Below are positions 1 through 47,970 of a DNA stretch of 47,970 nucleotides, piece by piece. Each line of letters opens with the position of its first letter. The stretch's first letter is position 1. Both the position numbers and the translations under genes were made by a program. Where the stretch lies: the NCBI GenBank assembly GCA_027491035.1, contig JAIXWZ010000050.1, forward strand, positions 1 through 47,970, in the 5' to 3' direction. This DNA is from Comamonadaceae bacterium. GTDB taxonomy: Bacteria; Pseudomonadota; Gammaproteobacteria; Burkholderiales; Burkholderiaceae_C. The notes under the pieces are model-generated. The model was not told where the DNA came from, searched no databases, and saw nothing but the letters and a program-made list of their open reading frames with translations.

Positions 1-1568
1 CAGGGGAACAAGCCCTTCTTGACCTTGATGCCTTGGGCCTTGGCCTGCTCTTCGGTCAGGCCCACCCAGGCCACTTCAGGGTCGGTGTAGGCCACGCTGG
101 GGATCACGCGGGCGTTGAATGCGGCAGCGGCCAGTTCCTTGTTGCCTTGCAACTCGCCCGCAATCACTTCCGCGGCCACATGGGCCTCGTGCACCGCTTT
201 GTGCGCGAGCATGGGCTGGCCCACGATGTCGCCGATGGCAAAGATGTGCGGCACGTTGGTGCGCATCTGAATATCGACGTTGATGAAGCCGCGATCGGTG
301 ACCGCCACACCTGCTTTTTCCGCGGCGAGTTTCTTGCCGTTGGGGCTGCGGCCCACGGCTTGCAGCACCAGGTCGTAGATGCCTTCGCTCTTGCTGCCGT
401 CGAGCCCTTCAAACTGCACCTTGATGCCTTCGGGCGTGGCCTGCGCGCCCACGGTCTTGGTCTTGAGCATGATCTTGTCAAAACGCTTGGCGTTCATCTT
501 TTCCCAGACCTTGACCAGATCGCGGTCGGCGCCTTGCATCAGACCGTCCATCATCTCGACCACCTCAAGCCTTGCGCCGAGCGTGCTGTAGACCGTGCCC
601 ATCTCCAGGCCAATGATGCCGCCGCCAACGATGAGCATTTTCTTGGGCACGCTGGCCAGGCCCAGGGCGCCAGTGGAGTCGACCACACGCGGATCGTCGG
701 GCATGAAGGGCAGGCGCACGGCTTGTGAGCCGGCGGCGATGATGGCGCGCTTGAAGGCGATGACTTTTTTGCTGCCGGTTTTCTGCTGCCCGCTGCCGGT
801 GGTTTCTTCAACCTCCAGGTGGTTGGCGCCCACAAAGCCGCCGTAACCGCGCACGGTGGTGACCTTGCGCATCTTGGCCATGGCGGCCAGGCCGCCGGTG
901 AGTTTGCCGATCACCTTGTCTTTGTGGCCGCGCAGCTTGTCGATGTTGAGCTTGGGCGCGCCAAAGTCCACACCCAGATCGGCCATGTGGCTGACCTCGT
1001 CCATCACAGCTGCGACGTGCAGAAGCGCCTTCGAGGGAATGCAGCCCACATTGAGGCACACGCCACCGAGCGAGGCGTAACGCTCGACGATGACGACCTT
1101 CAGGCCCAAATCGGCGGCGCGGAAGGCGGCCGAATAGCCACCGGGGCCGCCGCCGAGAACGAGCACATCGCAGTCGAGGTCGGCGGTGCCGCTGTAGCTG
1201 GCGGCCGTTGGCGCTGGTGTGGCATCGGGAGGGACGATGCCAGCCGTGGATTGCCGCGCTTGTGTCACTGCGAGCCCGCTTGCGGGCGTGGCAGTCGCAG
1301 CGCCGGGGGCAGCCGCTGCCCCCTCGCCTTCAAGCGCCAACACCACCGAGCCCTGCTTGACCTTGTCGCCAAGCTTGACCTTCAACTCTTTGACCACGCC
1401 CGCGTGGGATGAGGGGATTTCCATCGAGGCCTTGTCCGACTCGACCGTGATCAGCGATTGCTCGGCCTTGACGGTGTCGCCGGGTTTGACGAGCAACTCG
1501 ATGACCGTGACTTCGCTGAAGTCGCCGATGTCGGGAACTTGGACGTCGATAAGGGATGGCGCGTTCAT
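1..1568 (-). CDS. lpdA: Dihydrolipoamide dehydrogenase (E3) with N-terminal lipoyl domain, 3' end cut by window edge
   Basis: E3 of the pyruvate dehydrogenase complex: an FAD flavoprotein that reoxidises dihydrolipoyl groups with NAD+. About 522 codons are visible; the C-terminal dimerisation part lies beyond position 1. Residues 1-78 form a lipoyl domain with the ESDKASM motif (lipoyl Lys46). An Ala/Pro/Thr-rich linker follows (about 79-125), then the FAD-binding [10 protein letters not shown] motif and the redox disulfide [13 protein letters not shown]. The lipoyl-E3 fusion is known in betaproteobacteria. The ATG (1568-1566) overlaps the TGA of the upstream peptidase gene as ATGA, so translation is probably coupled. 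The linker coding region contains a palindromic repeat remnant (1247-1298), listed separately. Confidence 0.96.
1247..1298. repeat. Palindromic repeat remnant inside the lpdA linker
   Basis: On the plus strand this stretch reads tggattgccgcg, then gtcactgcgagcccgc, then gcgggcgtggcagtc. These match the halves of the GTCATTGCGAGG...TGGATTGCCACG palindromic family found intact at 11169-11411, with a few substitutions. The core GAGCCCGC-TT-GCGGGCGT can form a hairpin. It lies in the low-complexity linker between the lipoyl and FAD domains and keeps the reading frame. The match to the family is visible by eye; that it entered by insertion is inference. Confidence 0.55.
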
Positions 1569-2158
1569 GTGTCTTTGACCTTCATCTTCAGGGTGTACAA
1601 CTCCACCGGCGCGGCGGAGTTCTTGTCAAATTCGCAGCCGGCCTGCACACCGATGAGCGCCACCTCGCGCGCGGTGCGGGCCCGGTCCCAGCTGGCATGC
1701 ATCGCGCCCAGGGCAAAGCTGCGACCGGAGCCGATGCCCCAGAACTGCTTGAATTCAAAAATCTCGCGGTAGCTGTACAGACCAAAGATGCCGCTCGAGT
1801 TGGCGATGACCACGCTGAACTGGCTCGACTCGTAAGGGTCGTTCTCGTCTTCCTTGGTCTGCAGATAAAACTGGTCCTTGAGCACCGGGTGCAGGCGGGT
1901 GAAGGTATCGAAAATTTCGTCCTTGCTGCCCAGCAGCACCTGCTCGGGGGGCAAGGCGGCCATGGCCTTGCGCAGCACCGGAAAATGCGCAACAGAGCCG
2001 GCCATGCCGATGTAGTTCACGCCCTGCGGCGTGGCCAGCCGCAAAATCTTGCTGTTGGCTTCAAAACGGCTGCCCAGGCGGGTGTCGCCAAAGGTCACCA
2101 ACGTGTCGGCGGCGATGGCCACCTGCCCTGCTTTTTTGACGATCACCAATGTGGTCAT
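1565..2158 (-). CDS. HslV-like proteasome-family peptidase (betaproteobacteria proteasome homologue, BPH)
   Basis: This 197-residue protein has the N-terminal-nucleophile fold signature of HslV. After loss of Met1 the chain would start [18 protein letters not shown], close to the HslV N-terminus TTIVSVRRNG. By alignment with HslV, Thr1 is the nucleophile, Asp17 is conserved, and Lys36 (in NSKILRL) replaces HslV Lys33 after a three-residue insertion. [11 protein letters not shown] segment matches the HslV GSGG region. The gene is not hslV itself: no hslU neighbour is present and the sequence is divergent. The best known match is the BPH family described by comparative genomics alongside Anbu. 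It lies between aceF and lpdA, has a strong ribosome binding site (GAGGGGAG, 7 bases before ATG), and its TGA overlaps the lpdA ATG. Substrates and any ATPase partner are unknown. Confidence 0.82.
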
Positions 2159-2251
2159 GTGCTGCTCCCCTCGCGTCGCATCTAAAGTGCGTAGGTTAAC
2201 CGCTCGGTACAGCTGAGCTTGGGCTCTGGCCGGTTGAATGCGCGATCGTGC

Positions 2252-3910
2252 TCAAAGCAAAACGCGGCGCATGTCACCCAAGATCTGGCCGAGGTAGGCA
2301 TTAAAGCGCGCCGCCGCCGCACCATCGATGACCCGGTGGTCCCAGGTCAGCGACAGCGGCAGCATCAGGCGCGGCACGAACTCCTTGCCGTTCCACACCG
2401 GCTCCATGGTGCTTTTGCAAACGCCCAATATCGCCACCTCCGGTGCATTGATGATGGGCGTGAAATAGCGCCCACCAATGCCGCCCAGGCTGGAGATGGT
2501 GAAGGTTGCGCCGCTCATCTCGGCTGGGCTGAGTTTGCCCTCGCGCGCCTTCTTGGCCAATTCGCCCATCTCTTGGCTGATCTGCAAGATGCCTTTTTTA
2601 TCGGCATCTTTGACGACCGGAACCATCAGGCCGTTGGGTGTGTCAGCGGCAAAACCGATGTGCCAGTACTGCTTGTAAATCAGCGCATCGCCATCGAGGC
2701 TGCTGTTGAATTCGGGGAATTTCTTGAGCGCGGCCACGCAGGCTTTGATGAGAAAAGCCAGCATGGTGACCTTGATGCCCGACTTCTCGTTGTCCTTGTT
2801 GGTGGCCACGCGAAAGGCTTCGAGCTCGGTGATGTCGGCATCGTCGTGGTTGGTCACGGCCGGAATCAAGACAGCGTTGCGCAGCAAGTTGGCGCCGCTG
2901 ATCTTCTTGATGCGGCTCATCTCCTTGCGCTCGATCGGGCCAAATTTGGCAAAGTCGACCTTGGGCCAAGGAATCAGGCCCAGCTCGGAGCCGCCACCGG
3001 CAGAGGCCGCGGCGGGCGCTTTGGCGGCCTGCGCGCGGGTCTGCGCTGCGCCGGCCATCACGGCCTTGGTGAAGGTCTGGACGTCGTCCTGGGTGATGCG
3101 CCCCTTGGGGCCACTGCCCTTGACCTCTTCGAGTGGCACGCCCAGTTCGCGGGCGAACTTGCGCACCGAGGGTGACGCATGAGGCAAGCCCAAGGCCGCC
3201 GTCGTGGGGCTGTGGGCGGGGGCTGTCTGGGCCCGTGCGGGAGCGGCAACCGGAGCGGGCGCGCTGGCAGGTGGCGCAACGGGCGAGGCAGCGGAAGCCG
3301 GCGATGCAGCCGAAGAGGCAACCGGTGCGACCCCTTCGAGCACGGCCAGCAGATCGCCGATATTGATCTTGTCACCGAGCTTGACCGCCATCTGTTTGAT
3401 CACGCCCGCTGCACTTGAAGGGATCTCCATCGAGGCCTTGTCCGATTCGACCGTGACGAGCGACTGCTCGAGCTTGACGGCGTCGCCAGGCTTGACGAAG
3501 ACCTCAATGACCGTGACGTCCTTGAAGTCGCCAATGTCGGGCACCCGCACCTCCAACGTGCCCACCGGCGACGGCGCTGCGGGCGAAGCTGACGCGGCAG
3601 CGGCCACAGGAGCAAGCGCAGGGCTGCTGGCCACGGCTGCGGGCTGCTCTGGCGGCACAGCGGCGGCCGAATCAGTCGCCTGGAGCAGCACGATGACCGA
3701 GCCCTGCTTGACCTTGTCGCCCAGTTGCACCGAGATGGACTGCACCACCCCGGCGTGCGAGGACGGGATTTCCATCGAGGCCTTGTCCGACTCGACCGTG
3801 ATCAGGCTCTGCTCGGCCTTGACCGCATCGCCGGGCTTGACCAGCAATTCAATGACGCTGACCTCATCGAAATCACCGATGTCCGGAACCTTGACTTCTA
3901 CCAATGCCAT
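2252..3910 (-). CDS. aceF: Pyruvate dehydrogenase complex E2, dihydrolipoamide acetyltransferase
   Basis: This 552-residue E2 forms the core of the complex and transfers acetyl groups from lipoate to CoA. It has two lipoyl domains (about 1-78 and 118-193), each with ESDKASM and lipoyl lysines at 43 and 158. Ala/Pro-rich linkers connect them to a peripheral-subunit-binding domain (about 243-280, ASPSVRKFARELGV...GPKGRITQDDV). The catalytic acetyltransferase domain ends with the DHRVIDG motif (His525, Asp529). The gene starts 15 bases after the aceE stop and has an AGGAG ribosome binding site. A 93-base gap separates it from the BPH gene. Confidence 0.97.
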   Translation of the reverse strand: MALVEVKVPDIGDFDEVSVIELLVKPGDAVKAEQSLITVESDKASMEIPSSHAGVVQSISVQLGDKVKQGSVIVLLQATDSAAAVPPEQPAAVASSPALAPVAAAASASPAAPSPVGTLEVRVPDIGDFKDVTVIEVFVKPGDAVKLEQSLVTVESDKASMEIPSSAAGVIKQMAVKLGDKINIGDLLAVLEGVAPVASSAASPASAASPVAPPASAPAPVAAPARAQTAPAHSPTTAALGLPHASPSVRKFARELGVPLEEVKGSGPKGRITQDDVQTFTKAVMAGAAQTRAQAAKAPAAASAGGGSELGLIPWPKVDFAKFGPIERKEMSRIKKISGANLLRNAVLIPAVTNHDDADITELEAFRVATNKDNEKSGIKVTMLAFLIKACVAALKKFPEFNSSLDGDALIYKQYWHIGFAADTPNGLMVPVVKDADKKGILQISQEMGELAKKAREGKLSPAEMSGATFTISSLGGIGGRYFTPIINAPEVAILGVCKSTMEPVWNGKEFVPRLMLPLSLTWDHRVIDGAAAARFNAYLGQILGDMRRVLL

Positions 3911-3925
3911 GTTGTCTGTCTCCTG

Positions 3926-6640
3926 TCAGGCGTACAAGGGGTTGACCTTGTCGGCCTTGATGCCGTACTTTTGGATCGCCTCGGCCACCTTCTTGGCAGG
4001 CAAGGCCCCCTCCTCGCTCAGAGCTTTGAGCGCAGCGACCACGATGTAGTGGCGGTTGATCTCGAAGTGCTCGCGCAGCTTGCTGCGGAAATCGGAGCGG
4101 CCGAACCCGTCGGTTCCCAAGACCTTGTAGGTGCGGCCCTTGGGCATGAAGGGGCGGATCTGCTCGGCGTAGTTCTTCATGTAATCGGTCGAGGCGATCA
4201 CCGGGCCCACTTGGCCGGCGAGCTGCTGCTCGACAAAAGACAGCTTGGGCGCATCGGTGGGATGCAGCAGGTTGTGCCGCTCAATGGCCTGGCCGTCGCG
4301 GGCCAACTCGTTAAAGCTCGGGCAACTCCAGACGTCGGCCTGCACGCCCCAGTGGGCAGCCAGCAGGGTCTGCGCCGCAATCGACTCGCGCAGAATCGAG
4401 CCCGAGCCCAGAAGCTGCACCCGCTTGTCGCCGTCGGCGCCAGCCTTGCACAGGTACATGCCCTTGATGATCTGCTCTTCGGTGCCCGCAGTCAGACCCG
4501 GCATCGCATAGTTTTCATTGAGCAGCGTGAGGTAGTAAAACACGTTGTCTTGCCGCTCGACCATGCGCTTGAGACCGTGCTGCATGATCACCGCCACCTC
4601 GTGCGCAAAGGTCGGGTCGTAAGAGATGCAGTTGGGAATCGTGCCGGCCAGAATGTGGCTGTGGCCGTCCTCGTGCTGCAGGCCTTCGCCGTTGAGCGTG
4701 GTGCGCCCCGAGGTGCCACCGAGCAGGAAGCCGCGCGCCTGCATGTCGCCCGCCGCCCAAGCCAGATCGCCGATGCGCTGGAAGCCAAACATCGAGTAGT
4801 ACACGTAAAACGGCACCATGATGCGGTTGCTGGTCGAGTAGCTGGTGGCCGCTGCGATCCAGCTGGACATGCCGCCGGCCTCGTTGATGCCCTCCTGCAA
4901 AATTTGCCCGGCCTTGTCTTCCTTGTAGTACATGACCTGGTCTTTGTCGACCGGGGTGTACTGCTGGCCGGCCGGGTTGTAGATGCCGACCTGCCGGAAC
5001 AAGCCCTCCATGCCGAAGGTGCGCGCCTCATCGACCAAGATGGGCACCACACGCGGGCCCAAGGCCTTGTCGCGCAGCAACTGGGTCAGAAAGCGCACAT
5101 AAGCCTGCGTGGTCGAGATCTCGCGGCCTTCTGCAGTGGGCTCGAGCACCGCCTTGAAGGTCTCAAGCGCTGGCACGGTGAAGCTCTCTTCGGCGCGGGT
5201 GCGGCGGTGCGGCAGGTAGCCCCCGAGCGCACGGCGGCGCTCGTGCAGGTACTTCATCTCGGGCGTGTCATCGGCGGGCTTGTAGAACGGCAGCTTGGGC
5301 AGCTCGCTGTCGGGCACGGGAATGTTGAACCGGTCGCGGAAGATCTTGATGTCCTCGTCGGTCAGCTTCTTGGTCTGGTGCACCGTGTTCTTGCCCTCGC
5401 CGGCCTTGCCCATGCCAAAGCCCTTGACCGTCTTGATCAGCAAGACCGTGGGCTGGCCCTTGTGGTTGACCGCCTGATGGTAGGCGGCATAGACCTTTTG
5501 CGGGTCGTGGCCGCCGCGGCGCAGGTTCCAGATGTCGTCGTCACTGAGATGCGCCACCATCTCGAGCGTGCGCGGGTCACGACCAAAGAAATGCTTGCGC
5601 ACATAGGCCCCGTCGTTGGCCTTGAAGGCCTGGTAATCCCCGTCGACGGTGTCCATCATGATCTGGCGCAAGGCGCCGCCCTTGTCGCGCGCCAGCAGCG
5701 GGTCCCAGTTCGAGCCCCAGATCAGCTTGATCACGTTCCAGCCCGAGCCCCTGAACTCGCCTTCGAGCTCCTGGATGATCTTGCCGTTGCCGCGCACCGG
5801 GCCGTCGAGCCGCTGCAAATTGCAGTTGACCACGAAGATGAGGTTGTCCAGGTTCTCGCGCGCCGCCAGGCTGATCGCGCCCAGTGACTCAACCTCGTCC
5901 ATCTCGCCATCACCGCAAAACACCCAGACCTTGCGGTTGGCGGTGTCGGCAATGCCGCGCGCATGGAGGTACTTGAGAAAGCGCGCCTGATAGATCGCCA
6001 TCAAGGGGCCCAGGCCCATGGAGACGGTGGGGAACTGCCAAAACTCGGGCATGAGCTTGGGATGCGGATAGCTCGACAGGCCCTTGCCATCGACTTCCTG
6101 CCGAAAATTGAGCAACTGCTCCTCGCTCAGGCGCCCCTCAAGGTAGGCACGCGCGTAGACGCCCGGCGAGACATGGCCCTGGATGTAGATGCAGTCGCCG
6201 CCATGCTGCTCGCTCTCGGCGTGCCAGAAATGGTTGAAGCCAGCGCCAAACAAATGCGCCAGCGAGGCAAACGAGCCGATGTGGCCGCCCAGGTCACCGC
6301 CATCTTCAGGGTTGTGGCGGTTGGCCTTGACCACCATGGCCATCGCGTTCCAGCGCATGTAGGCGCGCAGTCGCTCCTCGATCTCGATGTTGCCGGGGCA
6401 GCGCGCCTCCTGTTCGGGCTCGATCGTGTTGACGTAGCCGGTGTTGGCCGAAAACGGCATGTCGATGCTGTGCTGGCGCGCCTCTTCGAGCAGTTGCTCA
6501 AGTAGAAAGTGCGCACGCTCGGGGCCCTCGCGCTCGATCACCGCCGCCAGGGCGTCGAGCCATTCACGCGTTTCCTGGTGGTCCTTGTCCTGGGCTGCCG
6601 CATGGGCGCCAAGTCCGATGTCTTGGGGTTGAGCCGCCAT
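3926..6640 (-). CDS. aceE: Pyruvate dehydrogenase E1 component, homodimeric type
   Basis: A 904-residue thiamine-diphosphate enzyme that decarboxylates pyruvate and acetylates lipoyl groups of AceF. Length and sequence match the homodimeric AceE family. The ThDP/Mg motif GDGEMDE is at about 243-249, followed by the NCNLQRLDGPVRGNG segment. It is the first gene of the aceE-aceF-BPH-lpdA operon, with AGGAG 8 bases before the ATG. The divergent upstream region holds candidate control sites (6733-6792). Confidence 0.98.
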   Translation of the reverse strand: MAAQPQDIGLGAHAAAQDKDHQETREWLDALAAVIEREGPERAHFLLEQLLEEARQHSIDMPFSANTGYVNTIEPEQEARCPGNIEIEERLRAYMRWNAMAMVVKANRHNPEDGGDLGGHIGSFASLAHLFGAGFNHFWHAESEQHGGDCIYIQGHVSPGVYARAYLEGRLSEEQLLNFRQEVDGKGLSSYPHPKLMPEFWQFPTVSMGLGPLMAIYQARFLKYLHARGIADTANRKVWVFCGDGEMDEVESLGAISLAARENLDNLIFVVNCNLQRLDGPVRGNGKIIQELEGEFRGSGWNVIKLIWGSNWDPLLARDKGGALRQIMMDTVDGDYQAFKANDGAYVRKHFFGRDPRTLEMVAHLSDDDIWNLRRGGHDPQKVYAAYHQAVNHKGQPTVLLIKTVKGFGMGKAGEGKNTVHQTKKLTDEDIKIFRDRFNIPVPDSELPKLPFYKPADDTPEMKYLHERRRALGGYLPHRRTRAEESFTVPALETFKAVLEPTAEGREISTTQAYVRFLTQLLRDKALGPRVVPILVDEARTFGMEGLFRQVGIYNPAGQQYTPVDKDQVMYYKEDKAGQILQEGINEAGGMSSWIAAATSYSTSNRIMVPFYVYYSMFGFQRIGDLAWAAGDMQARGFLLGGTSGRTTLNGEGLQHEDGHSHILAGTIPNCISYDPTFAHEVAVIMQHGLKRMVERQDNVFYYLTLLNENYAMPGLTAGTEEQIIKGMYLCKAGADGDKRVQLLGSGSILRESIAAQTLLAAHWGVQADVWSCPSFNELARDGQAIERHNLLHPTDAPKLSFVEQQLAGQVGPVIASTDYMKNYAEQIRPFMPKGRTYKVLGTDGFGRSDFRSKLREHFEINRHYIVVAALKALSEEGALPAKKVAEAIQKYGIKADKVNPLYA

Positions 6641-6732
6641 GGCTTAGTCTCCTGCGCTGGTTTCTGCCGTAAACCTGGCGCCTGGGCGCGGCCATCGGGC
6701 ATCGCACAGGTGCAAGGCAATGATTCTGACCG

Positions 6733-6761
6733 GAGTGTCGCACACTTTCCCCATTTTTCAA
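6733..6761 (-). promoter_or_regulatory. Possible aceE promoter
   Basis: On the minus strand TTGAAA (6761-6756) is followed after 16 bases by GACACT (6739-6734), giving a 5' leader of roughly 90 bases before aceE. The -10 match is only moderate. It lies in the one AT-rich patch of the 356-base gap between aceE and the divergent kinase gene (6641-6996). The rest of that gap holds the dyad at 6774-6792 and repeats at 6874-6951. Confidence 0.35.
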
Positions 6762-6773
6762 ATAGTGCTTTTA

Positions 6774-6792
6774 TATTTCATATTAAGAAATA
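6774..6792. promoter_or_regulatory. 19-bp near-perfect dyad, candidate operator upstream of aceE
   Basis: TATTTCATATTAAGAAATA is a 19-base inverted repeat with one mismatched pair around a single central base. It sits about 135-150 bases upstream of the aceE start and about 205 bases upstream of the kinase start. Length and symmetry fit a homodimeric transcription-factor site. It does not resemble the enterobacterial PdhR operator. The cognate regulator is unknown. Confidence 0.45.
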
Positions 6793-6873
6793 CTGACAGC
6801 AATGGCGATCGCCCACTGACTCACGATGACGAAGTGAGGGCCTGACCACGACCTACGCGGGCAGCGACCATCA

Positions 6874-6951
6874 CCCAGCCCCGTCACCGCCACCCAGCTC
6901 CGTCATCGCCACCCCAGCCCCGTCATCGCGAGGCACGAAGCGATCCATCGG
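6874..6951. repeat. Three 19-bp tandem units leading into a half palindromic element
   Basis: Three units of about 19 bases (6874-6892, 6893-6911, 6912-6930) follow the pattern ccCAGCcCCGTCAtCGCca. The last runs into GTCATCGCGAGGCACGAAG and cgatccatcgg (to 6951), the left half of the palindromic element seen complete at 11330-11411. No right half is visible here. Confidence 0.65.
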
Positions 6952-6996
6952 CATAGCACCCAAGGGTTGGAAGGGCCGCACTACACTTGACCGGCC

Positions 6997-9570
6997 ATGT
7001 CGCAACCGCCGTCATCCACGCGCGCGCCGTCGGCGCTGCCGGCTGCCTGGCGGCGCTGGTGGCGACGCCTCTCGCCTGCCCGGCAGGACCGCTTCATCAC
7101 CCTGGGGCCGCTGCTCGCGGTGGCCCTGTTTCTGGCGGCCGTGGTGGCCGCCTTTGGCTACCTGCGCATCGAGGAGATCGACCGCGAAGCCGAGGCCGTG
7201 CGGCGGGATGTGGAGTATGCGCAGCAGCGGCTTCGCCTGCGACTGCTCGAGCGCCAGGAGCAACTGATGCGACTGGGCCGCGACATCTCCAACCGCGAGA
7301 TCAATGTCGACGGCTTCATGGACCAGGCCGAATCCATGATCAGCCAGCACCCGGAATTGATGGCCGTCAGCTGGATCGACGCACGGCGCCGCATCCGGGC
7401 CACCTATGCTTCGCCTAGCGCGGGCGCGGCCCAGCAGCGCGCACCCGGCGATACCCTGGCGGCCGGCGAGACCGACCAGACCTTTGGGCTGGCGCGCGAT
7501 CTCAGGCAGCCTGTGCATTCACGCCCGCTGAGCGCCGGCAGCGAAACCGCCGCGGGCCTGCCCACGGTGCAACTGCAGGTGCCGCTGGACAACCAGGGGC
7601 GCTTTGACGGGGTGATCCTGGGCGAGTATTCCATCGATGGGCTGCTGCGCTTTGGCGTGCCCCCCGAGGTCAGCGCGCGCTATGCGGTAGCCCTGATCGA
7701 CGACCAGGGCCAAATCTTGGCCGGCAGCCTGCCCCCGCCCAGGCCCACGGCGGCCAAGCTGCTGCCCTGGTCGGAGGAAGCGGCCGACTACGAAACCCCG
7801 GTCTCACCCGTGGGCAACGGCCTGCTCATCCGAGCGCAAAGCTACCGCGCCTCGCTGGGCGTGGTGGGCAGTGGATTTTTCTGGTTGGTCAGCGCCCTGA
7901 GCGCGCTGACCGTCTGGATGCTGCTGGGGACCTGGCGCCACACCCGCCGACGCGTGCAGGCGCAAGAGGCCTTGGTGGCCGAAACGAATTTCCGGCGGGC
8001 CATGGAAAACTCCATGCTCACCGGCATGCGTGCGCTGGATCTGCGGGGGTGCATCACCTACGTCAACCCGGCCTTTTGCCAGATGACCGGTTGGAGCGAG
8101 GCCGAACTGGTCGGGCGCACCGCGCCCTTCCCGTATTGGCCCGACGAAGACGTGGAGTGGCTAACGGCCCGGCTCGAAGAAGAGCTGGCCGGGCGCTCGA
8201 CCCCGGGCGGCTTCGAGGTGCGGGTCAAGCGCAAGGACGGCTCGCTCTTCGATGCCCGCATGTATGTCTCGCCGCTGATCGACCCGCGCGGCCAGCAGGC
8301 CGGCTGGATGACGTCGATGACCGACATCACCGAGCCCAAGCGCATCCGGGAAGAGCTATCAAACTCGTACGAGCGCTTCACGACCGTGCTCGAGGGGCTC
8401 GATGCCGCCGTCTCGGTCGCGCCGCTCGACAGCGCCGAGCTGCTGTTTGCCAATCGCCTCTACCGCGCCTGGTTCGGCGCCGATGTGGCCGGCCACCTGC
8501 AGCTGATCACGCAGGCCGGCACGCCCCCCGTGACGCCCAGCGATGACCTGCTCGACCCGGTCGACTCTTTGGTGGGCTTGCCCACACACAGCCTGACCGC
8601 CGCAGCGGCTGAAAACGCTGAAATCTTTGTGCCTGAATTGGGCAAATGGCTCGAGGTGCGCTCGCGCTACCTCAGCTGGGTCGACGGGCGCCTGGCGCAG
8701 ATGATGATTGCCACCGACATCACACCAAGGCGGCATGCCGAGGAGCAGGCAGCGCAGCAGGCCGAGCGTGCGCAATCGGCCAGCCGACTCATCACCATGG
8801 GCGAGATGGCCTCTTCGGTGGCCCACGAGCTCAACCAGCCGCTGACGGCCATCAGCAACTATTGCAAGGGCATGGTCTCGCGCCTCGAGCGCGGCAATAT
8901 CGAAACAGCCGATCTGGTCGGCGCGCTTGAGAAGACCGCCCGTCAGGCTCAGCGGGCTGGCCAGATCATTCACCGCATCCGCTCCTTCGTCAAACGCAGC
9001 GAGCCCAACCGGGCCCCTTCAGACGTGGCCACGCTCGTGAGCAATGCGATGGAGTTGGCCGATATTGAGTTGCGACGCCACCATGTGCGCCTGACGCACT
9101 ACCTGGCGCCCGGGCTGCCCAAGGTGCTGGTCGATCCCATCTTGATCGAGCAGGTGCTGATCAACCTGCTCAAAAACGCGGCCGAATCGATTGAACAGGC
9201 CGCTCGCCCCACCGCCCGGCGGCGCGTCGAATTGCGGGTGAGCCACAAGGGCGCCGATGCGCAGGGCAGCATGGTTGAGTTTTCGGTGCTCGACTCCGGC
9301 CGCGGCCTGTCCGAAGAAAACACCAAGCGCCTGTTCGAGGCCTTCTACTCCACCAAGCCCGAGGGCATGGGCATCGGCCTCAAACTGTGCCGCAGCATCG
9401 TCGAGTCCCATCAGGGGCGGCTGGAGGCAGAGAACCTCTACAATGGCCAAGAGGTTTTGGGGTGTCGCTTCACCTTCTGGCTGCCAGCGGCCAGCGACGA
9501 CACCGAGCCCCCTGAGGATGCGACGCGCCCCGCGGCCGACAATGGCAGCGCAGCGACGATCGCGCGGTAA
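6997..9570 (+). CDS. Membrane-bound PAS sensor histidine kinase (FixL/DctB-like)
   Basis: An 857-residue sensor kinase. A first transmembrane helix lies at about 34-54 and a second at about 289-311, framing a periplasmic sensing domain of about 230 residues. Two cytoplasmic PAS-like regions follow (about 330-450 and 458-575), the first with NPAFCQMTGWSEAELVG and an MTDITEPK ending. The HisKA motif is GEMASSVAHELNQPLTAISN with phospho-accepting His610. The ATPase domain has the N box (NLLKNAAESI, 723-732), DSGRG (766-770) and GMGIGLKLC (790-798). The regulator at 9599 is its evident partner. It is divergent from aceE, so control of pyruvate metabolism is possible, but the ligand is unknown. 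Confidence 0.93.
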   Translation: MSQPPSSTRAPSALPAAWRRWWRRLSPARQDRFITLGPLLAVALFLAAVVAAFGYLRIEEIDREAEAVRRDVEYAQQRLRLRLLERQEQLMRLGRDISNREINVDGFMDQAESMISQHPELMAVSWIDARRRIRATYASPSAGAAQQRAPGDTLAAGETDQTFGLARDLRQPVHSRPLSAGSETAAGLPTVQLQVPLDNQGRFDGVILGEYSIDGLLRFGVPPEVSARYAVALIDDQGQILAGSLPPPRPTAAKLLPWSEEAADYETPVSPVGNGLLIRAQSYRASLGVVGSGFFWLVSALSALTVWMLLGTWRHTRRRVQAQEALVAETNFRRAMENSMLTGMRALDLRGCITYVNPAFCQMTGWSEAELVGRTAPFPYWPDEDVEWLTARLEEELAGRSTPGGFEVRVKRKDGSLFDARMYVSPLIDPRGQQAGWMTSMTDITEPKRIREELSNSYERFTTVLEGLDAAVSVAPLDSAELLFANRLYRAWFGADVAGHLQLITQAGTPPVTPSDDLLDPVDSLVGLPTHSLTAAAAENAEIFVPELGKWLEVRSRYLSWVDGRLAQMMIATDITPRRHAEEQAAQQAERAQSASRLITMGEMASSVAHELNQPLTAISNYCKGMVSRLERGNIETADLVGALEKTARQAQRAGQIIHRIRSFVKRSEPNRAPSDVATLVSNAMELADIELRRHHVRLTHYLAPGLPKVLVDPILIEQVLINLLKNAAESIEQAARPTARRRVELRVSHKGADAQGSMVEFSVLDSGRGLSEENTKRLFEAFYSTKPEGMGIGLKLCRSIVESHQGRLEAENLYNGQEVLGCRFTFWLPAASDDTEPPEDATRPAADNGSAATIAR

Positions 9571-9598
9571 CCGACCCTTTTGTTGACGCAAGGTTCTC

Positions 9599-10225
9599 AT
9601 GAGCTTGATTCCCAAGAAAGGCACGGTCTACGTCGTCGACGACGACGAGGGCGTGCGCGACTCCCTGCAATGGCTGCTCGAAGGCAAAGACTACCGGGTG
9701 CGCTGCTACGACTCGGCCGAAACCTTCTTGTCGCGCTACGACCCACGCGAGGTTGCCTGCCTGATCGTCGACATCCGCATGGGCGGCATGACGGGGCTGG
9801 AGTTGCAAGACCGCCTGATCGAGCGCAAAAGCCCCTTGCCGGTGGTCTTCATCACCGGCCACGGCGATGTGCCGATGGCGGTGAGCACCATGAAAAAAGG
9901 CGCGATGGACTTCATCCAGAAGCCCTTCCAGGAAGAGGCGCTGCTCAGTCTGGTCGAGCGCATGCTCGAGCAGGCCCGCGAGAGCTTTAACGCCTACCAA
10001 AACACGGCCAGCCGTGAGGCGCTGTTGGCCAAGCTGACCTCGCGCGAGGCGCAGGTGCTCGAGCGCATCGTGGCGGGACGCTTGAACAAGCAGATCGCCG
10101 ACGACCTGGGCATCAGCATCAAGACGGTGGAGGCGCACCGTGCCAACATCATGGAAAAGCTCGGTGCCAACACCGTGGCCGACCTGCTCAAGATCGCCTT
10201 GGGATCCAACACAGCAAAGGCCTGA
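9599..10225 (+). CDS. FixJ-family response regulator
   Basis: A 208-residue two-domain regulator. The receiver domain has the acidic cluster DDDE (14-17), phospho-acceptor Asp58 (LIVDIRM), Thr86 (FITGHGD) and Lys108 (QKPF). The C-terminal LuxR/FixJ helix-turn-helix runs about 145-205 ([15 protein letters not shown]...[17 protein letters not shown]). It begins 28 bases after the kinase stop and forms a pair with it. A terminator follows at 10247-10270. Target genes are not shown by the sequence. Confidence 0.93.
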
Positions 10226-10246
10226 GCAGGCCAGAGCCCATCCGGC

Positions 10247-10270
10247 GCCCGCTCGATGCGGGCGTTTTTC
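10247..10270 (+). terminator. Intrinsic terminator after the response regulator
   Basis: The stem GCCCGC / GCGGGC with loop TCGAT is followed by GTTTTTC. It separates the two-component genes from folD, whose ATG lies 23 bases downstream. Confidence 0.8.
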
Positions 10271-10292
10271 TTCCCGAAAGGAATGCGCTGAC

Positions 10293-11144
10293 ATGACGGC
10301 CCAACTCATCGACGGCAATGCACTGTCGGCCCGGCTTCGCGCCGATGTGGCCCGGCGCGCCCAAACCCTCAAAGATCGGGGCATCGTGCCTGGCCTGGCG
10401 GTGCTGCTGGTGGGCGACAACCCGGCCAGCCAGGTCTATGTGCGCAACAAGGTCAAGGCCTGCCAGGACAGCGGCCTGCACTCGGTCCTGGAGAAATACG
10501 AAGCGAGCATGACCGAAGCGCAGTTGCTGGCGCGGGTCGAGGCACTCAACCGAGATCCCAGCATCCACGGTATCTTGGTGCAGTTGCCGCTGCCACCGCA
10601 CATCGACGCGCAAAAGGTGATCGAGGCCATCAGCCCGGCCAAGGATGTCGATGGCTTTCACATCGCCAGCGCCGGCGCCTTGATGACCGGCCTGCCTGGC
10701 TTTTGGCCCTGCACCCCCTACGGCTGTATGAAGATGCTCGAGGCCATCGGCTATGACCTCAAGGGCAAGCATGCGGTGGTGATCGGGCGCAGCAACATCG
10801 TGGGCAAGCCCATGGCCCTGATGCTGCTGCAACAAGACGCGACCGTGACGATTTGCCATTCGCGCACCCAGGACCTGAAGGCACAGACCCTGCAAGCCGA
10901 TGTCATCGTGGCCGCCGTGGGCCGGCGCAATGTGCTGACCGCCGACATGGTCAAGCCCGGGGCGGTGGTGCTCGACGTGGGCATGAACCGCAACCCCGAG
11001 GGCAAGCTTTGCGGCGACGTGGACTTTGCAGGCGTGGGGGAGGTGGCCAGCTACATCACGCCGGTGCCCGGCGGTGTGGGGCCCATGACCATCACCATGC
11101 TGCTGGTCAATACGCTCGAGGCGGCCGAGCGCAGCGCGGTCTGA
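10293..11144 (+). CDS. folD: Bifunctional methylenetetrahydrofolate dehydrogenase / methenyltetrahydrofolate cyclohydrolase
   Basis: A 283-residue cytosolic enzyme that interconverts 5,10-methylene- and 10-formyl-tetrahydrofolate with NADP+. The start [16 protein letters not shown] fits the family length of about 285. The motifs [17 protein letters not shown] (with the active-site Lys), [11 protein letters not shown], and the NADP-binding [18 protein letters not shown] are all present, as is PGGVGPMT near the C-terminus. The ribosome binding site is AAGGAA. An in-frame upstream extension to about 10140 was rejected because it overlaps the response regulator. Palindromic repeats follow the gene. 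Confidence 0.97.
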
Positions 11145-11168
11145 GGAAGGTCTGCACAAACCCGCTTT

Positions 11169-11211
11169 GTCATTGCGAGGATTACCACGGCGCTGTGCGC
11201 CTCGCAATGAC
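11169..11211. repeat. Palindromic element, copy 1 (43 bp)
   Basis: GTCATTGCGAGG (11169-11180) and CCTCGCAATGAC (11200-11211) are perfect 12-base inverted arms around attaccacggcgctgtgcg. It is the first of three linked copies in the folD to DUF4149 gap (11145-11439). No gene was seen in that gap. Confidence 0.85.
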
Positions 11212-11221
11212 GCAGGGGGTT

Positions 11222-11264
11222 GTCTTGGCGAGGATTGCCACGGCGCTGCGCGCCTCGCAATGAC
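11222..11264. repeat. Palindromic element, copy 2 (43 bp)
   Basis: GTCTTGGCGAGG (11222-11233) and CCTCGCAATGAC (11253-11264) flank gattgccacggcgctgcgcg. It has the same length and interior as copy 1, with two mismatches in the left arm. Confidence 0.83.
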
Positions 11265-11274
11265 GAACGGGGTT

Positions 11275-11329
11275 GTCATGGCGCCCCGCCCCTTCATGGC
11301 GCCCCGCCCCGTCATGGCGCCCCGGCCCC
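11275..11329. repeat. Three tandem 18-19 bp GTCATGGCGCCCCGCCCC units
   Basis: Units lie at 11275-11292, 11293-11310 (first base T) and 11311-11329 (one extra G). They end directly at the left end of the third palindromic element at 11330. The arrangement parallels 6874-6930, where tandem units also abut the left end of an element. Confidence 0.85.
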
Positions 11330-11411
11330 GTCATTGCGAGGAACGAAGCAATCCATTGCAGCCTCAGCACAGGCCTATGGATCGCCACGTCGCTGCGCTC
11401 CTCGCGATGAC
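11330..11411. repeat. Palindromic element, copy 3 (82 bp, long form)
   Basis: The left arm is GTCATTGCGAGGAACGAAGC plus aatccat. The right arm contains atggatcgccacg and ends CTCCTCGCGATGAC. The arms are imperfect inverted repeats around about 14 unpaired bases (tgcagcctcagcac). It resembles widely distributed GTCATTGCGAGG-type intergenic repeats of bacteria. Confidence 0.82.
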
Positions 11412-11439
11412 GGACTCAGCAGCAGCCCGACAAGGGCGC

Positions 11440-11874
11440 TCAGGGCCGGCGCGTGAGGAGCCAGAACACCCGCAAGGCGCAGCCCCACTGCACCAGGTAA
11501 AGCGCACTGCCCAGGCTGTGCCACAGCCGCAAGGAATCCCCCTGGCCACGGGCGGCCAGGATGCGCGGGGCCAGCGCGAACTCGACGAGCAGCGCTGCCA
11601 GCATGCCGGCGACCACCCAACGCAGCAGCAAGCGCCCGAGTGCCAGCAAGGTCTCGTCCTGCGCCCGGTTGAAGGCCATGAGCAAAAGCAGCCCACAGCC
11701 GCAAGACAGCCAAGTCTGGGCCGAAAAAAGCCGTGCAGCCATGGTGCCGGCGATCTGGGCAGAAGGCAGATGCGAAAACAGCATCGGCACCACGATCACC
11801 ATCAGCGCGCTCAGGCTGCCCCACCAAAGGCCGGCCGCCAAAACTGCGCAGCGCAGACGAGCAGACTGCCCCAC
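11440..11874 (-). CDS. DUF4149 family membrane protein
   Basis: A 144-residue protein with about four hydrophobic segments and the DUF4149 (TMEM205-like) look, for example GLWWGSLSALMVIVVPMLF near the N-terminus and LWHSLGSALYLVQWGCALRVF near the C-terminus. The start is GTG with GAGG seven bases upstream, 15 bases after the greA stop, so it is probably cotranscribed with greA. Function is unknown. Confidence 0.8.
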   Translation of the reverse strand: MGQSARLRCAVLAAGLWWGSLSALMVIVVPMLFSHLPSAQIAGTMAARLFSAQTWLSCGCGLLLLMAFNRAQDETLLALGRLLLRWVVAGMLAALLVEFALAPRILAARGQGDSLRLWHSLGSALYLVQWGCALRVFWLLTRRP

Positions 11875-11889
11875 GGCCGGGCCTCGGAA

Positions 11890-12366
11890 TCAGGCGTAAC
11901 GCACCGAGACGATTTCGTAGCGCTTCACGCCACCGGGCGCCTGCACCTCAGCGGTATCGCCCTCTTCCTTGCCAATGAGCGCGCGCGCAATGGGCGAGCT
12001 GACGTTGATCAGGCCGAGTTTGAGATCGGCCTCGTCCTCGCCCACGATCTGGTAGGTCACCTGCTCGCCGCTGTGCTCGTCCTCGAGCTCAACCGTCGAG
12101 CCAAACACCACCTTGCCGCCGGCGTCAACCTCAGTCGGGTCGATGACCTGCGCGGCCGAGAGCTTGCCTTCGATTTCCTGGATGCGCCCCTCGACAAAGC
12201 CCTGGCGATCCTTGGCGGCGTCGTATTCCGCGTTCTCGCTCAGGTCGCCTTGCGCGCGCGCCTCGGCAATGGCGGCAATCACAGCCGGCCGCTCGACCGT
12301 CTTGAGCTGGTGCAGCTCGGCCTTGAGCTGCTCAGCACCGCGCTTGGTGATCGGAAGGGTGGGCAT
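11890..12366 (-). CDS. greA: Transcription elongation factor GreA
   Basis: A 158-residue protein that rescues backtracked RNA polymerase by stimulating transcript cleavage. The N-terminal coiled coil carries the acidic tip [13 protein letters not shown] (Asp41, Glu44). The C-terminal FKBP-like domain contains [14 protein letters not shown]. The ribosome binding site TGGAG lies 7 bases before the ATG. Its leader contains a hairpin followed by a U-rich tract (12383-12417). Confidence 0.97.
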
Positions 12367-12382
12367 GAATTGTCTCCAGGAG

Positions 12383-12417
12383 AAAAGACAAACCGCCGCC
12401 AGTTGCCTGGGGGCGGT
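12383..12417 (-). promoter_or_regulatory. GNRA-capped terminator-like hairpin in the greA leader
   Basis: On the minus strand ACCGCC-C-CCAG-GCAA-CTGG-C-GGCGGT forms a symmetric stem with one C/C mismatch and a GCAA tetraloop (12417-12392). It is followed by TTGTCTTTT and then the greA ribosome binding site. This has the form of an intrinsic attenuator. Upstream, TTGCAT and an AT-rich run at about 12420-12447 could be the greA promoter. A leader terminator in greA is known in E. coli; the parallel here is inference. Confidence 0.6.
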
Positions 12418-12449
12418 GGGTTTTTAAAAGATAAAAAGAGTGTAATGCA

Positions 12450-12486
12450 AGCCCGCAGCCCTGGCACGGGCAGGGCTGCACGGGCT
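12450..12486 (-). terminator. Strong hairpin just downstream of carB, without a U-tract
   Basis: AGCCCG-tg-CAGCCCTG-loop-CAGGGCTG-CGGGCT forms a long GC-rich stem 12 bases beyond the carB stop. It is followed by TGCATTACAC, not a T-run. It may protect the 3' end or act as a weak terminator between carB and greA. Confidence 0.45.
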
Positions 12487-12498
12487 CAAGGTGGCGGC

Positions 12499-15400
12499 TC
12501 AGCTGACGCCGAGCTCGCTGTGCAAATCCTGCAAGGAGCGCACCGACAGGTGCTGCAGGTACTTCATCCCTTCAACCGCGGCCTCGGCCCCGGCGATCGT
12601 GGTAAAGGTGGTCACACGCGCGGCCAGGGCCGAGGTGCGGATCTGGCGCGAATCGGCAATGGCGTTGCGCCGCTCCTCCACCGTGTTGATGACCATGGCG
12701 ATTTCGTCGTTCTTGATCATGTCCACCACATGGGGGCGACCCTCGGTGACCTTGTTGACCACCCGGCAGCTCAGGCCAGCGGCCGAAATCGCCGCGGCTG
12801 TGCCCTTGGTGGCCACCAGCTCAAAGCCCATGGCCAGCAAGGCGCGGGCCACCTCGACCGCGCGCGGCTTGTCGGTGTTTTTCACCGTCAGGAACACCAG
12901 CCCCGAGGCAGGCAGCCGGGTGCCCGCGCCGAGTTGAGACTTCACGAAGGCCTCGCCAAAGGTCTGGCCCACCCCCATCACCTCGCCGGTGGACTTCATC
13001 TCGGGGCCCAAGATGGTGTCGACACCCGGAAACTTGACGAAGGGAAACACCGCCTCTTTGACGCTGAAATAAGGCGGCGTGACCTCGTGTGAGATGCCCT
13101 GAGCCTGCAGACTTTGGCCGACCATGCAGCGCGCCGCCACCTTGGCCAGTTGTATGCCGGTGGCCTTGCTCACAAAAGGCACGGTGCGCGAGGCACGCGG
13201 GTTGACCTCGAGCACGTAGATCACGTCCTGGCCACCCACATGCTGAATGGCGAACTGCACGTTCATCAGGCCCACCACGTTGAGCGCTGCGGCCATGGCT
13301 GCCGTCTGGCGCTTGATCTCAGTGACCGTGGCTGCCGACAGCGAGTAAGGCGGCAGCGAGCAGGCCGAGTCACCCGAGTGAACGCCGGCCTGTTCGATGT
13401 GCTCCATCACGCCGCCGATGAAGGTCTTGCCCGACGGGTCACGCAGGCAGTCCACATCGCACTCGATCGCATCGTTGAGAAAGCGGTCGAGCAGCACCGG
13501 CGAGTCGTTGCTGACCTTGACCGCTTCGCGCATGTAGCGCTCGAGGTCGCGCTGCTCGTGCACGATCTCCATCGCACGCCCGCCCAGCACATAGCTGGGC
13601 CGCACCACCAGCGGATAGCCCAACGACGCCGCCTTGTCGATCGCCTCGGCCTCGGTGCGGGCCGTGGCGTTGGGCGGCTGACGCAAACCCAGTTCGTGCA
13701 AAAGCTTCTGAAAGCGTTCGCGGTCTTCGGCCGCATCGATCATGTCGGGGCTGGTGCCGATGATGGGCACGCCGTTGCGCTCCAGGTCGAGGGCCAGCTT
13801 CAGCGGGGTCTGACCACCATACTGAACGATCACGCCCAAAGGCTTTTCCTTGTCAACGATCTCAAGCACGTCTTCGAGCGTCAGGGGCTCGAAGTAAAGG
13901 CGATCGGAGGTGTCGTAGTCGGTGGAGACGGTCTCGGGATTGCAGTTGACCATGATGGTCTCGTAGCCGTCCTCGCGCATGGCCAGCGCTGCATGCACGC
14001 AGCAGTAATCGAATTCGATGCCTTGGCCAATCCGGTTGGGGCCGCCGCCGAGCACCATGATCTTCTTGCGCTGGCTCGGCTGGGCCTCGCACTCGCTGCC
14101 CTGGGCCTCGTAGGTGGAGTACATGTAGGCGGTGTTGGTGGCAAATTCGGCCGCGCAGGTGTCCACCCGCTTGTAAACCGGCCGCACGCCCAGGGCGCGC
14201 CGCTTGTCACGGATGGCGGTGTCGGTGGTGCGCAGTTGCTTGGCCAGGCGCCGGTCGGAAAAGCCTTTTTGCTTGAGCGCGCGCAGGGTCGCGGCATCGA
14301 TGTCATCGAGGCTCTGGGTCTCCAGCTCAAGCTCGATCTTGACGATCTGCTCGATCTGCACCAAAAACCAGGGGTCGATCTTGGTCAACTCGTGCACCTG
14401 CTCGACACTCATGCCCTGCGCAAAGGCGTCGCCCACGTACCAGATGCGATCGGGGCCCGGCGCGCCGAGCTCCTTTTCCAGCACCTCGCGGTCCTGGGTT
14501 TTCTCGTTCATGCCGTCGACACCCACTTCAAGGCCGCGCAAGGCTTTCTGGAAAGACTCCTGGAAGGTGCGGCCCATGGCCATGACCTCGCCGACAGACT
14601 TCATCTGGGTGGTCAGGCGCGAGTCGGCCTGCGGGAATTTCTCGAAGGCAAAGCGCGGGATCTTGGTGACCACGTAGTCAATCGACGGCTCAAACGAAGC
14701 CGGCGTGGCACCGCCGGTGATCTCGTTCTTGAGTTCGTCGAGGGTGTAGCCGACGGCCAGCTTGGCCGCGACTTTGGCGATCGGAAAGCCAGTGGCCTTG
14801 GAAGCCAGCGCCGACGAGCGCGACACCCGCGGATTCATCTCGATGACGATCATGCGGCCGTCCTTGGGGCTGATGGAAAACTGCACGTTCGAGCCGCCCG
14901 TGTCCACGCCGATTTCACGCAGCACCGCCAAAGAGGCATTGCGCATGATCTGGTATTCCTTGTCGGTCAGCGTCTGCGCCGGCGCCACCGTGATCGAGTC
15001 ACCCGTGTGCACCCCCATCGGGTCCAGGTTTTCAATCGAGCAAACGATGATGCAGTTGTCCTTCTTGTCGCGCACCACCTCCATCTCGTACTCTTTCCAA
15101 CCGAGCAAAGACTCCTCGATCAGCAGCTCGTTGGTGGGCGAGGCCTCCAGGCCGCGCTTGCAGATCGCCTCGAACTCCTCGGCGTTGTAGGCGATGCCCC
15201 CGCCCGTGCCGCCGAGCGTGAAGCTGGGTCGAATGACAGTCGGGAAACCCACCAGCTTTTGCACCTCCCAAGCTTGGGCCATGCTGTGGGCGATGCCCGA
15301 GCGAGCTGACCCCAGACCGATCTTGGTCATGGCGTCCTTGAACTTGAGGCGGTCTTCGGCCTTGTCGATCGCCTCGGGCGTGGCGCCGATCAGCTCGACC

Positions 15401-15735
15401 TGGTACTTGTCAAGCACGCCCTGGCGCCACAGGTCGAGCGCGCAATTGAGGGCCGTCTGCCCGCCCATGGTGGGCAAGATCGCGTCGGGGCGCTCCTTGG
15501 CGATGATTTTCTCCACCGTCTGCCAGGTGATCGGCTCAATGTAAGTCACATCGGCCGTGGCCGGGTCGGTCATGATCGTGGCTGGATTGCTGTTGATCAA
15601 GATGACCTTGTAGCCCTCTTCGCGCAAGGCCTTGCAGGCCTGCACGCCCGAGTAATCGAACTCGCAAGCCTGACCGATGATGATCGGTCCGGCGCCAATG
15701 ATGAGGATGCTTTTGAGGTCTGTGCGTTTTGGCAT
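12499..15735 (-). CDS. carB: Carbamoyl-phosphate synthase large subunit
   Basis: A 1078-residue subunit that makes carbamoyl phosphate from ammonia, bicarbonate and two ATP, feeding pyrimidine and arginine synthesis. It has the expected tandem arrangement: N-terminal half starting [20 protein letters not shown], second half from about residue 560 ([20 protein letters not shown]), each with an ATP-grasp fold, and a C-terminal allosteric MGS-like domain from about 940. Length matches the family (about 1073). The partner is CarA, with an exporter gene between them. Confidence 0.98.
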
Positions 15736-15781
15736 GGTTCGCTACTCGTGTATTTTTTTCTTGATCGGGTCAGGCGGCGGG

Positions 15782-16441
15782 TCAGTTCAAGCTGGCGGTG
15801 GCCAGCTTGGCACCGAACCACACGAACAGTCCCCCAACGGCGCTGGACAAGGCGGCTGACAGGCGCTGGCGTTGGCGGAAGGCCTGAGCCAGCCGGACGC
15901 CGGCAAAAATCAGGGCAGACAAATAAAGGGCACTGAAGGCCATGACGATGGCGCTCAGTATCAAAAAAGGCACGGCGGGTGTCTCGTAGGTCAAGTCGAT
16001 GAACTGCACGAAGAACGACAACAAGAACAAGATGGCCTTGGGGTTGAGCAGGCTGATGAGCAGCGCCCGCTTGAACGGATCGGTCAAATGCACGGGGCTT
16101 AGAGCCGCCGGTGTCGGTGCGTTCACCGCCGGGGTGCGCAGCGACACCCAGGCAGATCGAATCAGATTGAGGCCCAACCAGGTCAGGTAGCCCGCGCCCG
16201 CGTACTTCACGACCATGAACAAGGCCGGATACGTGTGCAACAAGCTGGCAGCGCCCAAAGCGGTGAGGGTGAGCAGCACGGTGTCGCCCACGAACACGCC
16301 CATCGCACCTTGGTAGCCGGCCTTGACGCCGCGCGCCGTGGCCACTGACAGCACGAACAAGGAGTTGGGGCCGGGCAACAAAATGATGCCCAGTGCGCCC
16401 AGCGCGTAAGTCCAGATGTCGGTGACGCCGTAAAAACTCAT
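15782..16441 (-). CDS. LysE/RhtB-family amino acid exporter
   Basis: A 219-residue inner-membrane protein with about six hydrophobic segments. The N-terminal LysE/RhtB signature is [20 protein letters not shown]. Members export amino acids such as leucine, threonine or homoserine. Its ATG overlaps the carA TGA (ATGA, 16441-16438), and carB starts 46 bases after its stop, so it is an integral part of the car operon. The substrate cannot be told from sequence; LeuE-like is a reasonable subfamily guess. Confidence 0.9.
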
Positions 16442-17604
16442 GCCCGGGCTTCCATCGAGCCAATGAAGCGGTCAAAAAGATAGGCGATGTCATGGGGGCC
16501 GGGCGAGGCTTCCGGGTGACCCTGGAAACAAAACGCGGGCTTGTCGGTGTGGGCCAGGCCTTGCAAGGTGCCGTCAAACAGGCTCACATGGGTGGCGCGC
16601 AGGTGCGCCGGCAAGGTGGCCGCGTCAACGGCAAAACCATGGTTCTGGCTGGTGATGCTGACCCGGCCGCTGTCCAAGTCCTTGACCGGGTGGTTGGCCC
16701 CATGGTGGCCAAACTTCATCTTGAACGTGCGAGCGCCGCAGGCCAGGGCCATGATCTGGTGGCCCAGGCAGATGCCAAAGGTTGGCATGCCGGCCTCAAT
16801 GATGGTTCGGGCGGCCTCGATCGCGTAGTCACAGGGCTGCGGATCGCCCGGCCCGTTGGACAAAAACACCCCGTCGGGGCGCAGGGCCAACACCTTCGCC
16901 GCATCGGTCTTGGCCGGCACGACGGTGATGCGGCAGCCACGCTCGGCAAGCATGCGCAAGATGTTCTTCTTGACGCCGTAGTCGTAGGCCACCACATGAA
17001 AGCGCTCCTGTGCCAGGCTGCCATAGCCTTGGCCGAGCTTCCATTCGGTTTGCGTCCATTCGTAGGGCTGCGTCACCGAGACCACCTGAGCCAGATCCAG
17101 CCCGGCCATGTTCGGTGCGCTGCGGGCCGACGCGATAGCCTGCGCGATCTGCTCATCGCCAACGGCCTGGCCCGCCGGCAAGGCGGCAATGCAGCCGTTT
17201 TGCGCGCCGTGGGTGCGCAGGTGGCGCGTCAGCGCCCGGGTGTCAATGTTGGCGATGGCCACCGTGCCATTGGCACGCAGATAGCTGGACAGATCCTGCG
17301 TCTGGCGAAAGTTGGAGGCCAGTTGCGGCAGATCCTTGATGATCAGGCCTGCGGCAAATACGCGCGAGGCCTCCACATCTTCAGGGTTCACACCGTAGTT
17401 GCCGATGTGCGGGTAGGTGAGTGTGACGATCTGCTGGCAGTAGCTCGGGTCGGTCAGGATTTCCTGGTAGCCGGTCATGGCGGTGTTGAACACCACTTCA
17501 CCGACTGTGGAGCCAGACGCTCCAATGGAGTTGCCAACAAAGACCGTGCCGTCTGCTAGGGCCAAGATGGCCGTGGGATGGTTTCCCTGAAGGGACAAAA
17601 GCAC
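16438..17604 (-). CDS. carA: Carbamoyl-phosphate synthase small subunit (glutaminase)
   Basis: A 388-residue class I glutamine amidotransferase that delivers ammonia to CarB. The catalytic triad is visible: Cys279 in [12 protein letters not shown], and His363 and Glu365 in [10 protein letters not shown]. The N-terminal CPSase small-chain domain starts [20 protein letters not shown]. The start is GTG, with GGAG seven bases upstream. A TATAAT box lies 135 bases upstream. Confidence 0.97.
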
Positions 17605-17738
17605 TGGGGTCTCCGTTTGTTTGACGGTTCGCCCGGCCGCACGCGCACAGGGGCCTACATCCCTTGGGCGCTGGCTGTTGCTGGTGGTTGAGATCGGCTT
17701 TTGCTGCGCCCGGGCGAGGCTGATTGGAAAAGCCCCCG

Positions 17739-17744
17739 ATTATA
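17739..17744 (-). promoter_or_regulatory. Consensus -10 box upstream of carA
   Basis: A perfect TATAAT lies on the minus strand at the very end of the preceding methyltransferase gene. It is followed by cGGGGGCTTTTCC, which would form the first transcribed bases. No good -35 hexamer is found at 16-18 bases (GTGCTG or GGTGCT), so an activator or an internal-promoter role is possible. The resulting leader would be about 130 bases. Confidence 0.5.
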
Positions 17745-18522
17745 GTCTGCTCGCGACAGCCAGCACCGCACTGGCGTGCAGACAGATGGCCGCAGCACTG
17801 GCCACATTGAGCGACTCTTGACCGGCGGGCTGGATGATGCGCACCCGGTGGCGGGCACTGTCCAGCAGCGCAGGATCGACCCCCTGCCCTTCGTGTCCAA
17901 ACACCCAGGCGCAGGGCCACGGTGGCGGCTGCTCGTGCAGCAGCTGACCCTGATGTGAGCTGGTGACCGCCAGCGGCGCCGTGAGCTGCGACACATCGCT
18001 CAGGTGCAGCCCTTCGAACAAATCGAGCGCAAAGTGCGCTCCCATGCCGGCGCGCAGCACCTTGGGTGACCACAAGCCGGCCGTGCCCTGCATGGCCAGC
18101 ACCTGAGTGACGCCAAAGGCGGCCGCGCTGCGCAAAATGGAGCCGACATTGCCGGCGTCTTGCAGCCGGTCCAGCACCACGCAGGCGTCGTCCAGGCGCA
18201 TCGCTGCGGCCGCCGGCAAGTCGAGCACCGCGCCCAGCCCCGCGGGTGAAGGCAGCGCGCTAAATTCTCGCCACAGCGCATCGGGCACGCGCACGACGCG
18301 CTCGGCCGCCTGCGACCAGGCCTGCGGCACAGTGGGGCAAGCCGATTGAGCCAGCACCAGAGTTTGCAGACGCCGGCCGCGGCCCACGGCCGCATCGACC
18401 AAATGGTCGCCCTCGAGCCAGACGGCACCCTGCGAGCGGTAGGCCGAAGCGTCCTGCGCCAGACGCCGCAAATCCTTGATAAACGGGTTGGCGCGAGAAC
18501 TGATGTGATCGACCGGGCTCAT
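17740..18522 (-). CDS. TrmH/SpoU-family RNA 2'-O-methyltransferase
   Basis: A 260-residue SPOUT methyltransferase acting on rRNA or tRNA ribose with S-adenosylmethionine. The three SpoU motifs are present: [26 protein letters not shown] and [17 protein letters not shown]. An N-terminal substrate-binding region precedes them. Its ATG overlaps the rnhB TGA (ATGA). The target nucleotide is not predictable here. Confidence 0.93.
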
Positions 18523-19148
18523 GCCTGCTCCTTTGAGACGCGAGCCACCGGTGCGAAGCTGCGGCGGTGCTCGGGACTTGCGCCGTGGCGGCTCAGCGCC
18601 GCCAGATGCTCGGCCGTGCCGTAGCCCTTGTGCCGGTCAAATCCATAATGCGGAAAACGCTCATGGACCTGCTCGCACCAGCGATCGCGGGTCACCTTGG
18701 CCACGATGGAGGCCGCCGAAATGGCCGCCACCTTGGCATCGCCGCCGACGATGGCCTGAGCCAACATGGGCAAAGCCGGCAGGCGGTTGCCATCGACCAA
18801 CACCTTGACCGGCTTGAGCCGCAGGCCATCGACGGCGCGCCTCATGGCCAGCAAAGTCGCCTGAAGGATGTTGATGGCATCGATCTCCTGGACACTGGCC
18901 TGGCCGACCGAGCAGCACAGGCTGCGGGCCATGATCTGCTCGTAAAGCTGCTCCCTGCGCCGAGGACTGAGCACCTTGGAGTCGGCCAGGCCCGCAATCG
19001 GACAAAGCTCGTCAAGGATGACGGCGGCAGCCACCACCGGTCCGGCCAGCGGCCCGCGGCCGGCCTCGTCAACACCGGCGACCAGACCGGGGGCGTCCCA
19101 GGCCAGCACCGCCTGCTCAGCCGCGGCGAAGGATTTTTTCGATCGCAT
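18519..19148 (-). CDS. rnhB: Ribonuclease HII
   Basis: About 209 residues. It cleaves the RNA strand of RNA-DNA hybrids and misincorporated ribonucleotides. The N-terminal metal-binding motif [17 protein letters not shown] is present, with further conserved acidic residues ([19 protein letters not shown]). The chosen start [12 protein letters not shown] overlaps the lpxB end by 32 bases; the frame remains open further upstream, but only as shadow of lpxB. The lpxB-rnhB order is typical. Confidence 0.94.
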
Positions 19149-20274
19149 CGCTGGCCAATCGGGCGGTGTCGCGCCGCAGCAGGTGGTGCAATTGCTCAAA
19201 ACGCTGCTGCACGGCTGCGGCCTGCTGTGGACGGTCGAGCCAATCGAGTACGGCCGCAGCCAGCGCATCGGGCTGGGCACGCTCCTGAATGAATTCGGGA
19301 ACCACAAACTCCTGGCACAAGATATTGGGCAACCCCACCCACGGCTGCAGCTGCTTGCGGCGCATGATCTGCCAGCTTAGCCAAGGCATGTGGTACGCAA
19401 TAACCATGGGCCGCTTGAACAAGGCGGCCTCCAAGGTGGCCGTGCCGCTGGCCACCAGGGCCACGTTGCAGGCCGCCAGCACGCCGTGGGACTGGCCCTC
19501 AAACAGCTGCACGGCCGAGTCGCCAGCCGCAAAGCCGGCCGCCTGCGCCGCAGCCTGCACCTGCGCGCGCAAAGCCGGCAGGGTGGGCACGGCAAAACGC
19601 AAGGCCGGCCGCTGGCGCAGCATGTGCCGGGCGGCGCGAAAAAACCGCGGCGCCAAATGCCCGATCTCTGCCTCGCGGCTGCCCGGCAGCAAAGCCACCA
19701 CGACGTCTTGAGAATCAAGGCCGAGCTGCTGGCGCGCCGCCGCGCGGTCAGGTGCCAGCGCGATCATGCTGGCCAGGGGATGGCCCACATAGGTGGCCGG
19801 CACGCCGTGGGCCTGCAGCAGTTCGGGCTCGAAAGGGAAAACACACAGCACCTGGTCAGCCGCCCGCCGCAGCTTGTCAATCTTGCTGGCGCGCCAGGCC
19901 CAGAAGGAGGGGCTGACAAAGTGCACCGTGGGCACGCCGCGCTCGCGCAGCGCCACCTCCAGATCGAGGTTGAAGTCGGGCGCATCGACACCCATGAAAA
20001 CATCAGGCGGCTGTGCCAGCAGGCGCTGTGCGAGCGCGCGGCGCATCGCCAGCAGCTCACGCAGGCGGGGCAGCACCTCCACATAGCCGCGAACGGCAAG
20101 CCGGCTCTGGGGCCACCAGGCCTCAAAGCCTTGGGCCAACATGGCCGGCCCTCCGATGCCCATGGCTTGCACAGCAGGCCAGCGGCTGCGGCAGGCGGCG
20201 AGCATGGCAGCGGCCAGCAGATCACCCGACGCCTCACCAGCGACCATGGCCAATCGCGGTGCGGCGCCGGACAT
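19117..20274 (-). CDS. lpxB: Lipid-A-disaccharide synthase
   Basis: A 385-residue glycosyltransferase that condenses UDP-diacylglucosamine with lipid X at the inner membrane. The start [21 protein letters not shown] carries the family AGEASGD motif and lies 7 bases after the lpxA stop. [18 protein letters not shown] and [18 protein letters not shown] are typical LpxB segments. It ends IEKILRRG. An in-frame extension to 20391 would overlap lpxA and was not used. Confidence 0.96.
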
Positions 20275-20281
20275 GGCCGCC

Positions 20282-21070
20282 TTAGCGCACGATGCCGCGC
20301 TCGGCAGCGTCCAGAAACGACACCAGCAAATCGAGATCGCCGTCGGTCTCTGGCGACGCACCGCGCATGGCCAGCAACGACGCCTTCGCATCGGCCAGGC
20401 TCAGGCCCTGCCGGTAAAGCGCGCGGTACATGCGTTTGATCTGGGTGATGCGCTCGTCGGTGTAGCCGCGGCGGCGCAGGCCCTCGGCGTTGATGCCCTG
20501 CGCCTGCGCCGGATTGCCCACGGCGTTGACAAAGGGCGGCACGTCCTGCGACAGCCGGGTCTGAAACCCGGCCATGGCGTGGGCCCCGACCCGCACGAAC
20601 TGATGCACGCCCGTCAGCCCCCCAAGCACCACCCAGTCGCCAATGTGCACATGGCCGCCGAGCTGAGTGGCGTTGGCGATGATGGTGTGGTGGCCCACCA
20701 GGCAGTCATGCGCCACATGCACATAGGCCATGATCCAGTTGTCGTCGCCCAAGCGGGTCAGGCCGCCACCGCCGGGCGAGCCGATGTTGAAGGTGCAGAA
20801 CTCGCGAATGGTGTTGCGCGCGCCGATGTGCAACTCACAAGGCTCGTCGTTGTATTTCTTGTCCTGGGGAATCGCACCGATCGAGTTGAATTGGAAAATC
20901 CGGTTGTCGCGCCCGATCGTCGTGCGGCCCTCGATCACGCAGTGCGCGCCGATGTGGGTGCCCTCGTCGATGCTCACATGCGCACCGACCGTGGTGTAGG
21001 CGCCGATGCTCACGCTCTGGCCGAGGCGGGCCTGCGGATCGACGATGGCGGTGGGATGAATGGTGGCCAT
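20282..21070 (-). CDS. lpxA: Acyl-ACP--UDP-N-acetylglucosamine O-acyltransferase
   Basis: A 262-residue left-handed beta-helix enzyme catalysing the first step of lipid A synthesis. Hexapeptide repeats run through the N-terminal two thirds. The catalytic histidine lies in [13 protein letters not shown], and the C-terminal helical domain begins at about 190. The ATG at 21070 gives [12 protein letters not shown] and the E. coli length. A TTG three codons upstream is possible but less likely. Confidence 0.97.
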
Positions 21071-21086
21071 GGTGCCCAAACCCGGC

Positions 21087-21527
21087 TCAGGCCACAGTGC
21101 GCATGGTGCACATCAGGTCGGCCTCGCAGGCCACGTCCTGGCCGACCCGAATGACCCCGTTGAACTTGAAAATACCCGCCCGTGACCGCTCGAGCAGGAC
21201 CTCCAGGACCAACTGATCGCCCGGCTCAACCGGCCGCTTGAACCGCGCCGCATCAATGCCGGCAAAGTAGTAAACCGTCTTGTCATCGAGCTCGACGCCG
21301 GTCGCATCAAAAGCCAGCAGCGCCGCCGCCTGGGCCATGGCCTCGAGCATGAGCACACCCGGCATGACCGGTCGGTGCGGAAAGTGACCCGTGAAAAACG
21401 GCTCGTTGATGGTCACATTCTTGAGTGCCTTGATGCGCTTGCCCTTTTCAATCTCAAGCACCCTGTCGATCATCAGGAAAGGGTAGCGGTGGGGGAGCTT
21501 TTTGAGTATTTGGTGTATGTCCATCAT
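21087..21527 (-). CDS. fabZ: 3-hydroxyacyl-ACP dehydratase
   Basis: A 146-residue hotdog-fold dehydratase of fatty acid synthesis. The motifs [17 protein letters not shown] and [21 protein letters not shown] contain the catalytic His and Glu. Two ATG codons stand in tandem. The first (21527) overlaps the lpxD stop as ATGA and is taken as the start. Confidence 0.97.
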
Positions 21528-22576
21528 GGTGTCTGCTCCGGTGGGCGCAGCCGCGCCTCCAATTGCTTGATGCGATCGCGCAGTCCGTGCAACTGCTTGA
21601 GGGAGGCCGCATTTTTTTCCCAACTCGCATTGTCGTCGATGGGAAACAGGCCACTGTACAAACCCGGCTTGCTGATCGAGCGGGTGACCACCGAGCTGGC
21701 CGAGACATGCACGCCATCGGCCAGGCTCAAGTGGCCGAGCACCACCGCACCGCCACCGATGGTGCAGTGCGCGCCGATGCGGGCGCTGCCGGCCACGCCG
21801 ACACAGCCGGCCATTGCCGCGTGCGCGCCCACGTGGACGTTGTGACCAATCTGTATCAGGTTGTCGAGCTTAACCCCGTCCTCAATGACCGTATCACCCA
21901 AGGCGCCTCGGTCGATGCAGGTGTTGGCGCCGATCTCGACGTCGTCACCAATGCGCACCGCCCCCAATTGCTCGATCTTCTCCCAACGCCCACCGTCGGG
22001 CGCAAAACCAAAACCGTCGGCACCGATCACCACCCCTGGATGGACGATGCAGCGCTGTCCAATGCGGCAGCCCTGACCGACGCTCACGCGCACCGCCAGC
22101 TGCGTGTGCGCGCCAATCACCGCGCCGGCGCCGACCACGCTGTGCGCGCCGATGCTCGCACCCTCCCCGACCTCGGCCTCTTGCTCGATCACCGCGTAAG
22201 GGCCGACCGCAACGCCCTCGGCCAAGCGAGCGCTCTCGTGCACGATGGCGGTGGGATGAATGCCCGCCTGCGCCGGGCGGCCGTGCCGCAGCTTCCACAG
22301 CTGCGTGATGCGGGCAAAGTACAGGTAGGGCTGGTCGACCACAATGGCCGCGCCGCGCTCAAGAGCCAGGGCCTCCAAGGCGGGGCCGACAACCACGCAG
22401 CCCGCGCCCGACTGGGCCAGCTTGCTTTGGTATTTGGGATGGGCGACGAAACTCAGATGGCCTACCGAGGCCGTCTCGATCGGTGCCAACGCCGTGATTT
22501 GGAGATCTGCAGGGCCGAGCAGGCGGGCCTGAAAGTCAGCGGCCAGGGCTTGGACAATCTGTCCGAGCAGTAGCAT
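21524..22576 (-). CDS. lpxD: UDP-3-O-(3-hydroxymyristoyl)glucosamine N-acyltransferase
   Basis: A 350-residue left-handed beta-helix acyltransferase, the third step of lipid A synthesis. An N-terminal uridine-binding domain ([13 protein letters not shown]) is followed by hexapeptide repeats (for example [20 protein letters not shown]) and a C-terminal helix. The catalytic His region is [20 protein letters not shown]. It lies between skp and fabZ as usual. Confidence 0.96.
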
Positions 22577-22606
22577 CAGGGCGCCCGCGTTCGACCCTGA
22601 CTCGAC

Positions 22607-23119
22607 TCAGCGCGAACCAGGTGCGTTGAGTGACTTGATCACCCGGTCGGTGATGTCGTGCTTGGGATTGATATAGACCGCTTCCTGGACGATGAGGTCG
22701 AATTTTTCGCTCTCGGCCAGCGCCTTGACGGCCCGGTTGGCACGATCAATGATGAGCTGCAGCTCCTCATTCTTGCGGGCGTTGAGGTCTTCCTGGAACT
22801 CGCGTCGCTTGCGCTGAAACTCACGGTCCTGATCGACCAGCTGTTTCTGGCGCGCCGCGCGCTGGCTTTCCGCCAGCGTCGGTGCATCGCGCTCGAGCCG
22901 GTCCGACAGGTTCTTGATCTGGTTGCCCAGGTCGTTGATTTCCTTTTCACGCTTGGCAAATTCCTGCTCAAGCTTGGTCTGCGCCGCCTTGGCCGGCCCG
23001 GACTCGCGCACGATACGGTCGAGATTGACGATGCCGATCTTGAATTCCTGCGCGCTGGCAGTCCAGGACGCCAGTGCAAGCCCTGCGCACAGGACGAGGG
23101 GGCCAAAAGATTTGATCAT
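22607..23119 (-). CDS. skp: OmpH/Skp-family periplasmic chaperone
   Basis: A 170-residue periplasmic chaperone for unfolded outer-membrane proteins. A signal peptide (about 1-23, ending TASAQE) precedes the mature start FKIGIVNLDRIVRES. A long charged coiled-coil tentacle region (about 45-115) follows. Its ATG overlaps the last base of the bamA TGA (TGATG), which suggests coupling with BamA, its functional partner. Confidence 0.94.
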   Translation of the reverse strand: MIKSFGPLVLCAGLALASWTASAQEFKIGIVNLDRIVRESGPAKAAQTKLEQEFAKREKEINDLGNQIKNLSDRLERDAPTLAESQRAARQKQLVDQDREFQRKRREFQEDLNARKNEELQLIIDRANRAVKALAESEKFDLIVQEAVYINPKHDITDRVIKSLNAPGSR

Positions 23120-25431
23120 CAGAATGCGGTGCCGATCTGAAATTGGAAGGCCTGTATTCTATCGCCGGCCTCACGCCGCAAGGGCTTGGCCAGAGCCAAA
23201 CGCAGGGGGCCGACGGGCGAAATCCAGCTCACCCCCACGCCCGTCGATGCGCGCAGGTCTTGCAGACGCACCGGGTCGTCGGGGCCATACACCGTTCCGG
23301 CGTCCACAAAGCCGAACAGGCGCAAGGTGCGGTCATTGCCGGCGCCCGGGAAAGGCGCAATCAGCTCGCCGTTCAGGGTGATCTTCTTGGAGCCGCCGCG
23401 CGCAGCGCCGTTGGCGTAGCGCGGGCCGAGCGAGCCTTGCTCAAAGCCGCGCACCGAACCGAGACCGCCGGAGTAGAAATTCTTCAAAACCGGGAACGAT
23501 TGTCCGGACAAGCCCTGGCCCCAGCCGACTTCGCCGTTTAAGCCCACGGTGAACTGCCGGTTGAGCGGAATATAGTTTTGCAACTGGTAGACCGCGCGCA
23601 GGTATCTCACATCGCCAGCGGCGCCCCAGTCGCCGCTGGCGCGCTGGTACCAGCCCTTGGTTGGCACCAGCGCGCTGTCGCGCTCATCGCGCTGCCAGCC
23701 CAGGGTGATCGGGAAGGATTGCGCCTTGGAGCCATAGTTCTTGGTGAAGTCCACCAGGCCCGGATTGGTGCCCGGCGAGATGGTCCAGTCTTCGGCGCCC
23801 ACGCCGATAAAGACGGTGTCGCTTTCGGTAAAAGGCACGCCAAAGCGCACACTCGCGCCCTGGGTCTTGAGGGTGTAGTCGGTGGCTTCGCCCGTCAAGG
23901 GCCGGTTGGTGCGGCTGTAAATGTCAAAAGCCCGCGAGATGCCGTCGGCCGTGAAGTAAGGATCGACGGTGCTCAAGACCAGCTGGCGATTGGATTTGCT
24001 GGTATTGACTTCAAAGCCGAGGTAGTTGCCGCTGCCAAAGACGTTTTCCTGCCGGATGCCTGCCATCACCGAAATGCTCTCGGCGCTCGAATAGCCCGCG
24101 CCGATCTGCAAATTGCCCGTGGGCTTTTCCGACACCGTGAAGGTCAGGTCCACCTGATCCTGCGTGCCCGGCACATCCTGGGTTTCCACCTCGACCTGGG
24201 TGAAAAAGCCCAGGCGGTCGACCCGCTCACGCGACAGCCGGATCTTGTCGCTGTCGTACCAAGAGGACTCGAACTGCCTGAATTCGCGGCGCACCACCTC
24301 ATCGCGGGTGCGGGTGTTGCCCGCCACGTTGATGCGGCGCACATAAGCACGGCGCGCCGGTTCGGCTTGCAGCACAAACGCCACACGGCTGTTGCTGCGG
24401 TCAATTTCGAGCTGGGGCTCAACCCGGGCGAAGGCGTAGCCAAAGCTGCCAAAGTACTCGGTGAAGGCCTTGGTGGTCTGGGCCACATGGTCGGCGTTGT
24501 AGGGCTGACCGGGCTTGATGGTCACCAGGGTCTTGAACTCCTGCTCTCGGCCCAGGTAGTTGCCCTCGAGCCTGACGCCCGAGACCACGAAGCGCTGACC
24601 TTCGGTGATGTTGATGGTCACCGAAATCTGCTGCTTGTCTGGCGAGATCGCGACCTGGGTGGAGTCGATGCGAAAGTCCACATAGCCACGCGCCAAGTAG
24701 TGAGAGCGCAGCTTTTCCAGATCAGCGTTGAGCTTGAGGCGCGAGTACCGGTCGGACTTGGTGTACCAGCTGAGCCAGCCGCCTGTATCGAGGTCGAACA
24801 GATCGCGCAGCTCGCTTTCCTTGAACGCCTGCGCGCCGACAATGCGCATTTCTTTGATCTTGGCCACCTGACCCTCGGTGACGGTAAAGGTCAGATTGAC
24901 CCGATTGCGCTCGATCGGGGTGACGGTGGTGAGCACCTGTGCGCCATAGAGGCTGCGGTTGATGTATTGGCGCTTGAGTTCCTGCTCGGCCTTGTCAGCC
25001 AGCGCCCGGTCGAAGGGCTGGCCCTCGTACAGGCCCGATTCGCGAAGCGCCTTGCGAAGGACGTCCTTGTCAAACTCCTTGATGCCGACGAAATCGACCT
25101 CTGCGACGGAAGGACGCTCTTCGACCACCACAATGAGCACCGCGCCTTCGACTTCCAGCCGCACGTCCTTGAACAAGCCCAGACCGAACAGCGAGCGAAT
25201 GGCCGCCGAGCCCTTTTCATCGTTGAACGTCTCGTTGACGCGCAAGGGGATGGACGCAAAGACGGTTCCGGGCTCAACCCGCTGCAAACCCTCGACACGG
25301 ATCTCTTTGATCACGAAAGGCTCGATGGCCAGCGACAGCGTGCAGGCCATCCAGGCTGTCACGAGCAAAACGATGGACCGAAACCTGAAACCTTGAAGCG
25401 CTTGGATCATAGGAAATTGCAGCCGTCGCAT
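23119..25431 (-). CDS. bamA: Outer membrane protein assembly factor BamA
   Basis: A 770-residue Omp85 protein, the core of the BAM complex that inserts beta-barrel proteins in the outer membrane. A signal peptide is followed by EPFVIKEIRVEGLQRVEPGTVF, which opens the first of five POTRA domains (to about 430), then a 16-strand barrel. The conserved loop-6 motif VRGFEQG is present, and the chain ends with Phe (FQIGTAF), the usual outer-membrane signature. ATG at 25431 or 25410 are both possible; neither has a clear ribosome binding site. Confidence 0.96.
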   Translation of the reverse strand: MRRLQFPMIQALQGFRFRSIVLLVTAWMACTLSLAIEPFVIKEIRVEGLQRVEPGTVFASIPLRVNETFNDEKGSAAIRSLFGLGLFKDVRLEVEGAVLIVVVEERPSVAEVDFVGIKEFDKDVLRKALRESGLYEGQPFDRALADKAEQELKRQYINRSLYGAQVLTTVTPIERNRVNLTFTVTEGQVAKIKEMRIVGAQAFKESELRDLFDLDTGGWLSWYTKSDRYSRLKLNADLEKLRSHYLARGYVDFRIDSTQVAISPDKQQISVTINITEGQRFVVSGVRLEGNYLGREQEFKTLVTIKPGQPYNADHVAQTTKAFTEYFGSFGYAFARVEPQLEIDRSNSRVAFVLQAEPARRAYVRRINVAGNTRTRDEVVRREFRQFESSWYDSDKIRLSRERVDRLGFFTQVEVETQDVPGTQDQVDLTFTVSEKPTGNLQIGAGYSSAESISVMAGIRQENVFGSGNYLGFEVNTSKSNRQLVLSTVDPYFTADGISRAFDIYSRTNRPLTGEATDYTLKTQGASVRFGVPFTESDTVFIGVGAEDWTISPGTNPGLVDFTKNYGSKAQSFPITLGWQRDERDSALVPTKGWYQRASGDWGAAGDVRYLRAVYQLQNYIPLNRQFTVGLNGEVGWGQGLSGQSFPVLKNFYSGGLGSVRGFEQGSLGPRYANGAARGGSKKITLNGELIAPFPGAGNDRTLRLFGFVDAGTVYGPDDPVRLQDLRASTGVGVSWISPVGPLRLALAKPLRREAGDRIQAFQFQIGTAF

Positions 25432-25446
25432 GCGAAAGAAAAAGCG

Positions 25447-26808
25447 TCACCCCAACAAGCGCATGACGTCATTGAACAGGGCAATGGACATCAGCAGGAG
25501 CAAGGCGGCCATGCCCACGCGCTGCAAGCGGTCCATCCAGATTTCAGTCACGCTGCGCCCTGTGATGCCTTCCCAAAGATAATACATCAGGTGTCCACCA
25601 TCGAGCATGGGCAGCGGCAGCAGATTGAGCACGCCCAGGCTGACGCTGATCATGGCCAGAAACAGCAGGTAGGCGGTCAAACCCAAGCCCGCTGACTTGC
25701 CGGCGTAGTCGGCGATCGTCAAAGGACCACTGAGGTTTTTCAACGAAGCCTCGCCGATCAACATCCTGCCGATCATGCGCAGCGTCAGGGCGCTGACTTC
25801 CCAGGTCTTGGCCAGGCCCTCCCAGGAGGCCTGCAAAAAGTCTTGGCGCACCAGCACCTTTTGCGCCGGCTCGCCCAGGAAGGCGCCGATACGGCCGATG
25901 CGCGTGCCGCCATCGTCGGCCATCTGGGGCTGCACCGGCAACTCCAGCCGCTGCCCCCTGCGATCGATCTGCCACAACTGCACCGCCGACGGAGTCGACT
26001 GGCGCACGATTTCGCGCAGAGCGGCCGCATCGTCGATGCGCCGCCCGTCGATGCCCAGCACCAGATCGCCCGCCTGCAAACCGGCCTTGTCGGCCGCACC
26101 ACCGGCTTGCACCTGGCCCATCACCGGCCGGCTCCAGGGCGCCACCACGCCGATGTCGCGAAACAACTGGGCGTTGGCCTCAGAGCGCTTGAAGCCACCG
26201 AGGTCGAGCCAGACCTCGCGCGGGCTGGCCTGCCCGCGCTGCGTTTGGCCCTGCACCACCAGCAGCAAACGCTCGCCCTCAAGAGCCGCCTGCGCCAGGC
26301 GCCAGCGCAAGTCATCAAAAGAGCGCACCGGCTCGGCCTCTTCACCCTGCACCGCTGCCTGCAGCACCCAATCGCCTGATCGCAAGCCGGCACGCTCTGC
26401 CACCGAGCCCGCGGCCGGCGTCGAGACGATGGCCTGCGGCTCTTCGACCCCGATCCAGCTGACGGCGGCATACAGCACGGCGGCCAGCAGCAAATTGGCC
26501 AGCGGCCCGGCTGCCACCACCGCCACGCGCGTGCGCAGCGGCTGGGTGTTGAAGGCCAGATGCCGCTGGCTCGCCTCAACGGGCTCCTCGCGCTCATCGA
26601 GCATCCGGACATAGCCGCCCAAAGGCAGCAGCCCGATCACAAATTCGGTGGGGTTGCCGCGCAGGCGCCAGCGCAGCACCGGCCGGCCAAAGCCGATGGA
26701 AAAGCGCAGCACCTTGATGCCACAGGCCACAGCCACACGGTAATGGCCGTATTCATGAATTGCAATGAGCAGGCCCAGCGCAAGGACAAAGGCCAACACC
26801 GTGGTCAT
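25447..26808 (-). CDS. rseP: Site-2 protease RseP (regulator of sigma-E protease)
   Basis: A 453-residue intramembrane zinc metalloprotease that cleaves anti-sigma factors. The HEYGH zinc motif (His18-Glu19, His22) is in the first transmembrane helix, two PDZ domains lie in the middle, and the second active-site motif LPMLDGGHLMYY is near the C-terminus. The ATG at 26808 overlaps the dxr stop (ATGA). Confidence 0.96.
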   Translation of the reverse strand: MTTVLAFVLALGLLIAIHEYGHYRVAVACGIKVLRFSIGFGRPVLRWRLRGNPTEFVIGLLPLGGYVRMLDEREEPVEASQRHLAFNTQPLRTRVAVVAAGPLANLLLAAVLYAAVSWIGVEEPQAIVSTPAAGSVAERAGLRSGDWVLQAAVQGEEAEPVRSFDDLRWRLAQAALEGERLLLVVQGQTQRGQASPREVWLDLGGFKRSEANAQLFRDIGVVAPWSRPVMGQVQAGGAADKAGLQAGDLVLGIDGRRIDDAAALREIVRQSTPSAVQLWQIDRRGQRLELPVQPQMADDGGTRIGRIGAFLGEPAQKVLVRQDFLQASWEGLAKTWEVSALTLRMIGRMLIGEASLKNLSGPLTIADYAGKSAGLGLTAYLLFLAMISVSLGVLNLLPLPMLDGGHLMYYLWEGITGRSVTEIWMDRLQRVGMAALLLLMSIALFNDVMRLLG

Positions 26809-27986
26809 CGAGCGCCCAATCGACGCACCCAATCGGCTGCGCGCACCCGCGCCTGTTGATCGATGGCCAGCAGGTCCTCCAGCGCCGTCACCACAGGCGC
26901 TGACCAGCCATCGAGCGTGCCCCGGTTGACCTGATGGATTTGATCGAAGCCAATGGCGCCATCCAGAAAGGCCTGCACCGCCACCTCATTGGCCGCGTTG
27001 AGCACGGCAGTGCTGCCCGCAGGGCCGGCCAGCACCTCCCAGGCCAGGGCCAGTCCAGGAAAACGCCGGGCATCGGGCGCCAGAAAGGTCATGGTGGGCA
27101 AGGCCTTGAAGTCCAGCGGCCGGGCGCCCGATTCGACCCGCTCGGGCCACGACAGGCCATAAGCAATCGGCACCCGCATGTCGGGCGTGCCCAACTGGGC
27201 CACCACCGAGGTGTCGCGGTACTGCACCAGGGAATGGATGATGCTCTGCGGATGAATCACCACCTCGATCTGATCGGGCCGCATGCCAAACAGGTAGCGC
27301 GCCTCGATCACCTCCAGGGCCTTGTTCATCATGGTGGCCGAATCGACGGAAATCTTGCGCCCCATCACCCAGTTGGGATGCTTGCAGGCCTGCTCAGGCG
27401 TGACCTGGTGAAAGCTCGCTGGATCGCGCTCCAGGAAAGGGCCGCCCGAGGCGGTCAAAATGATCTTTTCCACGCGCTCGGGCCAGCTGGCCGGGTCTTC
27501 GGGCAGCGATTGAAAGATGGCCGAATGCTCGCTGTCGATGGGCAGCAAGCGGGCCCCGCCCTGGCGCACCGCCTGCAAGAACACCTCGCCACCGACGACC
27601 AAAGCCTCCTTGTTGGCCAGCAGCAGGCGCTTGCCCGCACGGGCTGCAGCCAAGCAGGCCGGCAAACCGGCGGCGCCCACGATGGCAGCCATCACCACCT
27701 GCACCCGCTCGTCCTGGGCGATGCGCTCGAGCGCATCGGCGCCCGCCAGCACCCGGGTGCGCGAGCCGGCCTGCTTGAGCCGATCGGCCAGCTCGGCGGC
27801 CGCCGCCGCTTGAGTCATCACCGCATGCACCGGCTCAAAGCGCAGGCACTGCTCCAGCAAGAGGTCCACCCGCGTGGCCGCGCTGAGCGCGAACACATCA
27901 AAGCGCTGCCGGTGCCGCGCCACCACGTCGAGCGTGTTTACGCCGATCGAGCCGGTTGAGCCCAAAATGGTGATCTGTTGTTTCAT
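26805..27986 (-). CDS. dxr: 1-deoxy-D-xylulose-5-phosphate reductoisomerase
   Basis: A 393-residue NADPH enzyme making methylerythritol phosphate, the committed step of the non-mevalonate isoprenoid route. The NADPH motif ILGSTGSIGVNTLDV is at 7-21, the metal site is LPIDSEHSAIFQSL, and KEALVVGGE is present. The start MKQQITILG lies 5 bases after the cdsA stop; an in-frame start eight codons upstream overlaps cdsA. Confidence 0.97.
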   Translation of the reverse strand: MKQQITILGSTGSIGVNTLDVVARHRQRFDVFALSAATRVDLLLEQCLRFEPVHAVMTQAAAAAELADRLKQAGSRTRVLAGADALERIAQDERVQVVMAAIVGAAGLPACLAAARAGKRLLLANKEALVVGGEVFLQAVRQGGARLLPIDSEHSAIFQSLPEDPASWPERVEKIILTASGGPFLERDPASFHQVTPEQACKHPNWVMGRKISVDSATMMNKALEVIEARYLFGMRPDQIEVVIHPQSIIHSLVQYRDTSVVAQLGTPDMRVPIAYGLSWPERVESGARPLDFKALPTMTFLAPDARRFPGLALAWEVLAGPAGSTAVLNAANEVAVQAFLDGAIGFDQIHQVNRGTLDGWSAPVVTALEDLLAIDQQARVRAADWVRRLGAR

Positions 27987-27991
27987 GGCCG

Positions 27992-28849
27992 TCACCTCGA
28001 AAAGCTCCACAGCATCATGGCCAGTGGCAACACCGGCAACAGCGCGTCGATGCGGTCGAGCACGCCCCCGTGGCCCGGGAGCAAGGCACTCGAGTCCTTC
28101 ACGCCGGCACTGCGCTTGAGCAGCGACTCGACCAGATCACCGACCACGCTCATGGCCGTCAAAAAAAGCAGCGCAGCCACGAGCAGGCCCACGCCGTGAC
28201 CGGCGCGCACCTGAGCGTGCAGGCTGGGCGCTGCTGAGACCGGCCACAGCGCCTCCAAACTGGACCACAGCAGCCCTGCGATGAGCACGGCCGCAGCACC
28301 GCCAAGGGCGCCCTCCCAGCTCTTGCCCGGGCTGATGCCGGGGGCGAGTTTGCGCGCGACCAGACGTCCGCCCCAGGCCTTGCCCGCAAAATAAGCGGCC
28401 ACATCGGCCAACCACACCAAGGTGAGCACAGAGAGCAAAAAGTTGATGCCCACCGCATGGGCCTGGGCCACGGCCAGCCAGGCCAGCCAAAGCAGCCAAA
28501 GGCCCAGCAGACAGCGCAGCCAACGGGCCAGGGCCTGCCAACGCGCCACCCCACCGGCGAGCAAGAAAGCCCCGCCGAGCACCCAGACGAGCGCCGCCGA
28601 AACCCACAAACCGAGCAAATCGCGCTCGAGCCAGCCGGCCGACCACGCGCCCACACAGGCGAGCGTGCAGACCAGCGCCATCGCCCCGGCCAGCGCGGGC
28701 GTCAGCGCATTGAGCCGACCCCACTCCCAGGCGGCAGCGGCCATCAGCACCAAAGTCAGAAGGGCAAAAGGCCAGGGCTCGGGATAGAAAAGCGCCGGCA
28801 ACAACGCTGCCAGCATGATCACGGCAGTGATGATGCGCTGCCGTAGCAT
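27992..28849 (-). CDS. cdsA: Phosphatidate cytidylyltransferase
   Basis: A 285-residue polytopic inner-membrane enzyme forming CDP-diacylglycerol. About eight hydrophobic segments are seen. The C-terminal family signature is LLKRSAGVKDSSALLPGHGG followed by VLDRIDA. It follows frr by only 17 bases; the isoprenyl transferase gene uppS that usually lies here is absent. Confidence 0.95.
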   Translation of the reverse strand: MLRQRIITAVIMLAALLPALFYPEPWPFALLTLVLMAAAAWEWGRLNALTPALAGAMALVCTLACVGAWSAGWLERDLLGLWVSAALVWVLGGAFLLAGGVARWQALARWLRCLLGLWLLWLAWLAVAQAHAVGINFLLSVLTLVWLADVAAYFAGKAWGGRLVARKLAPGISPGKSWEGALGGAAAVLIAGLLWSSLEALWPVSAAPSLHAQVRAGHGVGLLVAALLFLTAMSVVGDLVESLLKRSAGVKDSSALLPGHGGVLDRIDALLPVLPLAMMLWSFSR

Positions 28850-28866
28850 GGGATCTGTGGCAGTCC

Positions 28867-29427
28867 TCAGACCGCCATGATGTCCTGTTCTTTGGCCGCC
28901 ACCAGTTTGTCGACCTCGGCAATGCAGCGGTCGGTGAACTTTTGGATGTCGTCTTGCGCACGGCGCTCCTCGTCCTCAGAGGCCTGCTTGTCCTTGACCA
29001 GTTTTTTGACGCCCTCGTTGGCGTCGCGGCGCAAATTGCGAATCGCAACCTTCGCATGCTCGCCCTCGCCCCTGACCACCTTGGTCAGCTCCTTGCGGCG
29101 CTCTTCGGTCATGGGCGGCATCGGCACCCGGATCAAGTCGCCCTGCGACGCCGGATTCAGGCCCAAATCGGAGTCACGGATGGCCTTCTCGATCTTCGCG
29201 CCCATGCCTTTTTCCCAGGGTGCCACGCCGATGGTGCGTGCATCGAGAAGCGAGACATTGGCCACCTGGCTGATGGGCAGCATGGAGCCGTAGTAGTCGA
29301 CCTGCACCGTGTCGAGCAAACCGGGATTGGCCCGCCCCGTGCGCACCTTGGTCAGGCTGCTTTTGAAGGCTTCGATGGACTGCTGCATCTTTTGCTCAGC
29401 GGTCTTCTTGATGTCCTGGATGCTCAT
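28867..29427 (-). CDS. frr: Ribosome recycling factor
   Basis: A 186-residue factor that, with EF-G, splits post-termination ribosomes. The start [20 protein letters not shown] and the segments [13 protein letters not shown] and [17 protein letters not shown] fit the family exactly. It is separated from pyrH by 38 bases. An in-frame extension upstream overlaps pyrH and was rejected. Confidence 0.98.
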
Positions 29428-29465
29428 GGTGGGTAGGCCGAAGAAGGAAATGACAAAACGCTGGT

Positions 29466-30176
29466 TCAGACATGCACCAAAGTGCCCTCGTCCTCGCCGA
29501 GCACCACGCGCTTGAGCGCGCCGCTCTTGAAGATGGAGAACACCTTGACCGGCAACTTCTGATCGCGACACAAGGCAAAAGCGGTCGCGTCCATGACCTC
29601 GAGGTTGCGCCCCATGGCCTCGTCAAAGGAGATTGAGGCGTAGCGGGTGGCCGAGGGGTCCTTTTTGGGATCGGCGCTGTACACGCCGTCGACCTTGGTG
29701 GCCTTGAGCACGATCTGGGCGCCGATTTCAGCGCCGCGCAGGGCGGCGGCCGTGTCGGTGGTGAAGAACGGATTGCCCGTGCCCGCGGCAAAGACGACCA
29801 CCTTGCCCTCTTCGAGGTACTGCAAGGCCTTGGGGCGTACGTAGGGCTCGACCACCTGCTCGATCGCAATGGCCGACATGACGCGCGCCGTCAGGCCCGC
29901 CTTGTTCATGGTGTCGGCCAGCGCCAGCGAGTTCATCACGGTGGCCAGCATGCCCATGTAGTCGGCGGTGGCGCGGTCCATGCCGACCGAGCCGCCGGCG
30001 ACTCCGCGAAAGATGTTGCCCCCGCCAATGACCACCGCCACCTCCACGCCCAGCCGGGTGACCTCTGCCACCTCGTCGACCATGCGCACGATGGTGGCAC
30101 GGTTGATGCCGAACGCATCGTCGCCCATCAGGGCCTCACCAGAGAGCTTGAGCAAGATGCGCTTGTAGGCCGGCAT
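29466..30176 (-). CDS. pyrH: UMP kinase
   Basis: A 236-residue hexameric kinase of the amino acid kinase fold that phosphorylates UMP. The motifs [26 protein letters not shown], and [16 protein letters not shown] are diagnostic. It lies in the conserved order rpsB-tsf-pyrH-frr. Confidence 0.98.
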
Positions 30177-30224
30177 GGAGGTTCCGCGAAATTTTCCTGA
30201 AGTTTAGCGCCTGACGCAGCCCAC

Positions 30225-31112
30225 TCAAGCGCCCTTGGCGGCCGCCACCTGGGCCGCCACCTCGGCAGCAAAGTCGTCGACCTTCTTCTCGATGCCCTCA
30301 CCCACCACATACAGCGTGAACGCCTTGACCGTGGTTCCCTTTTCCTTGAGCATCTGCTCGACCGTCTGCTTGTCGTTCTTGACAAAGGGTTGGTTGAACA
30401 AAGACACCTCCTTGAGGTATTTCTGAACCGAGCCTTCGATCATCTTGGCGGCGATCTCAGCTGGCTTGCCCGACTCGGCGGCCTTGGCGGTGGCCACCGA
30501 ACGCTCGCGCTCGATCAGCTCAGCCGGCACATCGGCGCTGGTCAGGGACACCGGTTTCATGGCCGCCACATGCATGGCCACGTCTTTGGCAGCGGCCTCG
30601 TCGCCTTCGAATTCCACCACCACGCCAATGCGCGTACCGTGCAAATAAGCCGCCAGCTTGCTGCCCGAGGCAAAGCGCTTGAAGCGGCGCACCGACATGT
30701 TTTCGCCGATCTTGCCGATCAGGCCCTTGCGCACATCTTCCAAGGTGGGGCCAAAACCGTCGAGCGAAAACGGCAGGCCCGCCAGGGCTTGCACATCAGC
30801 CGGGTTGGCACTGACCACGCCCTCGGCCACCGCTTTGGACAGGGCCAGAAAGCTATCGTTTTTGGTGACGAAATCGGTTTCGCAGTTGACCTCGACCAGC
30901 GCGCCGACGCCGCCTTGCATGTGGATCGCGACCACTCCCTCGGCGGTGATGCGCGAGGCGGCCTTGCCGGCCTTGCTGCCGAGCTTGACGCGCAGCAACT
31001 CTTCAGCCTTGGCCATGTCGCCATTGGCCTCGGTCAATGCCTTCTTGCACTCCATCATGGGTGCATCGGTCTTGGCGCGCAGTTCAGCGACCATGCTTGC
31101 GGTGATTGCCAT
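30225..31112 (-). CDS. tsf: Translation elongation factor Ts
   Basis: A 295-residue guanine nucleotide exchange factor for EF-Tu. The N-terminal UBA-like region includes [20 protein letters not shown], and the core has [10 protein letters not shown]. The ATG at 31112 has AGGAG eight bases upstream and is preferred over a TTG two codons earlier. Confidence 0.98.
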
Positions 31113-31181
31113 CTTCAATTCTCCTGTAGCTTGAAAAAACGGGTGTGGCCGTGCCGTTGCGGCGGGGGCTCAGTGCGTTGT

Positions 31182-31206
31182 AAAAAAGGGGCTACATGAG
31201 CCCCTT
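31182..31206 (-). terminator. Terminator/attenuator between rpsB and tsf
   Basis: On the minus strand AAGGGGCT-catgt-AGCCCCTT is followed by TTTT, 24 bases after the rpsB stop. A weaker AACGG/CCGTT hairpin with a T-run follows closer to tsf. An attenuator in this gap would lower tsf expression relative to rpsB. Confidence 0.75.
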
Positions 31207-31229
31207 GGTGCTGTGCTTGCGAACGAACC

Positions 31230-31973
31230 TCAGGCCGCGTTCTCGACTTCGACGAACTCATCGGTGCCTTCGGCGCTCTTGACGATCTCGCTGACCGCAT
31301 TGGCACGGCCTTCGAGGATCGCGTCGGCAATGCCGCGGGCGTAAAGCGCGACGGCCTTGGCCGAATCGTCGTTGCCAGGAATGACGTAGTCGATGCCTTC
31401 GGGCGTGTGGTTGGAGTCGACCACACCGATCAACGGGATGCCGAGTTTTTGCGCCTCGGCCACGGCGATCTTGTGAAAGCCCACATCGATCACGAAGATC
31501 GCGTCAGGCAAGCTGGCCATGTCTTGAATACCGCCGATGTCTTTCTCGAGCTTTTCGATCTCACGGGTGAAGGTCAGTTGCTCCTTCTTGCTCACAGCCT
31601 CCAGGCCGGCTTCCTGCTGAGCCTTCATCTCCTTGAGCCGCTTGATGGAGCTCTTGACGGTTTTGAAGTTGGTGAGCATGCCGCCAAGCCAGCGCTGATC
31701 GACGAACGGCACGCCGGCGCGACGCGCTTCGGTGGCCAAGATCTCGCGGGCTTGACGCTTGGTGCCCACCATCAAAATCGTGCCGCGGTTGGCGGCGAGT
31801 TGGCGCGCAAACTTGCACGCCTCCTGGAACATCGGCAGCGATTTTTCCAGGTTGATGATGTGGATGCGATTGCGATGGCCAAAAATGAAGGGGGCCATCT
31901 TGGGATTCCAGAAGCGCGTCTGGTGTCCAAAGTGGACGCCGGCCTCCAGCATTTCACGCATGCTTGTCGACAT
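31230..31973 (-). CDS. rpsB: 30S ribosomal protein S2
   Basis: A 247-residue ribosomal protein. [20 protein letters not shown] and [19 protein letters not shown] are typical of S2. AGGAG lies six bases before the ATG at 31973. The frame stays open upstream to 32255 but has no family sequence there. It is the first gene of the long minus-strand cluster. Confidence 0.98.
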
Positions 31974-32113
31974 AAAAACTCCTAAGGTTGGGTCTAAAAT
32001 CAGCGCCTTCCACTCGGCAGAGCCTGCCGGCGGCACCTTTTCAGTGGCTGATTTGCGATTTGCCTTGCGCCGAGAATGCGTTCCGGTGGAGCCATCAGCA
32101 GCAAAGCCACGAG

Positions 32114-32119
32114 AGTATA
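32114..32119 (-). promoter_or_regulatory. rpsB promoter, extended -10 type
   Basis: The minus strand reads GATGCTATACTCTCG: an extended -10 (TGC before TATACT) with no strong -35. It gives a leader of roughly 135 bases before rpsB, including a GGCAG-gct-CTGCC hairpin near 32020-32032. This could allow autogenous control, as known for rpsB in other bacteria, but no specific S2-binding structure was identified. Confidence 0.5.
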
Positions 32120-32170
32120 GCATCGTCGCCCAGGCTGCCCCTACAGAGGCAGGCCAGCACACGCCAAACC

Positions 32171-33520
32171 ATGAAGCCCACGCCCCACCCCAAAGCCGAT
32201 CTGCACCAGGTGCGCCAGAGCATCGAAAGCGGCCAAATTCATCTGGCCGAGCCACTCGAGCGGGCGCTGCAGGCCTGCGAGCAGTCGGCCTGCCGCCACG
32301 CCTATGTGCTCGGCGCGCAGGCCCAGTTGCGCCAGGCCATCGATGATGCTGGCCGCCAGGGCCCGCCTGATGGGTCGCCGCTGGCGGGTCTGCCGGTGTC
32401 GGTCAAGGACCTCTTCGATGTCGCCGGCCAACCCACCCGGGCCGGCTCGGTCGTGTTGCAAGGCCCCGCCGCCACCCAGGATTGCCCGGCCGTGGCCAGA
32501 GTGCGCGCCGCCGGCGGCCTGATCGCCGGGCGCACCAACATGACCGAATTCGCCTTCTCCGGGGTCGGCATCAACCCACACCACGGCACCCCCATCAACC
32601 CGGCCGACAGCCGCACGCCCCGCATCCCTGGGGGCTCCTCCAGCGGCGCCGCCGTCTCCGTGGCCCTGGGTGCGGCTTGGCTGGCGCTGGGCTCGGACAC
32701 CGGCGGCTCGCTGCGTATTCCGGCCGCGCTGTGTGGGCTGGTGGGCTTCAAAAGCACGGCCCGTCTGGTCCCCACAGAGGGTGCCATCCCGCTGTCGACC
32801 ACGCTCGACACGGTCGGGGCCATCACCGGCTCGGTGCGCGATGCGGTGCTGGCCCACGAAGTGCTGGCCCAGCGGCGCGTGCAAAGCAGCGGCAAGACCC
32901 TGGCCGGCGCCCGCCTGGCGCTGGCGCGCACTTGGATGCTCGACGACATGGAGGGCCCGGTGGCCGCCGCCTTCGAGCGCAGCTTGCGCACGCTCAGCGC
33001 TGCGGGCGCGCAGATCGAGGACATCGCCCTGGAGCCAATTGCCGAACTGGCGCAGATCAATGCCGGCGGGGGCTTCTCGGCTGCTGAGAGCTATGCCTGG
33101 CATCGGCCCTGGCTGGCCCAAGGGGCCGAGCAGTACGACCCGCGGGTGGCCAAGCGCATTTTGCGCGGCGCGCAAATGAGCGCGGCCGACTACCTCGATC
33201 TGCTGTCCGCGCGCAAGCGCTGGATTGCCAGCATGGAGCGGCAACTGCAGGGCTACGACGCAGTGATTTCACCGACCGTGCCCATCTTGGCGCCGCCCAT
33301 CGCCCCGCTCGAGCATGACGACGAGGCCTTTTTTCGTGTCAACGCCCTGCTGCTGCGCAACACCTCAGTGGCCAACATGCTCGACGGCTGTGCGATTTCG
33401 CTGCCCTGCCACGCGCCCGATCAGCTACCGGTCGGCCTCATGCTCTGGCACGGCGCGCTGCACGACGACCGCGTCCTGGAATTGGCCGGACAGATCGAAG
33501 CTGCGCTGGCCGGCCGCTGA
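32171..33520 (+). CDS. Amidase-signature family protein
   Basis: A 449-residue hydrolase of the amidase-signature family (GatA-like fold). The Ser-cisSer-Lys triad is visible: Lys79 in PVSVKDLFD, the cis-serine in [12 protein letters not shown] (156-158), and nucleophile Ser180 in [11 protein letters not shown]. It is not GatA itself: no gatB or gatC neighbour is present. Probable substrates are aliphatic or aryl amides, not determinable here. It is divergent from rpsB. Confidence 0.9.
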
Positions 33521-33548
33521 CGCGCGGGCCCGCCGCGACACTCGGCGC

Positions 33549-35078
33549 ATGGATCGCCACATGAATCGACACATAGATCGCCGCACCCACCGCATCGACA
33601 CGCGCATAAGTTGGCCCCTGCACGGCGTGACGGCCAGCCGCGAACTCGAGCGCCTGACCCAGTCCGGCCTACCCGAACACCAGCTGATGCAACGGGCGGG
33701 CGCATCGGTGGCGCAGCTGGCGCGTGCCATCGCCCCCCATGCGCGACGGGTCTGGATCGCCTGCGGGCCGGGCAACAACGGGGGAGACGGCTTTGAGGCG
33801 GGCTGGCACCTGCAGCAAGTGGGCTGGCAGGTCTGCCTGACTTGGACGGGTCCCGGGCCTGGCCCGCGCGATGCCCAAGCCAGCCGTGCACGTGCGATCG
33901 GGGCCGGCCTGCAGATTCAAGAGCAGCCGCCGCAGGCATTCGACCTGGCCATCGACGCCCTGCTCGGCCTGGGCGGCGATCTGTCGCAGCAGCGACCCGG
34001 ATCCGAGCAGATGGTCCAATGGCTGATCCGCATGCACAGCAGTGGCCAGCCGGTGCTGGCCGTCGACCTGCCCTCAGGACTTCACGGCGACACTGGCCAA
34101 GGCGGCCTGCCCGCGCCCCGGCAAGGCCAGCGCCACACCTTGAGCCTGCTCAGCCTCAAACCGGGCCTGTTCACCGCCCGTGGGCGCGATCAGGCCGGGC
34201 AGGTGTGGTTTGACGCACTCGGCGCCGATTTGCAGGCCATCCCGGCAACGGCCGAGTTGATCGGTGCCGATCGCCTGCCGCGCCTGGACAAGGCCCGTGG
34301 ACCCCACGACAGCCACAAGGGCAGCTTCGGCGATGTGATGGTCATCGGTGGCGCGCAGCGCGGCGGCAGCAGCATGGCCGGCGCGGCGGTGCTGGCCGCC
34401 CGCGCCGCCTTGCACAGCGGTGCCGGCCGGGTCTACCTGCATCTGCTGGGCGAGCCGACGCTGGACAACGACCCGGTGCAGCCCGAACTCATGTTCAGGT
34501 CCTCCCTACCTGCCGACGACGATCGCCTGTGCCTGGTCTGCGGCTGCGGCGGCGGCACTGAAGTGGCCCCCATACTGCCCGAGGTGCTGGGCCATCGCGG
34601 CCCCCTGGTTCTCGATGCCGACGCCCTCAACACGATCGCACTGGACCCACCGCTGCAGCGTCAATTGAGGCGGCGGGCCAAGATCGCGCAAACCGTGCTC
34701 ACGCCCCACCCGCTGGAAGCGGCCCGCCTGCTCGGCTGCGGCGCCGAGCAGGTCCAGCACGATCGCGTGCGGGCCGCGCAAACTCTGGCCGAGCAATGGG
34801 CCTGCACCGTGGTGCTCAAGGGGTCGGGCAGCATCGTGGCCCAACCCGATCGCTTGCCGCAGATCAACCCGACAGGCAACGCGCTGCTGGCCAGCGCAGG
34901 CACAGGCGATGTGATGGCCGGCATGATCGGTGCTGCCATGGCCCACGGCCTGGACGGCTGGCAGGCCGCGCGACTCATGGTGCACCGGCACGGCGCGCGG
35001 GCCGATGCCCGGGCCGCTCAAGCGGGAGCGCAAAGCATGACGGCCAGCGAGCTGCTGCAAGCGCGCGATCCCTGCTAG
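33549..35078 (+). CDS. nnr: Bifunctional NAD(P)H-hydrate epimerase / ADP-dependent NAD(P)H-hydrate dehydratase
   Basis: A 509-residue repair enzyme for hydrated NAD(P)H. The N-terminal YjeF-type epimerase domain (about 25-225) has ACGPGNNGGDGFEAG (72-85). The C-terminal ribokinase-like dehydratase domain (about 245-505) has KGSFGDVMVIGG, GGSSMAGAAVLAARAALHSG and the GTGDVMAGMIGA motif at 451-462. The N-terminus MDRHMNRHIDRRTHRIDTR is encoded by 12-base imperfect repeats and is unusual. A start at 33561 is possible. Confidence 0.94.
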   Translation: MDRHMNRHIDRRTHRIDTRISWPLHGVTASRELERLTQSGLPEHQLMQRAGASVAQLARAIAPHARRVWIACGPGNNGGDGFEAGWHLQQVGWQVCLTWTGPGPGPRDAQASRARAIGAGLQIQEQPPQAFDLAIDALLGLGGDLSQQRPGSEQMVQWLIRMHSSGQPVLAVDLPSGLHGDTGQGGLPAPRQGQRHTLSLLSLKPGLFTARGRDQAGQVWFDALGADLQAIPATAELIGADRLPRLDKARGPHDSHKGSFGDVMVIGGAQRGGSSMAGAAVLAARAALHSGAGRVYLHLLGEPTLDNDPVQPELMFRSSLPADDDRLCLVCGCGGGTEVAPILPEVLGHRGPLVLDADALNTIALDPPLQRQLRRRAKIAQTVLTPHPLEAARLLGCGAEQVQHDRVRAAQTLAEQWACTVVLKGSGSIVAQPDRLPQINPTGNALLASAGTGDVMAGMIGAAMAHGLDGWQAARLMVHRHGARADARAAQAGAQSMTASELLQARDPC

Positions 35079-35083
35079 GGGAC

Positions 35084-35632
35084 TCAACCGAGCAGCATCA
35101 CACCCATTTGCAGCAAAAGCAGCACGATGACCGGCGACAGATCAATGCCGCCGAGCGGCGGCACCACGCGCCGAACGGGGTCGAGCAGGGGCGCAACCAG
35201 GCGCGCGAGCATGGCGTAGAAAGACGAGCCGGGCTGCAGCCATGACACCAGCACCGCGCCCAGCAGCAACAAGCTGAGCATCTGCAAGCCGGTACGCAGC
35301 AAAAAGACCAGGGCCAGCGCCGGCCAACTGGCGGCCCAGCCGATGCCCGGCAGCATGCCCGACAAAGAGCCACTGAGCGCGCGCAGCGCCAGCGCACACA
35401 CGATGGCCAGCAGCACCGCCGCCAGCAGACTGCCCCAGTCGAGACGGGCCTTGACCAGCGGCTGCGGCAGCCAGCGCCGCAAGGGCTTGACGATCCAATC
35501 GGTTAGCGCCATCACGAACAGCCCAGGCTGCACCCGCATATTGACCCGCAGCCCGTTCATCCAGGCGCGCAGCAAGGCGGCGCCCACCAGCCACTGGAAC
35601 ACCGTCTCAATCAGAAAAACGAGCACGCGCAT
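35084..35632 (-). CDS. YggT family membrane protein
   Basis: A 182-residue inner-membrane protein with two copies of the YGGT repeat: FLIETVFQWLVGAALLRAWM...LTDWIVKPLRR and LVSWLQPGSSFYAML...LLDPVRRVVPP. Each has hydrophobic segments followed by an amphipathic Pro/Arg motif. It starts 9 bases after the rnr stop and converges on nnr. Function is not firmly known; links to osmotic tolerance or cell division have been proposed for the family. Confidence 0.88.
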   Translation of the reverse strand: MRVLVFLIETVFQWLVGAALLRAWMNGLRVNMRVQPGLFVMALTDWIVKPLRRWLPQPLVKARLDWGSLLAAVLLAIVCALALRALSGSLSGMLPGIGWAASWPALALVFLLRTGLQMLSLLLLGAVLVSWLQPGSSFYAMLARLVAPLLDPVRRVVPPLGGIDLSPVIVLLLLQMGVMLLG

Positions 35633-35641
35633 GCCAGATCC

Positions 35642-37924
35642 TCAGCGACGCGGCTTCTTGCCCTGCTTGCGAGTCGCCTTGGCCACTGCCTTTTTGACCG
35701 CTGCCTTGAGCGAGCCAAGGGGTGAGCTCGAGGACGAGGCCGGCGGCGAAAACAGCGCCGCCCTGCCCTTGCCCGACGGCGCTACGGGCTCATCGGAAAG
35801 CCCCGCGCCATGCTTGGTGGGCTTGCCGGCCTTGCGCCCCTTGGGCAGCGCCTCGCTTGCGCGCTCCCGGCCGACCCGCACGGGCAGCTCCTGGCCCTCA
35901 TGGACCAGTCGGAAATCGATGCGCCGACCGTCGAGATCAACCCGGCTGACTTGCACCCGCACCCGGGTGCCGATGGCATAGCGAATGCCGGTGCGCTCGC
36001 CGCGCAACTCCTGGCGGGCTTCGTCAAAGCGGAAGTACTCGCCGCCCAACTCGGTGATGTGCACCAGGCCCTCGACGTACATCGCATCGAGCGTGACGAA
36101 AATGCCAAAGCCAGTGGCGGCGCTGACCACGCCGGCGAACTCTTCGCCCAGGTGCTCGCGCATGTACTTGCACTTGAGCCAGGCCTCAACATCGCGGCTG
36201 GCCTCATCGGCGCGCCGCTCGTTGGCGCTGCAATGCAGACCTGCGGCCTCCCAGGCCTGCTGCTCTGCGCTGGCCTTGCGCACTTTCTCAGGGCGCTGCT
36301 GGGGCGCTGCCACCCGCTCAGCCAGTCGCCGCGCCAGCTTGGCATGCGCCTCGCCCGGTGTGGGCAAGGCTGGCAACTGGTAGCGCCCTTCGCTCAAGAT
36401 GGCCTTGATGACGCGGTGCACAAGCAAATCGGGATAACGCCGGATCGGGCTGGTGAAGTGGGTGTAGGCCTCAAAAGCCAGACCGAAATGCCCGCTGTTG
36501 ACGGGCGTGTAGATGGCCTGCTGCATCGAGCGCAGCAGCATCGTGTGAATCTGCTGGGCATCGGGCCTGTCCTTGGTGGCCTGAGCGATGCGCTGGAACT
36601 CACCGGGTGTCGGGTTGTCGCTGATGCTCAGGCCCACGCCGGTGGCCTTGAGGTAGTTGCGCAGCAGCTCCTTCTTCTCGGGGGTCGGACCTTCATGCAC
36701 CCGAAACAGCCCGTGGTGTTCGCTTTGGGCGATGAAGTCGGCCGAGCAGACGTTGGCCGCCAGCATGGCCTCTTCGATCAAGCGATGCGCGTCATTGCGG
36801 GTGCGCGCCACGATCTTCTCGATCCGCCCGGCCTCATCGCACAGGATCTGCGTCTCGGTGGTCTCAAAGTCGACGGCGCCGCGCTCGCTGCGCGCCTTGA
36901 GCAAGGCCCCATAAACATCATGCAGATTGAGCAGATGCGGCAACAACGGCTTGCGCTGCTCGGCCTGGGGACCGCGGGTGTTGGCCAAAATGGCCGCCAC
37001 CTCGGTGTAGGTCAGGCGGGCGTGGCTGTGCATGACCGCCGGATAAAACTGATAGGCATGCACCTGGCCCTTGGCAGTGATCAGCATGTCGCACACCATG
37101 CACAGACGGTCGACCTCCGGGTTGAGCGAGCACAGCCCGTTGGAGAGCTTCTCGGGCAGCATCGGAATGACCCGGCGGGGAAAGTACACGCTGGTGGCGC
37201 GGTCGTAGGCGTCGATGTCGATCGCGCTGCCGGTCTCGACATAGGCGCTCACATCGGCAATGGCCACCAGCAAACGCCAGCCCTTGCCCCGCCCCACCCG
37301 CGCGCTTTCGCAGTACACCGCATCGTCAAAATCGCGGGCGTCCTCGCCGTCGATGGTGACCAAGGCCACATCGGTCAGGTCCACCCGGTCTCGCCGGTCG
37401 GCCGCCCGCACCCCATCGGGCAAAGCGCGCGCCAGCGCCAGCGCTTCGTCGCTGAAGGCGTGCGGCACACCGTACTTGCGCACCGCAATTTCGATTTCCA
37501 TGCCCGGATCGTCGATCTCACCAAGCACCTCCTTGACCCGGCCTACCGGCTGGCCAAACAGCGCCGGCGGCTCGGTCAACTCGACCACCACCACCTGGCC
37601 GGTGCGGGCGGCGCCTATCGCATGCTTGGGGATCAGGACATCCTGGCCGTAACGCTTGTCCTCAGGGGCCACGAGCCAGACCCCGCCTTCTTGCAGCAAA
37701 CGCCCGATGATCGGATGAGGCGAGCGTTCCATGATCTCGGTGACGCGCCCTTCGGGCCTGCCCTTGCGGTCGTACCGCACGACGCGGGCCTTGACCCGGT
37801 CTTTGTGCAAGACAGCGCGCATCTCGTTGGGCGGCAGATACAGATCGGGCTGGCCATCGTCGCGCTGCACGAAACCGTGACCGTCGCGGTGGCCGAAAAC
37901 CGTTCCTTCAAATTCGGTCAGCAA
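35642..37924 (-). CDS. rnr: Ribonuclease R (RNB-family 3'-5' exoribonuclease)
   Basis: A processive exoribonuclease of about 760 residues. It has N-terminal cold-shock domains (FEGTVFGHRDGHGFVQRDDG), an RNB catalytic core with DGEDARDFDDAVY (metal-binding Asp residues), an S1 domain (about 600-690; EFAGVVSAATGFGIFVTLD) and a basic Lys/Arg-rich tail. No in-frame ATG precedes the conserved start. TTG at 37924 is used, but in-frame codons upstream encode KTTHATASAPPGLLTEFEG, which resembles family N-termini, so the true start is uncertain. Confidence 0.95.
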   Translation of the reverse strand: MLTEFEGTVFGHRDGHGFVQRDDGQPDLYLPPNEMRAVLHKDRVKARVVRYDRKGRPEGRVTEIMERSPHPIIGRLLQEGGVWLVAPEDKRYGQDVLIPKHAIGAARTGQVVVVELTEPPALFGQPVGRVKEVLGEIDDPGMEIEIAVRKYGVPHAFSDEALALARALPDGVRAADRRDRVDLTDVALVTIDGEDARDFDDAVYCESARVGRGKGWRLLVAIADVSAYVETGSAIDIDAYDRATSVYFPRRVIPMLPEKLSNGLCSLNPEVDRLCMVCDMLITAKGQVHAYQFYPAVMHSHARLTYTEVAAILANTRGPQAEQRKPLLPHLLNLHDVYGALLKARSERGAVDFETTETQILCDEAGRIEKIVARTRNDAHRLIEEAMLAANVCSADFIAQSEHHGLFRVHEGPTPEKKELLRNYLKATGVGLSISDNPTPGEFQRIAQATKDRPDAQQIHTMLLRSMQQAIYTPVNSGHFGLAFEAYTHFTSPIRRYPDLLVHRVIKAILSEGRYQLPALPTPGEAHAKLARRLAERVAAPQQRPEKVRKASAEQQAWEAAGLHCSANERRADEASRDVEAWLKCKYMREHLGEEFAGVVSAATGFGIFVTLDAMYVEGLVHITELGGEYFRFDEARQELRGERTGIRYAIGTRVRVQVSRVDLDGRRIDFRLVHEGQELPVRVGRERASEALPKGRKAGKPTKHGAGLSDEPVAPSGKGRAALFSPPASSSSSPLGSLKAAVKKAVAKATRKQGKKPRR

Positions 37925-38077
37925 ACCGGGTGGGGCGCTGGCCGTTGCATGTGTGGTCTTGATGGGCGTACTCTGTTGAAACCGGCTCGGCCGGCGGGGT
38001 CGGGACTGCGGTGGGTCCAGAAAAATTCGCCTCGGTGTCGCGAAATCCGCTGCCTAAATGGTACACTGCCAGATGTT

Positions 38078-38162
<85 letters not shown>

Positions 38163-38220
38163 AAGTATCCTCTTGAACTTTGCCAAGAAGAACAAGAGCC
38201 AGAAGAACAAGAAAAAATCC

Positions 38221-38250
38221 AAAAAGCCGCTGCACACGCAGCGGCTTTTT
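38221..38250. terminator. Bidirectional terminator between tRNA-Leu and rimO
   Basis: AAAAAGCCGCTGC-acac-GCAGCGGCTTTTT is a perfect inverted repeat with A-run and T-run on opposite sides. It can terminate the tRNA transcript on the plus strand and the rimO transcript on the minus strand. Confidence 0.9.
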
Positions 38251-38289
38251 TTTGCCCGGCGATCGAGTACGACGCGTCCAATGCGACGA

Positions 38290-39699
38290 TCAAATGGGCA
38301 GGCCGATCAGGTCGTGACCCTCGGTGCCGACGATGCGCGCCCGGGTGAACTCCCCAGTCTTGAGGGTCTTGCTGATCTTCTCCGGCGGCAGCAGCCGCAC
38401 CAGCCCATCAATCTCGGGCGCGTCGGCATAGCTGCGGCCGATCGCCCCCTTGCGGCCCAGCGAGGGCGCCGAATCCACAAGAACCTGCATGGTCGCGCCC
38501 ACGCGTTCGCGCAGTTTATGCGTCGACACCTCTTCGGCCACCGCCATAAAGCGCGCCCGGCGTTCCTCGCGCACAGCCTGCGGCAGTGCGTCGGGCAAGC
38601 CATTGGCGGCAGCTCCTTGCACCGCGCTGTAGGCAAAGCAGCCCGCGCGATCGATGCGCGCCTGACGCATGAAGTCCAGCAGGTGCTCGAACTCTTCCTC
38701 GCTCTCGCCGGGAAAGCCCGCGATGAAGGTGCTGCGCACCACCAGTTGCGGACAGCGCTCGCGCCACCGCGCGAGCCGCTCAAGATTGCGCTCACCGCTG
38801 GCCGGGCGCTTCATGCGCCGCAGCACCTCCGGATGGCTGTGCTGGAAGGGCACATCCAGGTAAGGCAGCACCAAACCATCGGCCATCAGGGGGACGATCT
38901 CGTCGACGCTCGGATAGGGGTAGACATAGTGCAGCCGCACCCAGGCCCCGTGCGGCGCGGCCAACTCGCCCAAGGCGCGCACCAATTCCAAGGTCCGGGT
39001 CTTGATCGGCTTGCCGTCCCAGAAACCGGTGCGGTACTGCACATCCACGCCGTAGGCCGATGTGTCCTGGCTGATGACCAGCAGCTCCTTGACCCCGCCT
39101 TCAAACAGCGCCTGCGCCTCTTTGAGCACATCGCCGATCGGGCGTGAAACCAGGTCGCCACGCATCGAGGGAATGATGCAAAAGGTGCAGCGGTGGTTGC
39201 AGCCCTCGCTGATCTTGAGATAGGCATAGTGGCGCGGCGTGAGCTTGATACCGGCGGCCCCAAACGTCTGCGGCACCAGATCGACGAAGGGGTCATGCGG
39301 TTTGGGCAGGTTCTGATGCACCGCATCCATCACCTCCTGCGTGGCATGCGGGCCGGTGACGGCCAGCACGCTCGGATGCAGGCTCTTGACCAGATTGCCA
39401 CCGCCTTCGGCCGTCTTGGCGCCCAGGCAGCCCGTCACAATGACGCGCCCGTTGTCCGCCAGTGCCTGGCCGATGGTCTCCAGGCTCTCCTGCACCGCCT
39501 CGTCGATGAAGCCGCAGGTGTTGACGATGACCAAATCGGCACCCTCGTAGGTTTTGGAGGTCTGGTAGCCCTCGGCGCTGAGCTGCGTGAGGATGAGCTC
39601 GGAGTCGGTCAGGGCTTTGGGGCAGCCCAGGCTGACAAAGCCCACTCGGGGCGCTGTCTGGCCGCGGGTCGGCGCAGTCTGTGGGGTCAAGGTGGACAT
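38290..39699 (-). CDS. rimO: Ribosomal protein S12 methylthiotransferase RimO
   Basis: A 469-residue radical SAM enzyme that methylthiolates an Asp of ribosomal protein S12. The N-terminal UPF0004 domain has Cys26, Cys62 and Cys91. The radical SAM cluster motif [13 protein letters not shown] has Cys167, Cys171 and Cys174. A C-terminal TRAM domain (from about 400) ends [16 protein letters not shown]. Conservation around [12 protein letters not shown] is characteristic of RimO and not of MiaB. Confidence 0.97.
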
Positions 39700-39791
39700 C
39701 TCTCGATTGTCTCAGAGGCGAGGATCCGGGGCCGCTTCAAATCGGTCACCGCATCGCGCCAAGCGGCCACGGGCGCCTCAAGAGCCAACGA

Positions 39792-40244
39792 TTAAGGCGT
39801 GCTGCGGTCAGGCTTTTCGTGCGCACCCACCACCTTGGAGAGCAGGGCCAGCAGCTGTTGGCGCTCCTGGGCCTGCAGCGGCGCCATCAGCCGGCGCTGA
39901 GTCCGGCTGGCCGTGCGCTTGAGCTGCAGCGCCACCTCGCGGCCCTCGGGCGTGATCCACAGCCGCTTGCGCCTGCGATCGATCGCATCGGCCTGCCGAC
40001 GCACCCAGCCCTTGGCTTCCAGTCGGCCGATGACCGAGCCTGAGGTGGCGGCATCAAAGGCCACCCGCGCCGACAGCGACACCTGGTCCTGACCGGGCTC
40101 GTCCATCAGGGCGTTGAGCACGGCAAACTGCACCGGCGTGACATCAAAACCCTGCGCCTCCTGCATGAACATGGCCACCGCGATTTGGTGCGCGCGCCGG
40201 ATCAGGTGGGCCGGCGCCTTGGCGAAGTCAAAACTCTTGTCCAT
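39792..40244 (-). CDS. MarR-family transcriptional regulator
   Basis: A 150-residue winged-helix regulator. The wing region DRRRKRLWITPEGREVA and a preceding recognition helix (DAATSGSVIGRLEAKGWVRR) are typical of MarR proteins. It is divergent from the FAH-family gene, and the 100-base gap between them probably holds a shared operator. Control of an aromatic degradation step is a reasonable inference. Confidence 0.9.
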   Translation of the reverse strand: MDKSFDFAKAPAHLIRRAHQIAVAMFMQEAQGFDVTPVQFAVLNALMDEPGQDQVSLSARVAFDAATSGSVIGRLEAKGWVRRQADAIDRRRKRLWITPEGREVALQLKRTASRTQRRLMAPLQAQERQQLLALLSKVVGAHEKPDRSTP

Positions 40245-40344
40245 GTCCGGCAGTGTAAGTCGCCTCGCAGCGGCAACCGAGGCAAAAAGCTGTTCAAATT
40301 GATGCAGTCAAAGCCATCTTTCTCCTCAGACCCGCCTGCCCACC

Positions 40345-41040
40345 ATGCCCTACACGCACGAACCCGCGCCCATCGTGACCGTTCCGGTCCATGGCTCGCC
40401 CGCCGTCTTCCCGGTCCACCGCATCTACTGCGTCGGCCGCAACTACGTCGAGCACGCCAAGGAAATGGGCTTTACAGGACGTGAGCCGCCTTTCTTTTTC
40501 CTCAAACCAGCCGACGCCCTGGTGGTGGTGCCCGAGGGCGCGACTGGCACCATGGCTTACCCGAGCCAGACGAACAATCTGCACCACGAAATCGAGCTGG
40601 TCGTGGCCATCGGCAAGGGCGGGCGCAACATCCGGGCCAGCGATGCGCACGCGCACATTTTTGGCTACGCGGTGGGTCTGGACATGACCCGGCGGGATCT
40701 GCAAAACGACATGAAGAAGCAAGGCCGGCCCTGGTGCATCGGCAAAGCCTTTGATCAGTCGGCACCGATCGGGCCGATCACGCCGGCCGCTCAGGCCGGC
40801 GCCATTGAGCAGGCCGACATCTATGTGCAGGTCGGCGGACAAGACCGCCAGCGCAGCCAGATCGACAAGTTGATCTGGAACATCGGCGAGACCATCGAGC
40901 ACCTGTCGGCCGCCTGGGAACTGCAGCCCGGCGACCTGATCTTTACCGGCACGCCCGAGGGCGTGGCTGCCGTGGTGGCCGGCGATGTGATGCACGGCGC
41001 CATCACCGGTCTGGGCAGTCTGCGCGTCAAGGTGGTCTGA
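40345..41040 (+). CDS. Fumarylacetoacetate hydrolase (FAH) family protein, possible fumarylpyruvate hydrolase
   Basis: A 231-residue single-domain FAH protein. RIYCVGRNYVEHAKEMG, PPFFFLKPADALV, HHEIELVVAIGKGG and GDLIFTGTPEGV are the conserved segments, including the metal-binding acidic residues (HEIEL). Members of this size hydrolyse fumarylpyruvate in gentisate degradation, act as acylpyruvases, or tautomerise oxaloacetate. The divergent MarR gene favours a catabolic role, but no other gentisate genes are in view. Confidence 0.88.
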   Translation: MPYTHEPAPIVTVPVHGSPAVFPVHRIYCVGRNYVEHAKEMGFTGREPPFFFLKPADALVVVPEGATGTMAYPSQTNNLHHEIELVVAIGKGGRNIRASDAHAHIFGYAVGLDMTRRDLQNDMKKQGRPWCIGKAFDQSAPIGPITPAAQAGAIEQADIYVQVGGQDRQRSQIDKLIWNIGETIEHLSAAWELQPGDLIFTGTPEGVAAVVAGDVMHGAITGLGSLRVKVV

Positions 41041-41083
41041 CGGCGGCTGCGCCACAGCCCCGTCACCGGATCGCTCGCCTCTG

Positions 41084-41638
41084 ATGCAACGCCCTCCTCT
41101 CAAGCACTGCCGAGCCTGCGGCGCAGCCCTGGTGATCCGGCTGCCCGATGACGGTGACACGCGCGAACGCGCGATCTGCACCGTCTGCCAAACCGTGCAC
41201 TACGAAAACCCGATCAACGTGGTCGGCACCGTCCCTTGGTGGGGCGAGACCGGCGATCAGGTGCTGCTGTGCAAGCGCAACATCGAGCCGCGCTGGGGCA
41301 AATGGACCCTGCCAGCCGGTTTCATGGAACTGGGCGAGACCACGGCGCAAGGGGCGGCTCGCGAGACGGATGAGGAAGCTGGGGCGAGCATTGAGATGCA
41401 GGAGCTTTTCAGCCTGATCAATGTGGTGCGGGTCGGCCAGGTCCATCTTTTTTACCGGGCGCGCCTGCTGAGCACCCACTTCAACCCCGGTCACGAGACC
41501 ATCGAGGCGCGTCTGTTTACCGAAGACACCATCCCCTGGGATGAGATCGCCTTTCGCACGGTGCGAGAAACCCTCGAGCGCTATTTCGACGACCGCCGCC
41601 GCGGGCATTGGGGCGTGCACACGGTCGATATCGTCTAA
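41084..41638 (+). CDS. Nudix hydrolase with N-terminal zinc ribbon
   Basis: A 184-residue Nudix protein. Two CxxC pairs (Cys9/Cys12 and Cys32/Cys35) form a zinc ribbon. The Nudix box GFMELGETTAQGAARETDEEAGA (79-101, given here as separate halves GFMELGE and RETDEEAGA) fits the consensus except for Thr at the hydrophobic position. The substrate is unknown; a nucleoside diphosphate derivative is likely. It follows the FAH gene by 43 bases, so the two may be cotranscribed. Confidence 0.9.
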   Translation: MQRPPLKHCRACGAALVIRLPDDGDTRERAICTVCQTVHYENPINVVGTVPWWGETGDQVLLCKRNIEPRWGKWTLPAGFMELGETTAQGAARETDEEAGASIEMQELFSLINVVRVGQVHLFYRARLLSTHFNPGHETIEARLFTEDTIPWDEIAFRTVRETLERYFDDRRRGHWGVHTVDIV

Positions 41639-41662
41639 GCCCAGGCTTAGATCAGAGGTTGC

Positions 41663-42085
41663 TCAAGCCGGCGGCTTGCACTTGCCGGTGTACTTGAAGC
41701 GCTGTAATTTGCCCTGCACCGACACATCGTTGTGGGCAGCCAACTCGATCGAGCCGCGCTCGATCAACAAGCTGGTCTCCTGGCCGCTGGCGCGGTGCCG
41801 GCGGCGCGCGCCGAGTTGGCTGGCCGAGGTCAGGTTGGTGCCCTCGTAGTCCTCGGTCACCAAGGTGCTCACGCGCATTTCGTAGGGTCGCGGGCCGATC
41901 ACCGTAAAGTAAAGATGCCGCCCGATCACCTGCAGCTCTATCGCCACCTTGGCCGGCGCGGCCTTGGCCTCAGCGTCGGCAAACTTGCCTTCGACCTCGC
42001 ACTGCAGCCGGATGGGCTGAGCCAGAGCCACCGAAGCCAGCAGCATCGAGCCCAAGACCCAGCCCTGTCGTGTACGGTGATGCAT
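41663..42085 (-). CDS. Exported protein of unknown function
   Basis: A 140-residue protein with a signal peptide (MHHRTRQGWVLGSMLLASVA, cleavage near LAQ-P). The mature part has one N-terminal Cys (29) and one near the C-terminus (136), suggesting a disulfide, and beta-rich patterning. No family was recognised. It converges on the zinc-ribbon Nudix gene and is divergent from the second Nudix gene. Confidence 0.65.
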   Translation of the reverse strand: MHHRTRQGWVLGSMLLASVALAQPIRLQCEVEGKFADAEAKAAPAKVAIELQVIGRHLYFTVIGPRPYEMRVSTLVTEDYEGTNLTSASQLGARRRHRASGQETSLLIERGSIELAAHNDVSVQGKLQRFKYTGKCKPPA

Positions 42086-42177
42086 ATGCGATGTCCTCCT
42101 GGCCGCACTGTAGCAAAGGCGACGGCCCGACCTGCCGGCCGGCCGCCGCCCCCTCATGCAAGCGCCACAATCGGGCC

Positions 42178-43089
42178 ATGAACTTCGAAATCAACCAAAA
42201 CGAAGTGTTGACGCCGCCAGTCGATGCCGCATCGGTCATGCTGCTGCGCGACAGCCCACAGGGGCTGCAGGTGCTGCTGGTCAAACGCCACAGCCAGTCG
42301 CGTGTGCTTGGCGGCGCCTATGTGTTTCCGGGCGGCAAGCTCGACCGGCAGGACTGCCTGGTCGAATCGGCCGAACTCGACCAGCCGGCAGCGGCCATGC
42401 AGCAAGCCCTGGGCGAGGCTGGACTCGATCTGGCCACCGCCTGCGGGCTGCATGTGGCCGCGCTGCGCGAAACCTTCGAGGAATGCGGTGTGCTGCTGCA
42501 CGCTGCGCCGGCGGCCGACACGCAGTTGCAGCGCAAAAGCCTGCGCCAGCGTCTGGCGGCCGGTGAGCCCTTCTTGCCCACCTTGTCGGCCCTCGGCCTG
42601 GGGCCGCTGCAAACCCGGCTGATCCGCCCCTGGTCGCGCTGGATCACGCCGCGGCGCCCTAGCATGATCGACCGCCGCTTTGACACGCGGTTTTTCATTG
42701 CGGTGGCGCCCGAGGGACAAGAGGCTCGCCAAGACGACCATGAAACCACCGAAGCCTTGTGGCTCACGCCCAGGCAGGCGATCGAGCGGTATTGGCAAGA
42801 CGGCCTGCCCTTGGTGCCGGTGCAACTGATCACGCTGATGCAAATCAACCGGCTCGAGCGCGCCGAGCAGGCCATCGAGGCGGCAAGCCGCCGGGCGCCG
42901 ATCCAGATCCAGCCCGAGCCGCAAGACGTCGATGGACAACGGGTGCTGTGCTATCCGGGCGACCCAGACCACACCGTGCAGCAGCCGGCATGGAACGGCC
43001 CGACCCGCCTGGTTTACCGCAACGGCCGATTCGAACCCTCAGAGGGCGGCTTGCAGGCTTTGTTGGACGGCGGCTTGGCGGCTCACTGA
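42178..43089 (+). CDS. NUDT19-like Nudix hydrolase with split Nudix box
   Basis: A 303-residue protein with a Nudix fold. The box is interrupted: the glycine part is YVFPGGKLDRQD (49-58), and the catalytic part RETFEECGVLL lies at 97-107, about 30 residues further than in a normal box. Such an insertion is known in NUDT19/NUDT7-type CoA-derivative diphosphatases, so a CoA ester substrate is plausible. The C-terminal half (WITPRRPSMIDRRFDTRFFI) also fits that group. Confidence 0.82.
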   Translation: MNFEINQNEVLTPPVDAASVMLLRDSPQGLQVLLVKRHSQSRVLGGAYVFPGGKLDRQDCLVESAELDQPAAAMQQALGEAGLDLATACGLHVAALRETFEECGVLLHAAPAADTQLQRKSLRQRLAAGEPFLPTLSALGLGPLQTRLIRPWSRWITPRRPSMIDRRFDTRFFIAVAPEGQEARQDDHETTEALWLTPRQAIERYWQDGLPLVPVQLITLMQINRLERAEQAIEAASRRAPIQIQPEPQDVDGQRVLCYPGDPDHTVQQPAWNGPTRLVYRNGRFEPSEGGLQALLDGGLAAH

Positions 43090-43117
43090 CCGCCCAGCCC
43101 ACCTCGTTTCAAATAAG

Positions 43118-43132
43118 CAATAACCCTTATTG
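43118..43132. repeat. Short inverted repeat upstream of the 46-residue gene
   Basis: CAATAA-CCC-TTATTG is a perfect 6-base dyad inside an AT-rich stretch (43110-43160) that stands out from the GC-rich surroundings. It lies 140 bases upstream of the small gene and could be a regulator site, or a small 3' structure of the Nudix gene. Confidence 0.3.
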
Positions 43133-43273
43133 GGCTAAAAAGATTTGCATTAGCGCAACATCTCAGGGGAAACCTTAAAAGACTTTCCGTCCTGATCAGC
43201 TAACCTTCACAGCGCAGAACGTTGATTTCATCGACCTGCGTTTTTGAACCATTTGATCTTAAAAGGGTGTCCC

Positions 43274-43414
43274 ATGAAAGTCGTGATTTCCGCCATCATC
43301 GCAGCCTTCGCCTTCATCTCCGTGCCCGCTCTGGCCGCTGCCGACAAGGTTGCCGCCAAGGTGGACTGCAAGGATGCAAAGAACAAGGACCACGCTGACT
43401 GCAAGAAGAAGTAA
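43274..43414 (+). CDS. Small exported Lys-rich two-cysteine protein (46 aa)
   Basis: A 46-residue product: a signal peptide MKVVISAIIAAFAFISVPALA followed by a mature peptide of about 25 residues, AADKVAAKVDCKDAKNKD then HADCKKK, with two cysteines (32 and 43) and nearly half charged residues. It has an AAGGGTGT ribosome binding site and its own terminator 20 bases downstream, so it is an autonomous transcription unit. No family was recognised. Role unknown; a periplasmic or secreted metal- or redox-related peptide is a guess only. Confidence 0.75.
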   Translation: MKVVISAIIAAFAFISVPALAAADKVAAKVDCKDAKNKDHADCKKK

Positions 43415-43433
43415 TTCTTCTCGGCAACAGCCT

Positions 43434-43460
43434 AAAAGCCCGCTGATGCGGGCTTTTTTT
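43434..43460 (+). terminator. Intrinsic terminator after the 46-residue gene
   Basis: AAAAGCCCGC-tgat-GCGGGCTTTTTTT. It may also act on the minus strand for the end of the Sox-associated thioredoxin gene (stop at 43472), thanks to the A-run. Confidence 0.9.
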
Positions 43461-43471
43461 ATGGCGCGGGC

Positions 43472-43945
43472 TCAGCGCGTCAGGAGCCGCTGGCGCGATT
43501 GCTCGAGCCGCTCATCCAGATAGGCGCCATAAAAGTCGCTCGAGTAGGCGCCTTCCATCCGCTCGGCCAGTTCCCGACCGGTGGGGCCAAAAAACAGCAC
43601 TGTCGGTGCAAGGCCGACCTTCCAGCGGCGCACGAGTTCATCGTGACTGAGGCTGCGTCCCTGCCAATCGAGCAGCATCTGAGCGCTGCGCATATCGACC
43701 TGCACAATCGGCTGGCCGGCCTGCAGCCGGGGCATCAGTTCGCTGCGACGCACCCGCTCACAGTACACACAGCCCTGCAAGCTGACCATCACCAGCAAGG
43801 GCTGCCCCCTCTGGCGGGCCAGGTCGGCCTCAGCGGCCAGATTGCGGGCCGGCGGCAAGCCAGCAGCATGACCCCAGGGCGCCACCGCCGACAAGGCAGC
43901 AACCAAGCACGACCGGCGCCCCAAGTCCACGCGGCGAGCGGGCAA
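43472..43945 (-). CDS. Periplasmic thioredoxin-fold protein (SoxS/SoxW-like)
   Basis: A 157-residue protein with an N-terminal signal region (RRSCLVAALSAVAPWGHA) and a thioredoxin-like active site GCVYCERV (Cys59, Cys62), followed by the cis-Pro segment LAPTVLFFG. SoxS and SoxW of Sox clusters are periplasmic thioredoxins that keep SoxYZ active by reducing it. It begins directly after the ArsR stop. The TTG start is supported by GGAGGA five bases upstream; a GTG five codons later has no such site. Confidence 0.82.
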   Translation of the reverse strand: MPARRVDLGRRSCLVAALSAVAPWGHAAGLPPARNLAAEADLARQRGQPLLVMVSLQGCVYCERVRRSELMPRLQAGQPIVQVDMRSAQMLLDWQGRSLSHDELVRRWKVGLAPTVLFFGPTGRELAERMEGAYSSDFYGAYLDERLEQSRQRLLTR

Positions 43946-43946
43946 G

Positions 43947-44297
43947 TCAGTCCTCCACGGCGATTTGCGTGCAAACCGCCCGACACAAATTGACCACCCG
44001 CTGGTTGACGATGCGGTAGTAGATCTGCACGCCGTCGCGGCGCTTGCCCAGCACGCCGGCCTGGTAGAGCGTGCTCAGATGCTGCGACATATTGGGCTGG
44101 GTGGTATCGATTTCCTCGAGCAATTCACTGACGTTTTTCTCGCCCTGGCACAAGCTGCTGATGATGCGCAGGCGCATGGGTGCGGCCATCACCCGAAAGA
44201 CCTCGGCGGCCTTCTCAAAGACTTCATGGGACTCGGTCAAGGCCGGGTCTTCGGGGCTTGAGGGGCTCGAGGGGGCTGAGGAGGTTGATCGGGCCAT
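43947..44297 (-). CDS. ArsR-family transcriptional repressor (SoxR-like)
   Basis: A 116-residue winged-helix repressor. The recognition helix region is TTQPNMSQHLSTLYQAGVLG, followed by the wing KRRDGVQIYYRI. ArsR-type SoxR proteins repress sox operons and respond to sulfur compounds through cysteines. Here Cys50, Cys105 and Cys109 are candidates. It pairs with the thioredoxin gene as soxR-soxS do in Paracoccus. The start MARSTSSAPS is chosen because the upstream extension runs into a candidate terminator region. Confidence 0.85.
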   Translation of the reverse strand: MARSTSSAPSSPSSPEDPALTESHEVFEKAAEVFRVMAAPMRLRIISSLCQGEKNVSELLEEIDTTQPNMSQHLSTLYQAGVLGKRRDGVQIYYRIVNQRVVNLCRAVCTQIAVED

Positions 44298-44370
44298 GGG
44301 CTCAAATGATGGGGCGCAAGCGGTCAGCCGATTGTGCGACAGCACCAGCCTAAGCGCAGGCCTTGAATGC

Positions 44371-44397
44371 AAAAAACCAAGCGGCATCGAGCGCCTG
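44371..44397 (-). terminator. Possible terminator after the MBL-fold gene
   Basis: On the minus strand CAGGCG pairs with CGCTTG (one G/T pair) around an 8-base loop and is followed by GTTTTTT. It would separate the soxAXB transcript from the regulator-thioredoxin pair. Confidence 0.45.
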
Positions 44398-44402
44398 CTG
44401 GA

Positions 44403-45440
44403 TCAGAACGCCTCTTTTTCCGCCTCCAGATAGGCCAGGCTGACATATTTGCCGATATTGCCCTCAAAGCCCTGCATGGTGGCGGCGCGGCTGGCCACGC
44501 GCGGATCGCGCAGCACCGCGGCCTTGGCCTGGGCCTCGCTGGCACCATCCTTGACCGCCTGCAAGCACGGCTCCCAGATACCCGCCATGAACTGCCCGTA
44601 GGTGCGCAGCAGATCGGCTTGCGCCTGGCCGTGGCCTGGCACCCACAACTGCTCACCGGCAGCGCGGCCGAGGGCCTCGTAGTACTTGAAGGTGCCCGGG
44701 TAGGAGCCGTCATCCATGTTGGCGATGCGGTTGGTCATGGCGATGTCGCCGACCAGGGTCACCCGGTCTTCGACCACTTCCACACACAGGTCCGAGGGCG
44801 TGTGGGCCGTGCCGTAGTGGTGCATGCGAAAACGCGTGTCGCCCCAGCGCAGCACCTGAGCGTGGACCACCGGGGTGTTGGGGGGCACGACCTCGGTGCC
44901 CATGGTCGACTGGTTGGTCCAGCGCTCGAGCAGGCTGCGCCAGCTGCTGCCGGCCGTGCCCTTGATCGCCTCGATCGTGCCTGGCAGCGCATGGATGGGC
45001 AGCTGCGCGCCCCAGGTCTTGGCAAACGCATGGTTGCCCAGCCAATGGTCACCGTGGTAGTGGCTGTTGAAGACCGCCACCACCGGCAAATCGGTGACCT
45101 GGCGGATCATGCGGATGGCCATTTGTCCGATCTGCAGCGAGCTGCCCGAATCGAGGATGACCACGCCGGCCGACGTCACCACAAAGGTGACATTGGACAT
45201 CATGCCCTGGTTTTGCGGTGTGGGGAAACCGTCGGGGGAGAAAATCATCCACACCCGCTGCGACAGCCGGGTCGGGGCGATATCGGGCACGGGCGGGCCT
45301 TCGATAAAGTCGCGCGCCTGCTGCGCCAGCAGCGTGACCTCGGGGACCGCCATGGCACCGCCCAATAGCGCCGAGGCGCCCAGCAGCCCACGCCGGCTCA
45401 GACGCCGACTTGGACCATGAAGGCTGGGAGGCTGACCCAT
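44403..45440 (-). CDS. MBL-fold metallo-hydrolase (SoxH-like), Tat-exported
   Basis: A 345-residue metallo-beta-lactamase-fold protein. A twin-arginine signal (LSRRGLLGASALLGGA, about 14-29) directs it folded to the periplasm. The zinc motif NSHYHGDHWLGN (HxHxDH, 127-132) and VPGHGQ later in the chain complete a binuclear site. MBL proteins named SoxH occur at the ends of Sox clusters and near quinoprotein systems, with no settled role. Its ATG overlaps the soxB TGA by one base (TGATG). Confidence 0.87.
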   Translation of the reverse strand: MGQPPSLHGPSRRLSRRGLLGASALLGGAMAVPEVTLLAQQARDFIEGPPVPDIAPTRLSQRVWMIFSPDGFPTPQNQGMMSNVTFVVTSAGVVILDSGSSLQIGQMAIRMIRQVTDLPVVAVFNSHYHGDHWLGNHAFAKTWGAQLPIHALPGTIEAIKGTAGSSWRSLLERWTNQSTMGTEVVPPNTPVVHAQVLRWGDTRFRMHHYGTAHTPSDLCVEVVEDRVTLVGDIAMTNRIANMDDGSYPGTFKYYEALGRAAGEQLWVPGHGQAQADLLRTYGQFMAGIWEPCLQAVKDGASEAQAKAAVLRDPRVASRAATMQGFEGNIGKYVSLAYLEAEKEAF

Positions 45441-47173
45441 CAAGAAGCGTATCCCGGATTGGGCAAGGCACCGATGATCTTGGGCGTGTTCAGCGGCCTG
45501 GGCTTGATACGTCCGCCCTGCGCCTTGAGCCACTGCTCGACCACATCCCACACCTGCGGATGACCGGCCCGGCGCGCCTCTTCGGCCACCGGCGCCCAAC
45601 CGGCGACCTTGTAGCGCCGCGACGCATCAATCAGCTGCCCCCCCAGACGCATGTCGCTGATGCGCTGGCCCATGCGGGCGGTCGGATCGCAGCTGTAGGT
45701 CAAGCCGCCCACCCGCACCATGTCACCGCCTTGCTGGTAATAAGGATCAGGGTTAAACAGGTTGTCACCCACATCCTCGAGCACCGTCTTGATGGTCTCG
45801 CCCGTCATTTCGGTGACGGTGGCATAGGAGTAGGTGGTGGCGGTCATGTCGAGCAGCCACTCGCGCGTGATGGTCTGCCCGGGCAGCAAGGTCGTGCCCC
45901 AGCGGAAACCCGGCGAAAACGCGATCTGCGCACCCTGCACCTCCATCAGCGCATCGACCAGCAATTGGTCGCCCGTGCCATTGAAATTGCCCCGCCGGTA
46001 AAGCAGCCCGTCGGTGATGCCCAGCGGCTGCGCAAGACGGGCCTCATAGGGCGCGCGGATCCGGTCGATCAGCGCGTCCATCTCCCGATCGGGCGGGAGC
46101 ATGTTGGCAAACACCGGCAGGAGCTTGTAGCGAAAGTCGCTGACCTTCTTGTCTTTGATCTCCAAGTCGAGCACCGCCAAAAACTTGCTGTTGGAGCCCG
46201 CGTTGGTGACGATGGTCTTGCCGCTCTTGTTGGCCACGATCGAGGCCACCGGCATGCCGTCGTGGGTGTGACCGCCCAAGATGGCATCGATGCCGCTGAC
46301 CCGGCTGGCCATCTTGAGGTCGACGTCCATGCCGTTGTGACTGAGCACCACCACCACCTGCGCCCCCTTGCCGCGGGCCTCGTCGACCATGGCCTGCATG
46401 TTCTGGTCCTGGATGCCAAACTCCCAGTCGGCCACCATGTAGCGTGGGTTGGCAATCGGGGTGTAGGGAAAGGCCTGCCCGATGATGGCGCAGGGCACGC
46501 CATTGATCTCCCGGATCACATAGGGCTTGAACACCGGATCGCCAAAATCAGTGGTCTTGATGTTCTGCGCCACAAAATCCACCTTGCCGGCGAAGTCCTT
46601 CTCCACAATCTCCTTGACGCGCTCCATGCCCAGCGTGAACTCCCAGTGGCCGGTCATCACATCCACGCCCAGCAGCTTGCAGGCATCGACCATGTCCTGG
46701 CCGTTCGTCCACAGCGCCGTGCCGGAACCCTGCCAGGTGTCCCCTCCGTCGAGCAGCAGCGCACCGGGGCGGCTGGCCTTGAGCCGCTTGACCAGGGTGG
46801 CCAAGTGGGCAAAACCGCCCACGCGTCCGTAGCGGCGAGCCGCCTGCTCAAAGTCCAGATAGGTCAGCGCATGGGCCTCGGCCGTACCGGGCGCCACACC
46901 AGCGACTTTGAGCAAATGCTCGCCCACCAGATGCGGCAGCTGCCCGCGCATGCTGCCCAGACCCAGATTGATGCTGGGCTCGCGAAAGTAAATCGGCTTG
47001 AGCTGCGCATGGCAGTCGGTCATGTGCAGAAAAGACACCTGCCCAAACCGAGGCACCTCGTAGAGCTTTTCAGCGGCCGTGGCCGCATCGGCCTGAGCAT
47101 GGCGGCCCAGGGCCATGCCGGCCACGGAGGCGGCACCGATGACTTGCAGGAATTCGCGCTTGGAGAGATTCAT
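45440..47173 (-). CDS. soxB: Thiosulfohydrolase SoxB
   Basis: A 577-residue periplasmic dimanganese enzyme that releases sulfate from the SoxYZ-bound thiosulfonate. Metal-site motifs are MTDCHAQL (Asp53, His55), LLDGGDTWQGSG (Asp145), GHWEFTLG, LSHNGMDVD and LGGHTHDG. The signal MNLSKREFLQVIGAASVAG carries Lys-Arg in place of the usual twin arginine. ATG at 47173 is preferred to a TTG one codon earlier. A terminator precedes it (47203-47226), so it may also have its own promoter. Confidence 0.97.
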   Translation of the reverse strand: MNLSKREFLQVIGAASVAGMALGRHAQADAATAAEKLYEVPRFGQVSFLHMTDCHAQLKPIYFREPSINLGLGSMRGQLPHLVGEHLLKVAGVAPGTAEAHALTYLDFEQAARRYGRVGGFAHLATLVKRLKASRPGALLLDGGDTWQGSGTALWTNGQDMVDACKLLGVDVMTGHWEFTLGMERVKEIVEKDFAGKVDFVAQNIKTTDFGDPVFKPYVIREINGVPCAIIGQAFPYTPIANPRYMVADWEFGIQDQNMQAMVDEARGKGAQVVVVLSHNGMDVDLKMASRVSGIDAILGGHTHDGMPVASIVANKSGKTIVTNAGSNSKFLAVLDLEIKDKKVSDFRYKLLPVFANMLPPDREMDALIDRIRAPYEARLAQPLGITDGLLYRRGNFNGTGDQLLVDALMEVQGAQIAFSPGFRWGTTLLPGQTITREWLLDMTATTYSYATVTEMTGETIKTVLEDVGDNLFNPDPYYQQGGDMVRVGGLTYSCDPTARMGQRISDMRLGGQLIDASRRYKVAGWAPVAEEARRAGHPQVWDVVEQWLKAQGGRIKPRPLNTPKIIGALPNPGYAS

Positions 47174-47202
47174 CAATTACCCTTGACTGATATATGGGCC
47201 GC

Positions 47203-47226
47203 AAAAAAACCCGGCCAGCGCCGGGT
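47203..47226 (-). terminator. Terminator between soxX and soxB
   Basis: On the minus strand CCCGGC-GCTG-GCCGGG is followed by seven Ts, ten bases after the soxX stop. It should reduce read-through into soxB. A TATATC sequence a short way downstream could serve a separate soxB promoter. Confidence 0.82.
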
Positions 47227-47235
47227 TGAGTCTGC

Positions 47236-47895
47236 TTACTTGTTGACCGGCGAGTTGGGGTCGAGCAAGAGCGCCACGATGTGACGCACCTGCGCCTCGT
47301 TGAGCACACCGGCATGACCGGCACGGGGCATGTTGGAGCAGGCGTTGTAGGCCTTGGAGTTCCAGATCTTGCCCCAGGTGTACTCGACAATGGCCCGCGA
47401 GGCCGGGTCATTGGGATCCTTGACGCCGCGGATCTTGCCGTAGTTGTACAGGCTGGGCCCCAGCGTGCCAAAGGAGATCTCCTCCTTGCTGATCTGGTGG
47501 CAGTTGTAGCAATTACCCCCCGCAGCGGCCGTGGCACTGTCGGTCCAGGTCAGACCCCGCCCGCTCTGGGCAATCGTCTCCCCCTGCTTCCAGTCCCCCA
47601 GGAATTTGCCATCGGCAGGCCACTTGATGGCCTTGAAGTTGGTCTCCTCAATGCGCTTGGCGGTCTTTTCGTCCAGCGGCTTGCCGGCCGCATCGGCCTG
47701 GCTGCACAAGCGATTGGTTTCATCGGTGGCCAAAAGCCTGTCCACGCTGGCGATCCCCTCGCTTCGAAAGGACGCCTTGACGATGCGATCGGTCATCGCA
47801 TCGAGTTCGGCAGACGAAGGAAGGCTGGCGCAACCGGCCACCAGCGTCAACACTGCGATGGCTGGGACCAGCCGGATCCATGTTTTGGATTTCAT
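47236..47895 (-). CDS. soxX: Sulfur-oxidation cytochrome c SoxX
   Basis: A 219-residue monohaem cytochrome c, partner of SoxA. The heme motif CYNCH has Cys129, Cys132 and His133; Met189 in ACSNMPRAG is the probable sixth ligand. The N-terminus ends in a lipobox (LVAGC, Cys22), suggesting an outer- or inner-membrane lipoprotein anchor. An extra N-terminal stretch of about 80 residues precedes the cytochrome core. GGAG lies eight bases before the ATG at 47895. Confidence 0.93.
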   Translation of the reverse strand: MKSKTWIRLVPAIAVLTLVAGCASLPSSAELDAMTDRIVKASFRSEGIASVDRLLATDETNRLCSQADAAGKPLDEKTAKRIEETNFKAIKWPADGKFLGDWKQGETIAQSGRGLTWTDSATAAAGGNCYNCHQISKEEISFGTLGPSLYNYGKIRGVKDPNDPASRAIVEYTWGKIWNSKAYNACSNMPRAGHAGVLNEAQVRHIVALLLDPNSPVNK

Positions 47896-47905
47896 GCGCA
47901 ACTCC

Positions 47906-47970
47906 TCAGCGTTTGATGGCGGGCACGATCGAGGCGGCGCCCTTGGCGTTGACCCCCAGATAGGTCGACA
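47906..47970 (-). CDS. soxA: SoxA cytochrome c, C-terminal end only (cut by window edge)
   Basis: Twenty-one codons are visible, ending STYLGVNAKGAASIVPAIKR and a TGA, 10 bases before the soxX start. The pattern of a Tyr-containing helix, Gly and a final Pro-x-x-Lys-Arg resembles SoxA C-termini. The position directly upstream of soxX fits the usual soxA-soxX-soxB order. With so little sequence the call rests mainly on context. Confidence 0.7.
   Translation of the reverse strand, partial: STYLGVNAKGAASIVPAIKR

Follow-up and report, generated by a model that had tools for sequence, protein, structure and literature searches.

A proteasome-related peptidase gene, BPH, in a pyruvate dehydrogenase operon of Burkholderiales: a likely single capture and probable independence from HslU

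The window analysed here, a stretch of 47,970 nucleotides from a Comamonadaceae bacterium (contig JAIXWZ010000050.1), carries at its low end a minus-strand pyruvate dehydrogenase (PDH) operon in the order aceE-aceF-BPH-lpdA, BPH being the Betaproteobacteria proteasome homolog. The original prediction had placed an HslV-like gene between aceF and lpdA, and the open reading frames together with the Pfam and NCBIfam names of the neighbours bear this out.

3..1568, minus strand: lpdA, named by Pfam and NCBIfam, encoding E3 (dihydrolipoyl dehydrogenase) with an N-terminal lipoyl domain and truncated by the window end
1565..1568, minus strand: ATGA shared by the BPH stop and the lpdA start, read from the sequence
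1565..2158, minus strand: BPH gene, 197 codons plus stop in the list of open reading frames
2159..2251, minus strand: aceF-BPH spacer of 93 nt, in which a ribosome-site-like stretch, GAGGGGAG, precedes the BPH start
2252..3910, minus strand: aceF, named by Pfam and NCBIfam, encoding E2 with two lipoyl domains
3926..6640, minus strand: aceE, named by Pfam and NCBIfam, encoding E1
6997..9570, plus strand: gene for a sensor histidine kinase with a PAS domain, oriented divergently to the PDH operon

The low end of the window is also the contig end, and anything past lpdA lies outside the sequence. No AAA+ gene was found among the operon genes in view, as expected from the earlier remark that no unfoldase is adjacent, and no terminator-like site was detected in positions 1400-7100, the aceF-BPH spacer included. 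An RNA element in this spacer was considered and rejected, since the spacer folds no better than its shuffles and contains no unusually stable fold. The predicted four-base overlap is indeed seen at 1568-1565, and BPH may be co-transcribed with the PDH operon and translationally coupled to lpdA. The overlap is no fixed trait, occurring at 27 (24 ATGA, 3 GTGA) of the 74 PDH-linked junctions that could be measured, a count based on 80 loci that include some near-duplicates, six of them with no measurable junction, and on start codons chosen by rule. Close adjacency of BPH and lpdA is the rule and overlap is not.

The BPH family, its fold and its placement in PDH operons have already been published by Fuchs and colleagues (PMC5777263); what is added here is evidence on the evolution of BPH and on its independence from HslU. 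According to that paper, BPH is an HslV descendant without a known unfoldase, the BPHs of two relatives form a tetradecamer (double ring), epoxomicin binds to Thr1 in relatives, and removal of the initiator Met was demonstrated in Cm-BPH. Three operon types were distinguished in the same text, namely argG, PDH (in Cupriavidus) and Hsp33. No later functional study of BPH was found among open-licence PMC papers.

The product of the window gene is a 197-residue Ntn peptidase of the HslV/proteasome type, as judged by sequence and fold match. A phmmer search against solved structures retrieved Cm-BPH from Cupriavidus (5OVU) with an E-value of 4e-66, and the solved sequence relatives at E up to 1e-3 amount to just two distinct proteins, both of them crystallised BPHs. 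The predicted model has a mean pLDDT of 83, with the acidic pore loop as its lowest-confidence stretch, and its best Foldseek match is again 5OVU (E 6.5e-20, 52% identity), followed by 5OVS/5OVT and then HslV. HslV models score 24.7 bits against a cut-off of 157.75 and 26 against 137, and thus the curated HslV cut-off is missed. The Pfam family PF00227 (Proteasome) is scored at 20.5 bits against a cut-off of 22.4; since many BPH relatives carry PF00227, this score fails to separate BPH from a 20S proteasome beta subunit. The dN/dS values of 0.05-0.26 for BPH (10 comparisons) and 0.12-0.20 for E3 (9 comparisons) indicate that BPH is under purifying selection. The phmmer match, the 5OVU-like predicted fold and the dN/dS range together argue that the BPH reading frame is not a chance one. 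Of the 120 BPH homologues listed, 9 are called 'MFS transporter' by NCBI (for instance P0009, P0015 and P0036), which is wrong for an Ntn peptidase of about 197 residues, and the naming of many homologues as 'HslV' by JGI is imprecise.

The protein starts with Met-Thr-Thr and has no propeptide. The three predicted active-site residues, numbered with the Thr following the initiator Met as 1, and the pore loop map as follows; conservation is given for an alignment of 146 distinct BPHs that leaves out loci outside the order.

2153..2155, minus strand: codon of Thr1, the predicted catalytic residue, which Met removal would expose (Thr in 144 of 146)
2105..2107, minus strand: codon of Asp17 (Asp in 143 of 146, Glu in 3)
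2048..2050, minus strand: Lys36 codon, equivalent to Lys37 of Td-BPH and to Lys33 of the proteasome (Lys in all 146)
1829..1861, minus strand: acidic pore loop of 11 residues; the loop is known from PMC5777263

All three residues named in the original prediction are therefore present, and the conservation of Thr and Lys on which it laid weight holds among homologues. Its description of Lys36 as standing in place of HslV Lys33 needs correction, as nothing has been replaced: Lys36 aligns with the Lys of the Cupriavidus BPH (5OVU), and Td-BPH Lys37 is given as the counterpart of proteasome Lys33 in PMC5777263. Natural Asp17-to-Glu exchanges occur in otherwise full-length PDH-linked BPHs at four loci (L003, L019, L172, L198). 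Position 1 is Ser in the remaining two of the 146 proteins, which start with Met-Ser: L061 (5001-5582), in an argG-yajQ setting, and L130 (5001-5573, BPH turned to plus), a second copy on a long branch, the other BPH of that genome (L131) having Thr1. In members of the class that lie beyond the order, Ser1 was found in 29 of 29 loci read, in line with PMC5777263; if the order is equated with Betaproteobacteria, L061 and L130 are exceptions to the rule given there. The pore loop has a net negative charge in all 104 rows compared and in all gene contexts, and a PDH-specific pore loop was accordingly rejected. E32, Y129 and F133 alone reach 90% or more within the PDH group and stay under 15% in both the Hsp33/15 group and the argG group.

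BPH is patchily distributed in the family of the window, being present in 53 of 200 genomes drawn and in 37 of 126 genera. All 52 intact family copies, comprising 51 loci and the window, lie directly between aceF and lpdA (two of the 51 loci are truncated by contig ends, and their placement was checked separately). The 53rd carrier, G397, retains at the same aceF-lpdA site (locus L199, about 5950-6250 with BPH turned to plus) a 98-codon remnant of BPH that has lost an internal segment in frame. The lpdA match of this locus begins at residue 115, as if lacking the lipoyl domain, and the genome is 6% contaminated. Broken BPH genes were also considered for nine stop-flagged genomes (G012, G285, G451, G446, G406, G482, G152, G308, G192) and rejected, because these rows are open for 190-194 codons up to the flagged stop, which is the ordinary stop codon at the gene end; the BPH fragments of G668 and G661 were left out of this reading, and G397 is a true remnant. 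The source of the window probably belongs to the same genus as Polaromonas sp. A23, whose aceF piece shows no difference from the one in G485, a genome of the window's genus.

Where BPH is missing, the PDH operon is mostly closed up. In six of the seven genomes examined among the 147 BPH-less members of the family, aceF is joined directly to lpdA, and the same holds in BPH-less genomes of other families (G021, G032, G015). In the seventh family genome (G103, locus L135) an unrelated 294-codon reading frame without a Pfam match fills the aceF-lpdA gap (3102-3983, aceF turned to plus). The lpdA of G032, which belongs to a PDH-linked family, is matched only from residue 128 (L143), as if lacking the N-terminal lipoyl domain. 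Carriers with BPH elsewhere have aceF and lpdA spaced by 3-101 nt (G016, G033, G039), and in two further such carriers, G058 and G128, no lpdA match was found on the stretch examined. On an aceF tree of 61 family rows (53 of them carriers; L127 was too short for inclusion), BPH presence needs at least seven changes, a count that is blind to gain versus loss and comes from a quick tree with many weak branches. BPH has likely been lost many times without disturbing the PDH operon, to judge from these comparisons between genomes. In the same tree the aceF of L198 (G429) clusters with another family (f32) and not with its own, a placement that could stem from transfer or from a mixed assembly.

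In the survey of the order, 117 of 300 genomes and 64 of 140 genera had BPH, and 79 loci were read: one per carrier genus other than that of the window (63 loci) and 16 more, 14 of these from the 117 carriers (L133, a 1-kb repeat of G271, was excluded, and L026/L027 are duplicates of L055/L056). With contexts assigned by tblastn and neighbours named by Pfam, 35 lie in an Hsp33/Hsp15 context (29 with Hsp33 and six with Hsp15 alone), 22 in the order argG-BPH-yajQ, 14 in a PDH operon and eight in other settings. Hsp15 was assigned through a Pfam S4 domain and yajQ through Pfam DUF520, the gene names being those we take these domains to represent. The PDH context accounts for 14 of 14 loci in six families and for none of the 65 loci of other families. 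The original prediction had named freely varying neighbours among relatives as telling against its proposal; such free variation is not seen, but the neighbours do differ from clade to clade (Hsp33/Hsp15, argG-yajQ, PDH). The gene downstream of lpdA varies between loci, and in the 11 PDH loci with a call none came from a gene cluster found in three genera; the outer flanks have thus turned over and the inner order has been kept. In the argG loci, yajQ follows BPH in 22 of 22 cases, and a gene for Ppnp (pyrimidine/purine nucleoside phosphorylase) lies between argG and BPH in 14 of 22 (for instance L070, L076 and L099). Outside the order but within the class, where 29 of 42 carriers were read with at most 1.5 kb on each side, none had PDH, Hsp33 or arg neighbours in that range.

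The PDH-linked proteins also group together by sequence. In a quick tree of 100 rows, 33 PDH-linked BPHs fall on one side of a branch with an SH-aLRT of 93, and in a careful tree of 97 rows, built without L018, L130 and L026, 32 do so with support of 96/94. The tag 'other' on L018 in the quick tree does not reflect its neighbours; the BPH encoded there is the same as the one at the Hsp33 locus L094. In the quick tree Cm-BPH lies inside the PDH-linked clade and Td-BPH in the argG clade. A single capture of BPH by the PDH operon is the simplest reading and a likely one on these trees; the BPH gene tree is unrooted, and hence the direction of capture is inferred.

The genome of the window (90% complete) yielded no HslV match and no HslU above cut-off, and it is one of ten among the 53 BPH carriers of the family draw in which HslV is missing. 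Three of the ten belong to the window's genus, eight are at least 99% complete, and one genome of the window's genus, G395, is a single contig. HslU was searched for in 20 of the 53 carriers: it was above cut-off in none of the ten without HslV and was found in all ten tested among the 43 with HslV. This indicates that BPH can persist without HslU in the cell, and HslU as a hidden partner of BPH was rejected on the same grounds. The idea that BPH and HslV exclude each other within the family was likewise rejected, HslV being present in 43 of 53 carriers and 128 of 147 non-carriers (Fisher p 0.36). In this tally, made by hand, G350 (a partial match below cut-off) was counted as positive and G313 (E 6.5e-4) as negative.

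Based on these data, we consider BPH to be probably an unfoldase-independent general peptidase, predicted to form a double ring, whose gene was likely captured once by the PDH operon. The PDH operon would give BPH steady housekeeping expression and not a dedicated substrate. In the window protein, Met removal would expose Thr1, to be activated by Lys36 and Asp17, and unfolded or damaged protein segments may then pass the acidic pore loop and be cut inside the barrel. The substrates would be unfolded or damaged proteins at large, the enzyme serving general clean-up. This last element is weakened by the findings in PMC5777263 that BPHs of two species showed no activity towards peptides or casein and that BPH left the carbonylation patterns of extracts unchanged. 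Two further observations speak against the preferred reading: the constant placement of all 52 intact family copies within one operon could mean functional coupling, and the recurring Hsp33/Hsp15 contexts point to a possible role in stress, for which housekeeping expression alone does not account.

Such a role was proposed by Fuchs and colleagues in 2018, for whom BPH degrades oxidised proteins as a stress protease and the three operons are linked by heat and oxidative stress. The Hsp33 or Hsp15 gene adjoining BPH in 35 of 79 loci fits this proposal, as does their argument on carbonylation of PDH, but the carbonylation tests in the same paper were negative and we judge argG and yajQ to be weak links to stress; overall we regard it as unlikely. 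A peptidase dedicated to PDH in the PDH-linked clade, trimming or removing damaged or mis-assembled E2/E3 or lipoyl-domain linkers, appears more doubtful still. It would account for the single clade of PDH-linked BPHs, the conserved place between aceF and lpdA, the overlap at a share of the junctions and the three PDH-group residues. However, the pull-downs of Cm-BPH, from a PDH-linked species, yielded neither PDH subunits nor HslU (PMC5777263), in keeping with the earlier statement that no functional tie between BPH and PDH is established. The same enzyme occurs in unrelated operons, and presence is patchy, with aceF mostly directly before lpdA in non-carriers. Together these three points disfavour PDH as the sole substrate, and the gene contexts differ by clade while active site and pore loop are constant, which speaks against PDH as a dedicated substrate.

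It is very improbable, in our view, that BPH became after its capture the PDH complex's own unfoldase-free peptidase, cutting lipoyl-domain linkers of E2/E3 or stalled nascent subunits; in the tested genomes of the window's genus BPH is the only HslV-type peptidase left, and if the idea were true, a proteasome relative would police a metabolic megacomplex without ATP. We give hardly any credence to the view that BPH still works with HslU or another AAA+ unfoldase encoded elsewhere, which draws on its descent from HslV (PMC5777263) and its fold match to HslV, but is opposed by the HslV-less carriers that also lack HslU above cut-off (ClpX-like and other AAA+ proteins remain), by the visible operon genes and by the published pull-down.

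BPH has structures but no known substrate. Since the PDH context was inherited within a single clade, substrates are best sought by comparing PDH-, Hsp33- and argG-linked species. The ten carriers without detected HslV and HslU offer backgrounds in which BPH activity is not attributable to HslVU.

Among known systems, HslV (ClpQ) shares with the window BPH the Ntn fold and the catalytic layout; the window protein differs in falling far below the HslV cut-offs, in its long acidic pore loop and in coming from a genome in which no HslU was found. The Thiobacillus denitrificans BPH (5OVS, 5OVT) is of the same family and has the same active site, but it belongs to an argG operon according to PMC5777263, falls in another clade and is 34% identical to the window BPH. 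The closest counterpart is the BPH of Cupriavidus metallidurans (5OVU). The two loci that branch closest to it, L097 and L118, lack the overlap onto lpdA that the window locus shows, and about half of the residues of the window and Cupriavidus proteins are identical (52%). These two proteins share the family, Thr1/Asp17/Lys36, the acidic pore loop, an operon with three PDH genes and a place in the PDH-linked clade.
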